Assembly (NCBI GenBank): GCA_021730785.1
Contig: JAKFWF010000033.1
Coordinates: forward strand, 1 to 64,000
Length of the DNA: 64,000 bases
Direction: 5' to 3'
From: Hyphomicrobiaceae bacterium
Lineage (GTDB): Bacteria; Pseudomonadota; Alphaproteobacteria; Rhizobiales; Hyphomicrobiaceae
The notes beneath the pieces were generated by a model. That model worked only from the letters and a program-made list of their open reading frames with translations. It ran no database searches and was not told the DNA's origin. The position numbers and the translations under genes are program-made. Shown piece by piece: positions 1 to 64,000 of the stretch. How positions within the stretch are numbered: the stretch's first letter is position 1; every line of letters starts with the position of its first letter.

Positions 1-126
1 TTCGCCGTCGGCCGTGCCGAGCACGATCCGCGCCCGCCACACGACCTTGGCCGGCGTGTTGCGATCCGCAATCGCTCGCTCGAGCCGCGCCCGGTCTTCC
101 GCCGTAACTGTGATCGCTGTTTTCAT
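1..126 (-). pseudogene. N-terminal part of an IS630-family-like transposase (runs off window edge)
   Basis: Reverse strand reads MKTAITVTAEDRARLERAIADRNTPAKVVWRARIVLGTADGE, resembling the HTH N-terminus of IS630-type transposases; truncated by the window so completeness is unknown. Confidence 0.6.
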
Positions 127-262
127 GCCCACAGCTTGCCTGATTTGCCAAGCCATGGGAATCCAGAGTCAGTGACGGAACACTAGGATGTGAGTCGCCA
201 TTCGAATTAGCCAGATATTCCAGGTCCTTGAAAACTTCGCTCTGCGGATCAAATTCTCCACC

Positions 263-417
263 TTCTCGACTTGACCGCGGAGGCGGCCATCCACGACAAC
301 GGGCCGCAAGCGTGGTGCCAAGTTGATAGGCAACGTGCGACACATGTCAGGAAACTCTCTAACTACCATAGGCTTGAACCTTGTCGTGGATGCCCGTCTA
401 CGCGGTAATGACGAAAA
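263..417. repeat. Inverted repeat, ~37-bp arms (263..299 / 381..417)
   Basis: Right arm TTGTCGTGGATGCCCGTCTACGCGGTAATGACGAAAA matches the reverse complement of the left arm (TTGTCGTGGATGGCCGCCTCCGCGGTCAAGTCGAGAA) at most positions. Confidence 0.6.
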
Positions 418-610
418 CTGCCGAGATTTGGCCGGACGAGCCCTTGGTTCGAAGCGGTCAACATCCCAGCGATACCCAAAACATGGACGGCAGTGGATAG
501 CTAATCCGCAATCTTCTCAGGCAGAAAAGCACGGGCGATTTGATCGAGCATCACAGAGTTCAGTCCGAATTCCGCCGGTTCCGGCGCTCGAGGCTGGATT
601 GGCGCTTTGC

Positions 611-943
611 TCATGACCCGCTCCTGCTTACGAGCGTCACGGTTCCCGGCGTCGCGGCGCTGATTGGGTCCCTCAGCTCCGGCAACAGCGCATCGAAGGC
701 AGCTGGCGACTGTTCGAGCAAGCGCAGGACGACGACCGCGATCGATCGACTGGAGATCATCTGCTGGAAGGTGAGGTTCCGGTCGCGGGTGACCAGAACA
801 TCATAGTTCTCCTGTACCGCAGCCAGCAGAGCGCCATCAGGGATCTGGTCGAGGCCTGCACTTTGAGCGGTCTCGACATCGAACTCGGTCAGCCCCCGAC
901 GCAGGCGATGAGGCACGCAGGCATCGAGCAGAACCTTGACCAT
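611..943 (-). CDS. DUF5615 PIN-like protein (putative toxin)
   Basis: MVKVLLDACVPHRLRRGLTEFDVETAQSAGL...LVTRDRNLTFQQ: acidic PIN-like motifs. Confidence 0.75.
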   Translation of the reverse strand: MVKVLLDACVPHRLRRGLTEFDVETAQSAGLDQIPDGALLAAVQENYDVLVTRDRNLTFQQMISSRSIAVVVLRLLEQSPAAFDALLPELRDPISAATPGTVTLVSRSGS

Positions 944-959
944 ACCCCCCGCCGCCCGC

Positions 960-1199
960 TCATTCAGCTGCGTCCCGCAGCGCTACCGCCCGGTTTGCGA
1001 GATCGATTACGGCTACTGCATGCTCCCGCGACACGCTCGGGAAGTCGCCCAAGAACTCCTCCAATGTGTGACCGGCCTTCAGGTAATCGAAAAGCGCCTT
1101 TACGGCCACGCGACGACCCGTGAAGCAGGGTTCCCCTCCAAGCCAGTCGGTCGAGGTGGTCACAAGGGGTGTGGGCAGTTGATAGCTCGTATTGATCAT
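960..1199 (-). CDS. DUF433 domain protein (putative antitoxin)
   Basis: GGEPCFTGRRVAVKALFDYLKAGHTLEEFLGDFPSVSREHAVAVI is typical of DUF433; directly upstream of the DUF5615 gene. Confidence 0.8.
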   Translation of the reverse strand: MINTSYQLPTPLVTTSTDWLGGEPCFTGRRVAVKALFDYLKAGHTLEEFLGDFPSVSREHAVAVIDLANRAVALRDAAE

Positions 1200-1672
1200 G
1201 TGAGAAGCATAGCACAGTGGAACTTCAAACCCAACACATCTGAAATTGGTGAGACTAGACCGGAAACGCCAAATGCCTCAATGGCGGCGCTCAGTCATGA
1301 GCGCATCGGACGCCGCATTATTCAAGCCATTCACACTTGAGTTAGACGGATCTCAAACCATAGCTATGGGGAACACCGTAGATTTGTCCTATGTCCGTTA
1401 AGCGAGCCACTGCGTCACTGCCAGCTTTCGCATGGTGCACCTGCTCAAGTCGGCTGCGGATCAGGCCTCGCCGGCCCCGTCGCACCGCAGTCACACTCGA
1501 TGATGCCCGTGCACCTGCCAACCTGTTCGCCCCAACCTCGACAGGACCGCCTAACGTAAAGAGACTTGCCCCGACCCATCCCGCGCCATCGCCTCACCCG
1601 TTTGATTTCCCTAGCCCAGCGGCCTATTGCTGTCGCGTCAAACGCCCACCCCCGAAATCACGGTCGAAGTTC

Positions 1673-2779
1673 ATGAACGCTCGCGCGCCCCAGCCCCGTC
1701 CCGGCATCCTCGATATCCAGGCCTACGTGCCGGGCGAAAGCACCGTTCCAGGCGGCATGACGCCGATCAAGCTGTCGTCGAACGAGACGCCGATTGGCGC
1801 CAGCCCGAAGGCGATCGCAGCGTTCCAGGCGGAAGCCGGCCACCTGGAGCGCTACCCCGATGGCGCATCGACCAAGCTGCGCCAGGCACTCGCCCGCGTC
1901 TATGGCCTCAACGCCGACCGCATCGTGTGCGGCGCTGGCTCCGACGAAGTGCTGAACCTCGTCGCGCAGGCCTACCTCGGTCCGGGCGACGAGGCGATCT
2001 ACACCGCGCACGGCTTCCTCGTGTACCCCATTGCCATCCAGGCGCGCGGTGCGACGCCCGTGGTCGCTCCGGAAAAGGACCTGCGCACGGATGTCGATGC
2101 CATCCTAGCCCGTGTGACGCCGCGCACGAAAATGGTGTTCATCGCCAATCCGAACAACCCGACCGGCACCTACATCCCCTTCGACGAGGTGCGCCGCCTG
2201 CATGCGGGCCTGCCCGCCCACACCCTGCTGGTGTTGGACGCGGCCTACTGCGAATATGTGCGCCGCAACGACTATGAAGCCGGTCTGGAGCTGGTGGCGA
2301 CCACGCAAAACACGGTGATGACGCGCACGTTCTCGAAGATCCATGGGCTGGCTGCCCTGCGGCTCGGGTGGATCTATGCACCGGAAGCGGTCGCCGATGT
2401 CCTGAACCGGATCCGCGGGCCGTTCAACGTGTCGGCGCCCGCGATCGCCGCCGGCATCGCCGCGATCGAGGACCGTGGCCACCAGGAGGCGGCCATCGCC
2501 CATAACGAGCGCTGGCTGCCTTGGCTGCAGGGGGAACTGGAACAGCTCGGGCTGAAGGTCACGCCGAGCGTCGGCAACTTTCTGCTGGTCCACTTCCCGG
2601 CCGATCCCGCAAAGGGTGCGGCAAGCGCGGATGCATTCCTGAAATCGCGGGCGATCATCGTGCGCAGGGTGGCGGGCTACGGGTTGCCGAACGCCCTGCG
2701 CATCACGATCGGCACCGAAGCCGACAACCGCGCGGTCGCAGCCGCCTTGGGCGAATTCCTGAAGGCCAAGGCGGCATGA
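1673..2779 (+). CDS. hisC: Histidinol-phosphate aminotransferase
   Basis: [58 protein letters not shown]. Confidence 0.9.
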
Positions 2780-3699
2780 CGAAACCGCTGTTCAAGCGCA
2801 TCGCCCTCATCGGCATCGGCCTCATCGGCTCGTCGATCAGCCATGCCGTGCGCCGGGCCGGGCTCGCGGCTGACATCGTCGGCCACGCCCGCACCGCCGC
2901 AACGCGCGACACCGCGCTTCGGATCGGCCTGATTACCGAGGCCTTTGCGACCGCTGCCGACGCCGTGCGGGGCGCCGACCTCGTCGTCCTGTGTGCTCCG
3001 GTGGGCGCCTGCGGTGCGCTTGCGGCCGAGATCGGACCGCATCTCGCGGCTGGCGCCATCGTCACGGATGTCGGGTCGGTCAAGGGTGCCATTGTGCGCG
3101 ACTGCGCCCCCCACTTGCCGGCCGGCGTGCACTTCATCCCCGGCCATCCGATCGCCGGCACCGAGCATTCGGGCCCCGAGAGCGGCTTTGCCGAGCTGTT
3201 CGACGGCCGCTGGTGCATCCTGACGCCGCCATCGGGCAGCGATCCGACCGCCGTCGACAAGCTCACTGCACTGTGGCTCGGCATGGGTGCCAAGGTCGAG
3301 ATCATGGATGCCGAGCACCACGACCTCGTGCTCGCGATCACCAGCCACGTGCCGCACTTGATCGCCTACACCATAGTCAACACGGCAGCCCATCTCGGCC
3401 GCGTGACCGACAGCGAAGTCATCAAGTATTCGGCCGGCGGTTTTCGTGATTTCACCCGCATCGCGGCATCCGATCCGACCATGTGGCGCGACGTGTTCCT
3501 CAACAACAAGGAGGCGACGCTGGAGATGCTCGGCCGCTTCTCGGAGGACCTCGCCGAGTTGCAGCGCGCCATCCGCTTCGGCGACGGCGACACGCTGTTC
3601 AAGCTGTTTTCGGACGCGCGCCAGATCCGCCGCGGCATCATCCAGGCCGGCCAGGACACCAGCGCCCCCGATTTCGGACGGCAGAAGGCTAAGAGCTGA
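2776..3699 (+). CDS. tyrC: Prephenate/arogenate dehydrogenase
   Basis: [21 protein letters not shown] Rossmann fold, [32 protein letters not shown] overlap with hisC. Confidence 0.88.
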
Positions 3700-3733
3700 G
3701 CCGAGCAGCATCCCGCCTGCGATCGAGCACCCG

Positions 3734-4414
3734 ATGACCGATCTTTGGATTTTCGGCTACGGCTCTTTGATGTGGCGGCCGGGCTTTGCCTATGTGGAAG
3801 CCGTGCGTGCGCGGTTGACCGGCTATCGGCGCTGCTTCTGCCTCTACACGACCAACCATCGCGGCACGCCGGCACGGCCGGGGCTCGTCCTCGGCCTCGA
3901 TCGCGGCGGGGTGTGCGACGGCGTCGCATACCGGGTCGAACCACAATTGGCGCGCGCAACCGTGGACTACCTGCGAGTGCGAGAACAGGCGAACGGCGTC
4001 TATCGCGAGGCGCACCTGCCGGTTACGCTGCAGGACGAACACAAGCGCGAAGTTCTGGCCCAGGCCTATATCGTCGAGCGGGCACATCCAGGCTATGTCG
4101 GCGCCCTGCCGCTCATCCAGCAGGCGCGGCTGATCCGTGGCGCGCGCGGCAAGTCAGGCAACAATCTCGATTATCTGATCAACACGCTCGCGCATCTCGA
4201 TACGCTCGGCATCGACGAGCCGGAGCTGCGCCGGGTGATGACGCTGGCCGGCCCGCATTTCGCACGGGGTGGTATGGAGGGCCTCGCGAGCCCACGGGTC
4301 GCCGCGCTGCTGAATGTGTGCCGCGCATTGCCATGCGACGCGCCGGTGTCGCGACCCGGCTCGCGCCGCCGCTTCATCTACCGCCGCCAGATCGCAGAGT
4401 GGCACAGCGGGTAG
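3734..4414 (+). CDS. Gamma-glutamylcyclotransferase (ChaC-like)
   Basis: LWIFGYGSLMWRPGFAY ... RGTPARPGLVLGLDRGGVCDGVAYRV. Confidence 0.87.
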   Translation: MTDLWIFGYGSLMWRPGFAYVEAVRARLTGYRRCFCLYTTNHRGTPARPGLVLGLDRGGVCDGVAYRVEPQLARATVDYLRVREQANGVYREAHLPVTLQDEHKREVLAQAYIVERAHPGYVGALPLIQQARLIRGARGKSGNNLDYLINTLAHLDTLGIDEPELRRVMTLAGPHFARGGMEGLASPRVAALLNVCRALPCDAPVSRPGSRRRFIYRRQIAEWHSG

Positions 4415-4602
4415 GGTTGGTTCGCTCAATTTGATCAATTTGCTTGCGTGCGCCAAAGGCCCGCGCCACTCTGGCGGCGGCCTGATCGGAAATTTCATTC
4501 CTGCGGCGGCAGTGCATGGTGCACAGCCCGCCTGGCCCACCGACAACCCTACCAGCCTACCAGCAACAACAAAAAGTGCATCAACCGGAGGACGACCCAC
4601 AC

Positions 4603-5994
4603 ATGACGTTTCGCGCATCAAGAATTGCGATCGGCGGCCTGGCGGCCGCTGCACTGAGCATTTCGGCGTTGACGACGGCGGCCTCCGCCCAGGAGACTGT
4701 GACGTTCTGGGCCAACAAGGGATTTTACAAGGCCGAAGATGATGCGCTTAATGCGGTCATCGACAAGTACCAGAAGGCGACCGGCGTAAAAGTCGATCTC
4801 TCGCTCTACAGCATCGAGGATTGCATCACGAAGACGGTCGGCGCGATCGAGGCCGGCACGCCGCCTGACGCCGCCTACTGCCTCACCTACGATTTCCGCA
4901 CCACCGGCAAATGGGCCTGGGAAGGCAAGATCGAGGATCTGTCCGATATCGTTGCGCCGATCAAGGGCGATTTCGTCGAGGAGGCACTCGCAACTACGTA
5001 TCTCGCCAACCAGAAGTCCGGCAAGAAGGCCTACTACGCACTCCCCTTCCAGCGCCAGACGATCCATATCAACTATTGGCGCGACATGCTGGAGGAGGCG
5101 GGGTTCAAGGAAAGCGACATCCCCACAACCTGGAACGAGTACTGGGGCTTCTGGTGCGACAAGGTGCAGGCGGGTCTGCGCGCCAAGGGCAAGCGCATCT
5201 ATGGCATCGGTCATCCGCTGTCGGTTGAAGCCTCCGACACGTTCTTCTCGTTCTTGATGGTTGCGTCCGCCTATGGCGCACAGATCGTCGACAAGGACGG
5301 CAAGATCACGCTGGACGAACCGAAGAACAAGGCGGCCATGGTCGAGGCCTTGAAGTTCTACACCTCGATCCACACCAAGGGCTGCACGCCGCCCGGCTCG
5401 ACCAGCTGGAAGGACCCGGACAACAACCAGGCCCAGCACGCCAAGCAGACGGTCATGACCCACAACGCCACGATCTCGATCGCGGCCAAGTGGCTGGATG
5501 ACTCGAACAATGCGTCGCTCACGCAGGAACAGCGCGATCAGGCCAAGATCAACTACGAGAAGCTGCTGGCGACCACCAGCTGGCCGAAGGGCCCGAACGG
5601 GCAGACCATCCCGAACCTAGCCGCCACCAAAACGGCCGTGGTGTTCGCGGACGCCAAGAACAAGAAGCGCGGCCGCGAGTTCCTCGCCTTCTTCGTCAAG
5701 GACGAGAATTTGCGTCCCTTCACCGAAGGCTCGCTCGGCCGCTGGTATCCGGCAACAACCGCTGCCACCAAGAGCACGTTCTGGACATCGGGCGATCCCC
5801 ATCGCGCGGTCGTGCACAAGCAGTTCTCCGAAGGTACGGTGCCGTTCCAGTTCGTCTATAACTTCAAGTTTACGACGGTGAATGCCGAGAACGTGTGGGG
5901 CAAGGCCATGAACCGCGTCCTGCAGGACAAGGTACCGGCCGAACAGGCTGTCGACGAGATGATCAAGCGCATCAAGGAAATCGCGACGCTTTGA
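4603..5994 (+). CDS. ABC transporter sugar-type substrate-binding protein
   Basis: Signal peptide then ETVTFWANKGFYKAEDDALNAVIDKYQKATGVKVDLSLYSIEDC; family-1 extracellular solute-binding protein; followed by two permeases. Confidence 0.88.
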   Translation: MTFRASRIAIGGLAAAALSISALTTAASAQETVTFWANKGFYKAEDDALNAVIDKYQKATGVKVDLSLYSIEDCITKTVGAIEAGTPPDAAYCLTYDFRTTGKWAWEGKIEDLSDIVAPIKGDFVEEALATTYLANQKSGKKAYYALPFQRQTIHINYWRDMLEEAGFKESDIPTTWNEYWGFWCDKVQAGLRAKGKRIYGIGHPLSVEASDTFFSFLMVASAYGAQIVDKDGKITLDEPKNKAAMVEALKFYTSIHTKGCTPPGSTSWKDPDNNQAQHAKQTVMTHNATISIAAKWLDDSNNASLTQEQRDQAKINYEKLLATTSWPKGPNGQTIPNLAATKTAVVFADAKNKKRGREFLAFFVKDENLRPFTEGSLGRWYPATTAATKSTFWTSGDPHRAVVHKQFSEGTVPFQFVYNFKFTTVNAENVWGKAMNRVLQDKVPAEQAVDEMIKRIKEIATL

Positions 5995-6004
5995 CACGAG
6001 CTTG

Positions 6005-6036
6005 GGCTGGCGCCGCGTGGTTCCGCGGCGCCAGCC
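6005..6036 (+). repeat. Perfect 13-bp stem intercistronic hairpin
   Basis: GGCTGGCGCCGCG-TGGTTC-CGCGGCGCCAGCC; not followed by a T-run. Confidence 0.85.
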
Positions 6037-6090
6037 TGTCCCATGCCGTCACACGACACTGATGCTGCCTCCAGTTGCGAGGATCAGGCC

Positions 6091-6984
6091 ATGAGCATAT
6101 CTGCAACCCTGCCCGAGACCGATGTCGTCGAGGGCTCACCGGCCAAGCCCTGGAACAGCAATGGCTGGGTGTGGGCGGTCGCGCTGCTGGTGCCCTATGT
6201 GCTGATCTTTGCGGGCTTCGTCGCCTACCCGGTGATGTATGGCCTCTATCTCGGCTCTTCCCTCAAGAGCTACCAGGAGCTGTTCGCCGACCCGGCCTTT
6301 GCCACGGCGGTATGGAACACGGTGCTGTTCCTCGGCCTCGCCGTGAACCTGAAGTTTCTGCTGGCGCTCGGCCTGTCCGGCTTTTTCGCCCAGGACCGCT
6401 GGTGGGTTCGCATCCTGCTGGTGCTGTTCATCCTGCCCTGGGCGGTGCCGTCGATCCCGACCATCCTGTCGTTCCGCTTCATGCTCGGCACCGAGTACGG
6501 CATGATCAACACGCAACTGTTCAAGTGGTTCCAGATCGACGGGCCAGACTGGCTGAACAAACCCTCGCTCGGCTTTGCCAGCGCCTGCATGGTGCACATC
6601 TGGAAGTCGCTGCCGTTCTGGACGTTGATCCTGCTGACCGGGCGGCTCGCCATTGCCAAAGACCTTTACGAGGCCGCCAGCGTCGATGGCGCCTCGCGCA
6701 TGCAGCAGTTCCGCCACATCACCTGGCCCTCGATCGCGACGCTGTACCTGACCTCGACCATCCTTTCGACGATCTGGACGCTTGGCGACTTCAACAGTGT
6801 CTACCTGCTGACCGGCGGTGGTCCCGGCGACAAGACGCACGTGCTGGCGACGCTCGGCATCCGCTATCTGCGCATCGACAAGCTCGACCTCGGCATCGCC
6901 GCGATCATCACGGCCATGCCATTGGTGCTGCCGCTCGTCTACTTCATGGTGAAACGGCTGTCGCGCGGCCCCGAGGATACCTGA
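6091..6984 (+). CDS. Sugar ABC transporter permease (MalF-like)
   Basis: Multiple TM segments; EAASVDGASRMQQFRHITWPSI EAA loop. Confidence 0.88.
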   Translation: MSISATLPETDVVEGSPAKPWNSNGWVWAVALLVPYVLIFAGFVAYPVMYGLYLGSSLKSYQELFADPAFATAVWNTVLFLGLAVNLKFLLALGLSGFFAQDRWWVRILLVLFILPWAVPSIPTILSFRFMLGTEYGMINTQLFKWFQIDGPDWLNKPSLGFASACMVHIWKSLPFWTLILLTGRLAIAKDLYEAASVDGASRMQQFRHITWPSIATLYLTSTILSTIWTLGDFNSVYLLTGGGPGDKTHVLATLGIRYLRIDKLDLGIAAIITAMPLVLPLVYFMVKRLSRGPEDT

Positions 6985-7823
6985 TGAACCGCACCTGGTG
7001 GTCCGAGGCCCGGCTGATCCTGATCGCGATTCCAATCGTATTATGGACGGTGATCCCGATCTATCATCTGTTGGTGCTGTCGATCTCCGACAAGGAGGCG
7101 ATGCTGGCCGGCCAGCTCTGGCCCGACAAACCGACGTTGCAGAACTTCGAGATCGTATTCGGGCAGAAGCACTATTACCTGCGCGACTTCTGGCGCCAGT
7201 TCGCCAACAGCGCGTTCGTGGCGCTGGCAACCGGCGTCATCACGCTGACGATCGCGACGTTCGCCGCCTTCTCGATCAGCCGCCTGAAGGCGCCGGGCGG
7301 GCGCATGATCATGAACCTCGCGCTCGCGACCTACCTGATCCCGGCCGCGTTTCTGGCGATCCCCATGTACAAGACCATGGGCAACTACGGCCTGCTCAAT
7401 ACGCAAGCCTCGCTGATCCTCGCCATGGTGGCGCTCGCCAGCCCCTACGCGATCTGGGTCTTGAAGCAGGCCTCCGACAAGCTGCCGGTTGAGCTCGACG
7501 AAGCGGCCCGCATCGATGGCGCCTCGACCATGCAGCTGTTCCGCCTGGTCTATGTGCCACTGATGGCGCCGTCGCTGGTGGCAATCGGCATCTACGCGCT
7601 ACTGCTCGCCTGGAACGAATATCTCTATGCGTTCCTGCTGCTCAGCTCCGAGAAGGATGTGCCGCTCGCCGTCGCCCTCGGCCTGTTCCTTGGCGCCGAC
7701 GACAGCCCTTGGACGGTGCTGATGGCAACGGGTTTCATCTACGCCCTGCCGCCCGCCGCCATCTACTACACGTTCCGCAAGTACATGGTATCGGGCCTGA
7801 CGGCGGGCGCGGTGAAAAGCTGA
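6984..7823 (+). CDS. Carbohydrate ABC transporter permease (MalG-like)
   Basis: DEAARIDGASTMQLFRLVYVPLMAPSLVAIGIYALLLAWNEY; overlaps preceding stop. Confidence 0.9.
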   Translation: MNRTWWSEARLILIAIPIVLWTVIPIYHLLVLSISDKEAMLAGQLWPDKPTLQNFEIVFGQKHYYLRDFWRQFANSAFVALATGVITLTIATFAAFSISRLKAPGGRMIMNLALATYLIPAAFLAIPMYKTMGNYGLLNTQASLILAMVALASPYAIWVLKQASDKLPVELDEAARIDGASTMQLFRLVYVPLMAPSLVAIGIYALLLAWNEYLYAFLLLSSEKDVPLAVALGLFLGADDSPWTVLMATGFIYALPPAAIYYTFRKYMVSGLTAGAVKS

Positions 7824-7855
7824 CGTTGCTATCGACCGAGACAGGGGCTGCGCCG

Positions 7856-8638
7856 TCACACCTTCACGTGCGGCTGCTTGTGCAGCGCGACGTAGCTGCG
7901 GTTCCAGGTCGGCGTGATCAGCACTTCGTTGATGCACACATGCGCTGGCAACTGGGCAATGTAACAGATGAGATCGCCGACATCGGCGGACTGCACCATT
8001 TTCGCCCGGTCCTCGGCGCTGACCGGGACCGGGCGCTTGTCGAGGATCGGCGTCGCCACTTCGCCCGGGCAAACGACCGTCGAGCGGATGCTGTTCACGC
8101 ATTCCTCGATATTGATCGAGTGGCTCATGGCGACCACACCGTGCTTGGCCGCAGTGTAGCCGGGTCCCGACAGCGGACTGACAAAGCGCCCGGCCATAGA
8201 GGCGGTGTGGATCAGAATGCCGCCGCCCTGCGCGCGCATCATTGGCAGGACCGCCGTCACGCAATAGAACGCACTCGACAGATTGCCGTGAATAACCTCG
8301 TCGACGCCGTCCGGCTGCAGCTGTTTCCAGCTCCGTTCCGCGATGTTGAGGCCGGCATTGTTCACGAGAATGTCGAGGCGACCGAAGGCAGCGTTGATGC
8401 CGTCTGCGATACGCACGACCGCTTTCGCGTCCATCAGATCGCCGGGCTCGATCGTGGCCCGGCCGCCGGCGGCCTCGATTGCACGTGCCACTTGTTCGAG
8501 CGGTGCGCTGCGGCGTCCCGTGAGGACGACGGTGGCGCCGGCACGGGCAAGTGCAAGGGCCGCCGCTTCGCCGATGCCACTGCCAGCTCCCGTTACCCAT
8601 GCGATCGACTTGTCGAGGCTGCGCATGTCTTGCTCCAT
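7856..8638 (-). CDS. SDR family oxidoreductase
   Basis: AWVTGAGSGIGEAAALALARAG, NNAG, GYTAAKHGV. Confidence 0.9.
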   Translation of the reverse strand: MEQDMRSLDKSIAWVTGAGSGIGEAAALALARAGATVVLTGRRSAPLEQVARAIEAAGGRATIEPGDLMDAKAVVRIADGINAAFGRLDILVNNAGLNIAERSWKQLQPDGVDEVIHGNLSSAFYCVTAVLPMMRAQGGGILIHTASMAGRFVSPLSGPGYTAAKHGVVAMSHSINIEECVNSIRSTVVCPGEVATPILDKRPVPVSAEDRAKMVQSADVGDLICYIAQLPAHVCINEVLITPTWNRSYVALHKQPHVKV

Positions 8639-8750
8639 GCTCCGTTGGCTCCCACCCGAACCCGGTGTTTGGCAAGCCTAGCAACGGGCACGCCCTGGGT
8701 GGCATGCCGATCCAGCGACACAGCTCTGCGTTGGTGCGCCTGGCCAGGCG

Positions 8751-9404
8751 CTACCGCTTGCCGCGAACGCCCGACAGCACATTCGGTGGCCGGGCGTCTT
8801 TGGCATCGAGCGACATCCACACCCGCGGATTGAGGTAGGACTGGCGCATCACATACCGATAGCCGGTGCTGGCCCAGGGCTTTACGGTGGCGACCTTGTT
8901 GTCGAGAACGAAATCGCCCTGTGCGACACGCGCGGTCAGGATCGCGTGGCCCTCGCCCTTCTCGTCGAACACCACCGTCATCAAAAGGCTGCTGATCGGC
9001 CAGCCGCGCTTGATCAGTATATGGCGTTTGAGCAGGGCATAGTCCTCGCAATCGCCGCGGCCGTTGGCGGGCAGCGTCCAGTGCTCATCAACGCCATAGA
9101 GCTCCTTGTCGGTGGCGGGTTCAATTGCGGTGTTGACGGCACGGTTGATTTCTTCGAGTTCGGCGAGGCGCTCGGGCGTCGCAACGAACCGTCCGTCTTC
9201 CGTCGGGCCGCTGGCGCACTCCTCCGGTGAACGGCTGCAGAAATCGACAAAGCCGTAGGGTGGGGCTGCCTGTCCGTAGACACGCATATATAGCGGAGCA
9301 GGTTCGCTGGCCCGCACCTTCGTGCCACTGGCCACGACGGCGGTGGGCGTCGATACCAGCAGGGATGCAGCCACGGCCGCGATTACACCGAAAACGCGCT
9401 TCAT
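8751..9404 (-). CDS. Transglutaminase-like cysteine proteinase (BTLCP family)
   Basis: GRGDCEDYALLKRHILIKRGWP...GHAILTARV...GYRYVMRQSYLNPRVW. Confidence 0.85.
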   Translation of the reverse strand: MKRVFGVIAAVAASLLVSTPTAVVASGTKVRASEPAPLYMRVYGQAAPPYGFVDFCSRSPEECASGPTEDGRFVATPERLAELEEINRAVNTAIEPATDKELYGVDEHWTLPANGRGDCEDYALLKRHILIKRGWPISSLLMTVVFDEKGEGHAILTARVAQGDFVLDNKVATVKPWASTGYRYVMRQSYLNPRVWMSLDAKDARPPNVLSGVRGKR

Positions 9405-9476
9405 CACTGAAACTCCAACACGGGAACACGAAAGAACAAGTGCGCGCGCCAAGGGTCGCGGCGGCCGGGAGGCGGT

Positions 9477-10160
9477 TCACCCAAACGAGCGCCGCAGCGC
9501 TTCAGGGTTCTGGATGTCGAGAAACTGGAGGCCGACGCCCTCGGCGTGGTGGCGCACGACGATCGCGCGCAGCTTGCCGAGTGTCACATGCGTGCCGAGC
9601 GCGGGCCGCTCGGCGATGGCGACCGACGCGCCAGAAATCGAAACGTCGATCACCCGCACATCCATGTCCTGGCTGTCGGCAACGCGCATGCCGGTCGTCC
9701 GCTCGCCGGAGGCGATGCGCTCGTGGCCGACGCGGCGAGCATCGATACCCTCCAGTTCACTGCGGTTGATCAACCAGGTGATCTGGGCGGCGAGCTTTTC
9801 GCGCTTATGCTGCGAGGCCGTGATTTCCAGCGCGAACGATTCAGCATCCGCGCGGGTTACGATGCCTTCGATGCCGCCCACTTCATCGAGATAGGCAACG
9901 ATGCGCTCGCCGACCGTAACGGAGACTGGGGCCGAGACCATCGCATCGCCGACGGAGAGCGACGTGACGCGGCAGGGAAACTCCTGCTTGTCGGCGCGCA
10001 TGAACCGGCCGAGCAGGCTCACTTCGAAGCGCACGTGGCGACGGCGGTCGGCCGCCAGCTGCGGTTCGCCTGGCGGGGGAGAAACCGCAGCCGCTTGCTT
10101 GCGCAAGCTGACGCGGACACTGGGACTGGCGGTCGAGGTCATGGGCACCTGCAGCGGCAT
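9477..10160 (-). CDS. PilZ domain-containing protein
   Basis: RRRHVRFEVSLLGRFM...CRVTSLSVGDAMV...VGERIVAYLDEVGGIEGIVTR. Confidence 0.8.
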   Translation of the reverse strand: MPLQVPMTSTASPSVRVSLRKQAAAVSPPPGEPQLAADRRRHVRFEVSLLGRFMRADKQEFPCRVTSLSVGDAMVSAPVSVTVGERIVAYLDEVGGIEGIVTRADAESFALEITASQHKREKLAAQITWLINRSELEGIDARRVGHERIASGERTTGMRVADSQDMDVRVIDVSISGASVAIAERPALGTHVTLGKLRAIVVRHHAEGVGLQFLDIQNPEALRRSFG

Positions 10161-10337
10161 GCGCGCACAAAGGGGTCTGCCGCCACACGAGGCGAAGTCA
10201 CGCGCGGGAGCACGCACTTCACGCCGCGCAGTAGCGCTAGCATGACCCTAACTGCAGGGATTTAACGCGGACCTAATGCGGTGCGTCTTATTGAAACGAT
10301 CGAAGGTGCCTGTGCCGATCGATCGTCCGCAGCACCG

Positions 10338-10976
10338 TCAACGCTCGTCCGACTCGGCCTTGGTCAGTCCACCTTCATAGACGCGAAACTGGCGCCGCTC
10401 GGAACGCACCAGTCGGGCGCCGCGCGTATGGGCAACGAAAGGCGCTTGCCCGTCGCCACGCGCCAGCATGGCATAGGGTCGCCCATCCGGCCAGATCGAC
10501 GACTGACTGGTCAAGATGCGTTCCTGAAGACGCGTTTCGCCGAGCCAGTCCGGGGGATTGATGCAACTGATGGAACCGACGATACGGTCGATGACCTGCG
10601 CCGTGTGGACGAGCGGCAGCATGATCGCCTCGAAACTTGCACGCCGGCCTTGGCCGTCCAACGCATCGAAGGTCAGCGTTCCAATACTGCCCTGGGTGGC
10701 GAGCGAGGCCAGCATGTCGGCTATTGCATGCTTGTCGGCGTCCTGCCACAGATCCAGGAAGTTGCTGCCGCGCAGCTCGAAACCGAGCGCCTCGATAATG
10801 CGCGTGCCAGCGAGGCGAAAGCGATAGCTGCTGCCTTCGACGCGCTCCAGGATGAAGGTCTCGGGCAGGACGCTGCCAATTCTGGCCGGCTCGATTTCGA
10901 AGCGGCGCGGGGCCAGGCGTTTACCACGGACCTCGTTCCAATAGCCAAAGAGGATCTGACTGGTACTGGTGTTCAT
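10338..10976 (-). CDS. PAS domain-containing protein (PAS_5 type)
   Basis: FGYWNEVRGKRLAPRRFEIEPARIGSVLPETFILERVEGSSYRFRLAGTRI. Confidence 0.8.
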   Translation of the reverse strand: MNTSTSQILFGYWNEVRGKRLAPRRFEIEPARIGSVLPETFILERVEGSSYRFRLAGTRIIEALGFELRGSNFLDLWQDADKHAIADMLASLATQGSIGTLTFDALDGQGRRASFEAIMLPLVHTAQVIDRIVGSISCINPPDWLGETRLQERILTSQSSIWPDGRPYAMLARGDGQAPFVAHTRGARLVRSERRQFRVYEGGLTKAESDER

Positions 10977-11187
10977 GCGCCGTGCTTTCCGAACGCGCCT
11001 CATGCTGAGACGCTGCTTTGGGCTTATTCAGCAGGTTCCGTGCCAGCCCGTCGCGCCCACTGCCAATGTGCCGTCGTTTGGTCGCCGGCCATGTGGTAAC
11101 GTGTCCTAAAGGTTAATTTGCCAGCAGCCGCGCCGGTGCAGACCGGGACTTCAATCACCGCTCCACCAGGTCCAAGGGAAATCGCCA

Positions 11188-11904
11188 GTGTCGCAGGATC
11201 AGCCGGTATTCAATGGGCCCCGCGTGGTGCTGGCCGTGCTGGTGGTTCTTGCGGCGGTGCACGTCGCTCGCTCGCTCATCGGCGATGCCGACGACGAGTG
11301 GGTGATCCTGGCCAATGCCTTCATCCCTGCGCGCTATGCCGGGCGTATCCTGCCGGGCGGCGATATCGCCAAGGCGACCTCGTTCTTCACGCATATCGCA
11401 CTGCACGGCGACTTGACCCATCTCCTGATGAACTGCGGGTGGCTGCTGGCGTTCGGTACCATCGTCGGACGGCGCATAACGGCGCCGAGTTTCCTCGCGC
11501 TGTTGGCGGTAACCGGCGCAGCGGGCGCGGCGCTGTTCCTTGCCTGCAACTGGGCGCTCGCACAACCGATGGTCGGGGCGTCGGGCGCCATTTCAGGCCT
11601 GATGGGAGCCGCCGTACGTTTCATCTTTCTGCCCGAAGGCTTCGACCAGGCCAGCGGCGGGGCCGCGCGCACGCGCTGCATGACGCTTGCCGAGGTGCTC
11701 CGTGACAGCCGTGCCCGCCTCATGATCATATCTTGGGTGGTGATCAACCTGCTGTTCGGGCTGTTGCTGGGGCAGTTTTTCACGGCGGGCGGCATCGCCT
11801 GGGAAGCGCATCTGGGCGGTTTTTTCGCCGGACTGCTGCTGTTTGCGTGGTTTGATCGAGCACAGCCTGCCGGTGCCCCAACCGCTGATCCAGCCGTCCA
11901 TTGA
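11188..11904 (+). CDS. Rhomboid family intramembrane serine protease
   Basis: HIALHGDLTHLLMNCGWLLAFG and GASGAISGLMGAA catalytic motif; HLGGFFAGLL. Confidence 0.9.
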   Translation: MSQDQPVFNGPRVVLAVLVVLAAVHVARSLIGDADDEWVILANAFIPARYAGRILPGGDIAKATSFFTHIALHGDLTHLLMNCGWLLAFGTIVGRRITAPSFLALLAVTGAAGAALFLACNWALAQPMVGASGAISGLMGAAVRFIFLPEGFDQASGGAARTRCMTLAEVLRDSRARLMIISWVVINLLFGLLLGQFFTAGGIAWEAHLGGFFAGLLLFAWFDRAQPAGAPTADPAVH

Positions 11905-12103
11905 CTGCGCCCCACGATCAGGCTTGCACCGGCCGCCAAACAGGCAGACGATCCAGGCTTCGACCGAAGGTCCAGGGCCGGGTTTGACACTCACGGCGGC
12001 CGGCTGGCTCTCTGGTGGCACATGGTTCAGACGACGTTTTTGCCCAGCCCCGCTTGTGCCGTCCAATGGCCAGACCGAACCGCTTCAGGCGAGGAACTGC
12101 GCT

Positions 12104-12535
12104 ATGAATGTTGCTGCCATCCTGAAGACCAAGGGCCGCTCGGTTGCGACGGCCACGCGCTCAGCCACCGTGCAAGAGGTTGCAAACCTGCTGGCCGCCA
12201 AACGCATCGGCGCCATCGTGATCGTCGACGGTGATGGCCCGGTCGCCGGCATCGTATCGGAACGCGATGTCGTCAAGGCCATCGCAGCCCACGGCGCGCG
12301 CTGTCTCTGCGAACCCGTCACATCGATCATGACGCACGAAGTGATCACCTGTGCACCGGGTGAAAGCCTCGACGAGGTGATGGCCACCATGACGTCGGGT
12401 CGGTTCCGCCATGTCCCCGTGGTGGAGGGCGGCCAACTGGTCGGCATCGTGTCGATCGGCGACGCGGTGAAGTTTCACATCGCCGAAGTGGAGCAGGAAG
12501 CGACCGCGCTCAAGAGCTACGTGCTCGCCGGCTGA
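12104..12535 (+). CDS. CBS domain-containing protein
   Basis: Two CBS repeats: VQEVANLLAAKRIGAIVIVDGDGPVAGIVSERDVV and SLDEVMATMTSGRFRHVPVVEGGQLVGIVSIGDAVK. Confidence 0.9.
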   Translation: MNVAAILKTKGRSVATATRSATVQEVANLLAAKRIGAIVIVDGDGPVAGIVSERDVVKAIAAHGARCLCEPVTSIMTHEVITCAPGESLDEVMATMTSGRFRHVPVVEGGQLVGIVSIGDAVKFHIAEVEQEATALKSYVLAG

Positions 12536-12547
12536 CCCGACTTCGCA

Positions 12548-13531
12548 TCAGCGTGCCGCGGTCAGCTGGCTTGCCGGCTGTGCGCGCGGCGTTGGCGTCG
12601 TAGTTTCCAGCGCCCGGCGCACGCCGATTTCGCGGACGATGTCTTCGATCTCCCGGCGCGCGGTCATATGGCCGCGCTCGATCAATTCGTCGGCACGGTG
12701 GAAATCGAACATGCCGATGCCAGTGAGCCGCGGGCTCAGCAGCGCGTCGGGCGGGTCGCCGGCTAGTCGTGAACGGGCGATGCGGTTCTGCACGATGTTG
12801 AAGGCATCGACCATCACGGTCGAAATTCCAGGCGCGTTCTCGCCCTTGCCGAAGAACTGGCGTTGCAGCAGCTTGCGCACGGACGTGCCCGAACCCGCGT
12901 CGGCGACGGGCTCGATCTCGGGTTCGTTGGCATCGTCGGCACCCGCATCGAGATTGGCCAGTACCGCGCCCAGACCATACATGTCGGCATTGAGGTTGAC
13001 GGCGATCACATAGCGCGCGCCCAGCGCCCGACAGACGCTGATCGGCACCGGGTTGACGAGGGCGCCATCGAATAGCCAGCGCTTGTTGATGTTGACCGGC
13101 TTGAAGATGCCCGGCAGCGCGTAGGACGCCCGCATGGCCGACGCGAGCCGCCCGCGCGACAGCCACACTTCGTGGCCGGTGCCGATCTCGGTTGCAACTG
13201 CGGTGAAGGGGCGTTTCAGATCCTCGATTTTGCACTCGCCCAAGGCTTCGTCCAGACGGTTGCACAGGCGCTGGCCGGTGATCAGTCCGGAGCCGGACAG
13301 GTTGAAATCGAGGTAGCCGAACACCTTGCGGCGGGTCAATTCGCGGGCGAAGTGCTCGAGTTCGTCTAGGCGCTCGGCCACATAGCAGCCACCGACCACG
13401 GCGCCGATCGATGTGCCGGCGATGATGTCGGGTACGATGCCGGCTTCGGCTAACGCGCGGATGACACCGATGTGCGCCCAGCCCCGTGCCGCTCCGCCAC
13501 CCAGCGCCAGCCCGATTTTGGTCTTCGCCAT
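12548..13531 (-). CDS. Patatin-like phospholipase family protein
   Basis: IGLALGGGAARGWAHIGVIRAL, GTSIGAVVGG, DGALVNPVP. Confidence 0.92.
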   Translation of the reverse strand: MAKTKIGLALGGGAARGWAHIGVIRALAEAGIVPDIIAGTSIGAVVGGCYVAERLDELEHFARELTRRKVFGYLDFNLSGSGLITGQRLCNRLDEALGECKIEDLKRPFTAVATEIGTGHEVWLSRGRLASAMRASYALPGIFKPVNINKRWLFDGALVNPVPISVCRALGARYVIAVNLNADMYGLGAVLANLDAGADDANEPEIEPVADAGSGTSVRKLLQRQFFGKGENAPGISTVMVDAFNIVQNRIARSRLAGDPPDALLSPRLTGIGMFDFHRADELIERGHMTARREIEDIVREIGVRRALETTTPTPRAQPASQLTAAR

Positions 13532-13788
13532 CGTCTTAGCTCCTGCGACGCCGCGGGGGTTTCGGTTTCCAGCGTACGCCACCCCGTGCCAGCCGTCGGA
13601 CTATCGGCGGCTTCGGCACTGCGCAGGTGTGTCCGAAGGTCCCTCGCGCGACGGTTGCGCCTTCGGGAACCAGGGAAGCAAAGGCCGTGCCGGTGGCCAG
13701 GACAGTCCACGCGTCAGGACGAGGTTAACCAGAAAACATTTAAGGCGAGGTTCCCGGGAAACAAGTCGGAGAGAAAAATTTGGCGGCC

Positions 13789-14238
13789 TCAGGAGGTCGG
13801 CGGCAGTGGCTTTGTACCGCTCGGTTTCAGCGCAAAGGGCCCTTCGGCCGAGGGTTGCAGGTCCACGGCCCGGTAAAAGCACGACCGGGCGCCCGTATGG
13901 CACGCAACGCCGGCCCCCGCCAACCGGGCGACGACGAGGAGCACGTCCTGGTCGCAATCGACTCGTATGTCCTCGACATGCAGAACATTGCCGCTTTCCT
14001 CGCCCTTCAACCATAGCTTGCGGCGCGAGCGGCTCCAGAAGTGCGCGGTGCGGGTGGCAAGCGTGCGCTCGAGCGCCACCGCATTCATCCAGGCGAACAT
14101 CAACACCTGGCCGGTTTCCGAATCCGACACGATCGCCGGGATGAGGCCTTCCGCATCGAACTTGGGCATGAACAGCATGCCCCCCTCCACCTCCGCTCTC
14201 GACGCTTGGGGAGGAAAAATCGCCGACCCCGTCGTCAT
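13789..14238 (-). CDS. hisI: Phosphoribosyl-AMP cyclohydrolase
   Basis: QVLMFAWMNAVALERTLATRTAHFWSRSRRKLWLKGEESGNVLHVEDIRVDCDQDVLL. Confidence 0.93.
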   Translation of the reverse strand: MTTGSAIFPPQASRAEVEGGMLFMPKFDAEGLIPAIVSDSETGQVLMFAWMNAVALERTLATRTAHFWSRSRRKLWLKGEESGNVLHVEDIRVDCDQDVLLVVARLAGAGVACHTGARSCFYRAVDLQPSAEGPFALKPSGTKPLPPTS

Positions 14239-14906
14239 CGCTCGCTCCCCTGGCCGCCGCGCGCCAGCATCAGGAACCGATTGGCACGCGCGTCATCGGT
14301 GGCAAACAGGCCGCTGAACTGGGTCGTGATGGTTGCAACTCCGGCGTGGCGGATGCCGCGCGCGGACATGCAGCTGTGTTCGGCTTCGAGCAGCACCGCA
14401 ACGCCACGGGGCTTCAGGGCGCTATCGATTGCAGCTGCAATCTGCGACGTGAGGTTTTCCTGCGTCTGCAGCCGATGGGCGAGGACTTCGACGACGCGGG
14501 CGATCCGCGACAGCCCGACGATCGGCCCGTCGGGTATGTAGGCAACGTGGGCGTGCCCCTGGAACGGGGAAACGTGGTGCTCGCAATAGCTCGTGAATCG
14601 GACGTCGCGCAGCATCACGATGTCGTCGTAGGCGGACGCATTCTCGAAGGTCGAGCCCTGCAACAGGGCGATCGGATCGTGGTGATAGCCTTCGAAGTAC
14701 TCGAGAAAGGCCTCAGCCACCCGTCGCGGTGTCTCTGCTAGCGCCGCGCGCGAGGGATCATCCCCCGCCCAGGCGAGCAAGGTGCGCACCGCATCCTCGG
14801 CCTCTTCGCGGGTCGGGCGCGGGGGCGGCGGCGGCGCCTGGCCGTGCGCCTCGTCCGTGCGCCCTGCCTTCGGCAGCCGAAACCGTTCGGCAAATGATGT
14901 CGTCAT
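14235..14906 (-). CDS. folE: GTP cyclohydrolase I
   Basis: TSYCEHHVSPFQGHAHVAYIPDGPIVGLSRIARVVEVLAHRLQTQENLTSQIA, EAEHSCMSARG. Confidence 0.95.
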   Translation of the reverse strand: MTTSFAERFRLPKAGRTDEAHGQAPPPPPRPTREEAEDAVRTLLAWAGDDPSRAALAETPRRVAEAFLEYFEGYHHDPIALLQGSTFENASAYDDIVMLRDVRFTSYCEHHVSPFQGHAHVAYIPDGPIVGLSRIARVVEVLAHRLQTQENLTSQIAAAIDSALKPRGVAVLLEAEHSCMSARGIRHAGVATITTQFSGLFATDDARANRFLMLARGGQGSER

Positions 14907-15070
14907 CGCTGCTCCCCGCCGGTTCGAACCCTGGATTGCGGTATTCGGCACCGCGGGCACTCGAAGTTGCTGTCTGTCAGCGCTATATAGTGGTGTGTGT
15001 CGCCCGGAATTCCAACCGTGTTCGCCCGCAGCGGTGAACAATCCGGGCGCCGAAACGGCGGACACGTACC

Positions 15071-15535
15071 ATGGCGGAACTGAGCGAACTGTACAATGCG
15101 AAAATCATGGCACTGGCGGCTGCCATTACGCCGGCTGCACGCCTGCCGCAGCCGGACGCCACCGCCACCGCGCACTCGAAGCTGTGCGGCTCCACGATCA
15201 ACGTCGATGTGATGGTGCGCGACGGCGTGGTAAAGGCCTATGGGCAGTCGGTGAAAGCCTGCCTGCTCGGCCAAGCGGCGGCGTCCGTGATGGGGCGCGA
15301 GATCATCGGCACTTCGGCGGAGGAACTGCGCGCCGTGGGCGCCAGCATGCGCGGCATGCTGAAGGGGACGGGCTCGATTCCAGCAGGCCGCTGGGCGGAT
15401 CTCGCGGTCCTGGCACCGGTCCGCGACGTAAAGGCGCGGCACGCCTCGACCCTGCTGGTGTTCGATGCTGTGGAAAAAGCGCTCGACCAGATCGAACAGG
15501 TGCCTGCCGACGCAACCACCGTGGCCGTGCCGTGA
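15071..15535 (+). CDS. NifU/IscU-like iron-sulfur cluster assembly scaffold protein
   Basis: HSKLCGSTINVDVMVRDGVVKAYGQSVKACLLGQAAASVM. Confidence 0.87.
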   Translation: MAELSELYNAKIMALAAAITPAARLPQPDATATAHSKLCGSTINVDVMVRDGVVKAYGQSVKACLLGQAAASVMGREIIGTSAEELRAVGASMRGMLKGTGSIPAGRWADLAVLAPVRDVKARHASTLLVFDAVEKALDQIEQVPADATTVAVP

Positions 15536-15846
15536 CCCCGGATGCTGGCGGCCGGTTGGCGAAAGTCCTGCTGAAGGCGCCGGTGCATGCCTATCGGTGG
15601 ACGCTGAAGCCCCTGATCGGAAATGGCTGCCGCCACCTGCCGACATGCTCGACCTATGCCCTCGACGCGATCGACCGCAACGGCGCCTGGCGCGGCGGGT
15701 GGCTTGCTTTGTCGCGGATCTGCCGGTGCCATCCCTGGGGCACGGCCGGTTTTGATCCCGCGCCCGACATCACCGGGTCCGCGCACCGCTGGCAGCCCTG
15801 GCGCTACGGCCAATGGCGGGAGCGGCAGCTGCGGCGATCACCGTGA
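15532..15846 (+). CDS. yidD: Membrane protein insertion efficiency factor
   Basis: GTG start; AYRWTLKPLIGNGCRHLPTCSTYALDAIDRNGAWRGGWLALSRICRCHPWGTAGFDPAP. Confidence 0.9.
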   Translation: MTPDAGGRLAKVLLKAPVHAYRWTLKPLIGNGCRHLPTCSTYALDAIDRNGAWRGGWLALSRICRCHPWGTAGFDPAPDITGSAHRWQPWRYGQWRERQLRRSP

Positions 15847-15860
15847 CAGCGGGCAACGTC

Positions 15861-16718
15861 CTATCTCAGCCGGGCTAGCCGTTCAGCCGCGCCGCCCGAA
15901 CCGAGCGCATGGGCGCGCATGTACCACTGGCGGGCGAGACCAGCGTCCGGCTGCACGCCGACCACGCCGAGGCGGGCGAGTTCCTGAGCATCGAACGTGC
16001 CGGCCAGAACCATCGCGGCATCGGCCGAACCGAGGTCGCTCGCCCGTTCCAGCAGGCCGCGCGCTGCAGCAATCGCACCCGACGACAGCTGCGCCAGGGC
16101 GCGCTCGTGCATCCGCTGGGCTTCCGCACGGGCATCCTCCGACATCACGCGGGCAGCCACGCTCACAGCCGGGCCGGGAACTGGGGTCGCCGCCCGCACC
16201 GGCGTCTTCAGCAGCGGGCCGACGGAACTCGGCTCCAACTGCGGGCTGACAAAGCGCACGGGCGTCACAATGAGCATCGAGCGTTGCTCCGCAAGCACTC
16301 GGCCATCGATCGAGACCAGCGTGACGGTAATGTCGCTCCGTGCTTCCACGCCGCCTGGCACCTTCAGCCGCAAGTTGGCGAGACCGTCGAGCGGCACCGC
16401 CCAGGAACCAGCCACGATCTGGTGCCCCTCGGATGGTTCGATGGCCGGCGGCAGGCCCTTGATCCGCACGAACGTGTTGGGCGGCAGTACCGCGCCCGGC
16501 GAAACCTTGACATCGAGCCTTGAACTGGTGCCCGGCTCGCTGTGCAGTTGCGGCGGTAGTTCGAGGGTCACGGGCACCTGTGCTGCGGCGGCACCGGTAC
16601 AGCCCCACAGTGTGGCGATGACGGCCGCTCCGCGTCGTGCGGCGGGACAGACCAGCTGCCGCAAGCCAGTGCTACCTCGCCGCTGCAGTGCGCTCATGGC
16701 TTTTGCGTCCGGTTCCAC
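15861..16718 (-). CDS. Secreted protein with C-terminal Sel1/TPR-like repeats
   Basis: Signal-like N-terminus ending GAAAAQVPV; C-term ARGLLERASDLGSADAAMVLAGTFD...ARQWYMRAHALGSGGAAERLA. Confidence 0.6.
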   Translation of the reverse strand: MEPDAKAMSALQRRGSTGLRQLVCPAARRGAAVIATLWGCTGAAAAQVPVTLELPPQLHSEPGTSSRLDVKVSPGAVLPPNTFVRIKGLPPAIEPSEGHQIVAGSWAVPLDGLANLRLKVPGGVEARSDITVTLVSIDGRVLAEQRSMLIVTPVRFVSPQLEPSSVGPLLKTPVRAATPVPGPAVSVAARVMSEDARAEAQRMHERALAQLSSGAIAAARGLLERASDLGSADAAMVLAGTFDAQELARLGVVGVQPDAGLARQWYMRAHALGSGGAAERLARLR

Positions 16719-17926
16719 TCGAGGAACCTGGCGAACAAGCGTTCCTGCTCGGCCTTATCGTTTGGCGCGGCGCGGGCCGCCTGCTGGCGCGCGAGCGTCG
16801 GATCAATCGCCGGCGTCGGCGCGATCGCGCTCGACGTGATGCCGCGCGGCTTGGCTGCTTCCAGCCGGTCGAGCCGGGCCTGCATCGGCGCAAAGCGCTT
16901 CCAGCCGGGCACCGTCGCCGCGAGGTTCACGCTTTTCCAGCTCGGATCATAGGGCGCCACCTGCAGCTGCGGCAGCCGGTCGAAGAAGCGATCGACAAAG
17001 CGGGCAATGCGCCGGTAGCGATCGCTGTCCGTTGTCGCGTTGTATACGGCCAGGATCACCGGCACCGCGATCGTCGCCACCTTTTGGCCAGCGGGAATGA
17101 GCTTTGGGTATTCCGTGTGCTCAAGGTAAGCCGGCAAGTAGAATTCCTCGAGCGCGCGGGCGTACTCGACCGGCAGTAGCTTGAAGCCCTCGGGCCAGGT
17201 TGGCTGGGCGATCGGCTGGGCGGGCTTCGTCGTGACGAACACGACGGCTGCCACATCCTCGGTCCTGGTCATGGCGGCCATCACTTCGCGGTGCGGCTCG
17301 AACTGCTTGATCACCTGGATGCCGAGGCGGTCGAAAACGATCGGCCCGGTGTAGGCGGCGGCAGTCCCGGCAGTATTGAAGTTGACGCGCTTGCCGGCGA
17401 GCTCTTTCAGTGAATTGATGCCCGGCCGCACCAGCACGTGCATCTCGGCGACCGACAGGTTCGCAACGTAGGCGAGCCGCTTCTCGATGTTCCTGATCTT
17501 CCGCGTGGTCCGATAATGCTCGAGGATATCACCGTAGACGATCGCGCCGTCCACGCCCGGCAGATAGAGGATGTCCGACAGATTATCGAACACCCCTCGG
17601 GTGACGATCGGCACGACGCGCAGGTTGTCGCCGTCATCCACCACCTGCGCGATCTCGGCTGAGAGCCGCAACGGCGTGCCCTCGATGCGGCCGGCAGCGA
17701 TGCCGACCACCCAGTCATAGCTGGGCCCGCGTTTCAACTGTGCCGAGGTAACCGACTGTTCGCGCGTCGACGGGCGGGCCTGCTGCTGCTTTGCTGGAGC
17801 GGCCACAGCGGGCGGTGATTTCAAATCCGAGACGGGCGAGGAACCTTGTGCGGCAGCCGAGGCGGCCAGCGCCACCAGCACCGCGACCGAAACAGCCGTC
17901 ATCAGGACTTTGCGATGAATGGGCAC
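16694..17926 (-). CDS. TAXI-family TRAP-type solute-binding protein
   Basis: SLKELAGKRVNFNTAGTAAAYTGPIVFDRLGI; PAYLEHTEYPKLIPAGQKVATIAVPVILAVYN. Confidence 0.75.
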   Translation of the reverse strand: MPIHRKVLMTAVSVAVLVALAASAAAQGSSPVSDLKSPPAVAAPAKQQQARPSTREQSVTSAQLKRGPSYDWVVGIAAGRIEGTPLRLSAEIAQVVDDGDNLRVVPIVTRGVFDNLSDILYLPGVDGAIVYGDILEHYRTTRKIRNIEKRLAYVANLSVAEMHVLVRPGINSLKELAGKRVNFNTAGTAAAYTGPIVFDRLGIQVIKQFEPHREVMAAMTRTEDVAAVVFVTTKPAQPIAQPTWPEGFKLLPVEYARALEEFYLPAYLEHTEYPKLIPAGQKVATIAVPVILAVYNATTDSDRYRRIARFVDRFFDRLPQLQVAPYDPSWKSVNLAATVPGWKRFAPMQARLDRLEAAKPRGITSSAIAPTPAIDPTLARQQAARAAPNDKAEQERLFARFLEWNRTQKP

Positions 17927-17968
17927 GCGTCACCTCGTTACAACGTCGATTGGTGGTCCTGGAGCGGT

Positions 17969-18466
17969 TCAGGGTTTGATGTAGGCGTAGCCTTGCCCCT
18001 GCAGCTCGATCAGCCGCACCACGCCCGAGGGCACGATTTTGGCTTCCGGCAATAGCCTGATGTCGATGCCTTCGGCTTTGGCCATGCCATCGCGCGTGTT
18101 GGCGCAGGCGGCGAAGGTGATGCCTGGTTCCTCGAGGGCGAGGGCGGAAATGCGCTGCTTCACCGGACTCTTGTCGTCGCGCAGCATGTGCAGGCCCGGG
18201 CCATAGGTTACGATCTCAATGGTGACCGGCTTCGACAGCGCGCGATAGTGCGCGATGATGTTTTGCGCATTGTTGAGCGCGAGGTTCATGACCGCCGGCT
18301 CGTTCTGATTGACGTGCAAGGCGACCAATTGCGGCTCGGCGCCCGGCGTGGTTCTGGCCGCAGCGGTGCGTGGTGTGGTCGTGCCGGCGGTCTGGGCCAG
18401 CGCACCGGCGGCAATGATCAAAAGCGCCAGTGCCGTCGTGCCAATGTGCAGAAATCTGGTCGTCAT
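17969..18466 (-). CDS. DsrE-family protein (secreted)
   Basis: Signal peptide; ALNNAQNIIAHYRALSKPVTIEIVTYGPGLHMLRDDKSPVKQRI...FAACANTRDGM. Confidence 0.8.
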   Translation of the reverse strand: MTTRFLHIGTTALALLIIAAGALAQTAGTTTPRTAAARTTPGAEPQLVALHVNQNEPAVMNLALNNAQNIIAHYRALSKPVTIEIVTYGPGLHMLRDDKSPVKQRISALALEEPGITFAACANTRDGMAKAEGIDIRLLPEAKIVPSGVVRLIELQGQGYAYIKP

Positions 18467-18722
18467 GTCGGTTCCCGTTGTCCGTGAAGCCTCAGCGCCA
18501 AGCGGGGCAACCCACCCTGCCGCCTTGGGATTGATGTTGTGCTAGTCATGCTCACATTGCGGCCACTTGGCGGCAGCGCACCGCCTTGTCCACCGCCGTA
18601 AACTGCCAGCAGGCCTGCGCGGCAGACAGGGGGGAGGCCAACACAGGCGATCCATGGCGCGTTGCGGTGGCGCTCGGCGTGCGAAGCCGCTACACACGTC
18701 CCCGAGCAATCGAACCTGCAGG

Positions 18723-19922
18723 ATGCCGCCCGTGGCTGAAACCGAGATCCGCAACTTCAACATCAACTTCGGCCCGCAGCATCCTGCTGCCCACGGCGTG
18801 CTGCGCCTCGTCCTCGAATTGGACGGGGAAGTCGTGGAGCGGGTCGATCCGCACATCGGCTTGCTGCATCGCGGCACCGAAAAACTCATCGAGCACAAAA
18901 CCTACCTGCAGGCCATCGGCTACTTCGACCGGCTCGATTACGTCGCGCCGATGAACCAGGAGCACGCCTTCTGCCTCGCCGCCGAAAAACTGATCGGGCT
19001 CGAAATTCCCCGCCGCGCGCAGCTGATCCGCGTGCTCTATTCCGAGATCGGCCGCATTCTCTCGCACCTCCTCAACGTCACCACGCAAGCCATGGACGTC
19101 GGCGCGCTGACCCCGCCGCTGTGGGGCTTCGAGGAACGCGAGAAGCTGATGGTGTTCTACGAGCGCGCCTCGGGCAGCCGCATGCACGCGAAATACTTCC
19201 GCATCGGTGGCATCCACCAGGACCTTCCCGAGAAGCTCGTTGAAGACATCGCCGCCTGGATCGATCCGTTTCTCAAGGTTGTCGACGACATCGACACGCT
19301 GCTGACGGGCAACCGCATCTTCAAGCAGCGCAATGTCGACATCGGCGTGGTGTCGCTGGAAGACTGCTTTGCCTGGGGTTTCTCGGGCGTCATGGTGCGC
19401 GGCTCTGGCGCGACATGGGATTTGCGCAAGTCGCAGCCCTACGAGTGCTATGCCGAGATGGACTTCGACATCCCGATCGGTAAGAACGGTGACAACTACG
19501 ACCGCTATTGCCTGCGCATGCAGGAGATGCGCGAGTCTGCGAAGATCATGCGGCAATGCTGCGCTAAATTGATGTCGCCCGAGGGTCGTGGCGCGATCAC
19601 GGCTGCCAACAAGAAAGTGGTGCCGCCAAAGCGCGCCGAGATGAAGCGGTCGATGGAAGCGCTCATCCACCACTTCAAGCTCTACACCGAGGGCTTTCAT
19701 GTGCCCGAGGGCGAAGTGTACACCTGCGTCGAGGCGCCCAAGGGCGAGTTCGGCGTCTATCTCGTTTCGGACGGCTCCAACAAGCCCTACCGCTGCAAGA
19801 TCCGTGCACCCGGCTTCCCGCACCTGCAAGCCATGGACTTCATGAACCGTGGCCACATGCTGGCCGACATCAGCGCGATTTTGGGTTCGCTCGACATCGT
19901 GTTCGGGGAGATCGATCGGTAG
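18723..19922 (+). CDS. nuoD: NADH-quinone oxidoreductase subunit D
   Basis: [42 protein letters not shown] ... [17 protein letters not shown]. Confidence 0.95.
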
Positions 19923-19936
19923 GGGGTGGGAACTGC

Positions 19937-20185
19937 CTACCTGACCTCATCGCCCTCGGCCGCACGTTCGTCCTTGCCGGCCTGCTCCAGAATTGCCAGG
20001 GCGTCGGCGGGATTGCCACGGGCAGCTCGGGCTTTAAGGTATTCGATTGTTCGCAGTGCGGCGATCTTTTCCGCAACTGCAACGTTGATGAACTGGTTGA
20101 GCGTTGTGCCTTCCTCAGCCGCGAGCGATTCAGCTTGGGACTTGAGGCTGGCCTGAAGCCGCAGCGCATAGTTTGAAGTCGTCAT
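19937..20185 (-). CDS. CopG/HicB-like putative antitoxin
   Basis: MTTSNYALRLQASLKSQAESLAAEEGTTLNQFINVAVAEKIAALRT ribbon-helix-helix type; overlaps PIN gene. Confidence 0.75.
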   Translation of the reverse strand: MTTSNYALRLQASLKSQAESLAAEEGTTLNQFINVAVAEKIAALRTIEYLKARAARGNPADALAILEQAGKDERAAEGDEVR

Positions 20186-20610
20186 GATTTGTATCCCTTG
20201 GCTTTGCCCCAGGCGTCTCCCGGGCGAGTGACATTGATGCCAAAGCGTTCTGCTCCGGTGTAGTCGCGCACGTTGAATGTCAACAGCTGGTCCGCACGTC
20301 CAAATACTGCGGTCTCTAAGACCATCTCGTCGTTCGGATCGCGTAGCAATGGCCGCCAAATGCTAGCAATCTCAACGTGCTCGGCAACACTGCATAGCCC
20401 ATCCAGAAACCTACGGTTCAGCACCTCGTCCAACCCGATAGCTTGCAGTTGTTCCGGCCGGGTCAGCACGGCTTCATATTCCAAGATCAATGGCACCGAG
20501 ATCAACGCGATATGTTCGCCGCGCAGTGCCAACTCCAAACAACTCCGCGACGCCCCATTACGGCTGCGGAATGCAGCGACCATGACATTTGTATCAAATA
20601 CGATCCTCAC
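20182..20610 (-). CDS. Putative toxin, PIN family
   Basis: GTG start; VFDTNVMVAAFRSRNGASRSCLELAL...DPNDEMVLETAVFGRADQLLTFNVRDY. Confidence 0.88.
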   Translation of the reverse strand: MRIVFDTNVMVAAFRSRNGASRSCLELALRGEHIALISVPLILEYEAVLTRPEQLQAIGLDEVLNRRFLDGLCSVAEHVEIASIWRPLLRDPNDEMVLETAVFGRADQLLTFNVRDYTGAERFGINVTRPGDAWGKAKGYKS

Positions 20611-20730
20611 TCAACGAGTGAGTCATATCGCAGGAGATATGACAATAGATTCTTTGACTCCGACTCCCGCAGCGCGTGCGCCCCCAACAACGTCATTTGC
20701 TCAGTGCCGAACTCCCGCTATCCTACCCCC

Positions 20731-21285
20731 ATGACCATCCATCAGAAATTCCGCATGACGGTTGCGCAGTTCCTGGTTTGGGCGGAGTCCCAACCCGGCC
20801 GCTACGAGCTTGTGGACGGGGAGCCGATCCGCATGGCGCCAGAACGGGCACGTCACAATAAGGTCAAGTATCGCGTTTGTCGGGCGATCGACGATGCGCT
20901 GGCGCAGTCCAGTCTCGACTGTGAGTTTTTCACTGACGGCATGACCGTCGAGATCGAAGGAGGGCGCAGCTACGAACCCGATGCTGCGGTCCAGTGCGGC
21001 GTCAAGCAGGACCTAGACCAGACCGTTCTGGCAGCTCCCTTGATCGTGGTTGAGGTCGCGTCGCCAACGACCGCGAAACTGGATGCCGGCAACAAACTGC
21101 TCGACTATTTCAAGGTGCCAAGCATCCAGCACTATCTGATCCTCGTTCCTGAGCGCCAGGCCGTCATCCACCACCAGCGGGACGGCGCGGGCATCCGCAC
21201 CACGCTGGTCACGGCCGGCAACGTGCACCTCGACCCGCCGGGCCTCGTGTTGCCGATCGCCGGCCTGTGGCCAATCGAAGCCTGA
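20731..21285 (+). CDS. Uma2-family endonuclease
   Basis: RYELVDGEPIRMAPERARHNKVKYRV...YEPDAAVQCG...LIVVEVASPTTAKLDAGNKLLDYFKVPSIQHYLIL. Confidence 0.88.
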   Translation: MTIHQKFRMTVAQFLVWAESQPGRYELVDGEPIRMAPERARHNKVKYRVCRAIDDALAQSSLDCEFFTDGMTVEIEGGRSYEPDAAVQCGVKQDLDQTVLAAPLIVVEVASPTTAKLDAGNKLLDYFKVPSIQHYLILVPERQAVIHHQRDGAGIRTTLVTAGNVHLDPPGLVLPIAGLWPIEA

Positions 21286-21455
21286 GTCTGGCACACGGGA
21301 GTTTCGTCCGCCAGATTGTCCCAGTTCACGAATCCAGTCATGTCGCAAGCTGGATTCTGGGGATGGTGCGGCTGGCACACCGACCCTGCTCGCCTTTTGT
21401 TGCTGGACGGTGTTACAACTTCGCCACGTGCAGTGTGACAGACTTGAGGATTGAT

Positions 21456-22562
21456 ATGCGGCTGGTGATTGAGCGTGGCGAACTATTGCGGGCTCTCGGG
21501 CACGTCACAAGCGTAGTTGAGCGCCGGACCACCATTCCGATCCTGTCGAACGTGATGCTGAAGACCGCCGGCGCCAGCGTCGAGTTCAAGGCGACCGACC
21601 TCGAGCGCGAGGTGATCGAGCAGGCCAACGCCGAGGTCACGCAGCCAGGCGCCGTCACGGTGCCAGCCCATATGCTGCACGACATCGTGCGCAAGCTGCC
21701 GGACGGGGCGCAGGTCGAACTGAAGCGCGAGCCGGACAAGGATCGCCTGACGCTCACATCGGGCACGTCGCGGTTTGCCCTGCAGGCGCTGTCGGCCGAA
21801 GATTTCCCCGACCTGTCGCCAGGCGAGATGACGCACAGTTTCGAGATCGGCGCGTCCGAACTGAAGCGGCTGATCGACAAGACCCGCTTCGCCATCTCGA
21901 CCGAGGAAACCCGCTACTACCTGAACGGCATCTACCTGCACACGGCTGGCCATGCCTTGCGCGCGGTTGCGACCGACGGTCACCGCCTCGCCCAGGTCGA
22001 GTTCGAGATGCCGGCGGGCGCCGACGGCATGCCGGGCATCATCGTGCCCCGCAAGACCGTGAACGAGTTGCACCGCCTGCTGGAAGACACCGGCGCCAGC
22101 GTCCAGGTCGGCGTCTCGAAGGCGAAGGTTAGGTTCGAAATCGGCACCGTAACGCTGACCTCGAAGCTGATCGACGGATCGTTCCCCGACTACGACCGGG
22201 TGATCCCGAAGAACAACGACAAGGAGCTGCACGTCTCGAACGCTGCCTTCAAGAGCGCCGTCGATCGGGTGTCGACGATTGCCAGTGAGCGCGGTCGGGC
22301 GGTGAAGTTGGCACTCGACGCCGACAAACTTACGCTGTCGGTCAACAACCCCGAAGGCGGCAGCGCGACCGAGGAAATCGATGTCGGTTATAAGGCGGCC
22401 GCCATGGAAATCGGCTTTAACGCCCGCTACCTGCTCGACATCGCCGGCCAACTCGAGAGCGATGACGTGGTGTTCAAGCTCGCCGATTCAGGCTCGCCAA
22501 CCGTCGTGCGCGACAGCGCGGATGCAACCGCGCTCTACGTGCTGATGCCGATGCGGGTGTGA
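21456..22562 (+). CDS. dnaN: DNA polymerase III subunit beta
   Basis: MRLVIERGELLRALGHVTSVVERRTTIPILSNVML ... YVLMPMRV. Confidence 0.97.
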   Translation: MRLVIERGELLRALGHVTSVVERRTTIPILSNVMLKTAGASVEFKATDLEREVIEQANAEVTQPGAVTVPAHMLHDIVRKLPDGAQVELKREPDKDRLTLTSGTSRFALQALSAEDFPDLSPGEMTHSFEIGASELKRLIDKTRFAISTEETRYYLNGIYLHTAGHALRAVATDGHRLAQVEFEMPAGADGMPGIIVPRKTVNELHRLLEDTGASVQVGVSKAKVRFEIGTVTLTSKLIDGSFPDYDRVIPKNNDKELHVSNAAFKSAVDRVSTIASERGRAVKLALDADKLTLSVNNPEGGSATEEIDVGYKAAAMEIGFNARYLLDIAGQLESDDVVFKLADSGSPTVVRDSADATALYVLMPMRV

Positions 22563-23743
22563 GTGCCGCGCCTGCCATGTTGGAGCAACCCGCTGCCGCC
22601 AGCTGGGTCGAGCGGCTGACGCTGACCAACTTCCGCAACTATGCGTCGGCCGAGTTGCAGGTGACGGCGACGCCCGTCGTGCTGCTCGGGCACAACGGCG
22701 CGGGCAAGACCAATCTGCTGGAAGCCGTGTCGCTGCTGGCACCGGGACAGGGGCTGCGGCGAGCAGCCTATGGCGACCTCGCGCGGGCCGGCGGACGGGG
22801 CGACTGGGCGGTGGCCGCCCGCGTCGTGACGCCGGCGAGTACCGTCGAGATCGGCACTGGCTTGCAGCCGGGCACTGCCACATCTGCCGCCTCGGGTCGC
22901 ATCGTGCGCATCGACGGGGTTGCCCAATCGGGCTCCGGCGCACTTGCCGACTACCTCGACATGGCCTGGCTGACGCCCGCCATGGACGGCCTGTTCACCG
23001 GCCCTGCCGGCGACCGCCGCCGTTTTCTCGACCGCCTGATCCTGTGTTTCGATCCGGGCTATCGGACGCGTGCCGCCCAGTTCGAGCGCGCCATGCGCCA
23101 GCGCAACCGCCTGCTGGAAGATGACGTGCGCGAAGCGTCGCGCTTCTCAGGCCTGGAGCAGATCATGGCCGAGACCGGGGTTGCCATCGCAGCCGTCCGT
23201 GCCGAGGCGGTGGCGGGCCTCATCGCGACCATTGCCGCGCGCCGGCAGGCCAATCCGACGTCGCCGTTTCCGTGGGCGGCCATTGCCCTCGACGGCCACC
23301 TTGAACAGATGCTGCGCGAACGGCCGGCGATCGAGGTGGAGGATGCCTATGCAGCACTCCTCGCCCGCGGCCGCGAGCGGGACCGCACCGCCGGCCGCAC
23401 GCTGGAAGGGCCGCACCGCGCCGACCTCCTCGTCACGCACGGCCCGAAGCAGCAGCCGGCGAAACAATGCTCGACCGGCGAACAGAAGGCGCTCCTGACC
23501 GGCCTCGTCCTGGCGCACGCGCAGATGCTGGGCCAGCGTCTCGAGCGCGGCGCGCCGATCCTGCTGCTCGATGAAATCGCGGCCCACCTCGACGATCTGC
23601 GGCGGGCGGCGCTGTTCCAGGAAATCATCGATTTGCGCCTGCAGGCCTGGATGACGGGTACGGATCGTCACGCCTTCGCGGGGCTTGCCGGCCGGGCCAC
23701 TTTCGCGGTCGTCGACGATGGCTCGATTGTGGTCAGCGGCTGA
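22559..23743 (+). CDS. recF: DNA replication/repair protein RecF
   Basis: LTLTNFRNYASAELQVTATPVVLLGHNGAGKTNLLEAVSLLAPGQGLR; C-term ILLLDEIAAHLDDLRR. Start may be 22577. Confidence 0.95.
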   Translation: MSAAPAMLEQPAAASWVERLTLTNFRNYASAELQVTATPVVLLGHNGAGKTNLLEAVSLLAPGQGLRRAAYGDLARAGGRGDWAVAARVVTPASTVEIGTGLQPGTATSAASGRIVRIDGVAQSGSGALADYLDMAWLTPAMDGLFTGPAGDRRRFLDRLILCFDPGYRTRAAQFERAMRQRNRLLEDDVREASRFSGLEQIMAETGVAIAAVRAEAVAGLIATIAARRQANPTSPFPWAAIALDGHLEQMLRERPAIEVEDAYAALLARGRERDRTAGRTLEGPHRADLLVTHGPKQQPAKQCSTGEQKALLTGLVLAHAQMLGQRLERGAPILLLDEIAAHLDDLRRAALFQEIIDLRLQAWMTGTDRHAFAGLAGRATFAVVDDGSIVVSG

Positions 23744-23784
23744 GGCTCGCGCATCTCCCATAACTCGCTGCAATTGTTGCATAA

Positions 23785-26349
<2,565 letters not shown>

Positions 26350-26370
26350 GGGGGAGAATTATCTTCCCCC
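26350..26370 (+). terminator. Possible hairpin downstream of gyrB
   Basis: GGGGGAGAATTATCTTCCCCC immediately after the stop; no T-run. Confidence 0.35.
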
Positions 26371-26607
26371 AGCCTGCGGAAGCATAGGCGAGCCCGCGCA
26401 CTCGTAGGGTGCAATAGCCCTCTTGCGTATTGCACCGTTGCACCCAGCGAACCAGCCAAGTGCTACGCATACTTTTCCCTGTCGCGTCGCACTTGCGCTG
26501 ACGCGCCGGCGTGACTTATCGGGCTGCATGCCGCGCAATTTCAAGTACCGCCATCGCTGCGACCAAGTCCAACGCTCGATCCCGCCGCAGCGTTGACGAC
26601 GAGCGGA

Positions 26608-26681
26608 TGGAGCGGGCGAAGGGAATCGAACCCTCGTCAACAGCTTGGGAAGCTGCCGCATTACCATTATGCTACGCCCGC
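26608..26681 (-). tRNA. tRNA-Gly (CCC anticodon), CCA encoded
   Basis: Reverse strand GCGGGCGTAGCATAATGGTAATGCGGCAGCTTCCCAAGCTGTTGACGAGGGTTCGATTCCCTTCGCCCGCTCCA; anticodon loop TTCCCAA, T-loop GGTTCGATTCC, matching acceptor stem. Confidence 0.95.
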
Positions 26682-26747
26682 GCGGAGGCGATCATAGCAT
26701 AACCGCAGGCGAAGAGAAGCGGGTGCTCCGGGCAGTTAGCGCGTTAT

Positions 26748-28556
26748 CTATCTTCGCGCCTGCCGTCGGCGGCGCTTGCGGGCCTTGCGGTTGCCAGTCT
26801 TCATGCCTGCCATGGCGCATGGCGGCGCGGACGGCGGCGGGCTGACCGGTTGGTCTGCTGCGTCCGGCAACGGGGCGGCATCATCCTGATCCGACGCCTT
26901 GCGAGCAAGTGCAAACCGCAGTGTCGGCTCCGCTGGCGGTGGGGCGTGCGGTTGTGGCACCGGCAAGTAGGGTGTCACGAGGTGAGCAGCAGCCCACCGG
27001 AAGGCCGGCGCTTGCTCGGGCGGCTGATGCGGCGCCGTCGGTGGCGGCAGGATTGCAGAGGTCGCCTCGCCGACATCGGAGGCCGGCAGCGACTGCGTTT
27101 CAACCGGCGCCGGCGCTGGGAATGTCGCGACCACTACGGAATCGACAGGCGGAGGCGGCGCCGGCACCACAACCGCCGCGACCTCTATCGCTTCGGCAGG
27201 CGGGGACGCTGCCGGCGTCGGCACCGTGACAGCCGCCACTTCGACGGCTTCGGCAGGCGCAGGCTGCGGCGCAACCGCTGGCAGTTCCTCCGGCGCCGGA
27301 CAGTTCCGCTGAAACGTCCTGAACCCGTTCGCCGTCACGCGATTGGCCACCGGCAGCCGCCGCAACGTCGCCTGCAGGGCGGTGGCTGCCTCCCGATCCG
27401 CTCCGATTTGCTCCACCACGCGATGGCCGGCGCCGCCCGCCATGTCGACCCAGGTCGGCACGAAGCCCGCAGCCGACAGGCGGGCCCGCCCGCCCTCCGG
27501 CCGCACTAGCTCCAGCAGTGCGATGATGCCGGACCGCTGCGCCGCGCCCGGCTGATTCGAGACGAAGTTGCCGGTCGAATAGACGACGAGGCCCTCGCGT
27601 CCGTCCGCCGTTTCGATGCGCTCCCAGGGCTGCAGGATGTGCGGGTGCGTGCCGATCACCGCGCTGGCACCGGCAGCAATCGCCGCGCGGGCATAGGCGC
27701 GGTCGGATGCGAGCGGCGTCGGGCTGCCTTCGAGCCCCCAGTGCGGGGTGACGATAACGGCATCGATCGCGGGGTCGGCTGCGGCCCGCTCGATCTCGCC
27801 CATCACCACGTCGCGGTCGCGATAGCACTGCAAGACCTGGTTGTGGCGATCGGGCATGCCGTTGGTGCCATAGGTGCAGGCGAGCCAGGCGACGCGAAAG
27901 CCCTTGGTTTCCGTGATCGCCATCCAGCTGCCGGCCAGCCGACCGGGCGTGTCGGTGCGCCGCCGCGTGCCGGTGTAGCCGATCCCGGCCGCCTCCAGCG
28001 CGTCGATGGTGCGGTCGATGCCGAGTGCTCCACGATCGGCCGCGTGGTTGTTGGCGGTCGACAGGACCTTGAATCCGGCGGCCTTCAGGTCGGTCAACGC
28101 ACTCGGATGCGTGTTGAAAATCAGCGCGCCGGGCACGGTGCCATAGGTGCGGCTGTCGACGACGCGGCCGGGATCCTTCACCACTCCGCCGCCGGCCGCG
28201 ACCGCGTGGGCAGCGGGACCTTCGAGATTGCCGTAGGTGATGTCGGCGCCCTTGAGGACGCCCTCGACGCTGGAGAAGAAGCGGCGGAAGCTCGCGTTCG
28301 GCGCCAGTGCCTGGCGCTGCAGCGCTTCGTGGAACAACAGATCGCCGACGCTGGCGATCACGATACGGTCGCCTTCGGTGCAGGCGCCCGCGAACGTCAG
28401 GGGCTGCGGACCAGCGGTTGCAGTGGGGGTCTTCAAAGGTCGCGGCGTCTTCGTGCCGGCCCCGGCCGACCCATGCGCCAGCACCAGCACGAGCAGGCCG
28501 ACGACGCAGGGGACGCTGTACCTTGGAGTGCGCACGGTGATGCCTCGCCACGCCAT
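26748..28556 (-). CDS. CapA family protein (PGA_cap metallophosphatase-like) with Pro/Ala-rich C-terminal tail
   Basis: IVIASVGDLLFHEALQRQAL, GADITYGNLEGP, FKVLSTANNHAADRG, VIVTPHWG, VIGTHPHILQPWE, VVYSTGNFVSNQ. Confidence 0.87.
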   Translation of the reverse strand: MAWRGITVRTPRYSVPCVVGLLVLVLAHGSAGAGTKTPRPLKTPTATAGPQPLTFAGACTEGDRIVIASVGDLLFHEALQRQALAPNASFRRFFSSVEGVLKGADITYGNLEGPAAHAVAAGGGVVKDPGRVVDSRTYGTVPGALIFNTHPSALTDLKAAGFKVLSTANNHAADRGALGIDRTIDALEAAGIGYTGTRRRTDTPGRLAGSWMAITETKGFRVAWLACTYGTNGMPDRHNQVLQCYRDRDVVMGEIERAAADPAIDAVIVTPHWGLEGSPTPLASDRAYARAAIAAGASAVIGTHPHILQPWERIETADGREGLVVYSTGNFVSNQPGAAQRSGIIALLELVRPEGGRARLSAAGFVPTWVDMAGGAGHRVVEQIGADREAATALQATLRRLPVANRVTANGFRTFQRNCPAPEELPAVAPQPAPAEAVEVAAVTVPTPAASPPAEAIEVAAVVVPAPPPPVDSVVVATFPAPAPVETQSLPASDVGEATSAILPPPTAPHQPPEQAPAFRWAAAHLVTPYLPVPQPHAPPPAEPTLRFALARKASDQDDAAPLPDAADQPVSPPPSAPPCAMAGMKTGNRKARKRRRRQARR

Positions 28557-28747
28557 GAGGACGTGGTCACTATGTCACGATAAATCACAGCCTATTCAAT
28601 GTATAGCGGCTGCTGACTTACTCGCAACATTGCAATGACCTGGCGGCCGGCGCCGCTCGCGGACTGTCGCCTCCCGCAGGAGGATACCAGCCGCGCATCA
28701 GGGATCGCGTGCGTGCGATCGACGAGACACGAAACCGGCAATCGCCA

Positions 28748-29536
28748 TTACTTCGACAGCACGGCCATGTCCTTGAGGCCACCCTTCAGGCCAGCAATCT
28801 GGCCGATGGCTTTCGCCGCGCCGGTCGCCAGATCGACCGCGTGCAGCGTGGTGCCGGCGATCAGCCAGGCGGTGTTGCCGCCCTTGCCATCCGACTGGAT
28901 ATCGAACGCTATCCCACCATCGACGGCGACGCCGAGCTTGCCGACCGTGTTGAGGATGCCATCGTTGGGCGGAGCCTGCTTCACGAGCGTGCCGGCGGCC
29001 ACGTCGATGTCGTAGAGCGCGGTCTCCTTGGTGCCAGCGAAACTGTTGGTGTAGGTGGCGGCACCGGCCTTGGGCGCGGTGGCCTTCATGACATCGGCCT
29101 CGGCATACTTGAGACGGCCGTCGACGGTCGCCTTGCCATCCTCGACGTTGATGCGCAGGCTAGTGCCGTCGGCGGCGATGAGGCGCATGCGATCGGCAAC
29201 CGGATTGAAGTCGACCGAGATTGCCATGCCGGCGGGAACCTTCTCCGAAACCTGCGATTTCTTCGCAGTCTTGCCGGTCATCACGTCAATCGTGACGATC
29301 GCGCCATCGATCGTGACGCCATAGAGCAGGCCATCGATGGGGCGCACGTCGATGCCGACGAGGGCGGCATCGAGTTCGACCGTCTTGGTGACCTTCATGG
29401 CAACCGTATCGATGTGCACGAGCGACTTGTCGCCAGTGAGGCCGGCCAAGGTTTCAGCGCTGGCGCCGCCCGCAATGGCGGCGACGAGAGTGATGGACGA
29501 CGTGAAAATTGCCATGCGGCGGACATTGAAAATCAT
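28748..29536 (-). CDS. DUF4394 domain-containing exported protein
   Basis: GIDVRPIDGLLYGVTIDGAIVTIDVMTGKT ... SVDFNPVADRMRLIAADGTSLRINVEDG. Confidence 0.82.
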   Translation of the reverse strand: MIFNVRRMAIFTSSITLVAAIAGGASAETLAGLTGDKSLVHIDTVAMKVTKTVELDAALVGIDVRPIDGLLYGVTIDGAIVTIDVMTGKTAKKSQVSEKVPAGMAISVDFNPVADRMRLIAADGTSLRINVEDGKATVDGRLKYAEADVMKATAPKAGAATYTNSFAGTKETALYDIDVAAGTLVKQAPPNDGILNTVGKLGVAVDGGIAFDIQSDGKGGNTAWLIAGTTLHAVDLATGAAKAIGQIAGLKGGLKDMAVLSK

Positions 29537-29696
29537 GGACTCTCTTCCTTTGGGTTCGACTGGGATTGAAAACCGAATCTGGAATTCGAAGTGACCCCGC
29601 CTGGAGCCGGGGACACCAGGCGGGGTCGGCACCAACCGAACCAGCCACGGGTTGAGGCAGCGTGGGCTGGTTCAGAAGGATCCTCGCGCTGATGGC

Positions 29697-30296
29697 TCAG
29701 CCCGGCAGCAACACGGTGTCGACCACGTGGATGACGCCGTTCGACTGGAACACGTTGGCGATCGTGACCGCCGCCTTGTTGCCCTTGGCATCGACGATGG
29801 TCAGGCCTGACTTGCCGTTGCGCACCACCGTCAGCGACGCGCCGTTGACGGTCTTGAGGCCAGCCTTGCCGCCGCCAGCATCGACCTGCTTGGCAAGGTC
29901 GGCACCACTCAAGCGGCCGGCCACCACGTGATAGGTGAGGATGCCGGTCAGCTGGCCCTTGTTCTCAGTCTTCAGCAGCGTCGGCACCGTGCCCTTTGGC
30001 AGCTTGTCGAACGCCTTGTTGACAGGCGCGAACACCGTGAAGGGTCCAGCCCCACTCAGCGTGTCGACGAGCCCTGCCGCCTTGACGGCCGCAACCAGCG
30101 TGGTGTGATCTTTCGAATTGACCGCGTTCTGAATGATATTTTTCGACGGGAACATGGCCGCGCCACCGACGGAGACCGTCTTTTCGGCAGCTGCTGTCTG
30201 GGCCGGTGCCGGATCGACGAGTGCAACGGCGAGCCCGAGCGCGCACACGGCGGTGGCCAGTCTGGTTCCAAGTTTGGTCGTGAGAGCCTGTAACAC
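29697..30296 (-). CDS. Fasciclin (FAS1) domain protein
   Basis: TTLVAAVKAAGLVDTLSGAGPFTVFAPVNKAFDKLPKGTV...LTYHVVAGRLSGADL...VIHVVDTVLLPG. Confidence 0.95.
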   Translation of the reverse strand: MLQALTTKLGTRLATAVCALGLAVALVDPAPAQTAAAEKTVSVGGAAMFPSKNIIQNAVNSKDHTTLVAAVKAAGLVDTLSGAGPFTVFAPVNKAFDKLPKGTVPTLLKTENKGQLTGILTYHVVAGRLSGADLAKQVDAGGGKAGLKTVNGASLTVVRNGKSGLTIVDAKGNKAAVTIANVFQSNGVIHVVDTVLLPG

Positions 30297-30386
30297 CGAG
30301 GAAGTCCTCCACTGCTGTTTCCTCCCGACGGGGAGTTGGTGGAGTTACGGGCGGTCACAGCAAAGGTTTCAAAAAAGTTTACACGG

Positions 30387-31121
30387 CTACTTCGTCACCT
30401 GGATCAGCTTGGCGTGAAACAGCACCGGGCCGGTGGGCTTGTCGGTGGGCGAGCCGCCGGCCGGCTCCAGGCTGACCGCAAAGGTCGCGGCCTCGATCAC
30501 CTTGCGGTCGAAGCTCACAAGTACCGCCCTCGGGCTCAGATCCGTTTCGGTTACGAGGCCGAGCGAGCGCACGCCCGGGAACGACGCATGCGCCATCCAC
30601 AGCTGGTAGCTCTTGTCGGGCAGGGCTTCGGCCGCCACGGGGCGAACGGTCAGCAGCCGGGTTTCGAGGTCGACCGTGACGAGGAACGAGGGCGACGCAT
30701 CGTCCTTCTGCATGACGGCGACGAAGGTGCGCGGCAGTGCGGCGCGCTGGGTTTCCCGCACGGCGAGCGTGCCACCAAGCGCGATTGCCGCCAGGGACGC
30801 AGCAATCGCCGCCATGCGCCAGCGGCCGATGCGCTGCCGCAACGCCGTCACATCGACCGGCGTCGTCATCGCCGTCATGCGATCGAGCCGCTCGACACGC
30901 TCTTCGATGCGCTTGAACGTGCCCGATGGCGGCTCCACGGCCGGGATCAGATCGACGAGCGGCCCAAGGCGTGCCTCCCAGGCGGCGATGGCGGCATCGA
31001 GCGCGGGCTCGCGGCGGCGGCGCGCGGCAACGGCTGCCCGCTCGCTCGGGTCGAGGGTGCCGAGCGCATATTCCGCCGCGATTGCATCGATGTCGCTGTC
31101 GTCCGTCATTTGCCCAGACAC
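30387..31121 (-). CDS. Anti-sigma factor (RskA-like)
   Basis: AAEYALGTLDPSERAAVAARRRREPALDAAIAAWEARLGPL...KSYQLWMAHASFPGVRSLGLV; overlaps ECF sigma gene. Confidence 0.88.
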   Translation of the reverse strand: MSGQMTDDSDIDAIAAEYALGTLDPSERAAVAARRRREPALDAAIAAWEARLGPLVDLIPAVEPPSGTFKRIEERVERLDRMTAMTTPVDVTALRQRIGRWRMAAIAASLAAIALGGTLAVRETQRAALPRTFVAVMQKDDASPSFLVTVDLETRLLTVRPVAAEALPDKSYQLWMAHASFPGVRSLGLVTETDLSPRAVLVSFDRKVIEAATFAVSLEPAGGSPTDKPTGPVLFHAKLIQVTK

Positions 31122-31654
31122 GATTTGAGTTGCGCTAGACTCCTATGCAGCCACGTCTTGATAGTCGCGACCGGGCTGCCGAAACGCTGGCTCAGCGCTT
31201 CGCGGCTCTCGCCCCGGTAATAGGCCATCAGCACCATTTCGCGCTTTTGCGGGTCGAGCGCCTCCAGGCACTTCAAGAGCCGCTGCAAATCCTCGTTCCG
31301 CTCGATGCCGGTGATGGCAAGTTCTCCCGGGTCCGCCATATCCATGGCTTCGGGCGTGTCCTCGATCGACACCGGCTTGACGCGACGCACTTCGTCGAGC
31401 GCCCGATTTCGCGCGATCGCCGCCATCCACGAGATGGGTGAAGCGCGCGTCGCATCGAAATCTCCGGCCTTTTGCCAGATGCGCACGTAGACCTCCTGCA
31501 GCACCTCCTCGGCAATGTCCCGTCGGTTCAAGATACGCAAAATAATGCCGAAAAGTTTCGCCGACGTCGCGGCATAGAGCTTCGCGAATGCGTCGCGGTC
31601 GCCGCGCGCGGTGCGGGCGAGGTAGTCCGTCAGATCGCGCGCAGTGGTGGTCAC
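31106..31654 (-). CDS. ECF RNA polymerase sigma factor
   Basis: AKLYAATSAKLFGIILRILNRRDIAEEVLQEVYVRIWQKAGDFDATRASPISWMAAIARNRALDEVRR...REALSQRFGSPVATIKTWLHRSLAQLK. Confidence 0.93.
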   Translation of the reverse strand: MTTTARDLTDYLARTARGDRDAFAKLYAATSAKLFGIILRILNRRDIAEEVLQEVYVRIWQKAGDFDATRASPISWMAAIARNRALDEVRRVKPVSIEDTPEAMDMADPGELAITGIERNEDLQRLLKCLEALDPQKREMVLMAYYRGESREALSQRFGSPVATIKTWLHRSLAQLKSCLGK

Positions 31655-31758
31655 TCGAGGTCGGACCGGAATTGGATGGAGCGCTCAGGCATGGAACCGT
31701 CACTCAGGCCACAGCCGCACGGACACGTCAACCGGCACATCGAACTGCGTTGACGCTC

Positions 31759-32742
31759 TCATCGCGACAGCGTCAAGCCGCGGTGCTGGAGTACGCCGCG
31801 GGCGATGGTCGGATCATCCGTTATAAGGCCATCGACGCCAAGCGCGATCACCGAGGCGATGTCCGTTTCACCGTTGACCGTCCAGGGCAGCACCTTCAAC
31901 CCGAGCGCCTGCGCCTCGGCCACGTTCTCAGCCGTCAGATTGCGCCAGAACGGCGACCACGTGCTGCAGCCTGCGGCCTTCGCCGTGCGCGGGATCGAGT
32001 TGCCGTGGGCTGCCGGATCGAAGCCGCCGAGCCAGCGCGACGGACCAGTTGCGGTCGCCGCAATCGTGTTCAGGCCCTTGGCCTCGATCGTCAGGCAACT
32101 CGTCTCGATCTCGGGCGCGAGCTTGCGGGCGGCAATCAGCGTGCGCCAGTCGAACGACTGGAGGGTGGTGCGCTGTTCGAGTTTGGCTGCGCGCACCGCG
32201 GTGACGACCAGTCGGGCGAACGTCTCGGGGTCCGGCGTTTCGACGGCGGCGTCGGGCGTGATCTTGGTCTCGATGTTGAAGCGCGGAGTTTTGCCCGAGG
32301 CAGCGGCCAACGCAAATAGTTCGTCCAACGTCGGAATGCTGGTGCCGTCGACCGGCGTTTGGTTCGGAAACTGCCGGGCGTAGGGGTGGGCCGGATCGAT
32401 GCGTCCAACGTCATAGGCCTTGAGTTCGGCGAGCGTGAGCGCGCGGATCGCCGGGCCCTTAGCCGGCAGCCACTGGCCGGATGCGTTGCGCGTGAGGGCA
32501 GGGTTCAGCGCCGGATCGTGGGATAGGACGAGGACATCGTCGCGCGTAACTGCAAGGTCCGTCTCGAGGGTGGTAACGCCGATCTCGAGGGCCAGCGCGA
32601 ATGCCGGCAACGTGTTCTCCGGCGCCAGGGCGCGGGCACCGCGATGCCCTTGCAGGTCGAAGGCCAGGGCGGGGCACGATTGGCAACCCAGCACCGCGGC
32701 CCCGACCAGCGCCACCAGCACCCAAAGCCGTGAACGGCGCAT
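31759..32742 (-). CDS. Glycerophosphodiester phosphodiesterase
   Basis: DLQGHRGARALAPENTLPAFALALEIGVTTLETDLAVTRDDVLVLSHDPALNP. Confidence 0.92.
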   Translation of the reverse strand: MRRSRLWVLVALVGAAVLGCQSCPALAFDLQGHRGARALAPENTLPAFALALEIGVTTLETDLAVTRDDVLVLSHDPALNPALTRNASGQWLPAKGPAIRALTLAELKAYDVGRIDPAHPYARQFPNQTPVDGTSIPTLDELFALAAASGKTPRFNIETKITPDAAVETPDPETFARLVVTAVRAAKLEQRTTLQSFDWRTLIAARKLAPEIETSCLTIEAKGLNTIAATATGPSRWLGGFDPAAHGNSIPRTAKAAGCSTWSPFWRNLTAENVAEAQALGLKVLPWTVNGETDIASVIALGVDGLITDDPTIARGVLQHRGLTLSR

Positions 32743-32756
32743 GCCCGGTGTGCGGC

Positions 32757-33884
32757 TCAAAACGGCACCACGCGATCGGCCAGGGTCTGCCCCTTCAAGC
32801 CCAGCAGCGACACTGTCAGCTTGCGGTTCGTCCAGTCGAAATCGAGAACCCCGAAGTTCTCAGCCACGTATACGTCGGTGACCAGCGGGGCGACGCGCGC
32901 ATCGCGGTTCGGGCCAGGCGGCGGGATGTTGAGCGCGCTCGACGTGATTTCGACGATCTCGCCTCCGGCGTTCTGCGCACTGTAGATTGCAGCGCCATGC
33001 CGGTCACCGGACAGCACCACGATTTTGGCGGGTCCACGGGCGCCGGCAAGGGTGCGCAGGAAGCGCTCGCGCTCGTGTGGAAAATTACCCCAGCGCTCCC
33101 AGCCGTGGCCTTCGGCCAGCACCTGGACACTCGACACGATCAGCCGCAGATCCGCCGGCTGCTGTAGCTCGGCTTCGAGCCACGCCCACTGCTCGGGCCC
33201 GAGCATCGTCTTCGACGTGTCCGGGTCGGGCTCATAAGGTCCCCAGTGCGGGAAGTCGCTGGTCTTGCGCTTGAGGGCCGAGCGGAACGACCGCGTGTCG
33301 AGCAGGATGATCTGCACGCGCTTGCCCTCGGGCCCATAGGTGCGGCTGAAGTGCAGGCCCTGTTCTGGCGGGCGCGGCGGCGTCGCACCCCAGAACTCAT
33401 AGAACAGCTTGGCCGCCATGTGCTTATGCGGAAAATCAGCCCCACCATCGTTGCGGCCGAAATCGTGGTCGTCCCAGATTGCCACCATCGGGAGCTTCGC
33501 CCGGGCCACGCTGAACTCGGGGTGTATGGCCTGCATGGCGTAGGCGGCCTTCAGTTCGGCGGCCGTTTCGTCACGGAAATCGCCGTACACGTTGTCGCCC
33601 ATCATCAACATCATCTGCGGCTTGGCCTTGATGATATCGTCCCAGATCGGCTGTGGTCGCGCCTGATGCAGACACGAGCCGATCGCGATGCGCTCGAGCG
33701 TCGTCGCGGTCGACAGCGCCGCCGCCCGTTCCACGGCCCGGCTGGCAATTGTCGGCACCAGCAAAGCCACCACCGCAATCAACAGGGCACCAAAGCGCTT
33801 GCCCATCATCGCGGCCGACGCGCTCCCGCGCCTGTTGCCCTTGAGTACTTCTGTGCCGATGCCATGCATGCTGCCGCCGATCAC
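32757..33884 (-). CDS. PhoD-like alkaline phosphatase D family protein
   Basis: IAIGSCLHQARPQPIWDDI...LMMGDNVYGDF...AIWDDHDFGRNDGGADFP...VVLSGDRHGAAIY. Confidence 0.9.
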   Translation of the reverse strand: MIGGSMHGIGTEVLKGNRRGSASAAMMGKRFGALLIAVVALLVPTIASRAVERAAALSTATTLERIAIGSCLHQARPQPIWDDIIKAKPQMMLMMGDNVYGDFRDETAAELKAAYAMQAIHPEFSVARAKLPMVAIWDDHDFGRNDGGADFPHKHMAAKLFYEFWGATPPRPPEQGLHFSRTYGPEGKRVQIILLDTRSFRSALKRKTSDFPHWGPYEPDPDTSKTMLGPEQWAWLEAELQQPADLRLIVSSVQVLAEGHGWERWGNFPHERERFLRTLAGARGPAKIVVLSGDRHGAAIYSAQNAGGEIVEITSSALNIPPPGPNRDARVAPLVTDVYVAENFGVLDFDWTNRKLTVSLLGLKGQTLADRVVPF

Positions 33885-33937
33885 TTTTGATTACCCAGGA
33901 TGTCGCCACGCTGGCATGCCCAGTTGAGGATTGCACC

Positions 33938-33955
33938 ATGACAGGGCGATGAAGC
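33938..33955 (-). promoter_or_regulatory. Candidate Pho box upstream of phoD-like gene
   Basis: Reverse strand GCTTCATCGCCCTGTCAT: second half matches CTGTCAT fully, first half partly, spacing 4. Confidence 0.4.
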
Positions 33956-34142
33956 CCTTGTTGACGGGCGCCAACGGCCACTGCCGGTACTTGGCCACCC
34001 CACGGACAGACAGCAATTTACCGTCGCTTAACCTTGCCAATCCATAACAATACCTTGGCGATTTCCGCGTTTCGCCACAGTCCGCGAGCAACTAATCCGC
34101 TCGTTCATTGTTGCCGTTTGCTGAGACGGGGGTCTGGCAGTT

Positions 34143-35567
34143 ATGCGTTGTGTTGAGTTGGCCAGGGCCGGCCGTTGCCGGTCTGCAGGCTTTGTCCGAG
34201 TTGCTATGGCCGCTGGCGTGTTGCTGTGCGCGCCCCTCGCTGCCGTCGCGCAGACGGCCGCTCCCTTGCAGCCGAGCGTGCCGGTCCTGCGCACCACTCC
34301 ACAATCGATTTCCGCGACGACGGCGGTCGCTGCAAGGCCCGCCGCGCCGAATACCGACCTTGCAGCCGCCGTCGATACCGTGAAGGGCGACACGAACCGC
34401 ACGCGCTTCGTCATCGGCCTGGAAAAATCGACCGAGTTCCAAGTGTTTTCCCTGTCGAACCCGTACCGCGTCATCGTCGACATGCCGGACGTCAAGATGC
34501 AGCTGCCGGCGCAGACGGGTGACACACCGGTCGGGCTCGTCAAGTCGTTCTACGGTGGACTGTCGGCGCCCGGCAAAACCCGCGTCGTCATTTCCATGAC
34601 GGCCGCCGTCATCGTCGAAAAAGCCGAAATCGAGAAGGCGCGGGACGGCAAAGCCCTGCGCCTTGTGCTCGATATCATCCCGGCCGATCCAAGCTTGCGC
34701 AACCAGCCGCGCAAGCCACTGAAGGCTGCTGCTCCGCCATCGGCACTCGGGGCCGCGCCCGTGAACGCGCTCGCGCCCTCGGCCTGGTCGGCGAACGTGC
34801 AGCCGCCCCTGCCGAAGCCGGCAGTGCGGCCCGAACTCAAAGCCCAAAAGAGCGCCAAGCCGGTGATCGTGATCGACCCTGGCCACGGTGGCCACGACCC
34901 CGGCGCGTCAAAGTTCGGTGCGATCGAAAAGGACGTGGTGCTGGCGTTCTCCCTGGCCTTGCGCGACAAGCTGAACGCGACCGGTCGCTACAAGGTGTTG
35001 ATGACGCGCGACACCGACACGTTCGTCGAACTCGATGCGCGCCGCGACTTCGGCGAAAAGAACAACGCCGCACTGTTCATCGCCGTGCACGCCGACTATG
35101 CCGGTGCCCAGGCGCGAGGAGCGACGATCTATTCGCTGAAGGACGGCGTCGCCAAGGATCTGAAGCGCTCCGCCAAGGGCGAGGTTTCAGCCAATGTCCT
35201 GTCGGCCGACGAACTCGCCGCCGTCAAGCGCCACGACCACGACGGCAACGTGCAGGCCGTGAAGAGCATCCTCGCCGACTTCGCCGAGCGCGAGGTGGAG
35301 ACCAACAAGAGCCGCACCAATGTGTTCGCCCGCTCGGTCATCGATTATCTGGGCAACTCGACCAGTTTGCAGAACAATCCCGATCGATCGGCTGCGTTCC
35401 GCGTGCTCAAGACCGCCAAGGTGCCAGCCGTCCTGATCGAACTAGCCTACGTGACGAACCGCCAGGATGCGGCGAACCTCAAGTCCGACCAGTGGCGCGA
35501 CAAGGTCTCGGGCTCGATTCTGACCGCGGTCGAAAACTACTTCTCGAACCAGCTCGCGCGCATGTGA
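34143..35567 (+). CDS. amiC: N-acetylmuramoyl-L-alanine amidase with AMIN domain
   Basis: AMIN region PYRVIVDMPDVKMQL...; Amidase_3 VIVIDPGHGGHDPGASK, FIAVHADYAGAQARGATIYSL, VPAVLIELAYVTNRQD. Confidence 0.92.
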   Translation: MRCVELARAGRCRSAGFVRVAMAAGVLLCAPLAAVAQTAAPLQPSVPVLRTTPQSISATTAVAARPAAPNTDLAAAVDTVKGDTNRTRFVIGLEKSTEFQVFSLSNPYRVIVDMPDVKMQLPAQTGDTPVGLVKSFYGGLSAPGKTRVVISMTAAVIVEKAEIEKARDGKALRLVLDIIPADPSLRNQPRKPLKAAAPPSALGAAPVNALAPSAWSANVQPPLPKPAVRPELKAQKSAKPVIVIDPGHGGHDPGASKFGAIEKDVVLAFSLALRDKLNATGRYKVLMTRDTDTFVELDARRDFGEKNNAALFIAVHADYAGAQARGATIYSLKDGVAKDLKRSAKGEVSANVLSADELAAVKRHDHDGNVQAVKSILADFAEREVETNKSRTNVFARSVIDYLGNSTSLQNNPDRSAAFRVLKTAKVPAVLIELAYVTNRQDAANLKSDQWRDKVSGSILTAVENYFSNQLARM

Positions 35568-35583
35568 TTGCGCCATAGGCAAC

Positions 35584-35624
35584 AAAAAGCCGGCCCTAGC
35601 GCATCAGCGACAAGGCCGGCTTTT
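35584..35624 (+). terminator. Rho-independent terminator after amiC
   Basis: AAAAAGCCGGCC...AAGGCCGGCTTTT inverted repeat followed by T-rich tract. Confidence 0.85.
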
Positions 35625-36554
35625 GATTTTCGTGGCCGGTTCACCAGGCTCGCACGACCCGACCGGCGTGGATGAGATCACGCCCTACTTGGCGGATGCT
35701 TGTGTTTGTGTTGCCAACGCAGCAAATCTCCGCGGTGCGTACCTGGTCTCCCAGGCCCCTGTGAACCATCGATCGAATGCAATCGACCAAGGGCGGACTG
35801 TGGATGAAGGCTCTTCAGCATGGGCCACTCCATCTTTGCTGCTAGGCGCAACACCGAGACAATCGAACAGCTCGCAGTCTCGCAAAGGGCGCAGCTGTGC
35901 ACCCTCGGGCGAAATTGGTTCACTGCTTCTTGTCGTGTGCTGCTGTTCAGGACGGGAACGCGGACCCCCCGCGCGGGTTGGTACGGCCGACGCCTCGAGT
36001 AGCGGTCCCGTCCGGGTCCGCCTCGCGTGCAGCCGGTTCGAAGTGCCGGCTTCCACAAACGATCCGTGAATTTCGCGGCGATGCTTCAAGGCGATGATTG
36101 CCCTCAGCCCTGACGCGCACTTCGCGAGGGTGCAAAACTTCCAACGGGAAGCTTGACCCACGGTGGAATAACCCTCCACGACAACACTTATAGGTGATTC
36201 GTGTGTCTCCATTCGAACAGCCGCGGTCACCCGCGCGATCTGGCGCCGTTGTTGCTGCAGCGCAACAATCATTGGGGGCGTGGTCGTTACATGGGACAAA
36301 AATCCAGCAGTCAGCTGCCGGAAGGAGCTGGTCGAATGGGTGCGGACAGCGGTTGCCGGGGTGCACATGCCCGAAGTGTACGGGGGCAGGGCTTTAAACT
36401 TCACCCAACAGACAGTGTTAAAATACCGTTACCGAAACGCTGGCGAACAGACATCATAAAACGAAGCGCATTCTTGCGCTGTCGTGGCGCATCGAGTGCA
36501 CAGGTTTATCATTCGAATTCCTAAGGATAATCCGGACAATAATTCCACCTTTAC

Positions 36555-36709
36555 TCGGTTTCCCGGAATTTGGCGTGCCCGTTTGCACGACAAATGTCCG
36601 GGACCTTCACCTGGATGCGGCAAGGCTCATGCGTCGGCCAAACCCTTGACGGGCGAAGTTGCCGGATATTTGCCCCGCGAAGGCTGCGGGACAAATTCCG
36701 AGAAACCGA
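36555..36709. repeat. BIME-like pair of inverted hairpins
   Basis: Hairpin 1 (36562..36602) CCCGGAATTTGGCGTGC/GCACGACAAATGTCCGGG and hairpin 2 (36663..36700) CGGATATTTGCCCCGC/GCGGGACAAATTCCG; outer TCGGTTTCCCGGAATTTG matches the reverse complement of CAAATTCCGAGAAACCGA. Confidence 0.75.
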
Positions 36710-36777
36710 CTGCGCAGGAGGAGTGATTTCTCCGTCCACAAAACGCGATGTTGTTTTTTGTCGGAACATCCTGAGTC

Positions 36778-37692
36778 TTAGCGCCCGGCGGTCACGGCTG
36801 CCGGTTGGGTGAACTGGGAAGCGGCTTTTGCCGCCGCCTGCACCGCCTTCTGCACCTTCTCGAAAGCCCGCACCTCGATCTGCCGTATGCGTTCGCGGCT
36901 GACGCCGAATTCGGCCGACAGATCCTCCAGCGTGGCTGGATCCTCGGCGAGGCGTCGCGCCTCGAAGATCCGCCGCTCGCGGTCGTTGAGCTGCGCCATG
37001 GCCTTCGTCAGATGGCCGCGACGCTGATCGAGCTCTTCGTTTTCGGCGAACCGCTCGCCCTGGTCGGGCGTGTCGTCGACCAGCCAATCCTGCCACTCGC
37101 CGCCGCCTTCCAGATCGGCTCGCATCGGCGCGTTGAGCGAGGTGTCACCGCCGAGGCGACGGTTCATCGACACCACGTCTTCTTCGGGCACTCCGAGCTT
37201 GGTTGCGATCGCCTTGACGTGTTCGGGCTTGAGATCGCCCTCCTCCAACGCCTGCAACTGGCCCTTCGTGCGGCGCAGGTTGAAGAACAACTTTTTCTGG
37301 GCAGCCGTCGTGCCCATCTTCACCAGGCTCCACGAGCGCAGAATGTATTCCTGGATCGAAGCGCGGATCCACCACATGGCATAGGTCGCAAGGCGGAAGC
37401 CCTTGTCCGGCTCGAACCGCTTGACCGCCTGCATAAGGCCGACGTTGCCCTCGGAGATCACCTCGCCGATCGGCAGGCCATAGCCGCGGTATCCCATGGC
37501 GATGCGGGCGACGAGCCGCAGGTGCGACGTGACCAGTCGCTCGGCCGCGTCCGAGTCCGTATGCTCGCGCCAGCGCTTGGCCAGCATGTACTCTTCGTTC
37601 GGCTCCAGCATGGGGAACCGGCGGATCTCATCTAGGTAACGGGCGAGACCAACTGAACCACCCGCCAACATGGGAAGTGTTCTGGTTGCCAT
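36778..37692 (-). CDS. rpoH: RNA polymerase sigma-32 factor
   Basis: LVTSHLRLVARIAMGYRGYGLPIGEVISEGNVGLMQAVKRFEPDKGFRLATYAMWWIRASIQEYILRSWSLVKMGTTAAQKKLFFNLRR. Confidence 0.97.
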   Translation of the reverse strand: MATRTLPMLAGGSVGLARYLDEIRRFPMLEPNEEYMLAKRWREHTDSDAAERLVTSHLRLVARIAMGYRGYGLPIGEVISEGNVGLMQAVKRFEPDKGFRLATYAMWWIRASIQEYILRSWSLVKMGTTAAQKKLFFNLRRTKGQLQALEEGDLKPEHVKAIATKLGVPEEDVVSMNRRLGGDTSLNAPMRADLEGGGEWQDWLVDDTPDQGERFAENEELDQRRGHLTKAMAQLNDRERRIFEARRLAEDPATLEDLSAEFGVSRERIRQIEVRAFEKVQKAVQAAAKAASQFTQPAAVTAGR

Positions 37693-37966
37693 CTGATTTT
37701 CAGCGCTTTCCCCCGAGGTGGAGGAGAGCAGACTGCTCCTCTGTTACAGATTATTACAGCTTGTGAAGTGCAAGCATGGCCGAAGCGAGGCAGCTTTCGA
37801 CTACCAAGCCGATGTTAACAATCTAGAGTTGCACAGCGCTGTCACACCGCACCTACTCCCCATGGGCTGGAAACGCTCTCTACCTATTCGCAGACCAAAG
37901 CGGCCAGCGGCGGTCGCCGAACGCATTGTTCGGGTTTCTTGAACTTAGGAACGCGCATCGGCAGTT

Positions 37967-38965
37967 TCAAGGACCGGCCAATGCCGTCATCAGCACTGAA
38001 AGGTCTGCCGGGGAGGGGCTGACAAAACGCAGCTTTTTGCCCGTGACCGGATGAACGAAGCCAAGGACAGCGGCATGCAACGCCTGTCGACCGAGTTGAT
38101 CGAGGGCGAGCGCAGCCGGCGCCAGCAGCTTGGCGCGCCGCGTGGCAAAGCCTCGGCCATAAACCGGATCGCCCAGCAGGGGATGCCCGATATGGGCCAT
38201 GTGCACGCGAATTTGATGGGTCCGGCCGGTTTCGAGGGCGAGGGTCAGCAAACTCGCCATGTCGCCGAACACCTGCTCGACTTCATAGTGCGTGACGGCA
38301 GCGCGACCACGCGGCGCCCGCACAACAGACATACGCGTGCGATGCGTTTCGCTCCGCCCGAGATTAGCTTCCACTCGCCCGCGCGGCTGGTCGAGTTGGC
38401 CCCACACCACGGCCGTATAGTGCCGCTCCAGCCGGCCATCGAGACCGTGGCTCGCGAACTGCTGTGACAGGCCGGCGCGGGCGGCATCGGTCTTGGCGAC
38501 CACCATCAGCCCCGAGGTCTCCTTGTCGAGGCGGTGCACAATGCCCGGCCGGCGCACGCCGCCGATGCCGGACAGGCTGTCGCCGCAGTGGGCGATCAGC
38601 GCATTGACAAGCGTCCCCTCCGGATTGCCGGCCCCCGGATGCACCACGAGCCCGGCAGGCTTGTCGATCACGAGCAGGTGCTGGTCTTCGAACACGACCA
38701 CGAGGTCCATGGCCTGGGGTCGAGGCTCTGCCGCAACCGCCGCCGGCACCGTGACCGTCATCCGGTCACCGGCCTTGACCTTGCGCGCGCCGTCGGTGAC
38801 GGGACCGGCCGCGTCGTGCACGACGCCAACCTTGATCAGCGCCTGCAGACGGGCACGGCTGAACTGCGGCAAATGGGCCGACAGCGCACGATCGAGCCGC
38901 TGGCCAGCGTCCGCCGCACTGAACTCGACGGCGTGGGTATCGAGTGTGTCGGGAGCGTCCATCAT
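37967..38965 (-). CDS. RluA family pseudouridine synthase
   Basis: GQRLDRALSAHLPQFSRARLQALI (S4), GIVHRLDKETSGLMVVAKTD, TGRTHQIRVHMAHIGHPLLGDPVYG. Confidence 0.94.
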   Translation of the reverse strand: MMDAPDTLDTHAVEFSAADAGQRLDRALSAHLPQFSRARLQALIKVGVVHDAAGPVTDGARKVKAGDRMTVTVPAAVAAEPRPQAMDLVVVFEDQHLLVIDKPAGLVVHPGAGNPEGTLVNALIAHCGDSLSGIGGVRRPGIVHRLDKETSGLMVVAKTDAARAGLSQQFASHGLDGRLERHYTAVVWGQLDQPRGRVEANLGRSETHRTRMSVVRAPRGRAAVTHYEVEQVFGDMASLLTLALETGRTHQIRVHMAHIGHPLLGDPVYGRGFATRRAKLLAPAALALDQLGRQALHAAVLGFVHPVTGKKLRFVSPSPADLSVLMTALAGP

Positions 38966-39043
38966 CGGCGTGCCATCGGCGAAACGAGGGGCGGCTGGGC
39001 GAAGCGTATTGTCGGCGCGGGGCCAGTGATGCTACGCCGCGCC

Positions 39044-39448
39044 ATGACCAAGCCCTCCGCCAAAACGCCCGCCCAAGACGACGATGCATCGCCCCCGCCG
39101 TCGTTGCTGTCGGGCGTGCAGCTGAACGACCCGCAGACCCGGGCACTGCGGATCGCGGTCATCGTCATGGGTGTGTTGATCGTCATGGGTCTGGTGGCTC
39201 TCATCGGGCGCATCATATACCTGGTTGCGCGGCCGAGCGGACAAATTACAAGCGGGGTGGCCGCGATGGCGCCGCAGATCCAGACGGCACTGCCGGCCGG
39301 CGCTGTGATCAAAACTGTCGCCCTCACTGGCGACCGCCTCGCCGTCCATTATGAAACCGCCGCTGGCAGCGGCATCGCCATCATCGACCTGGCGAGTGGT
39401 CGAACTTTGAGCCGCATCCAATTTACCCCGGAAGCGCCGATCAGGTAG
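39044..39448 (+). CDS. DUF6476-like small membrane protein
   Basis: NDPQTRALRIAVIVMGVLIVMGLVALIGRIIYLV single TM; divergent from rluA-type gene. Confidence 0.65.
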   Translation: MTKPSAKTPAQDDDASPPPSLLSGVQLNDPQTRALRIAVIVMGVLIVMGLVALIGRIIYLVARPSGQITSGVAAMAPQIQTALPAGAVIKTVALTGDRLAVHYETAAGSGIAIIDLASGRTLSRIQFTPEAPIR

Positions 39449-40195
39449 CAGTTGACGAGTTCGCGATAGTGCTGGGCATAGCTCATTTCAATTGCGCGCC
39501 TTGCCGCGGCGCTGATCTGCGGCATAGCGGCGGCAACGGCGCCCACTCTGCGACATAGCATCGAGTGGGGCGCGGCAAGAAAGCCTTGCACCACCACCGC
39601 GACATGCGGGCGCCGATAGCGTAGTTGAATATTCGACAGGACTGCCTGGAACGGATCATCCTGATCGCTCCGATGTTTCAGCTGCAATCAGCCAACTGAT
39701 ATATTATCAATGCGGTGACGCCGATGCTCCGCTTTCGCACGCGTTGGCGCCGCCGCCGCCAGGGATGATGTCGACCGAACCGTGGGTTGGTTCGAACGCA
39801 CTGGTCCGGCGCGACACTGCACCAAAGGCCATTGCCGCGTCCGATCGCCGTGCACCCGGTGTTTGCCAGCAAACACTTACCGCGGATCAAGCGGATTAGG
39901 CGCGGCAACCGGTGTTCAAATCAGAATGGTAACCGCGAGTGTAACCGGGAACAACAACGGACTGGCGATGGCACTCCATTGCGTCGAAAGCGTCCCGGAT
40001 GGCAGGTAAGCAGCACGGCGGGCCGCCTTGGAAGTACCACTTGTTCATCCGTCGGGCATATTAAGATTTACGACGGAACGCAACGAAAACGTGGATTTGA
40101 TAGCGCAAACCTCATATTGAGACTTGAATTGAGTGCAAAACTATTGCACAGCTTTGCACCTGAACTATTTCAGACAGAAAAGGAAACAGCAAGCA

Positions 40196-40510
40196 ATGGC
40201 TATCCCTGCCGTCGACAAATTGACACTCAAGGAATTGCAGGAACTACGCATCCGCGTCGAGAAGCAGATCGTTTCGGCCCAGGAACGCGAGCGGACCGCA
40301 TTGCGCGCCAAGTTCGAATCGATGGCCAGCGACGCCGGTTTCGGCCTGTCCGATCTGTTCGGCAGCCGATCCACCAAGGGCAAATCGGTTGCAGCAAAGT
40401 ATATGAACCCGGACAATCCTGCCGAAACCTGGAGCGGTCGCGGTCGCAAGCCGAAGTGGCTCGCCGCGAAACTCGATAAGGGCAAGAAACAATCCGATTT
40501 CGCGATCTGA
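40196..40510 (+). CDS. H-NS family nucleoid-associated regulatory protein
   Basis: LTLKELQELRIRVEKQIVSAQERERTALRAKFESMASDAGF...NPDNPAETWSGRGRKPKWLAAKLDKGK (C-terminal DNA-binding W-GRGRKP). Confidence 0.92.
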   Translation: MAIPAVDKLTLKELQELRIRVEKQIVSAQERERTALRAKFESMASDAGFGLSDLFGSRSTKGKSVAAKYMNPDNPAETWSGRGRKPKWLAAKLDKGKKQSDFAI

Positions 40511-40700
40511 ATTCTTTGCGTCGTATTTCAAGACGCGATTGATCATGGCATTGCATTGAGCAGCCAACGACGGACGTTCGTCCGTGCCGCGCCGCATTGG
40601 TGATTTCCACAGTCGCTGCGCAGACGTGTTTGTCATGAAGTATGAGATGTTCAAAATCCGGCCGGCGATGCTTGAATCGCCGGCCAGCGTTGCGCTGAAT

Positions 40701-42227
40701 TCAATGCTGCAGAGAAAATAATTTTTGCAAAACCTCGGATAATCGACCAGCCAAGTCCTCTGCGATCAGCCCTGGTCCGAACGATGTCGCGCAGGCGCCG
40801 TGCATCCACACCGCGGCACTGGCCGCATGCCATGCCGGCATACCTTGCGCCAATAGTCCGGCGATAATTCCGGCAAGCACATCGCCGGCACCTGCGGTCG
40901 CCAGATAGGGCGGCGCGTTGCAATTGATGGCGGCCCGACCGTCGGGATCAGCGATTACCGTGTCGGCGCCTTTCGATATAATGACGGCCATGGAGGTTCT
41001 TGCCGCTTGCCGCGCAGCCTCCAGTTTTGCAGCCGGCAGTGCTGCGAACAGCCGCCTGAATTCTCCCTGGTGCGGCGTCAGGACCGTCGCCTGGCCGCGA
41101 TCGTGATGCGCCTGGATCATCGCGAACAGCTCAGCTGGGTCATCGGCAAACGAGGTCAGCGCGTCGGCATCGAGAACGACGGCCGCCTTAGTGGTGAGGG
41201 CGATTTCGACCATCCGGCGCGTGTCCTCGCCGACACCGCAGCCGGGACCGATGACGAGTGTGGTGATCCGCGCGTCGGCCATGATGGTGGCGAGCCCCTC
41301 GGGCACATCGAACGGCGCCACCATGACCGCGGTCAGATGGCTTGCGTTGACCACGACGGCATCTTGAGGCGAGGCAACCGTCACGAGCCCCGCTCCCGCC
41401 CGCAGCGCCGCGTACGCTGCCAGCCGCGCAGCGCCCGTTCGCGCCGGAGGTCCGGACACGACGACCACGTGGCCGCGCGCATACTTGTGATCCTCCGCTC
41501 CGGGCACAGGGAACGCATGGCGCCACAGCGCGGGCTCGTTCCGACATGTCTGCGGGCCGATTGAAGCGAGCAGCGCGGGCGCAATGCCGATGTCGGCGAC
41601 GGTCAACGCGCCGCACAGCCGACGGCCCGGCAGCAGCAGGTGGCCGGGTTTCGCACGAAAGAACGTGACGGTGCGCGTCGCCTTATAAAGGGCGTGCGAC
41701 GGCTGGCCATCCGGCCCCAACGGCGCGTTCCCGGTGCTGCCGTCGAGCCCGCTCGGCACGTCGACCGCAAGGATCGCGGGTCCCCCTGACAGCGCGCCCA
41801 GCTGCGCGACGAGCGCTGCCGCCTCGCCCTCCAGCGGCCGCGACAGGCCGGCGCCGAACAACGCGTCGATGATCAGATCGCAGCTGTCGAGGGCAAGCTG
41901 CGAGCACTCCTCGACGCCCCCCGACCAGCGCCGCGCCATCGCGGCCGCATCGCCCTTCAGCCGGTCACGCTCGACCAAACATGCGACAGCAACATCGAAC
42001 CCGCGCAACTGCAGCAGCCGCGCCGTGACGAAGCCGTCGCCGCCGTTGTTGCCAGGGCCGCACAGAATGGCAATTCGCGCAGGCGGCCTGACCATGGCCT
42101 CGGCTGCGTCCGCAACCGCCCGGCCGGCCGCCTCCATCAGATCGAGCGAACTGACGCCTGCCGCCACCGCCAACCGGTCCACCTCGGCCATCTCACGCGT
42201 GGTCAGGAGGGCGTACTCCTTCAACAT
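40701..42227 (-). CDS. nnr: Bifunctional NAD(P)H-hydrate epimerase/dehydratase
   Basis: ILCGPGNNGGDGFVTARLL; AVDVPSGLDGSTG; VLTPHQGEFRRLF; ATAGAGDVLAGIIAGLLAQG. Confidence 0.93.
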   Translation of the reverse strand: MLKEYALLTTREMAEVDRLAVAAGVSSLDLMEAAGRAVADAAEAMVRPPARIAILCGPGNNGGDGFVTARLLQLRGFDVAVACLVERDRLKGDAAAMARRWSGGVEECSQLALDSCDLIIDALFGAGLSRPLEGEAAALVAQLGALSGGPAILAVDVPSGLDGSTGNAPLGPDGQPSHALYKATRTVTFFRAKPGHLLLPGRRLCGALTVADIGIAPALLASIGPQTCRNEPALWRHAFPVPGAEDHKYARGHVVVVSGPPARTGAARLAAYAALRAGAGLVTVASPQDAVVVNASHLTAVMVAPFDVPEGLATIMADARITTLVIGPGCGVGEDTRRMVEIALTTKAAVVLDADALTSFADDPAELFAMIQAHHDRGQATVLTPHQGEFRRLFAALPAAKLEAARQAARTSMAVIISKGADTVIADPDGRAAINCNAPPYLATAGAGDVLAGIIAGLLAQGMPAWHAASAAVWMHGACATSFGPGLIAEDLAGRLSEVLQKLFSLQH

Positions 42228-42376
42228 TCGAACTCCCAGCAGGCGCAACGGTTTCGCCTAATATTCAGTCAATTTGCATAACTAATGGGCAATTGCTGCC
42301 TGCGTCAGCAGCCCCAACTTCGACATTGACGATCTAAACCCTTGCGCTGGCTGCACTTCATCTTTCACTTACCAAC

Positions 42377-42392
42377 TGGCACGAGCCATGCT
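42377..42392 (+). promoter_or_regulatory. Sigma-54 (-24/-12) promoter upstream of glnB-glnA
   Basis: TGGCACGAGCCATGCT: GG-N10-GC spacing with TGGCACG -24 element, 60 bp upstream of glnB. Confidence 0.75.
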
Positions 42393-42448
42393 TAACTGAT
42401 TGGACGAGACGAAGCATCAGGGCAACTTTGCCCTCCGGCCGGGCGTGA

Positions 42449-42790
<342 letters not shown>

Positions 42791-42905
42791 TCTCACGCTT
42801 TCCGCGAAGGCATCGATCGAGCGCTGGCATCCGCTCGCGCCGATCGTGTGCATTTGCGGGCATTCGTTTCCATGACCCAACAGTAGGAAAAACAGGGGAG
42901 TTGCA

Positions 42906-44315
42906 ATGATCTCTAGTGCCGACGTCCTGAAGATGATCAAGGACAAGGATATCAAATTCGTCGACCTGCGGTTCACCGACACCAAGGGTAAAATGCAGCA
43001 CGTGACGGCAGAGGCCAGCTGCATCGATGAAGGCGTGTTCGCCGACGGCTATGCCTTCGACGGCTCGTCGATCGCCGGCTGGAAGGGCATCGAAGCCTCC
43101 GACATGACACTAAAGCTCGATGCCGGCACTGCCCACCTCGACCCGTTCTTCGCCCAGACCACGCTCGCCATCTTCTGTGACGTGATCGAGCCCTCGACCG
43201 GCCAGCTCTACGAGCGCGATCCCCGCGGCATCGCCAAGAAGGCCGAAGCCTACATGAAGTCGACCGGCATCGGCGACACCGTGTTCTTTGGCCCCGAAGC
43301 CGAGTTCTTCATCTTCGACGACGTCAAGTTCACGGCCGACCCGCACCATGTGTCGTTCAAGCTCGACTCGACCGAGTTGCCCTCCAACATGGGCACCGAC
43401 TACGAGATGGGCAACCTCGGCCACCGTCCACGCACCAAGGGCGGATACTTCCCCGTGCCCCCGATCGACAGCTGCCAGGACATCCGCTCGGAAATGCTGA
43501 CCGTGATGGCCGAGATGGGCGTCGAAGTCGAAAAGCACCACCATGAGGTGGCGGCGGCCCAGCACGAACTGGGCGTCAAGTTCGGCCCCATGATCAAGAT
43601 GGCCGACGGCATGCAGATCTATAAGTATGTCTGCCACAACGTCGCCCAGGCTTATGGCAAGTCGGTCACCTTCATGCCAAAGCCCATGTATGGCGACAAC
43701 GGCTCGGGCATGCACGTGCACCAGTCGATCTGGAAGGGCGGCCAGCCGATGTTTGCTGGCAACAAATACGCCGACCTGAGCGAAACCTGCCTGTTCTACA
43801 TCGGCGGCATCCTGAAGCACGCCAAGGCACTCAATGCCTTCACCAACCCGCTGACCAACTCCTACAAGCGACTGGTGCCGGGCTATGAAGCGCCCGTGCT
43901 GCTCGCCTACTCGGCGCGCAACCGCTCGGCATCGTGCCGCATTCCGCACGTGACGAGCCCAAAGGCCAAGCGCATCGAGATCCGCTTCCCCGATCCCGGC
44001 GCCAACCCCTACCTCGCGTTCGCCGCCATGCTGATGGCCGGCCTCGACGGCATCCAGAACAAGATTCATCCGGGCGAAGCCATGGACAAGAACTTGTACG
44101 ACCTGCCGCCGGCGGAACTCGCCAAGATCCCGACCGTATGCGCCTCGTTGCGTGAAGCGCTGCACAGCCTCGACAAGGACCGCAGCTTCTTGAAGGCCGG
44201 CGGCGTATTCACCGACGACATGATCGATGCTTACATTGAGCTGAAGATGGTCGAAGTTGCGCGCACCGACATGACGCCACACCCGGTCGAGTTCGACATG
44301 TATTATTCGGTGTGA
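42906..44315 (+). CDS. glnA: Type I glutamine synthetase
   Basis: [61 protein letters not shown]. Confidence 0.98.
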
Positions 44316-44343
44316 ACCGACGGTAGTGTAGCGAATTGTTTCG

Positions 44344-44375
44344 AGGGGGCGACCGCAAGGGCGCCCCTTTTTTTT
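44344..44375 (+). terminator. Rho-independent terminator of glnA
   Basis: GGGGGCGACCGCAAGGGCGCCCCTTTTTTTT. Confidence 0.85.
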
Positions 44376-44448
44376 GCGTTGTGCCCGCAGTGATGAGGGC
44401 TCTGTCCTCATGACTGCGAACGGAACGGCAGGCTGAGGCGGCACGGAC

Positions 44449-44571
44449 ATGGGCCGGTTCCCGAGCGCAGCCCACCTCGAGCGCCGGCCAAAACCCAGTC
44501 AGGTCAAACGCCTCGTCGCCAAGCTCACCAATCTCGGTTATGCCGTTGAAATCAAACCACTGGCAGCCTGA
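44449..44571 (+). pseudogene. Possible transposase remnant
   Basis: Frame reads (GTD)MGRFPSAAHLERRPKPSQVKRLVAKLTNLGYAVEIKPLAA*; the first part resembles the IS110-type GTDMSRFPSAAHL segment, the second part a transposase-like C-terminus. Confidence 0.35.
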
Positions 44572-44652
44572 ACCGTGGCTTGTTTCTTTCTAGCGCGTAG
44601 GGGGCTGAGGACCTCGTCGGGATGCTCGATGGGCTGAAAGTCTTATCGAAGT

Positions 44653-45741
44653 TCACCCGAGCTTCAAGCCGTCCGCCACTGCAGCTGCAATGGCGCCGTA
44701 AGCTGCGGCCTGCGGGCTGTCGGGCTCGGTGACGACGATCGGCAAGCCGCTGTCGGCGCGCTCGCGGATGGCAACGTCAAGCGGGACTTCGCCGAGAAAC
44801 GGCACGGCGAGCTTCGCCGCCTCCACCCGCGCGCCGCCATGGCCGAAAATGTGGTGGCGCTTGCCGCAGTCGTCGCACACGAAATAGCTCATGTTCTCGA
44901 CCAGCCCGAGAATGGGTACACCGACGGAACGGAACATGTCGACGCCGCGGCGGGCGTCGATCAGGGCGAGGTCCTGCGGCGTCGACACGATGATCGCACC
45001 GGACAGGGGAGCCGATTGGGCGAGCGTCAGTTGCGCGTCGCCGGTGCCGGGCGGCATGTCGACGATCAGGATGTCGAGCGCTCCCCAGGCGATGTCGCGC
45101 AGCATCTGGGTGAGTGCGGACGCGACCATCGGCCCGCGCCATACCAGCGCCTTATCGACGTCGACCACGAAGCCGATGGACATGACCTTGCAGCCGTAGG
45201 CATCGAGCGGGCTCAGCGTGCGCCCCTCGACGATGGTGGGACGGCCCTTGATGTTGAACAGCTTCGGCATCGACGGGCCGTAGATGTCGGCATCGAGAAC
45301 GCCGACGATGAGGCCGCGGGCACGCAACGCGAGCGCCAGGTTGCAGGCGGTGGTCGATTTGCCGACGCCGCCCTTGCCGGAGGCAACCGCGACAATGCGC
45401 TTGACCTGCCGCAGATTGGGAAAGCGTGGCGGCGGCGCCACCTCGGACGGTTTTGGGCGAGGCGTAGAGGTGGGCTTGGGCGGCGAGGGCGAAGCAGGTG
45501 AAGCTGCACGTTCGGAGGTCAACGACACGAGCGCGAGGGCGACGCCAGGTAGGCCGGCGAGCAACGCCTCAGTGCGTGCGCGCACGGATTCCCAGGCGCT
45601 CGCATTGCCCTCGGCAACAGTTAAAGAAACGAGCACCCGGTCGCCCTTGACGACGATCTCGGGCGCGACCGCGAGTGCCTCGCCAGCCGGACCGCGCAGG
45701 TTTGACAGGGCAGTGACAATCGCCTCGTGAGTGATCGCCAC
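44653..45741 (-). CDS. Mrp/NBP35 (ApbC-like) Fe-S carrier P-loop ATPase
   Basis: IVAVASGKGGVGKSTTACNLALAL; VDMPPGTGDAQLTLAQ; VENMSYFVCDDCGKRHHIFGHGG. GTG start 45741 proposed; the longer ORF start at 45936 is less likely. Confidence 0.92.
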   Translation of the reverse strand: MAITHEAIVTALSNLRGPAGEALAVAPEIVVKGDRVLVSLTVAEGNASAWESVRARTEALLAGLPGVALALVSLTSERAASPASPSPPKPTSTPRPKPSEVAPPPRFPNLRQVKRIVAVASGKGGVGKSTTACNLALALRARGLIVGVLDADIYGPSMPKLFNIKGRPTIVEGRTLSPLDAYGCKVMSIGFVVDVDKALVWRGPMVASALTQMLRDIAWGALDILIVDMPPGTGDAQLTLAQSAPLSGAIIVSTPQDLALIDARRGVDMFRSVGVPILGLVENMSYFVCDDCGKRHHIFGHGGARVEAAKLAVPFLGEVPLDVAIRERADSGLPIVVTEPDSPQAAAYGAIAAAVADGLKLG

Positions 45742-45823
45742 GGGACGCCTCACAAGCACGAACTCTGGTGTGAGCCGAACGTGGCCGCCACGCCAAATCG
45801 CAGTGGCCTGGATCGGTTCAATC

Positions 45824-45979
45824 TCAACTCTTGGGCGCATCCGAGTGGTGCGGGTCGATGCGCGCGCCGGTCGGACTCGTATAGGCGGTCTCGGACGAGC
45901 GCTGCAGTTTCTCCAGCACGATCGAGGCACCGACACTGATACCGATGACGGCCAGAACTGCGGCGAGGAAGGCTTTCAT
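45824..45979 (-). CDS. Small single-TM protein, end of fdh operon
   Basis: MKAFLAAVLAVIGISVGASIVLEKLQRSSETAYTSPTGARIDPHHSDAPKS; 11 bp downstream of the fdh gamma gene. Confidence 0.6.
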   Translation of the reverse strand: MKAFLAAVLAVIGISVGASIVLEKLQRSSETAYTSPTGARIDPHHSDAPKS

Positions 45980-45990
45980 GACGTCTCTCC

Positions 45991-47007
45991 TTATTCGCCG
46001 GGTGCAGGTGCATGCCCGCCGGAAATGTCCTTCGGGCGGCTCTTGGCGACCCTGTCGACCCACAGGCTGTGATGCTCACGCGCCCAGTTGAGATCGACGC
46101 GACCTTTGCCCATGGCGTCGAACGCACCCTCCATGCCGACCGAGCCGATGTAGATATGCGCAAAGATGATCGCGACCATGATCAACCCGACGAGGCCATG
46201 TATTACGGTGGCGAGTTGCAGGCCGCCGATGGCGATCTCGATTGGCTTGAACATCATCAGATAGCCCGATACGGCAAGTGCTGCCCCGCCGAGCACGGTC
46301 GACCAGAAGATGATCTTCTGCCCGCCGTTGAAGCGCTCCGCCGGCGGATGGCCAAGCCCGACCAGCCCGCCGCCCTGGGCGAACCAGCGCAGGTCGCGCA
46401 AACTGGGCACGTTGTCTTTCACCCACATCACGAACATCAAGATTATGCCGAGCGCGAAGGCGAAGCTCACGTAATTATGGACGAACTTACCGACCTGCGT
46501 GAGCCCGGTGAAGGCGTCGGGCCCGATGATGGGGAGTAACAGGGTTTTGCCGAACACCAGGTTGAGGCCGGTCAGGCCAAGCGCGATGAACGAGACTGCG
46601 GACAGCCAGTGGGCGAATCGCGACATACTGCCGAAGCGCAAAATCGTCTGACCTGACGGCCCGGTCGAAATCGCGATGCGACCGCGGATCAAATAGAACA
46701 GCGACAGTAGCAGCAGCATGCCGACGATGGCGTAGCCACCGACGGTTGGCAGCGTCTCTTGGCGGAATGTCCGGAACTCCTTGCCGGCCGGCTGGATCAG
46801 ATTGCCTGCGCGCGCATCGGGGATCGAGATGCGGCCCGACACGGTATCCGTCGAGCCGGGCTTGAGGGCGTCCAGCAGCTGCTTTTCCTTGACCGAGCTT
46901 GCCGTCGGGTTGACGGACGTCGGCTGTTGGGCGGCGGCCGGACCAGCCAACAGCGCGGCAAGCGCCAACAGCGGCAGCAGGTGTCTAAGCGAGGTGGTCA
47001 AGGTCAT
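45991..47007 (-). CDS. Formate dehydrogenase subunit gamma (cytochrome b)
   Basis: RFGSMSRFAHWLSAVSFIALGLTGLNLVFG ... KFVHNYVSFAFALGIILMFVMWVKDNVPS. Confidence 0.9.
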   Translation of the reverse strand: MTLTTSLRHLLPLLALAALLAGPAAAQQPTSVNPTASSVKEKQLLDALKPGSTDTVSGRISIPDARAGNLIQPAGKEFRTFRQETLPTVGGYAIVGMLLLLSLFYLIRGRIAISTGPSGQTILRFGSMSRFAHWLSAVSFIALGLTGLNLVFGKTLLLPIIGPDAFTGLTQVGKFVHNYVSFAFALGIILMFVMWVKDNVPSLRDLRWFAQGGGLVGLGHPPAERFNGGQKIIFWSTVLGGAALAVSGYLMMFKPIEIAIGGLQLATVIHGLVGLIMVAIIFAHIYIGSVGMEGAFDAMGKGRVDLNWAREHHSLWVDRVAKSRPKDISGGHAPAPGE

Positions 47008-47045
47008 ATCTGTCTTTCCTGCAGTCAACGTGAAACTCGCATCAT

Positions 47046-47151
47046 GTAGGTTGGGTTAGACCGGCCCCCTTGCCGGTCGTAACCCAACAACTTCGGGCAC
47101 CACCCGTGTGATGTTGGGTTACGGCGCAAGGGGGCGCCTAACCCAACCTAC
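47046..47151. repeat. 106-bp imperfect palindromic element between fdh beta and gamma genes
   Basis: Outer arms GTAGGTTGGGTTAG / CTAACCCAACCTAC; inner arms CCCCCTTGCC..GTAACCCAACA / TGTTGGGTTACGGCGCAAGGGGG. Confidence 0.85.
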
Positions 47152-47169
47152 GTTCTTTACCGGCGCTCC

Positions 47170-47210
47170 GTCGCATCCGGCCGGCTCCGCGCAGCGGAGT
47201 CGAATGCGAC
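47170..47210. repeat. Second hairpin in the fdh beta-gamma gap
   Basis: GTCGCAT..GGCTCCGC-GCA-GCGGAGTC..ATGCGAC. Confidence 0.65.
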
Positions 47211-47216
47211 AATCAA

Positions 47217-47813
47217 CTAAGTCGCGATGTCTTCCTTGTAGGCCGTCTTCCAGCCCCAGGCACCGGAGCCATAGCCGCGCTTGGCGACCCGCTCCTTGTA
47301 GATCTGGGCGATGATCTCGCCGTCGCCGGCGAGCAGCGATTTGGTCGAGCACATCTCGGCGCACAGCGGCAGCTTGCCCTCGGCGAGGCGGTTGGCCCCG
47401 TAGGCCACGTACTCGGCCTTGGTGTTGTCGGCTTCCGGACCACCGGCGCAGTAGGTGCACTTGTCCATCTTGCCGCGGGAGCCGAAGTTGGCGGTCTTGG
47501 GGTACTGCGGCGCGCCGAACGGGCAGGCATAGAAGCAATAGCCGCAGCCGATGCACAGCTCCTTCGAGTGCAGCACCACCGCGTCGTCGGTCGTGTAGAA
47601 GCAGTCGACCGGGCACACCGCGGCACAAGGAGCGTCCGTGCAGTGCATGCAGGCCATGGATACCGAGCGCTCGCCCGGCTTGCCGTCGTTGATCGTCACC
47701 ACGCGGCGGCGGTTGATGCCCCACGGCACGTCGTTCTCGTTCTTGCAGGCGGTGACGCAGGCGTTGCATTCGATGCAGCGGTCGGCGTCGCAGAGGAACT
47801 TCATTCTAGCCAT
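47217..47813 (-). CDS. Formate dehydrogenase beta (4Fe-4S ferredoxin) subunit
   Basis: CDADRCIECNACVTACKNENDVPWGINRRRVVTIND...CMHCTDAPCAAVCPVDCF...CIGCGYCFYACPFGAPQYP. Confidence 0.93.
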   Translation of the reverse strand: MARMKFLCDADRCIECNACVTACKNENDVPWGINRRRVVTINDGKPGERSVSMACMHCTDAPCAAVCPVDCFYTTDDAVVLHSKELCIGCGYCFYACPFGAPQYPKTANFGSRGKMDKCTYCAGGPEADNTKAEYVAYGANRLAEGKLPLCAEMCSTKSLLAGDGEIIAQIYKERVAKRGYGSGAWGWKTAYKEDIAT

Positions 47814-47903
47814 AGCTCAACTCCTTAGCGGCGCATGGCGCCCTGGGTGTTCCGCGCGTGGCGGCCGGCTGCCCGTTGTAGGGAAGTCGCCACGCGCCAC
47901 GTT

Positions 47904-50897
47904 TCAAGCGGCGCGGATCTGACAGAGCGTCACTTTGCCCTCGTGCATCGCCGTGACCGGATCGAAGCCGTAGGTGGTGACGATGTTGACGCTCTCGCCG
48001 AGCACGATCGGGTCGGTGCCGGCGGGATAGTTCTTGCGCTGGTCTTCGCCCTGGTAGTGACCACCGAAGTGGAACGGCATCCAGGCAACACCGCGGCCGA
48101 CGCGTTCGGTAACGAGCGCCTTGACCTTCACCTTCGAGTTATTCTCAGGCCCGTCGACCCACACCCAGCCACCTTCGACGATGCCGCGGGATGCCGCATC
48201 CGCCGGATGGATCTCGACGAACATGTCCTGCTGCAGTTCGGCCAGCCACTTGTTGGAGCGGGTTTCCTCGCCGCCACCCTCGTATTCGACCAAACGGCCG
48301 GATGTCAGGATGATCGGGAAGCTCTTGGCCACGCCCTTGTCGACGGCCGCCTTCTGCACCGAGAAGCCCGCGTTCAAGACACGGAACGAGCGGAAGTCGG
48401 GCCGGGTCGGATACTTCGCCACGAGGTCGATGCGCGGCGAGTAGATCGGCTCACGATGGACCGGCACCGGATCGGGCAAATTCCAGGCATTGGCGCGGGC
48501 CTTGGAGTTGCCATAGGGTGCGCAGCCGTGGGCGATCGCCACGCGCTGGATGCCGCCCGACAGATCGATTGCCCAGGACACGGTGCCTGGCGTGTTGCCG
48601 CCGATCTTGGTGATGGTGGCGAGTTCGGCCTCCGTCAGGTCCTTGTCCCAGCCGAGCTTCTGCAGCACGGCATAGGTGAACTCTGGATAGCCGTCCTTGA
48701 TCTCTGAGCCGAGCGAGTACGAGCCCTCGGCCAGCATGTTCTGCTTGGTCTCGACCTCGGTCTCGACGCCGGCTGCGTCCTTTTGCTTGGTCTTGATGAC
48801 ACGCTCGGTGCCAAAGCGCGCACGGAACGTGCCGCCGCCGTCCTTGACGTGCAGGTTGGTGTTGTACAGCAGCGGCGAACCAGGATGCTTGTGGGCCGGC
48901 GTACCCCAGCACGGCCAGGGCAGACCATAGTGTTCGCCGGCAATTTCCGCAGGCGCATCGGCCTTCGCCTTCAGGGTCACGATGTCGAAGTGGTCCTGGT
49001 TCTTCATGTGCGTCTTGATGCGTTCAGGCGACTGGCCGCTGTAGCCAGTCGAGAAGCCGCCGCGATTGATCTCGCGCAACACCGATTCGGCTTCCGGCTC
49101 GTCGCCGAACTTGCCTTTCACCAACTTGATGTTCTTGAACATCTTGTCGGCGTAGCCAAGCCGCTTGGCGAGTTCATAGATCGCCCAGTAGTCGTTGGCG
49201 GATTCGAAGATCGGCTCGACGATCTTTTCGCCCCACTGGATCGAACGATTGGAGGCCGTGCGTGACCCCTCGCACTCCAGGCTGGTCGAGATCGGCAGCA
49301 GGTAGGTGCCGTTCTTGCGGCCGGCGAGCGACACGAAATTGGTCGGGTGCGGATCGGCGACCACGAGCAGCTCAAGGGCTGCGAGACCTTTCACCATCTC
49401 GGGCATGCGCGGCACGGTGTTGCCGCCGTGGCCGAAGATGATCGCAGCCTTCAGATTGTCGCGCTGGTCGATCTGGTCCTTCGGCACGGTGACGGCGTCG
49501 AACCAGCGGGTCGACGGGATGCCCGGCAAGGTGCGGAAGTTAATCTTGGTGTTGTTCGGCCCGTCCTTCTTGTCGAAGCGGCTGTCGAGCCATTCGAAGT
49601 CCACTTCCCAGACGCGTGCCCAGTGCTTCCAGGCGTTGTCGTCGAGGCCGTAGTAGAGCGGCAAGGTGATGACGTCGAGGCCAAGGTCGGTCGCGCCCTG
49701 CACGTTGGTGTGGCCGCGGAAGATGTTGGCGCCGGTGCCGGGCGCGCCGACGTTGCCGGTGGCGAGCAGCAAGATGCAGTAGGCGCGCACGTTGGCGGTG
49801 CCGACCGTGTGCTGGGTCGCGCCCATGCACCAGATCAGGGTCGAGGGCTTCTCCTTGGCAAACAACTCGGCGACGCGCTTCAATTGGGCGCCGGGAACAC
49901 CGGTGACGTCTTCAACCGTCTTGGGGTCCCACTTCTTTGCTTCGGCGCGGATCTCATCCATGCCGTTGACGCGTTGGGCAATGAAGTTCTTGTCCTCCCA
50001 GCCGTTCTCGAAGATGTGCCACAACAGGCCGTAGATCACCGGGATGTCGGTGCCCGAGCGGATGCGCACATACTCGGTCGCATGTGCGGCCGTGCGTGTC
50101 ATGCGCGGATCGATGACGATCAGGTTGGCGCGGTTGGTTTCCTTGCCGGTCAGCACGTGCTGCAGCGATACCGGATGCGCTTCGGCCGGATTGCCGCCCA
50201 TGATGATCATGGTCTTGGCATTGCGGATGTCGTTGTAGGAGTTGGTCTGCGCGCCGTAGCCCCAGGTGTTGGCGACGCCGGCAACCGTGGTCGAGTGGCA
50301 GATGCGGGCCTGATGGTCGACCGAGTTGGTACCCCAAAAGGCTGCCATCTTGCGATAGAGGTAGGCGCCCTCGTTGGTGAATTTGGCCGAGCCCAGCCAC
50401 CACACCGACTCGGGTCCCGACTTCTCGCGGATCTCCAGCATCTTGGTCGAAATTTCATCCAACGCCTGCTTCCAGGACACCCTCTGGTACTGGCCGTCGA
50501 CGAGCTTCAGCGGGTACTTTAAGCGGCGGTCGCCGAACACGATCTCGCGGATCGCGGCGCCCTTGGCACAGTGCGTGCCGCGGTTGATCGGGCTGTCGTA
50601 GGACGGCTCCTGGCCAACCCACACGCCGTTCTGCACTTCCGCCGTCACCGTGCAGCCGACGGAGCAGTGCGTACAAATGTTCTTCTTGATGTCGAACGGC
50701 TTGGCGAAATCCATGGGTGTGACGGCCTGTGCCGGCTGCACCGTGGCAGCGCCAAGCGTACCGACGGCGGCAAGGCCGGTTGCTGTTATGCCGGCATTGC
50801 GCAGGAAGGCACGGCGGTCGAGCGGGGCTGCACCAGATACAGTCATGGGTGCCGGGCGCGAGCGGCGGGTGGTCTTATCGAGGCGTTTGGTCAGCAT
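47904..50897 (-). CDS. Formate dehydrogenase alpha subunit, Cys-type molybdopterin/tungstopterin enzyme, Tat-exported
   Basis: Tat-like DRRAFLRNAGITATGLAAVG; CTHCSVGC; active-site region DHQARICHSTTVAGVANTWGYGAQTNS; GGNPAEAHPVS. Confidence 0.93.
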   Translation of the reverse strand: MLTKRLDKTTRRSRPAPMTVSGAAPLDRRAFLRNAGITATGLAAVGTLGAATVQPAQAVTPMDFAKPFDIKKNICTHCSVGCTVTAEVQNGVWVGQEPSYDSPINRGTHCAKGAAIREIVFGDRRLKYPLKLVDGQYQRVSWKQALDEISTKMLEIREKSGPESVWWLGSAKFTNEGAYLYRKMAAFWGTNSVDHQARICHSTTVAGVANTWGYGAQTNSYNDIRNAKTMIIMGGNPAEAHPVSLQHVLTGKETNRANLIVIDPRMTRTAAHATEYVRIRSGTDIPVIYGLLWHIFENGWEDKNFIAQRVNGMDEIRAEAKKWDPKTVEDVTGVPGAQLKRVAELFAKEKPSTLIWCMGATQHTVGTANVRAYCILLLATGNVGAPGTGANIFRGHTNVQGATDLGLDVITLPLYYGLDDNAWKHWARVWEVDFEWLDSRFDKKDGPNNTKINFRTLPGIPSTRWFDAVTVPKDQIDQRDNLKAAIIFGHGGNTVPRMPEMVKGLAALELLVVADPHPTNFVSLAGRKNGTYLLPISTSLECEGSRTASNRSIQWGEKIVEPIFESANDYWAIYELAKRLGYADKMFKNIKLVKGKFGDEPEAESVLREINRGGFSTGYSGQSPERIKTHMKNQDHFDIVTLKAKADAPAEIAGEHYGLPWPCWGTPAHKHPGSPLLYNTNLHVKDGGGTFRARFGTERVIKTKQKDAAGVETEVETKQNMLAEGSYSLGSEIKDGYPEFTYAVLQKLGWDKDLTEAELATITKIGGNTPGTVSWAIDLSGGIQRVAIAHGCAPYGNSKARANAWNLPDPVPVHREPIYSPRIDLVAKYPTRPDFRSFRVLNAGFSVQKAAVDKGVAKSFPIILTSGRLVEYEGGGEETRSNKWLAELQQDMFVEIHPADAASRGIVEGGWVWVDGPENNSKVKVKALVTERVGRGVAWMPFHFGGHYQGEDQRKNYPAGTDPIVLGESVNIVTTYGFDPVTAMHEGKVTLCQIRAA

Positions 50898-50948
50898 GGG
50901 CAGTTCCCCAAAAATTACGGTGGCGTGCGGGCGGGATGGCGGCAGCCG

Positions 50949-51158
50949 TCACAGGTAGCGGTTGGTGGCGTAGAATTTCTTGACGTGTGCGCTCTCGCGA
51001 TAGCGGGCTTTTTTCTTGTCAGTGGTGCTTTCGGCGGCCAGCGCCGGGCTCGTCGTGGTGACGCCGGCTGCGACCGTGGCAGCACCTGCTGCCCCCGTGC
51101 CGATGCCTTTGAGGAAGCCGCGGCGGTCGAGGGTGGTGTCGGTCTTGGACTTGGCCAT
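50949..51158 (-). CDS. Small twin-arginine formate dehydrogenase-associated protein
   Basis: MAKSKTDTTLDRRGFLKGIGTGAAGAATVAAGV...YRESAHVKKFYATNRYL. Confidence 0.8.
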   Translation of the reverse strand: MAKSKTDTTLDRRGFLKGIGTGAAGAATVAAGVTTTSPALAAESTTDKKKARYRESAHVKKFYATNRYL

Positions 51159-51175
51159 GTGTGGTCTCCGGTCGT

Positions 51176-51955
51176 TCAAGCAGCGATTGCAAGGGCGCGG
51201 GTTTCGATATCGATCCAGTGCCGGCCGACATCGGCAACGGCACGGTAGAACTTGGCGGACGGGGCAACGGCAATGTCAGCAAACAGTCGCGGTACCCAGG
51301 TCTCGATGTGGGCGGCAAAGAACGCGTCCTGGGCGGTGATCGGCACTCGATAGGTGCCATCGATCATGCCGGCCATCGCGTCAAACAGGGTGGCGATGTT
51401 GTCTTCGGGTTCATGCAATCCGGCGCGACGCTCGATGCCGAAGCGTTCCAGATCCTGGCGGACGGCGGCCAATGGCCGCTCGTGCAGGAAGCCCGCGAGG
51501 TAGAACGAGGCATAGGGCAGCACCTCGCCGCGACCGACGCCGACGAACAGCTTGAAGAACTCTTCACCCGCCCGCGCCTCGGTCGTGGCGCGGGCCGCAT
51601 CGGCCAGCGCGATCCAGGCGAAACCAAGTGCCGAGGCATCGCCGGTGACCTTGGCGACCTGATCGAGCAGCGCCTGCTTCGGTGGCCTGGCCAGCAGGTT
51701 CGCCAGCAGCAGGTAGCCCCTCGCGCGCGCCAGATCGATGTCGTCGAGTTCGACTGCCGGCGCCTTCGGATCATTGAACAGGTCTGGACGCAGGATGTTT
51801 CGCGACACGCCGGTCGCCGCTTCGATGGCCGTGACGCGATCGGCTGGCACGCGCTTCCAGCCGGAAACGGAGGGCTGGGCAATTTCGAGCGCACGGGCCA
51901 GGGCGCCGATACCGCCCGCCGCATCTATCGCTCGCTGTAAGCCTTGATCGCGCAT
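51176..51955 (-). CDS. YdaS/Cro-type HTH fused to TorD-family molecular chaperone domain
   Basis: N-term LQRAIDAAGGIGALARALEIAQPSVSGWKRVPADRVTAIEAATGVSRNILRPDLF (HTH); C-term EFFKLFVGVGRGEVLPYASFYLAGFLHERPLAAVRQDLERFGIERRAGLHEPEDNIATLFDAM (TorD hallmark). Confidence 0.85.
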   Translation of the reverse strand: MRDQGLQRAIDAAGGIGALARALEIAQPSVSGWKRVPADRVTAIEAATGVSRNILRPDLFNDPKAPAVELDDIDLARARGYLLLANLLARPPKQALLDQVAKVTGDASALGFAWIALADAARATTEARAGEEFFKLFVGVGRGEVLPYASFYLAGFLHERPLAAVRQDLERFGIERRAGLHEPEDNIATLFDAMAGMIDGTYRVPITAQDAFFAAHIETWVPRLFADIAVAPSAKFYRAVADVGRHWIDIETRALAIAA

Positions 51956-51972
51956 TCGCCCCTAGCCACATT

Positions 51973-51996
51973 TTTGATCAGTCAATTTGATCAGTC
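51973..51996. promoter_or_regulatory. Tandem operator-like repeats, 13-bp period
   Basis: TTTGATCAGTC-AA-TTTGATCAGTC, ending 17 bp before the HTH-TorD start codon. Confidence 0.55.
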
Positions 51997-52060
51997 GAAC
52001 GGCCGCTCTTGGTGGCGGTGCCGTAGGATCGACCTCTCCGTGCTAGCAGGCGCCGTAATT

Positions 52061-52077
52061 CATAGGAAGTACCTATG
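52061..52077. promoter_or_regulatory. 17-bp perfect dyad
   Basis: CATAGG-AAGTA-CCTATG in the gap between the DUF3306 and HTH-TorD genes. Confidence 0.45.
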
Positions 52078-52162
52078 CGACATAAAACAGACTTGTGATC
52101 ATTCCAGAACAATCGGCCGAGCCCAATCAGTTAGCACATGCAGCAATACTCAGGAGCATGAG

Positions 52163-52819
52163 CTACGTGGGCAACGCCCCGCCGTGACGACGGCGCGTGG
52201 GCTGTTTGGCGAGTTTGGTGTCACGCTGCGAAGCATCTGAAATTTGAGCATTTTCCACTGGCTCCGTGGCGGGCGCTGGTGCATCAGCCGGGACTGGCAC
52301 AGCCAACGCGACTTGCGGGCCGCTGGGGTCACCGGCCGCCGCATGGGTCGTTTCAATCTGTTGCGGTGCAGCATCCTGATCGGATGCGCTGACGGTCGCG
52401 GCGTCCGCAGTGGTGGTTTTTTCTACGAGCACCGTCTGCGTCGCCTGCGCCATCCACACGCTGATGTCGGTGCCCTCGGCCAGATCCTGGAACAACCCGG
52501 GAATACCGCCCGGCGCGTTGAAATCCCACTGGTTCTCGGCCACCTCGACGAAGTCGCGGATCGCCGGGTCGAGCGCCCACATGCGGCGCAGCGCCAGCTT
52601 CTGCAACGCTTCCGGCACGCCCTTGCGCAGAAAGCCGGTGATGTCGCTGTCCACGGTCAGATCTTCGATCCTGGGCAGTTTGGTGAGGTCGACCTCGGGT
52701 TCGGGTTCTGGCGCGGCGGCTTCCGGCGGCGGCATGGGCGCGGTCTTTGGCCGTGCGGCGTCCTGTTTTTGGCGGGCCCAGCGGGTGAGAAACGATTCGT
52801 CCGGCCGGTCATTGCTCAT
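52163..52819 (-). CDS. DUF3306 domain-containing protein
   Basis: MSNDRPDESFLTRWARQKQDA...LTVDSDITGFLRKGVPEALQKLALRRMWALDPAIRDFVEVAENQWDFNAPGGIPGF-like. Confidence 0.87.
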   Translation of the reverse strand: MSNDRPDESFLTRWARQKQDAARPKTAPMPPPEAAAPEPEPEVDLTKLPRIEDLTVDSDITGFLRKGVPEALQKLALRRMWALDPAIRDFVEVAENQWDFNAPGGIPGLFQDLAEGTDISVWMAQATQTVLVEKTTTADAATVSASDQDAAPQQIETTHAAAGDPSGPQVALAVPVPADAPAPATEPVENAQISDASQRDTKLAKQPTRRRHGGALPT

Positions 52820-53319
52820 GACGGCTCCTCGCCGGTCGATCCATCGCGCCAGCGCACGTCGTGCGGACGGTTATCACGCTTGCGCTTGATGATCGGCCGC
52901 TCGACGTGATGGCCGGCGATGAAGGCCGCGACCACGCCCGCGATTTCCACCGGCATATCAACGGTTTCGACGATGTTGTTGCCGGCTTCGGTCGCACCTT
53001 CCCCTTCGGCCGGGTCGGCGGTGACGAGCGCCACGTGAATGGGCGGCGCATCGCCCTCGGCACGCATCACGACCCACAGTTTCGGCGTGCCACTCGCCAG
53101 ATTGTCGCGATAGTTGGCGGTGTCGGTAGAATACAGGCTGATTGGGAATTCACCCGCGTAGAAGCGCGTGGCATCCGCGTTGCCACCGAGCGGGGTCCAG
53201 GGCGCGACCTCGGGTGCGGCGGGAAAAATCGTCACCGGCCGCCACGCGACGCCGCCCCACGCGCCGCTCAAGCGGCGGCGTTCGACGACGAGACCGACCG
53301 TGATCTGCTCTTCGATCAT
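52816..53319 (-). CDS. DUF3305 domain-containing protein
   Basis: ITVGLVVERRRLSGAWGGVAWRPVTIFPAAPEVAPWTPLGGNADATRFYAGEFPISLYSTDTANYRDNL. Confidence 0.85.
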   Translation of the reverse strand: MIEEQITVGLVVERRRLSGAWGGVAWRPVTIFPAAPEVAPWTPLGGNADATRFYAGEFPISLYSTDTANYRDNLASGTPKLWVVMRAEGDAPPIHVALVTADPAEGEGATEAGNNIVETVDMPVEIAGVVAAFIAGHHVERPIIKRKRDNRPHDVRWRDGSTGEEPS

Positions 53320-54338
53320 GCGCGCTTCTCGGCAATGGGGAGTCCGGTGACGAGGTTCTGCGGCTTGACGCGGATGATGCGGTTCGTGGTCATGCCGAGG
53401 ATGAGATAGGTCGGGTGCCCCTTGACGCGATCGAGCATATCGCCCGCATCATCGAACGTCAGGCTGAACAGCGCGACGATGCGCTCACGCCCCTGCTCGG
53501 GCGGCTCATCGCCGGCCCACAGTGCGTTGCCGATGCGCGTGCCCTCCTGGTCGAGACCGGCAAACCACTGCCAATCGGCGCGCTCCAGCCGCTCGATCGC
53601 CTCGACCTTGACGGCGAGGCCATGCATGTGCCGCACCCACCGCTCGATCACCTCGGCGAAGGCGGTCCGGGCGCGCTGGCCGAACCGGAAGTCCATGACC
53701 ATGTGATGAGCGTCGCTGTGATCGAAGTAGTGATCGGCGTTGTCGGCCGTCATCACATCGAGGTTGCGCGCCTTGGCATCGCCGAACACGGCGACCAGGG
53801 GCGATGAATGATCGGTGACGTTGGTGCCGTCGACCAGTTCCTCGTCGGCCAGTAGCATGATGCCGTCCTTGATGGTCAGTCGCTGGGGCCGGAACAGGAG
53901 TTCGGCCGCCCGCAAGATCAAGGGATCAGCCTCGCCATCGAGCATGTTGCGGGCGATCACATGCACCAGTTGGGCGAGGAACAGCGGCGGGACCGCTACT
54001 TTCGGCGCCCGCACCAGCTTCAGATAGGCAGCTTCAAGGGTCGGCGCCGCCAGCAGCGCATCGCGGAAGGACACGAGGAACTGCCAGTTCTCGCGCGCGT
54101 CACGATCGGCGATGTCGCGGATCTCGGCCGGCACAACCGCCGCACGGGGCGTGCGCGCGAGCTTCTGGTACACGGCGCGCTCGACGATGCAGGCGTCGTC
54201 CGGCGGCATGACCTCGGGGCGGGCGAGGTAGACCTTCAGGAACTCGTCAGTGACGATGAGGCGGCCGTGCTCGTCATGGTCGAGCAGATGGTGGCCGCTG
54301 GACAGCCAGAAATCGCGCACATGTTCGTCGTCGCTCAT
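53316..54338 (-). CDS. DUF6352-like protein
   Basis: RDFWLSSGHHLLDHDEHGRLIVTDEFLKVYLARPEVMPPDDACIVERAVYQKL; ATGA overlaps with neighbours. Confidence 0.75.
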   Translation of the reverse strand: MSDDEHVRDFWLSSGHHLLDHDEHGRLIVTDEFLKVYLARPEVMPPDDACIVERAVYQKLARTPRAAVVPAEIRDIADRDARENWQFLVSFRDALLAAPTLEAAYLKLVRAPKVAVPPLFLAQLVHVIARNMLDGEADPLILRAAELLFRPQRLTIKDGIMLLADEELVDGTNVTDHSSPLVAVFGDAKARNLDVMTADNADHYFDHSDAHHMVMDFRFGQRARTAFAEVIERWVRHMHGLAVKVEAIERLERADWQWFAGLDQEGTRIGNALWAGDEPPEQGRERIVALFSLTFDDAGDMLDRVKGHPTYLILGMTTNRIIRVKPQNLVTGLPIAEKRA

Positions 54339-54907
54339 GGTTTTGCCGCCCGCGCCGCCGCGGTGAGATCGAACGTATCGTCGGCGGTCTCCGCGGCGGC
54401 GTCGTCTTCGACCAGGGCGAAGGCGCCGGCACTGCACGGCATGGCGGTCGCCTGTTTGGCGTCGGCCGCGTGAAACGTGCGGAACTGCTCGGAAATGCTG
54501 CCATCGGCGGTCAGCGTGCGGTGGACGGCGACCAGCGTCTGCACCGGATGCTGGGCGAGGCTCTCGGCAAAGGCGATCTCGTCCGCGGCGGCGGCCTGGG
54601 CGGCAGTGAGATCGGGCGCATCGTGGGCATCGAACAGGTGGCGGGCCAGGGCCAACATCGCGTCATGGCGCTCATCGGGTGTCGCCTCGACCACCACCGC
54701 CAACGTCGACCAGCCGAATGTCGAGAGGCCGAGAAAGCCCGAGCGGAACGCTTGTTTCGGCCGCCCGTGCAAGATTGCCGGGTTGTCGTCCCAGAACTTG
54801 AACGTGCCGGTTACCGCCCATTCGCCGGCCGCGGCTGCGCGCTCGAACACGAAGGTGTCCGAGGCATCGAGGCGGAGGGTGCGCAGCAGTTTCGTCGTCA
54901 CAGCCAT
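54335..54907 (-). CDS. DUF6505-like protein
   Basis: LLRTLRLDASDTFVFERAAAAGEWAVTGTFKFWDDNPAILHGRPKQAFRSGFLGLSTFGWSTLAVVVEA. Confidence 0.72.
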   Translation of the reverse strand: MAVTTKLLRTLRLDASDTFVFERAAAAGEWAVTGTFKFWDDNPAILHGRPKQAFRSGFLGLSTFGWSTLAVVVEATPDERHDAMLALARHLFDAHDAPDLTAAQAAAADEIAFAESLAQHPVQTLVAVHRTLTADGSISEQFRTFHAADAKQATAMPCSAGAFALVEDDAAAETADDTFDLTAAARAAKP

Positions 54908-55638
54908 GGGTCACCGGTGGCGGGGTCCAGCCATTGGGGCGTCGCCAGTGCCGCCGTCAAGGGCCGCCGCGCGGTATCCTTGTGGCCGGGCAGTTGTCGC
55001 TCGATCAGATCGCCGTTTTTGTCGATGCGGTGGCGGATGCCGGCCGTTTTCTGCAGGCGCGCGACGTAGCGATCGGCAACGCTGGTGAAGCCCTTGGCGT
55101 TCCAGCCGTCGAAGGCTGCCATCAAATGCCGCGCGAAGCCCTCGATGATGCGGTTGCCGTCCATCATCTCGAAGCCCTCGCTCGCGAGGCTGGTGCCGCG
55201 TTTGAAGCTCGTGTCGGCGGTCATTTCGACGATGCTGCGCACATGCACACCGAGCACGAGCCAGTCGGGCGCCTCTGTCTCAATCGAACCGGGTGCCACC
55301 GCCAACCGGCAGCCGCCGATGATGCCGCCGTCGAGTATGATCGTATCGGGCCAGCCGAACACCAGCGGCTTTTCCGGCGGGCAATGCAGGGCGAGCGCGT
55401 CGGCCGCCGCATTCATGCCGGCGTACAGCGCACCGCGCGCTTCCGCGAGCGGTTGCTCAGGCTCGAGCACCACGGCCGCCTCGATGCCGTCGAACCGGCA
55501 AACCCACACCAGCGTGCCAGCGCCACTGTCCGCTGCGATCGCCTGTGCGTGGCCAAACGCATCGCGGAATTCGCGCAGGGGCACGGCCTGGAAGCCTGGC
55601 GGCAGATCGAGGGCGTGGGGGGCTGCGTGCATACTCAT
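54898..55638 (-). CDS. Biotin/lipoate-protein ligase family protein with degenerate motifs
   Basis: VFGWPDTIILDGGIIGGCRLAVAPGS aligns with the BPL motif KWPND-x-(5)-G-x-K-x-x-G; WLVLGVHVRSI. Confidence 0.75.
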   Translation of the reverse strand: MSMHAAPHALDLPPGFQAVPLREFRDAFGHAQAIAADSGAGTLVWVCRFDGIEAAVVLEPEQPLAEARGALYAGMNAAADALALHCPPEKPLVFGWPDTIILDGGIIGGCRLAVAPGSIETEAPDWLVLGVHVRSIVEMTADTSFKRGTSLASEGFEMMDGNRIIEGFARHLMAAFDGWNAKGFTSVADRYVARLQKTAGIRHRIDKNGDLIERQLPGHKDTARRPLTAALATPQWLDPATGDPWL

Positions 55639-55685
55639 CTTGCACATTTCTATATTGTGGCCGACACAGCGGCAACACTCCTCAC

Positions 55686-57782
55686 ATGAAGTCGCCAATG
55701 GCCACACCGAAATCCGACCCCACGCGAACGATCCTGCTGTGCTCCTGCGAGGGCACCATGCCCCTCGATGCCAAAGGCGTGGCCAAGGGCAGTGGCAACG
55801 TCAAAGTGGTCACCGCGACGCATCTGTGCGGGCCGGAGCTCGATAAGTTCCGTGCGGCCGCAGCGAAAGGCAACGTGACCGTCGCCTGCACCGCCCAGCG
55901 CGCACTGTTCGAGGATGTGGCCGAGGACGACGCGCTGCCAGCCGCCCTCACGTTCGCCAACGTCCGCGAGACTGCCGGCTGGTCGAGCGAAGCGGCCCAA
56001 GCCGCACCGAAGATGGCCGCTCTTCTTGCCATGGCGGCGGTTGCCCAACCGGCGCCGACCGCGGTGACGTTCGAGAGTGCCGGTGTCACGTTGATCTACG
56101 GGCCGGGGCAGGTAGCGCTCGATGCGGCAGCCGCGCTGAAGGATCGCCTCGACCTAACCGTTGTGATGTCGGACGCCGGCAGCGGCACGCCGCCGGCAGT
56201 CAACGAATTCCCGGTTCTGCGCGGCCGCATCAAGTCCGTGCAAGGCCACCTCGGCGCCTTTGCGATCACCATCGACTCGCTCGCGGTCGCCGCCCCCTCG
56301 TCACGGCGCACATTCACGTTCGGCCCGGCACGCAATGGCGCGGTCTCGAAGGCCGACATCCTGATCGACCTGTCCGGCAGCCCAGCCCTCGTCACCGCAC
56401 CCGAGCTACGTGCCGGCTACCTGCGCGCCGATCCGACCGACGCGGCGGCGGTCGCCAAGCTGCTGTTAAAGGCGGCCGACCTCATTGGAACGTTCGACAA
56501 ACCGCGCACAATCGACTTCAAGGCCGAATTGTGCGCCCACGCGCGGTCAAAGAAGGTCGGCTGCACGCGCTGCCTCGATCTGTGCCCGGCCGGCGCCATT
56601 GCACCCAACGGCAACGCCGTTGCGATCGACCCGCACATCTGCGCCGGCTGCGGACAGTGTGCTGCGGCGTGCCCGACCGGGGCCGCAAGCTATGCCGTGC
56701 CTGCCGTCGACGTCCTGCTGCAACAGATCCGTGCCGGCGCCCAGGCCTATTTCGATGCCGGCGGTGGCAGCGGTGTCGCGCCGATCCTGCTGCTACACGA
56801 TGCGGCGCACGGTGCCGCCCTGGTCGATGCCGGCGCGCGTTTCGGCGACGGCCTGCCGGCCCACGTGATCCCCGTGTTGCTCAACGAAGTGACCCAGGTC
56901 GGCCTGGAGACGATTGCTGCCAGCGTGGCCTATGGTTTCCGCGCCGTGCGCCTGCTGACCCGCGCCCGTCCGCGCCACGACATCGCCGGCCTGCGTGCCA
57001 CCGTTGAAACCGCGACCCGCATCCTCTCGGGCCTCGGCTACGGCACGGATGCCGTCGGCATCATCGAGACCGACGATCCGGATGCACTGGGCGAAAGTTT
57101 GCGGATGCCGCGGCCGCCGGTCGCGCCGTTGGCACGGGCGACATTCCTGCCGCTCGGCGCGAAGCGCGATCTCATGAAGCTTGGGCTGCGCGAGCTGCAT
57201 CGCATGGCGCCAGCACCTCAGGCTCGCATCGAACTGGCCAAGGGCGCAGCTTTCGGCGGTCTTGCGATCGACACGGCGAAGTGCACGTTGTGCCTCGCCT
57301 GCGTGTCGGCCTGCCCGGTGAGCGCGCTCGGTGACGCGGCCGACCAGCCTCTCCTGTCGTTCGACGAAAGCCTATGCGTGCAGTGCGGGTTGTGCGTTGC
57401 GACTTGCCCCGAGACGGTGATCAAGCTCGCGCCCCGCATCGATTTCGCAGCGTTCGACGCCGGCCGGGTGACCATCAAGCAGGAAGCACCGTTCCACTGC
57501 ATCAGCTGCGGCAAGGCGTTCGGCGTCAAGTCGACGATCGACCGCGTGACGGCGAAACTGAAAGACAAGCACTGGATGTTCACCGGCGAGAACAGCGCGC
57601 GGCTCGAGCTGATCCAGAAATGCGACGACTGCCGCGTCGAAGCGATGACCAACGCCAAGTTCGATCCCTATGCCGCCAAACCCCGCCCGCCGGCCAAGAC
57701 GACGGAAGACTATCTGAAGGAACGCGAACTGGCCGAGCGCGAAGCCGCCATGAAGGCCAGGATCGACAAAGGCGAAGTGTGA
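55686..57782 (+). CDS. Multi-[4Fe-4S] cluster ferredoxin-like protein of fdh locus
   Basis: CTRCLDLCPAG, CAGCGQCAAACPTGA, CTLCLACVSACPVSAL, CVQCGLCVATCPETV, plus C-terminal CISCGK..CDDCR. Confidence 0.88.
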   Translation: MKSPMATPKSDPTRTILLCSCEGTMPLDAKGVAKGSGNVKVVTATHLCGPELDKFRAAAAKGNVTVACTAQRALFEDVAEDDALPAALTFANVRETAGWSSEAAQAAPKMAALLAMAAVAQPAPTAVTFESAGVTLIYGPGQVALDAAAALKDRLDLTVVMSDAGSGTPPAVNEFPVLRGRIKSVQGHLGAFAITIDSLAVAAPSSRRTFTFGPARNGAVSKADILIDLSGSPALVTAPELRAGYLRADPTDAAAVAKLLLKAADLIGTFDKPRTIDFKAELCAHARSKKVGCTRCLDLCPAGAIAPNGNAVAIDPHICAGCGQCAAACPTGAASYAVPAVDVLLQQIRAGAQAYFDAGGGSGVAPILLLHDAAHGAALVDAGARFGDGLPAHVIPVLLNEVTQVGLETIAASVAYGFRAVRLLTRARPRHDIAGLRATVETATRILSGLGYGTDAVGIIETDDPDALGESLRMPRPPVAPLARATFLPLGAKRDLMKLGLRELHRMAPAPQARIELAKGAAFGGLAIDTAKCTLCLACVSACPVSALGDAADQPLLSFDESLCVQCGLCVATCPETVIKLAPRIDFAAFDAGRVTIKQEAPFHCISCGKAFGVKSTIDRVTAKLKDKHWMFTGENSARLELIQKCDDCRVEAMTNAKFDPYAAKPRPPAKTTEDYLKERELAEREAAMKARIDKGEV

Positions 57783-57970
57783 GCAGGGCAGGGGTGCGCC
57801 CATTACTCACTAATGGAGGGGCGAGCACCGCTTCCATACAGACTGGCGTTGCCCTTCGGCGTGTCAGCAAACCATGCTGGCTCCCTATCCAGCGCCTCGA
57901 AGATGATCCGCATTTTTGAAACAGAATTGGTCAAAACATATCGATATTGATATGCGAGTCATGGCGCTAG

Positions 57971-58285
57971 ACAGTTGCGACGCTCAAGGCGCTGGTGGAC
58001 TCCAAGATGGAAGCGCTGCCAACTGATATGCGGGCACGACTGGTGCGACTTTCCAATTTGATCGAGGACCACGGTCTCAACGCTTTACCTCGGGACGCTT
58101 TCGATCATCTCGAAGATTAACCCTGGGACCTGCGTATCAGAGGACGAGATGGTATTTCTCGCGCCATCTATGTGACTGCATCTGGCCAACGTGTCGTCAT
58201 CGTAAGAGTGTTCATCAAGAAACCGCAGAAATCGCCGATCAACGAATTCAGGCTGGCCCGCGAGCGGGCGAGGGACGTGCCATGA
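57971..58285 (+). pseudogene. HigB/Gp49-like (RelE superfamily) toxin pseudogene
   Basis: Frame TLKALVDSKMEALPTDMRARLVRLSNLIEDHGLNALPRDAFDHLED*PWDLRIRGRDGISRAIYVTASGQRVVIVRVFIKKPQKSPINEFRLARERARDVP; in-frame TAA at 58118..58120, no obvious start. Confidence 0.75.
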
Positions 58286-58578
58286 ACAGGATCACGGATC
58301 TCCATAAGCAGTGGCTGCGCGATGAGGACTACCGTCGGAACTACGATGCGCTCGAAGAGGAATTCGCACTCGCTTCTGCGCTTATCGCTGCCCGGTCCAG
58401 AGCGGGCCTGACACAAGACCAGTTGGCCGAGAAAATGGCGACATCGCAAAGTGCCGTCGCGCGGATGGAGAGTGGGCGCTTCATTCCATCCGGTAGCACA
58501 CTCAAGCGGTTTGCGAGGGCAACCTGGACGCGACTGCGCATTTCGTTCGAACCGGTGAAGGCGCCAAACCAGGGGTGA
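58282..58578 (+). CDS. XRE-family antitoxin
   Basis: ALIAARSRAGLTQDQLAEKMATSQSAVARMESGRFIPSGSTLKRFARATWTRLRISFEP. Confidence 0.88.
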   Translation: MNRITDLHKQWLRDEDYRRNYDALEEEFALASALIAARSRAGLTQDQLAEKMATSQSAVARMESGRFIPSGSTLKRFARATWTRLRISFEPVKAPNQG

Positions 58579-58625
58579 GCAGACGTGAGTGGACGGTATG
58601 GGTGCAAGCCGAGGTCCGCCCCCGC

Positions 58626-59318
58626 TCAAACATCCTCCGCGCGGTCCACGTACACGAGGCCGGCGGCTTTCAGCGCGGGGCGCATGTTGTACATGTCGAG
58701 GCCGGCTTCGCGGGCAGCCAGACGCGTGCGCTTCTCGCCTTCGGCCGCTTCCCGCTTCTGGCCGGCTGCTGCGACCGTGCCAGCCTGCAGGCGCGGGATC
58801 ACGACGACGCCGTCATCGTCCGCCACCACCACGTCGCCCGGATTGACGAGCGCGCCGGCGCACACCACTGGCACGTTGACCGAACCCAACGTCGCCTTCA
58901 CCGTGCCCTTGGCCGATATGGCGCGCGACCAGACGGGGAATTTCATCTCGGTCAGGGTCTTCACGTCGCGCACGCCGGCATCGATAACGAGGGCCGCGCC
59001 CCCGAACGCGCGCAGCGACGTCGCCAGCAGGTCGCCGAACATGCCGTCGGTATTGTCACCGTTGATCGCGACCACCAGGATGTCGCCCGGCCGCACGAGT
59101 TCGATCGCCACATGCAGCATCCAGTTGTCGCCGGGCTGGGCGAGGACCGTGACCGCCGAGCCGGCAACTTGCGCGCCGGCATAGATCGGCCGCATGTAGG
59201 TGTTCATCAGGCCAAGCCGGCCGAACGCCTCGTGCGTCGTCGACACGCCAAGCTCGCGCAGCGTCGCGATGGCGCCCGCGTCGGCACGATCGATAGTCCG
59301 AACGACCACATTTTTCAT
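58626..59318 (-). CDS. RraA-like protein, probable 4-carboxy-4-hydroxy-2-oxoadipate aldolase
   Basis: [62 protein letters not shown]...DAGVRD...[17 protein letters not shown]. Confidence 0.85.
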
Positions 59319-60049
59319 GCGAGCACCTCGAGCGCTTCGGGAAACAGCCGTTGATATGCTTCGCCGTATGTCATTGCCTTGCCTGAGTTGCGGCCGCCCT
59401 GCATGCCACGGTTCAAGGCGACGCGCTCGTAGTAGGCCCACAGGTGCTTCTGCGCGGCCAAAATCTCGAAGGCTTTGCGCTTCACCTCCCACACTTCGTC
59501 GATGTTGAGGATCACGTTCGGCTTGAAGTTGCACTGCTCCGGCTGGTGCGGCTCGAACAGGAACACGGGCGGGGCAGCATAGGCGCGGTTCGGATCGGGC
59601 TTATGACCGGCAGCCTGAGCGATGATGCGCGCTTCCTGGGCGAACCGCGCCGCCTCCGGGTGGTCGACGTTGTAGGGGTCTTCCAGCGCATGCGTGAGGA
59701 CGAACGCCGGGTTCAACGCGTGGAACACGTCAATCGTGCGGTCAAGCATGGCGGGCGTGGTGCGCAGGGGATAGTCGCCCGCATCGAAGAACTCGATCTC
59801 GGCACCGAGCATGTGGGCCGCAGCCTCGGCTTCGGCCCGGCGCTGCGCCTTCACCTCGGCCATGGTGACGCCGGCCTTCTTCCAGGCGAACTGGCTTTCG
59901 CCACGTTCGCCGTAGGACAGGCACAGAATCTTGATGCGGTAGCCCTTGCGCGCGTGCAGTGCGATGGCGCCGCCCGCCCGCCAGACGAAGTCGCCGGGGT
60001 GGGCGGTGATGATCAGGCCGGCCTTGGGAGGAATGGGAGGAGATGACAT
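59315..60049 (-). CDS. PIG-L family deacetylase fold protein, GalB-like (4-oxalomesaconate hydratase)
   Basis: [41 protein letters not shown]...[13 protein letters not shown]...[24 protein letters not shown]. Confidence 0.82.
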
Positions 60050-60138
60050 GGCGACCCCCTGTCGAAGTACTTTGACGCGTAAACGTTCCTCCCCGATTAT
60101 CTGGCGCAATCGCCAGACTTTCGCAAACGGAACCTCGC

Positions 60139-61062
60139 ATGCTCGATTCCCCGCTCACGATTGCACTCGGCAACTACGGCATCACGCAGCCGCTGAAGCA
60201 GGGCGAGGTCGATTTGGGCCGTCTGCGCCTGAACTTCGCCGCGGTCGAGCCGATCACGGCCGGCATGCGGGCCATGGTGCGCTCGCTCGATTTCGACATT
60301 TGCGAAATGGCGTTCACCACCTACTTGTGCGCACGCGACCTCGGCGTGCCGATCACGGCGATTCCGGTGTTCGTGACGCGCAACTTCCACCACTGGGCGG
60401 CATTCAAGACGCAGCGTTCGGGCATCAAATCGCCGAAGGACCTGGAAGGCCGGCGGGTGGCGATCAACCGCGGTTACACTGTCACGACGGGGCTGTGGAT
60501 CCGCGGCATCTTGCAGACCGAGTATGGCGTCGATCTGGGCAAGATTACTTGGGTGCCAACCGACGAGGAGCACGTGGCGCAGTACGCGTACCCAGCCAAC
60601 GTCGATCTCTCGCGCCGGGGCAAGGCCATCAGCGAACTGCTGCTCCACGGCGACTGCGACGCGGCGATCGGCGACGTGAAGTCGGACTCGGCCGAGATTA
60701 CGCCGCTGATCCCGAACGCGCGCCAAGCGGGGTTCGACTACTTCCACCGCACCGGCATCTATCCAGTCAACCACGCCGTGGTGGTGCGCAACGCGGTGCT
60801 GGAAGCGCATCCGTGGGTGGCAGCCGAGCTGATGGCAGCCTTCACGCGGGCGCGCGGCATCTACTATGACCGTCTCGCCTCGGGTGCGGCGACCGCTCCC
60901 CTCGACAAGGCGGCGATCGAAGTGCGCAATGCGCTCGGCATCGAGCCGTTCCCGTTCGGCATCGACGCCAATCGCGTGAGCCTCGAAGCGGTTGCGACGT
61001 TTGCCGCTGAGCAGTCGATCACGCGGCGGCGCAAAACGGTCGCCGAGATGTTCAGCGCTTAA
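60139..61062 (+). CDS. 4,5-dihydroxyphthalate decarboxylase-like protein (solute-binding fold, no signal peptide)
   Basis: PLTIALGNYGITQPLKQGEVDLGRLRLNFAAVEP...FDICEMAFTTYLCARDLGVPITAIPVFVTRNFHH. Confidence 0.72.
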   Translation: MLDSPLTIALGNYGITQPLKQGEVDLGRLRLNFAAVEPITAGMRAMVRSLDFDICEMAFTTYLCARDLGVPITAIPVFVTRNFHHWAAFKTQRSGIKSPKDLEGRRVAINRGYTVTTGLWIRGILQTEYGVDLGKITWVPTDEEHVAQYAYPANVDLSRRGKAISELLLHGDCDAAIGDVKSDSAEITPLIPNARQAGFDYFHRTGIYPVNHAVVVRNAVLEAHPWVAAELMAAFTRARGIYYDRLASGAATAPLDKAAIEVRNALGIEPFPFGIDANRVSLEAVATFAAEQSITRRRKTVAEMFSA

Positions 61063-61831
61063 GTCGGTCGCCAACGGCGCCACCGGATCCAGCACCCGGC
61101 AGACGCGCTTCGAACGCCATGCGACGCTGATTGTGGCCGAGATTGCGATCGAGGCGCCGCGCCGCATAGCCGTGCGAGGAGAGCAACTGCACGATTTCAG
61201 ACTGCGAATAGGTCTTGAGCTGCAGTTTCGATCGGATGGTGCGATAATCCGAGAACGCCGTTTTGATCAATCCCGTCACCGCAGCCGGCAAGAACCCCTC
61301 CCGGCCGGCGAAGCTCAGCAGAGCCCACGCATCATGCACCATGCCGACGTCCGGCGGAATGACGTCACCAATGATCAACGCCCCGCGCGGCGATAACATT
61401 CGCTGGCAGTTTGTGAGCAATTCGCTCAGCTCACTCGGCTGCAAGTACTGGATGACGGAAATGACCGTGATCAGGTCGATGCTGCCCGCCTCGATGCCAG
61501 CGAGGCCGTCGGGCGAGAGCACCGTGATCTTGCCATGCCCAGCGTATCGTTCGGACAGGCGCTGGCGCACCGAGGGTGCGGCGTCCCACAGCAGGAGCTT
61601 GGCACTTCGCTCGGCTACGAGATGCGCGCGCGTTGCATCGCCGCAGCCGAAGTCCAGCACGCAGCCCGACGCATCGGCAACGAACGGCGCGATGCAGGCC
61701 GCCACCACCGCATCGTGCGCTTGTTGATGCCGCGCCGAAACGTAGATCGTCGGCTTGCCGTTCCAGTAGTCGACCCAGTTCACGTGGCGATGATCTCCCT
61801 GGCCGCGGTTTGCGGCGGACGACGACGGCAA
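61052..61831 (-). CDS. Class I SAM-dependent methyltransferase
   Basis: VNWVDYWNGKPTIYVSARHQQAHD; VLDFGCGDATRAHLVAERSAKLLLWDAAPSVRQRL; DLITVISVIQYL. Confidence 0.85.
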   Translation of the reverse strand: MPSSSAANRGQGDHRHVNWVDYWNGKPTIYVSARHQQAHDAVVAACIAPFVADASGCVLDFGCGDATRAHLVAERSAKLLLWDAAPSVRQRLSERYAGHGKITVLSPDGLAGIEAGSIDLITVISVIQYLQPSELSELLTNCQRMLSPRGALIIGDVIPPDVGMVHDAWALLSFAGREGFLPAAVTGLIKTAFSDYRTIRSKLQLKTYSQSEIVQLLSSHGYAARRLDRNLGHNQRRMAFEARLPGAGSGGAVGDRLKR

Positions 61832-61852
61832 ATTCCAAGGCGCTGCGCACCA

Positions 61853-62974
61853 CTAGCCGGTCGGCTCGTCATGGCGCTCCCGGGCATAGCGAACGAGCGC
61901 CAGGAAGCGGTAGATGCCGTGCACGAACTTGCCGTAGGGCAGCGACAGGAACAGCGCGAACACGACGCCGAGGTGGATCGCCAGCAGCAGTCCCATGGCC
62001 GGCGTTGAGCGCAGGACCAGCAGCAGCAGGCCAGTGATGCTCGTCAGGAACAGCATGACGAGGAACGCCGCATCCATGCCGGCCCGCGGCTCATCGCGCA
62101 TCTGCGGATCGCGCCGCCACTTGGCCGCCAGCAAGCCGACCGGACCGACCAGCAGCCCAATGCCGCCAAGGGTGCCGAGGACGACCGGCAAGTCGTACCA
62201 CGGATAGGGCGCCTCGAGCCCGCGCAGGTAGTGATAGAGCGTTGCCGTCGAAGTCGAGGCGAAGCACAACAGGAAGCCGTAGAACGTCAGGTGATGATAG
62301 AAGCGCCGGCTGTCGGTTGGGCGCTCATCTTCGTTGTAACAGCCAACGCCGCCGCCATCGAGATAGCGCAGCGAGCCGGCATCGCGCACCGCCGACAGCA
62401 GCGGCTTGGGTTGGCTGAGCGTCGCGGCCGGCTCGCCGATGTCGCGCCAGAAGGCACGTGCGCCCATCGCCAGGGCCAGGAGGGCGTATAAGAACACGGC
62501 GCCGAACAGCAACGCCATCGTGTTGTGCGGCATGAGCTTGTAGAAGGAGCCAGGTCCGGTGTGGGCCGCAAACAGTACGCGCGCGTCGTTCCAACCGATG
62601 AAGCCTGTGACAAACGCGGTAACGGCCAGTGCTGCAAGCACGCTGATCGCGAGCCCATTGCGGTCGAAGACGGGGCGCAATGCGGCCGGCCAGGCGTAGG
62701 CGCGATAGGACTGAGCCCGAACCTCAGCCAAGGTCTGAGGCACGTTGACGTTGAACTCGTGCGGCGGCGAGAACTGGCAGTCGACATAGCAGGCGCCGCA
62801 GCCGTGACACAGGTTGGCGAGGTAGTTCAGATCGCCGTCGCCGAACGAACGCCTGAGCTCCATGGCCGGAAACACCGCGCACAGCCCCTCGCAATAGCGG
62901 CACGAGTTGCACACCGTCATCAGTCGGTCGGCTTCGGCGAGCGCCGCCGTGGCGTGGCTTTCACTTTGCGACAT
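61853..62974 (-). CDS. tcuB: Tricarballylate utilization 4Fe-4S/membrane protein TcuB
   Basis: MTVCNSCRYCEGLCAVFPAMELRRSF...NLCHGCGACYVDCQFSPPHEFNVNVPQTLAEVR, then TM helices. Confidence 0.88.
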   Translation of the reverse strand: MSQSESHATAALAEADRLMTVCNSCRYCEGLCAVFPAMELRRSFGDGDLNYLANLCHGCGACYVDCQFSPPHEFNVNVPQTLAEVRAQSYRAYAWPAALRPVFDRNGLAISVLAALAVTAFVTGFIGWNDARVLFAAHTGPGSFYKLMPHNTMALLFGAVFLYALLALAMGARAFWRDIGEPAATLSQPKPLLSAVRDAGSLRYLDGGGVGCYNEDERPTDSRRFYHHLTFYGFLLCFASTSTATLYHYLRGLEAPYPWYDLPVVLGTLGGIGLLVGPVGLLAAKWRRDPQMRDEPRAGMDAAFLVMLFLTSITGLLLLVLRSTPAMGLLLAIHLGVVFALFLSLPYGKFVHGIYRFLALVRYARERHDEPTG

Positions 62975-64000
62975 GTGCCGCTGCTCCCTGGCCGGCGATG
63001 CGGCCGAACACACTGCCAATCGTCATGCCGATGCCGGCTGCATAGCCGCGCCCGAGCACATTGCCGGCCATGATCTCGCCAGCGGCAAACATGTTTGCCG
63101 ATGGCCCGCCGTCGCGCAGCATCATGCGTGCACTGCGGTCAACGCGGGTGCCGAGGTAGGTGAACGTGATGCCCGGACGCACGGGATAGCCATAGAAGGG
63201 TGCTTTTTCGATTCTGCGTGCCCAGTGTGTTTTCGGCGGCGTCAAGCCATCGGTGCGGCAATCGTCGAGCGTGGTGTGATCGAAGCTGCCGGGCCGCACC
63301 GCCGCGTTGAAATCGGCAACCGTCTTCTCCAGCACGGCCGCATCCAGACCGAACTTGGCCGCAAGCTCGGCAAGCGAACCGGCGGCAATGGCCGGATATA
63401 GCGACGGCATGAAGAGTTCAAGCGAGGACGCATCGAAGATGATGTAGGCGATCTGGTCGGGTTGGGCTGCCACCAGCCGGCCCCAGATGGCGTAGCGCTT
63501 GGGCCAGACCTCTTCGCCCTCGTCGTAGAAGCGTTGCGCCTGCTTGTTGACGACGATACCGAACACCACGCAGTCGAGCCGGGTGATGATGCCGCCATCG
63601 AACTTCGGCGCGCGGGCATCGATCGCCACCGCATGGCATTGGGTGGCATCGCCGACCGGCTGGACGCCGCGCTCCAGCAGCATTTTCAAGACGGTGCCGC
63701 GGTTATAGGGCGTGCCGCGAATGAGGAAGTTGTCGGCAGCCGGCCCCCAAGATTCCTTCAGCCACTCGATGTTGGCCTCGAAGCCGCCGGATGCTGCCAC
63801 CAGCGTGCGACCCTTGATCGTGATGCGGCCGTCGCCTCGTTTGATCGTCGCCGAGCGGAATTCGCCGCGCGTGATGTCGAGGTCGACGACTTCGGCATCA
63901 TACAGCACTTCGACGCCGAGTTTCTCGGCCGTCAGATACAGCGCGTTCAGCATGGCGCGTCCGCCGCCGAGGAAAAACGAGTTGGTGCGCCCCAGCGACA
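62961..64000 (-). CDS. tcuA: FAD-dependent tricarballylate dehydrogenase TcuA (N-terminus outside window)
   Basis: TLVAASGGFEANIEWLKESWGPAADNFLIRGTPYNRGTVLKMLLERG ... FAAGEIMAGNVLGRGYAAGIGMTIGSVFGRIAG. Confidence 0.87.
   Translation of the reverse strand, partial: SLGRTNSFFLGGGRAMLNALYLTAEKLGVEVLYDAEVVDLDITRGEFRSATIKRGDGRITIKGRTLVAASGGFEANIEWLKESWGPAADNFLIRGTPYNRGTVLKMLLERGVQPVGDATQCHAVAIDARAPKFDGGIITRLDCVVFGIVVNKQAQRFYDEGEEVWPKRYAIWGRLVAAQPDQIAYIIFDASSLELFMPSLYPAIAAGSLAELAAKFGLDAAVLEKTVADFNAAVRPGSFDHTTLDDCRTDGLTPPKTHWARRIEKAPFYGYPVRPGITFTYLGTRVDRSARMMLRDGGPSANMFAAGEIMAGNVLGRGYAAGIGMTIGSVFGRIAGQGAAAHVAK

Follow-up and report, generated by a model that had tools for sequence, protein, structure and literature searches.

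How the synthesis of complex exported metalloenzymes is matched to assembly capacity is poorly understood. In flagellar FliT–FlhDC, type III ExsC/ExsD/ExsA and HrcA–GroE titration, the occupancy of a chaperone sets the transcription of its client genes. For Tat-exported molybdoenzymes, the closest described chaperones are the redox enzyme maturation proteins (REMPs) TorD, DmsD and NarJ (PF02613), and feedback on the Escherichia coli torCAD operon through TorC–TorS is recounted in PMC10845959 (describing Gon et al. 2001). Among DNA-binding proteins, YdaS has been argued to be a Cro-like regulator, or Cro analogue, rather than a toxin, and its toxin role is disputed (PMC8630535).

The window (the whole stretch of 64,000 nucleotides analysed here) contains a formate dehydrogenase (fdh) locus in which a helix-turn-helix (HTH) domain of the Cro/YdaS type is fused to a TorD-family chaperone. 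Such genes are currently annotated just as 'molecular chaperone TorD family protein'. A non-exhaustive full-text search of the open-access literature returned no description of a TorD–HTH fusion, in agreement with the first-pass annotation of this DNA, which was aware of no experimentally characterised mechanism of that sort in the TorD family. On comparative evidence, we regard it as quite likely that the protein is both an assembly chaperone and a local transcriptional autoregulator.

An HTH–TorD fusion in the fdh locus

The fusion gene is an intact open reading frame of 259 amino acids with an ATG start and without an internal stop (Table 1). Its N-terminal part matches the models YdaS_toxin (PF15943; residues 6–61, E 8e-14, 51.6 bits against a cut-off of 30) and P22_Cro (PF14549; residues 9–49, 30.5 bits against a gathering score of 30.2), and residues 107–225 match Nitrate_red_del/TorD (PF02613; E 1.7e-28, 99.8 bits against 22.2). 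All three models are matched by 43/43 members of the family alignment, both HTH models at E < 0.001. In the AlphaFold2 model (pLDDT 87.1), helix 2 comprises residues 16–23 and the recognition helix residues 27–31. Foldseek places the HTH on Xfaso 1 Cro (3bd1; TM 0.79 by target length, rmsd 1.4 Å, 62 columns) and the C-terminal part, which has the all-helical REMP fold, on YcdY, DmsD, NarJ and TtrD (probability 1.00), and a profile of the 43 relatives finds, among solved structures, 3bd1 (E 1.7e-11) and TorD (1n1c; E 1.4e-12). The QPSVS of the recognition helix aligns with QSAIS of Xfaso 1 Cro; residue 29 is Ser and residue 32, just after the helix, is Gly. The fusion of an HTH to a TorD chaperone, as the first-pass annotation had read it, is therefore borne out by Pfam, AlphaFold2, Foldseek and family conservation alike, with structure prediction and profile comparison leading from one half to 3bd1 and from the other to REMP chaperones. 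The protein falls below the equivalog cut-offs for TorD proper (NF003442; 51.9 against 132 bits) and DmsD proper (NF008632; 26.1 against 162 bits), as well as the cut-off for the carph-isopro domain (NF046037; 29.3 against 38 bits), and no antitoxin partner was seen for the YdaS-type HTH as half of a toxin–antitoxin pair. In the TorD domain, the nearly invariant EPEDH is replaced by EPEDN (Asn for His at residue 186, window positions ~51395–51400).

Table 1 Features of the fdh locus in the window, with the basis of each assignment.
Feature	Position	Strand	Basis
HTH–TorD fusion gene	51176..51955	-	ORF, Pfam, AlphaFold2, Foldseek
Cro/YdaS-type HTH domain, residues 1–61	51773..51955	-	PF15943, PF14549; 3bd1 by profile and fold
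Recognition helix, residues 27–31 (QPSVS)	51863..51877	-	AlphaFold2; covariation of residues 29 and 32
Linker, residues 62–71, low-confidence	51743..51772	-	pLDDT 58 for residues 61–70
TorD-family chaperone domain, residues 72–258	51182..51742	-	PF02613; Foldseek
Operator candidate ATAGG-TACTT-CCTAT	52062..52076	-	121 bp upstream of start codon; comparative
formate_TAT small twin-arginine protein (MAKSKTDTTLDRRGFLKG...), start inferred	50949..51161	-	TIGR02811, 57.6 against 48.45 bits
FdhA, molybdopterin formate dehydrogenase alpha subunit, presumed client	47904..50897	-	twin-arginine signal
Fe–S subunit (FdhB-like)	47217..47813	-	Fer4 families
Cytochrome b subunit (FdhC/gamma)	45991..47028	-	TIGR01583, 148.7 against 115.85 bits
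DUF3306 accessory gene, upstream of operator gap	52163..52819	-	Pfam, synteny
DUF3305 accessory gene	52816..53319	-	Pfam, synteny
DUF6352 accessory gene, start uncertain	53316..54437	-	Pfam, synteny
DUF6505 accessory gene	54335..54907	-	Pfam, synteny
Biotin/lipoate ligase-like gene	54898..55707	-	PF16917, synteny

The fusion gene precedes the genes for formate_TAT, FdhA, the Fe–S subunit and FdhC, all on the same strand, and is separated from the DUF3306 gene by a gap of 207 bp (51956–52162). Its assignment to the head of the fdh operon holds for the structural part, which it leads after this gap, but not for the cluster as a whole, as five co-directional accessory genes lie upstream. FdhA, encoded two genes downstream, begins with a twin-arginine signal (LDRRAFLRNAG), and family membership and synteny suggest that it is escorted by the TorD domain. 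No other PF02613 protein is encoded in the window's genome (99% complete), and the fusion must therefore do the chaperone job, if this formate dehydrogenase needs a TorD-type chaperone.

The same fusion is conserved in ~150 alphaproteobacterial fdh loci, all in one clade, which rules out an assembly chimera. In a first survey, 27 of 60 relatives matched, with 8 fused TorDs besides that of the window and a remainder of mainly unfused TorDs; a scan of named genomes gave 80 loci, all of them fused (80/80), in Bradyrhizobium, Bosea, Nitrobacter, Methylocystis, Rhodoblastus, Mesorhizobium and others, and a further family-wide search gave ~58 fused and 22 unfused. Two hits of this last search share contig and position with class-level hits labelled as being of the window's own order, which most likely places the window's genome in Hyphomicrobiales, together with Bosea. 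Gene order is conserved as DUF3305–DUF3306–gap–HTH-TorD–formate_TAT–FdhA–FdhB–FdhC. The full arrangement BPL–DUF6505–DUF6352–DUF3305–DUF3306–HTH-TorD–formate_TAT–FdhA–FeS–FdhC occupies a single strand in 50 of 86 loci, the others being mostly subsets of it.

Other HTHs are also found on TorD proteins. For example, other YdaS-type HTHs are present at the loci L138/L140 and L137, elsewhere on the TorD tree, and L158/L160 (G298, one draft genome) combine an fdh-cluster TorD with an XRE-type HTH (HTH_31/HTH_3). The XRE-type fusion apparently arose independently, and an HTH seems to have been joined to a TorD chaperone more than once, with low tree support for the branching among these other fusions. 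The transposase-like N-terminal open extensions of L144/L147 are not additional fusions.

A palindromic operator candidate and its recognition code

Upstream of the fusion gene lies a 15-bp palindrome, ATAG(G/C)-N5-(C/G)CTAT, which is new here. It was defined on the first nine fused loci, where it occurs in 8/9, and was found before 0/17 unfused relatives. In a hold-out of 79 independent named loci with upstream sequence, the exact palindrome is present in 51 and a version with one mismatch in 14 more. Pooling all fused genes, ATA-N9-TAT occurs within 220 bp of the start in 143 of 147, compared with a single occurrence of ATAR-N7-YTAT among 2914 random 220-bp stretches of the same loci, and the sites lie 47–165 bp upstream of the start codon. 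Across whole genomes the palindrome occurs 0–13 times per genome, overall no more commonly than a reversed control pattern, so that the target appears to be local; a regulon beyond fdh was rejected, palindrome sites elsewhere being at background level.

Loss of the HTH is accompanied by loss of the operator. In the TorD-domain tree, a single clade (167 rows, support 78) takes in every fused gene of this type together with 19 HTH-less TorDs, and implies ~7 changes of fusion state. The operator, or an ATAA..TTAT variant, precedes 144 of 148 fused genes in the clade (one of the four exceptions is truncated at the end of its contig) but none of the 19 HTH-less TorDs nested within it (Fisher 3.6e-22, a statistic not corrected for the tree, on which the co-loss amounts to two well-supported independent pairs). 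Three members (L213, L207 and L248) have HTHs that look eroded, in which the recognition-helix Trp, the core or residue 29 is lost, and an intact TorD domain; an operator-like site is kept in L213 and the operator in L248, a copy carried on a plasmid of Bradyrhizobium sp. 184.

The sequence of the operator also follows that of the HTH. Three amino acids occur at residue 29 of the fused HTHs, namely Ser, Ala and Thr. Of 107 sites paired with Ser29, 106 have G.C at operator positions 4/12; all six Thr29 sites likewise have G.C, and 26 of 30 Ala29 sites have A.T, the remainder being three half-changed sites and one exception. Residue 32 goes with base 5, Gly, Ala and Ile occurring with G, and Asn and Lys mostly with C or T. 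In a mutual-information scan of all pairs of HTH columns and operator positions over 127 unique loci, residue 29 with base 4 ranked first (0.52 bits) and residue 32 with base 5 second (0.44 bits); the corresponding residues are specificity positions in lambda Cro as well. The window obeys both rules (Ser29, Gly32, ATAGG). On the tree, residue 29 and the operator trait each changed five times, and the switch agrees in 3/3 well-supported independent pairs, a number at which a sign test cannot reach 0.05. When the two traits were simulated as evolving independently, none of ~19,700 retained runs had as few mismatches as the one observed. Given that operator bases 4 and 5 change together with residues 29 and 32, the HTH itself would read the palindrome, and we consider it very probable that it binds the site at 52062–52076. 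The earlier proposals of a DNA-binding regulator, and of action on the 207-bp gap, both gain support from this Cro-type HTH and from the conserved operator within the gap, which covaries with the recognition helix.

Several other elements were observed around the operator. Two exact TTTGATCAGTC direct repeats (51973–51983 and 51986–51996), 13 bp apart, lie just upstream of the start codon, with a third, imperfect copy at 52094–52104; they were rejected as an operator, being absent upstream in the nearest relative (L003). Close to the operator, many fused loci have another palindrome, TGGAAT-N-ATTCCA, in whole or in half, for example as the 13-mer TGGAATAATTCCA in L045, L049, L054, L057 and L061, and the gap in the window contains TTCTGGAATGATC as its second-element sequence. 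At least 9 of its 11 positions match in 44/145 fused loci, 4/63 others and 4/398 random stretches. It is perhaps the box of another regulator; a reading as an Irr ICE iron box was rejected, as the element is enriched but gives no clean ICE match. The fdh operon of Rhodoblastus (G064, L048) has two operator-type palindromes at a spacing of 53 bp. The window's genome also encodes, away from fdh, a stand-alone 80-aa HTH of the YdaS/Cro type (G000 contig C41:34162–34362; L002, L165), 51% identical to the fused HTH, with no ATAGS-type operator before its gene.

Proposed mechanism and alternative readings

If the HTH binds the fdh operator, the chaperone would autoregulate its own operon, which we hold to be highly likely. 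The comparative evidence, covering the fusion, the conserved operator, the matching recognition code, the co-loss and the local-only site, points to one protein that probably both helps to build formate dehydrogenase and sets its amount. The N-terminal Cro-like HTH, presumably as a dimer, would bind the palindrome in the gap after DUF3306, ahead of its own gene, and thereby control transcription of the torD–formate_TAT–fdhABC part of the cluster. When FdhA stays unassembled through lack of molybdenum cofactor, Fe–S clusters or Tat capacity and fills the TorD pocket, affinity for DNA would differ from that of the free chaperone, and the altered operator binding would provide feedback from assembly to synthesis, with assembly being read directly via the chaperone. 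A switch of this kind, driven by apo-FdhA or its Tat peptide in the chaperone, had been suggested in the first-pass annotation and is plausible. Dimer binding, repression and an effect of client load on DNA binding are steps that we infer. Putative modulation of DNA binding by client occupancy stands at about even chances, and we offer somewhat more tentatively the fuller proposal that unassembled FdhA in the TorD domain alters HTH–operator binding in a design that arose more than once with different HTHs.

The main alternative, possible though short of an even chance, is an autoregulator that responds to concentration only, in which the HTH curbs the operon according to how much HTH–TorD is present and no client is sensed, the chaperone domain being a mere supplier of dimerisation or a passenger. 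Consistent with this, the linker (residues 62–71) is probably flexible, judging from its pLDDT of 58 in the model, TorD has on several occasions been retained without the HTH, which implies separable functions, and Cro-type proteins, of which YdaS is described as an analogue (PMC8630535), need no ligand. However, ~150 loci have kept the HTH joined to the chaperone instead of using a stand-alone repressor gene, and fusions with YdaS- or XRE-type HTHs occur on other TorD branches; this retention and recurrence suggest that physical linkage is beneficial.

No standard promoter was recognised in the window. Across the family, promoter-like sites, called as consensus matches only, keep to a small number of set distances from the operator in 86/143 loci against ~12 in shuffles, a contrast in which independence is overstated as the loci are related. 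The operator overlaps a candidate -10 in some lineages, a class that arises in part from the TAT arm within the operator itself, and abuts or lies just upstream of the -35 in others. The locus is absent from the main text of the Bradyrhizobium transcription start site and microoxia papers. Net repression of the fdh operon is the likelier outcome, because Cro/YdaS relatives repress and some sites overlap promoter-like elements. Activation of fdh transcription, with the protein bound shortly before the -35 as lambda CI is at OR2, appears unlikely: in one lineage a TTGACC -35 starts on the final base of the operator, and in Bradyrhizobium the operator is 9–10 bp further upstream, about one helical turn, but this geometry rests on the same consensus matches, the site overlaps the candidate -10 in other lineages, and the Cro/YdaS relatives are repressors.

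It is very improbable that the palindrome is instead the site of another regulator, or a processing or RNA element, and that the HTH has a different target or none; the tie between HTH and site is indirect and comparative, but this reading is opposed by residue-specific covariation at two recognition-helix positions and by the lack of the site in HTH-less relatives. That the HTH is a functionless, decayed phage remnant ('bacterial toxin YdaS' as annotated) is most improbable of all, since despite the toxin name in Pfam and the few eroded members described above, the HTH core and recognition helix are invariant throughout the fused family and YdaS itself has been argued to be a Cro-like regulator (PMC8630535).

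Comparison with known systems

A one-protein chaperone-autoregulator with a 15-bp operator and a readable code would be a compact and testable system, present in the well-studied genera Bradyrhizobium, Bosea, Nitrobacter and Methylocystis, and its Ser29/Ala29 code amounts to a built-in specificity-swap experiment. With TorD, DmsD and NarJ, the fusion shares the fold, the family motifs and a place beside a Tat-exported molybdoenzyme; in contrast to them, it has an extra N-terminal DNA-binding domain and a cognate candidate operator at the operon, and it scores far below the equivalog cut-offs of both TorD and DmsD proper. Similarly, it has the HTH sequence and fold of the lambdoid Cro/YdaS proteins (P22 Cro, Xfaso 1 Cro 3bd1 and YdaS) and a short palindromic candidate operator by its own gene, but lies outside a phage switch, linked to a chaperone and on the operon of a respiratory enzyme. 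In FliT–FlhDC, ExsC/ExsD/ExsA and HrcA–GroE, chaperoning and DNA binding fall to two different polypeptides and export does not follow the Tat route, whereas here both functions would reside in one protein. As in TorC–TorS, to the extent described in PMC10845959, an unassembled component of a molybdoenzyme system would feed back on its own operon, through a DNA-binding chaperone rather than a sensor kinase and apo-cytochrome. The fusion may work like the export-chaperone and unassembled-subunit regulators without belonging to either.
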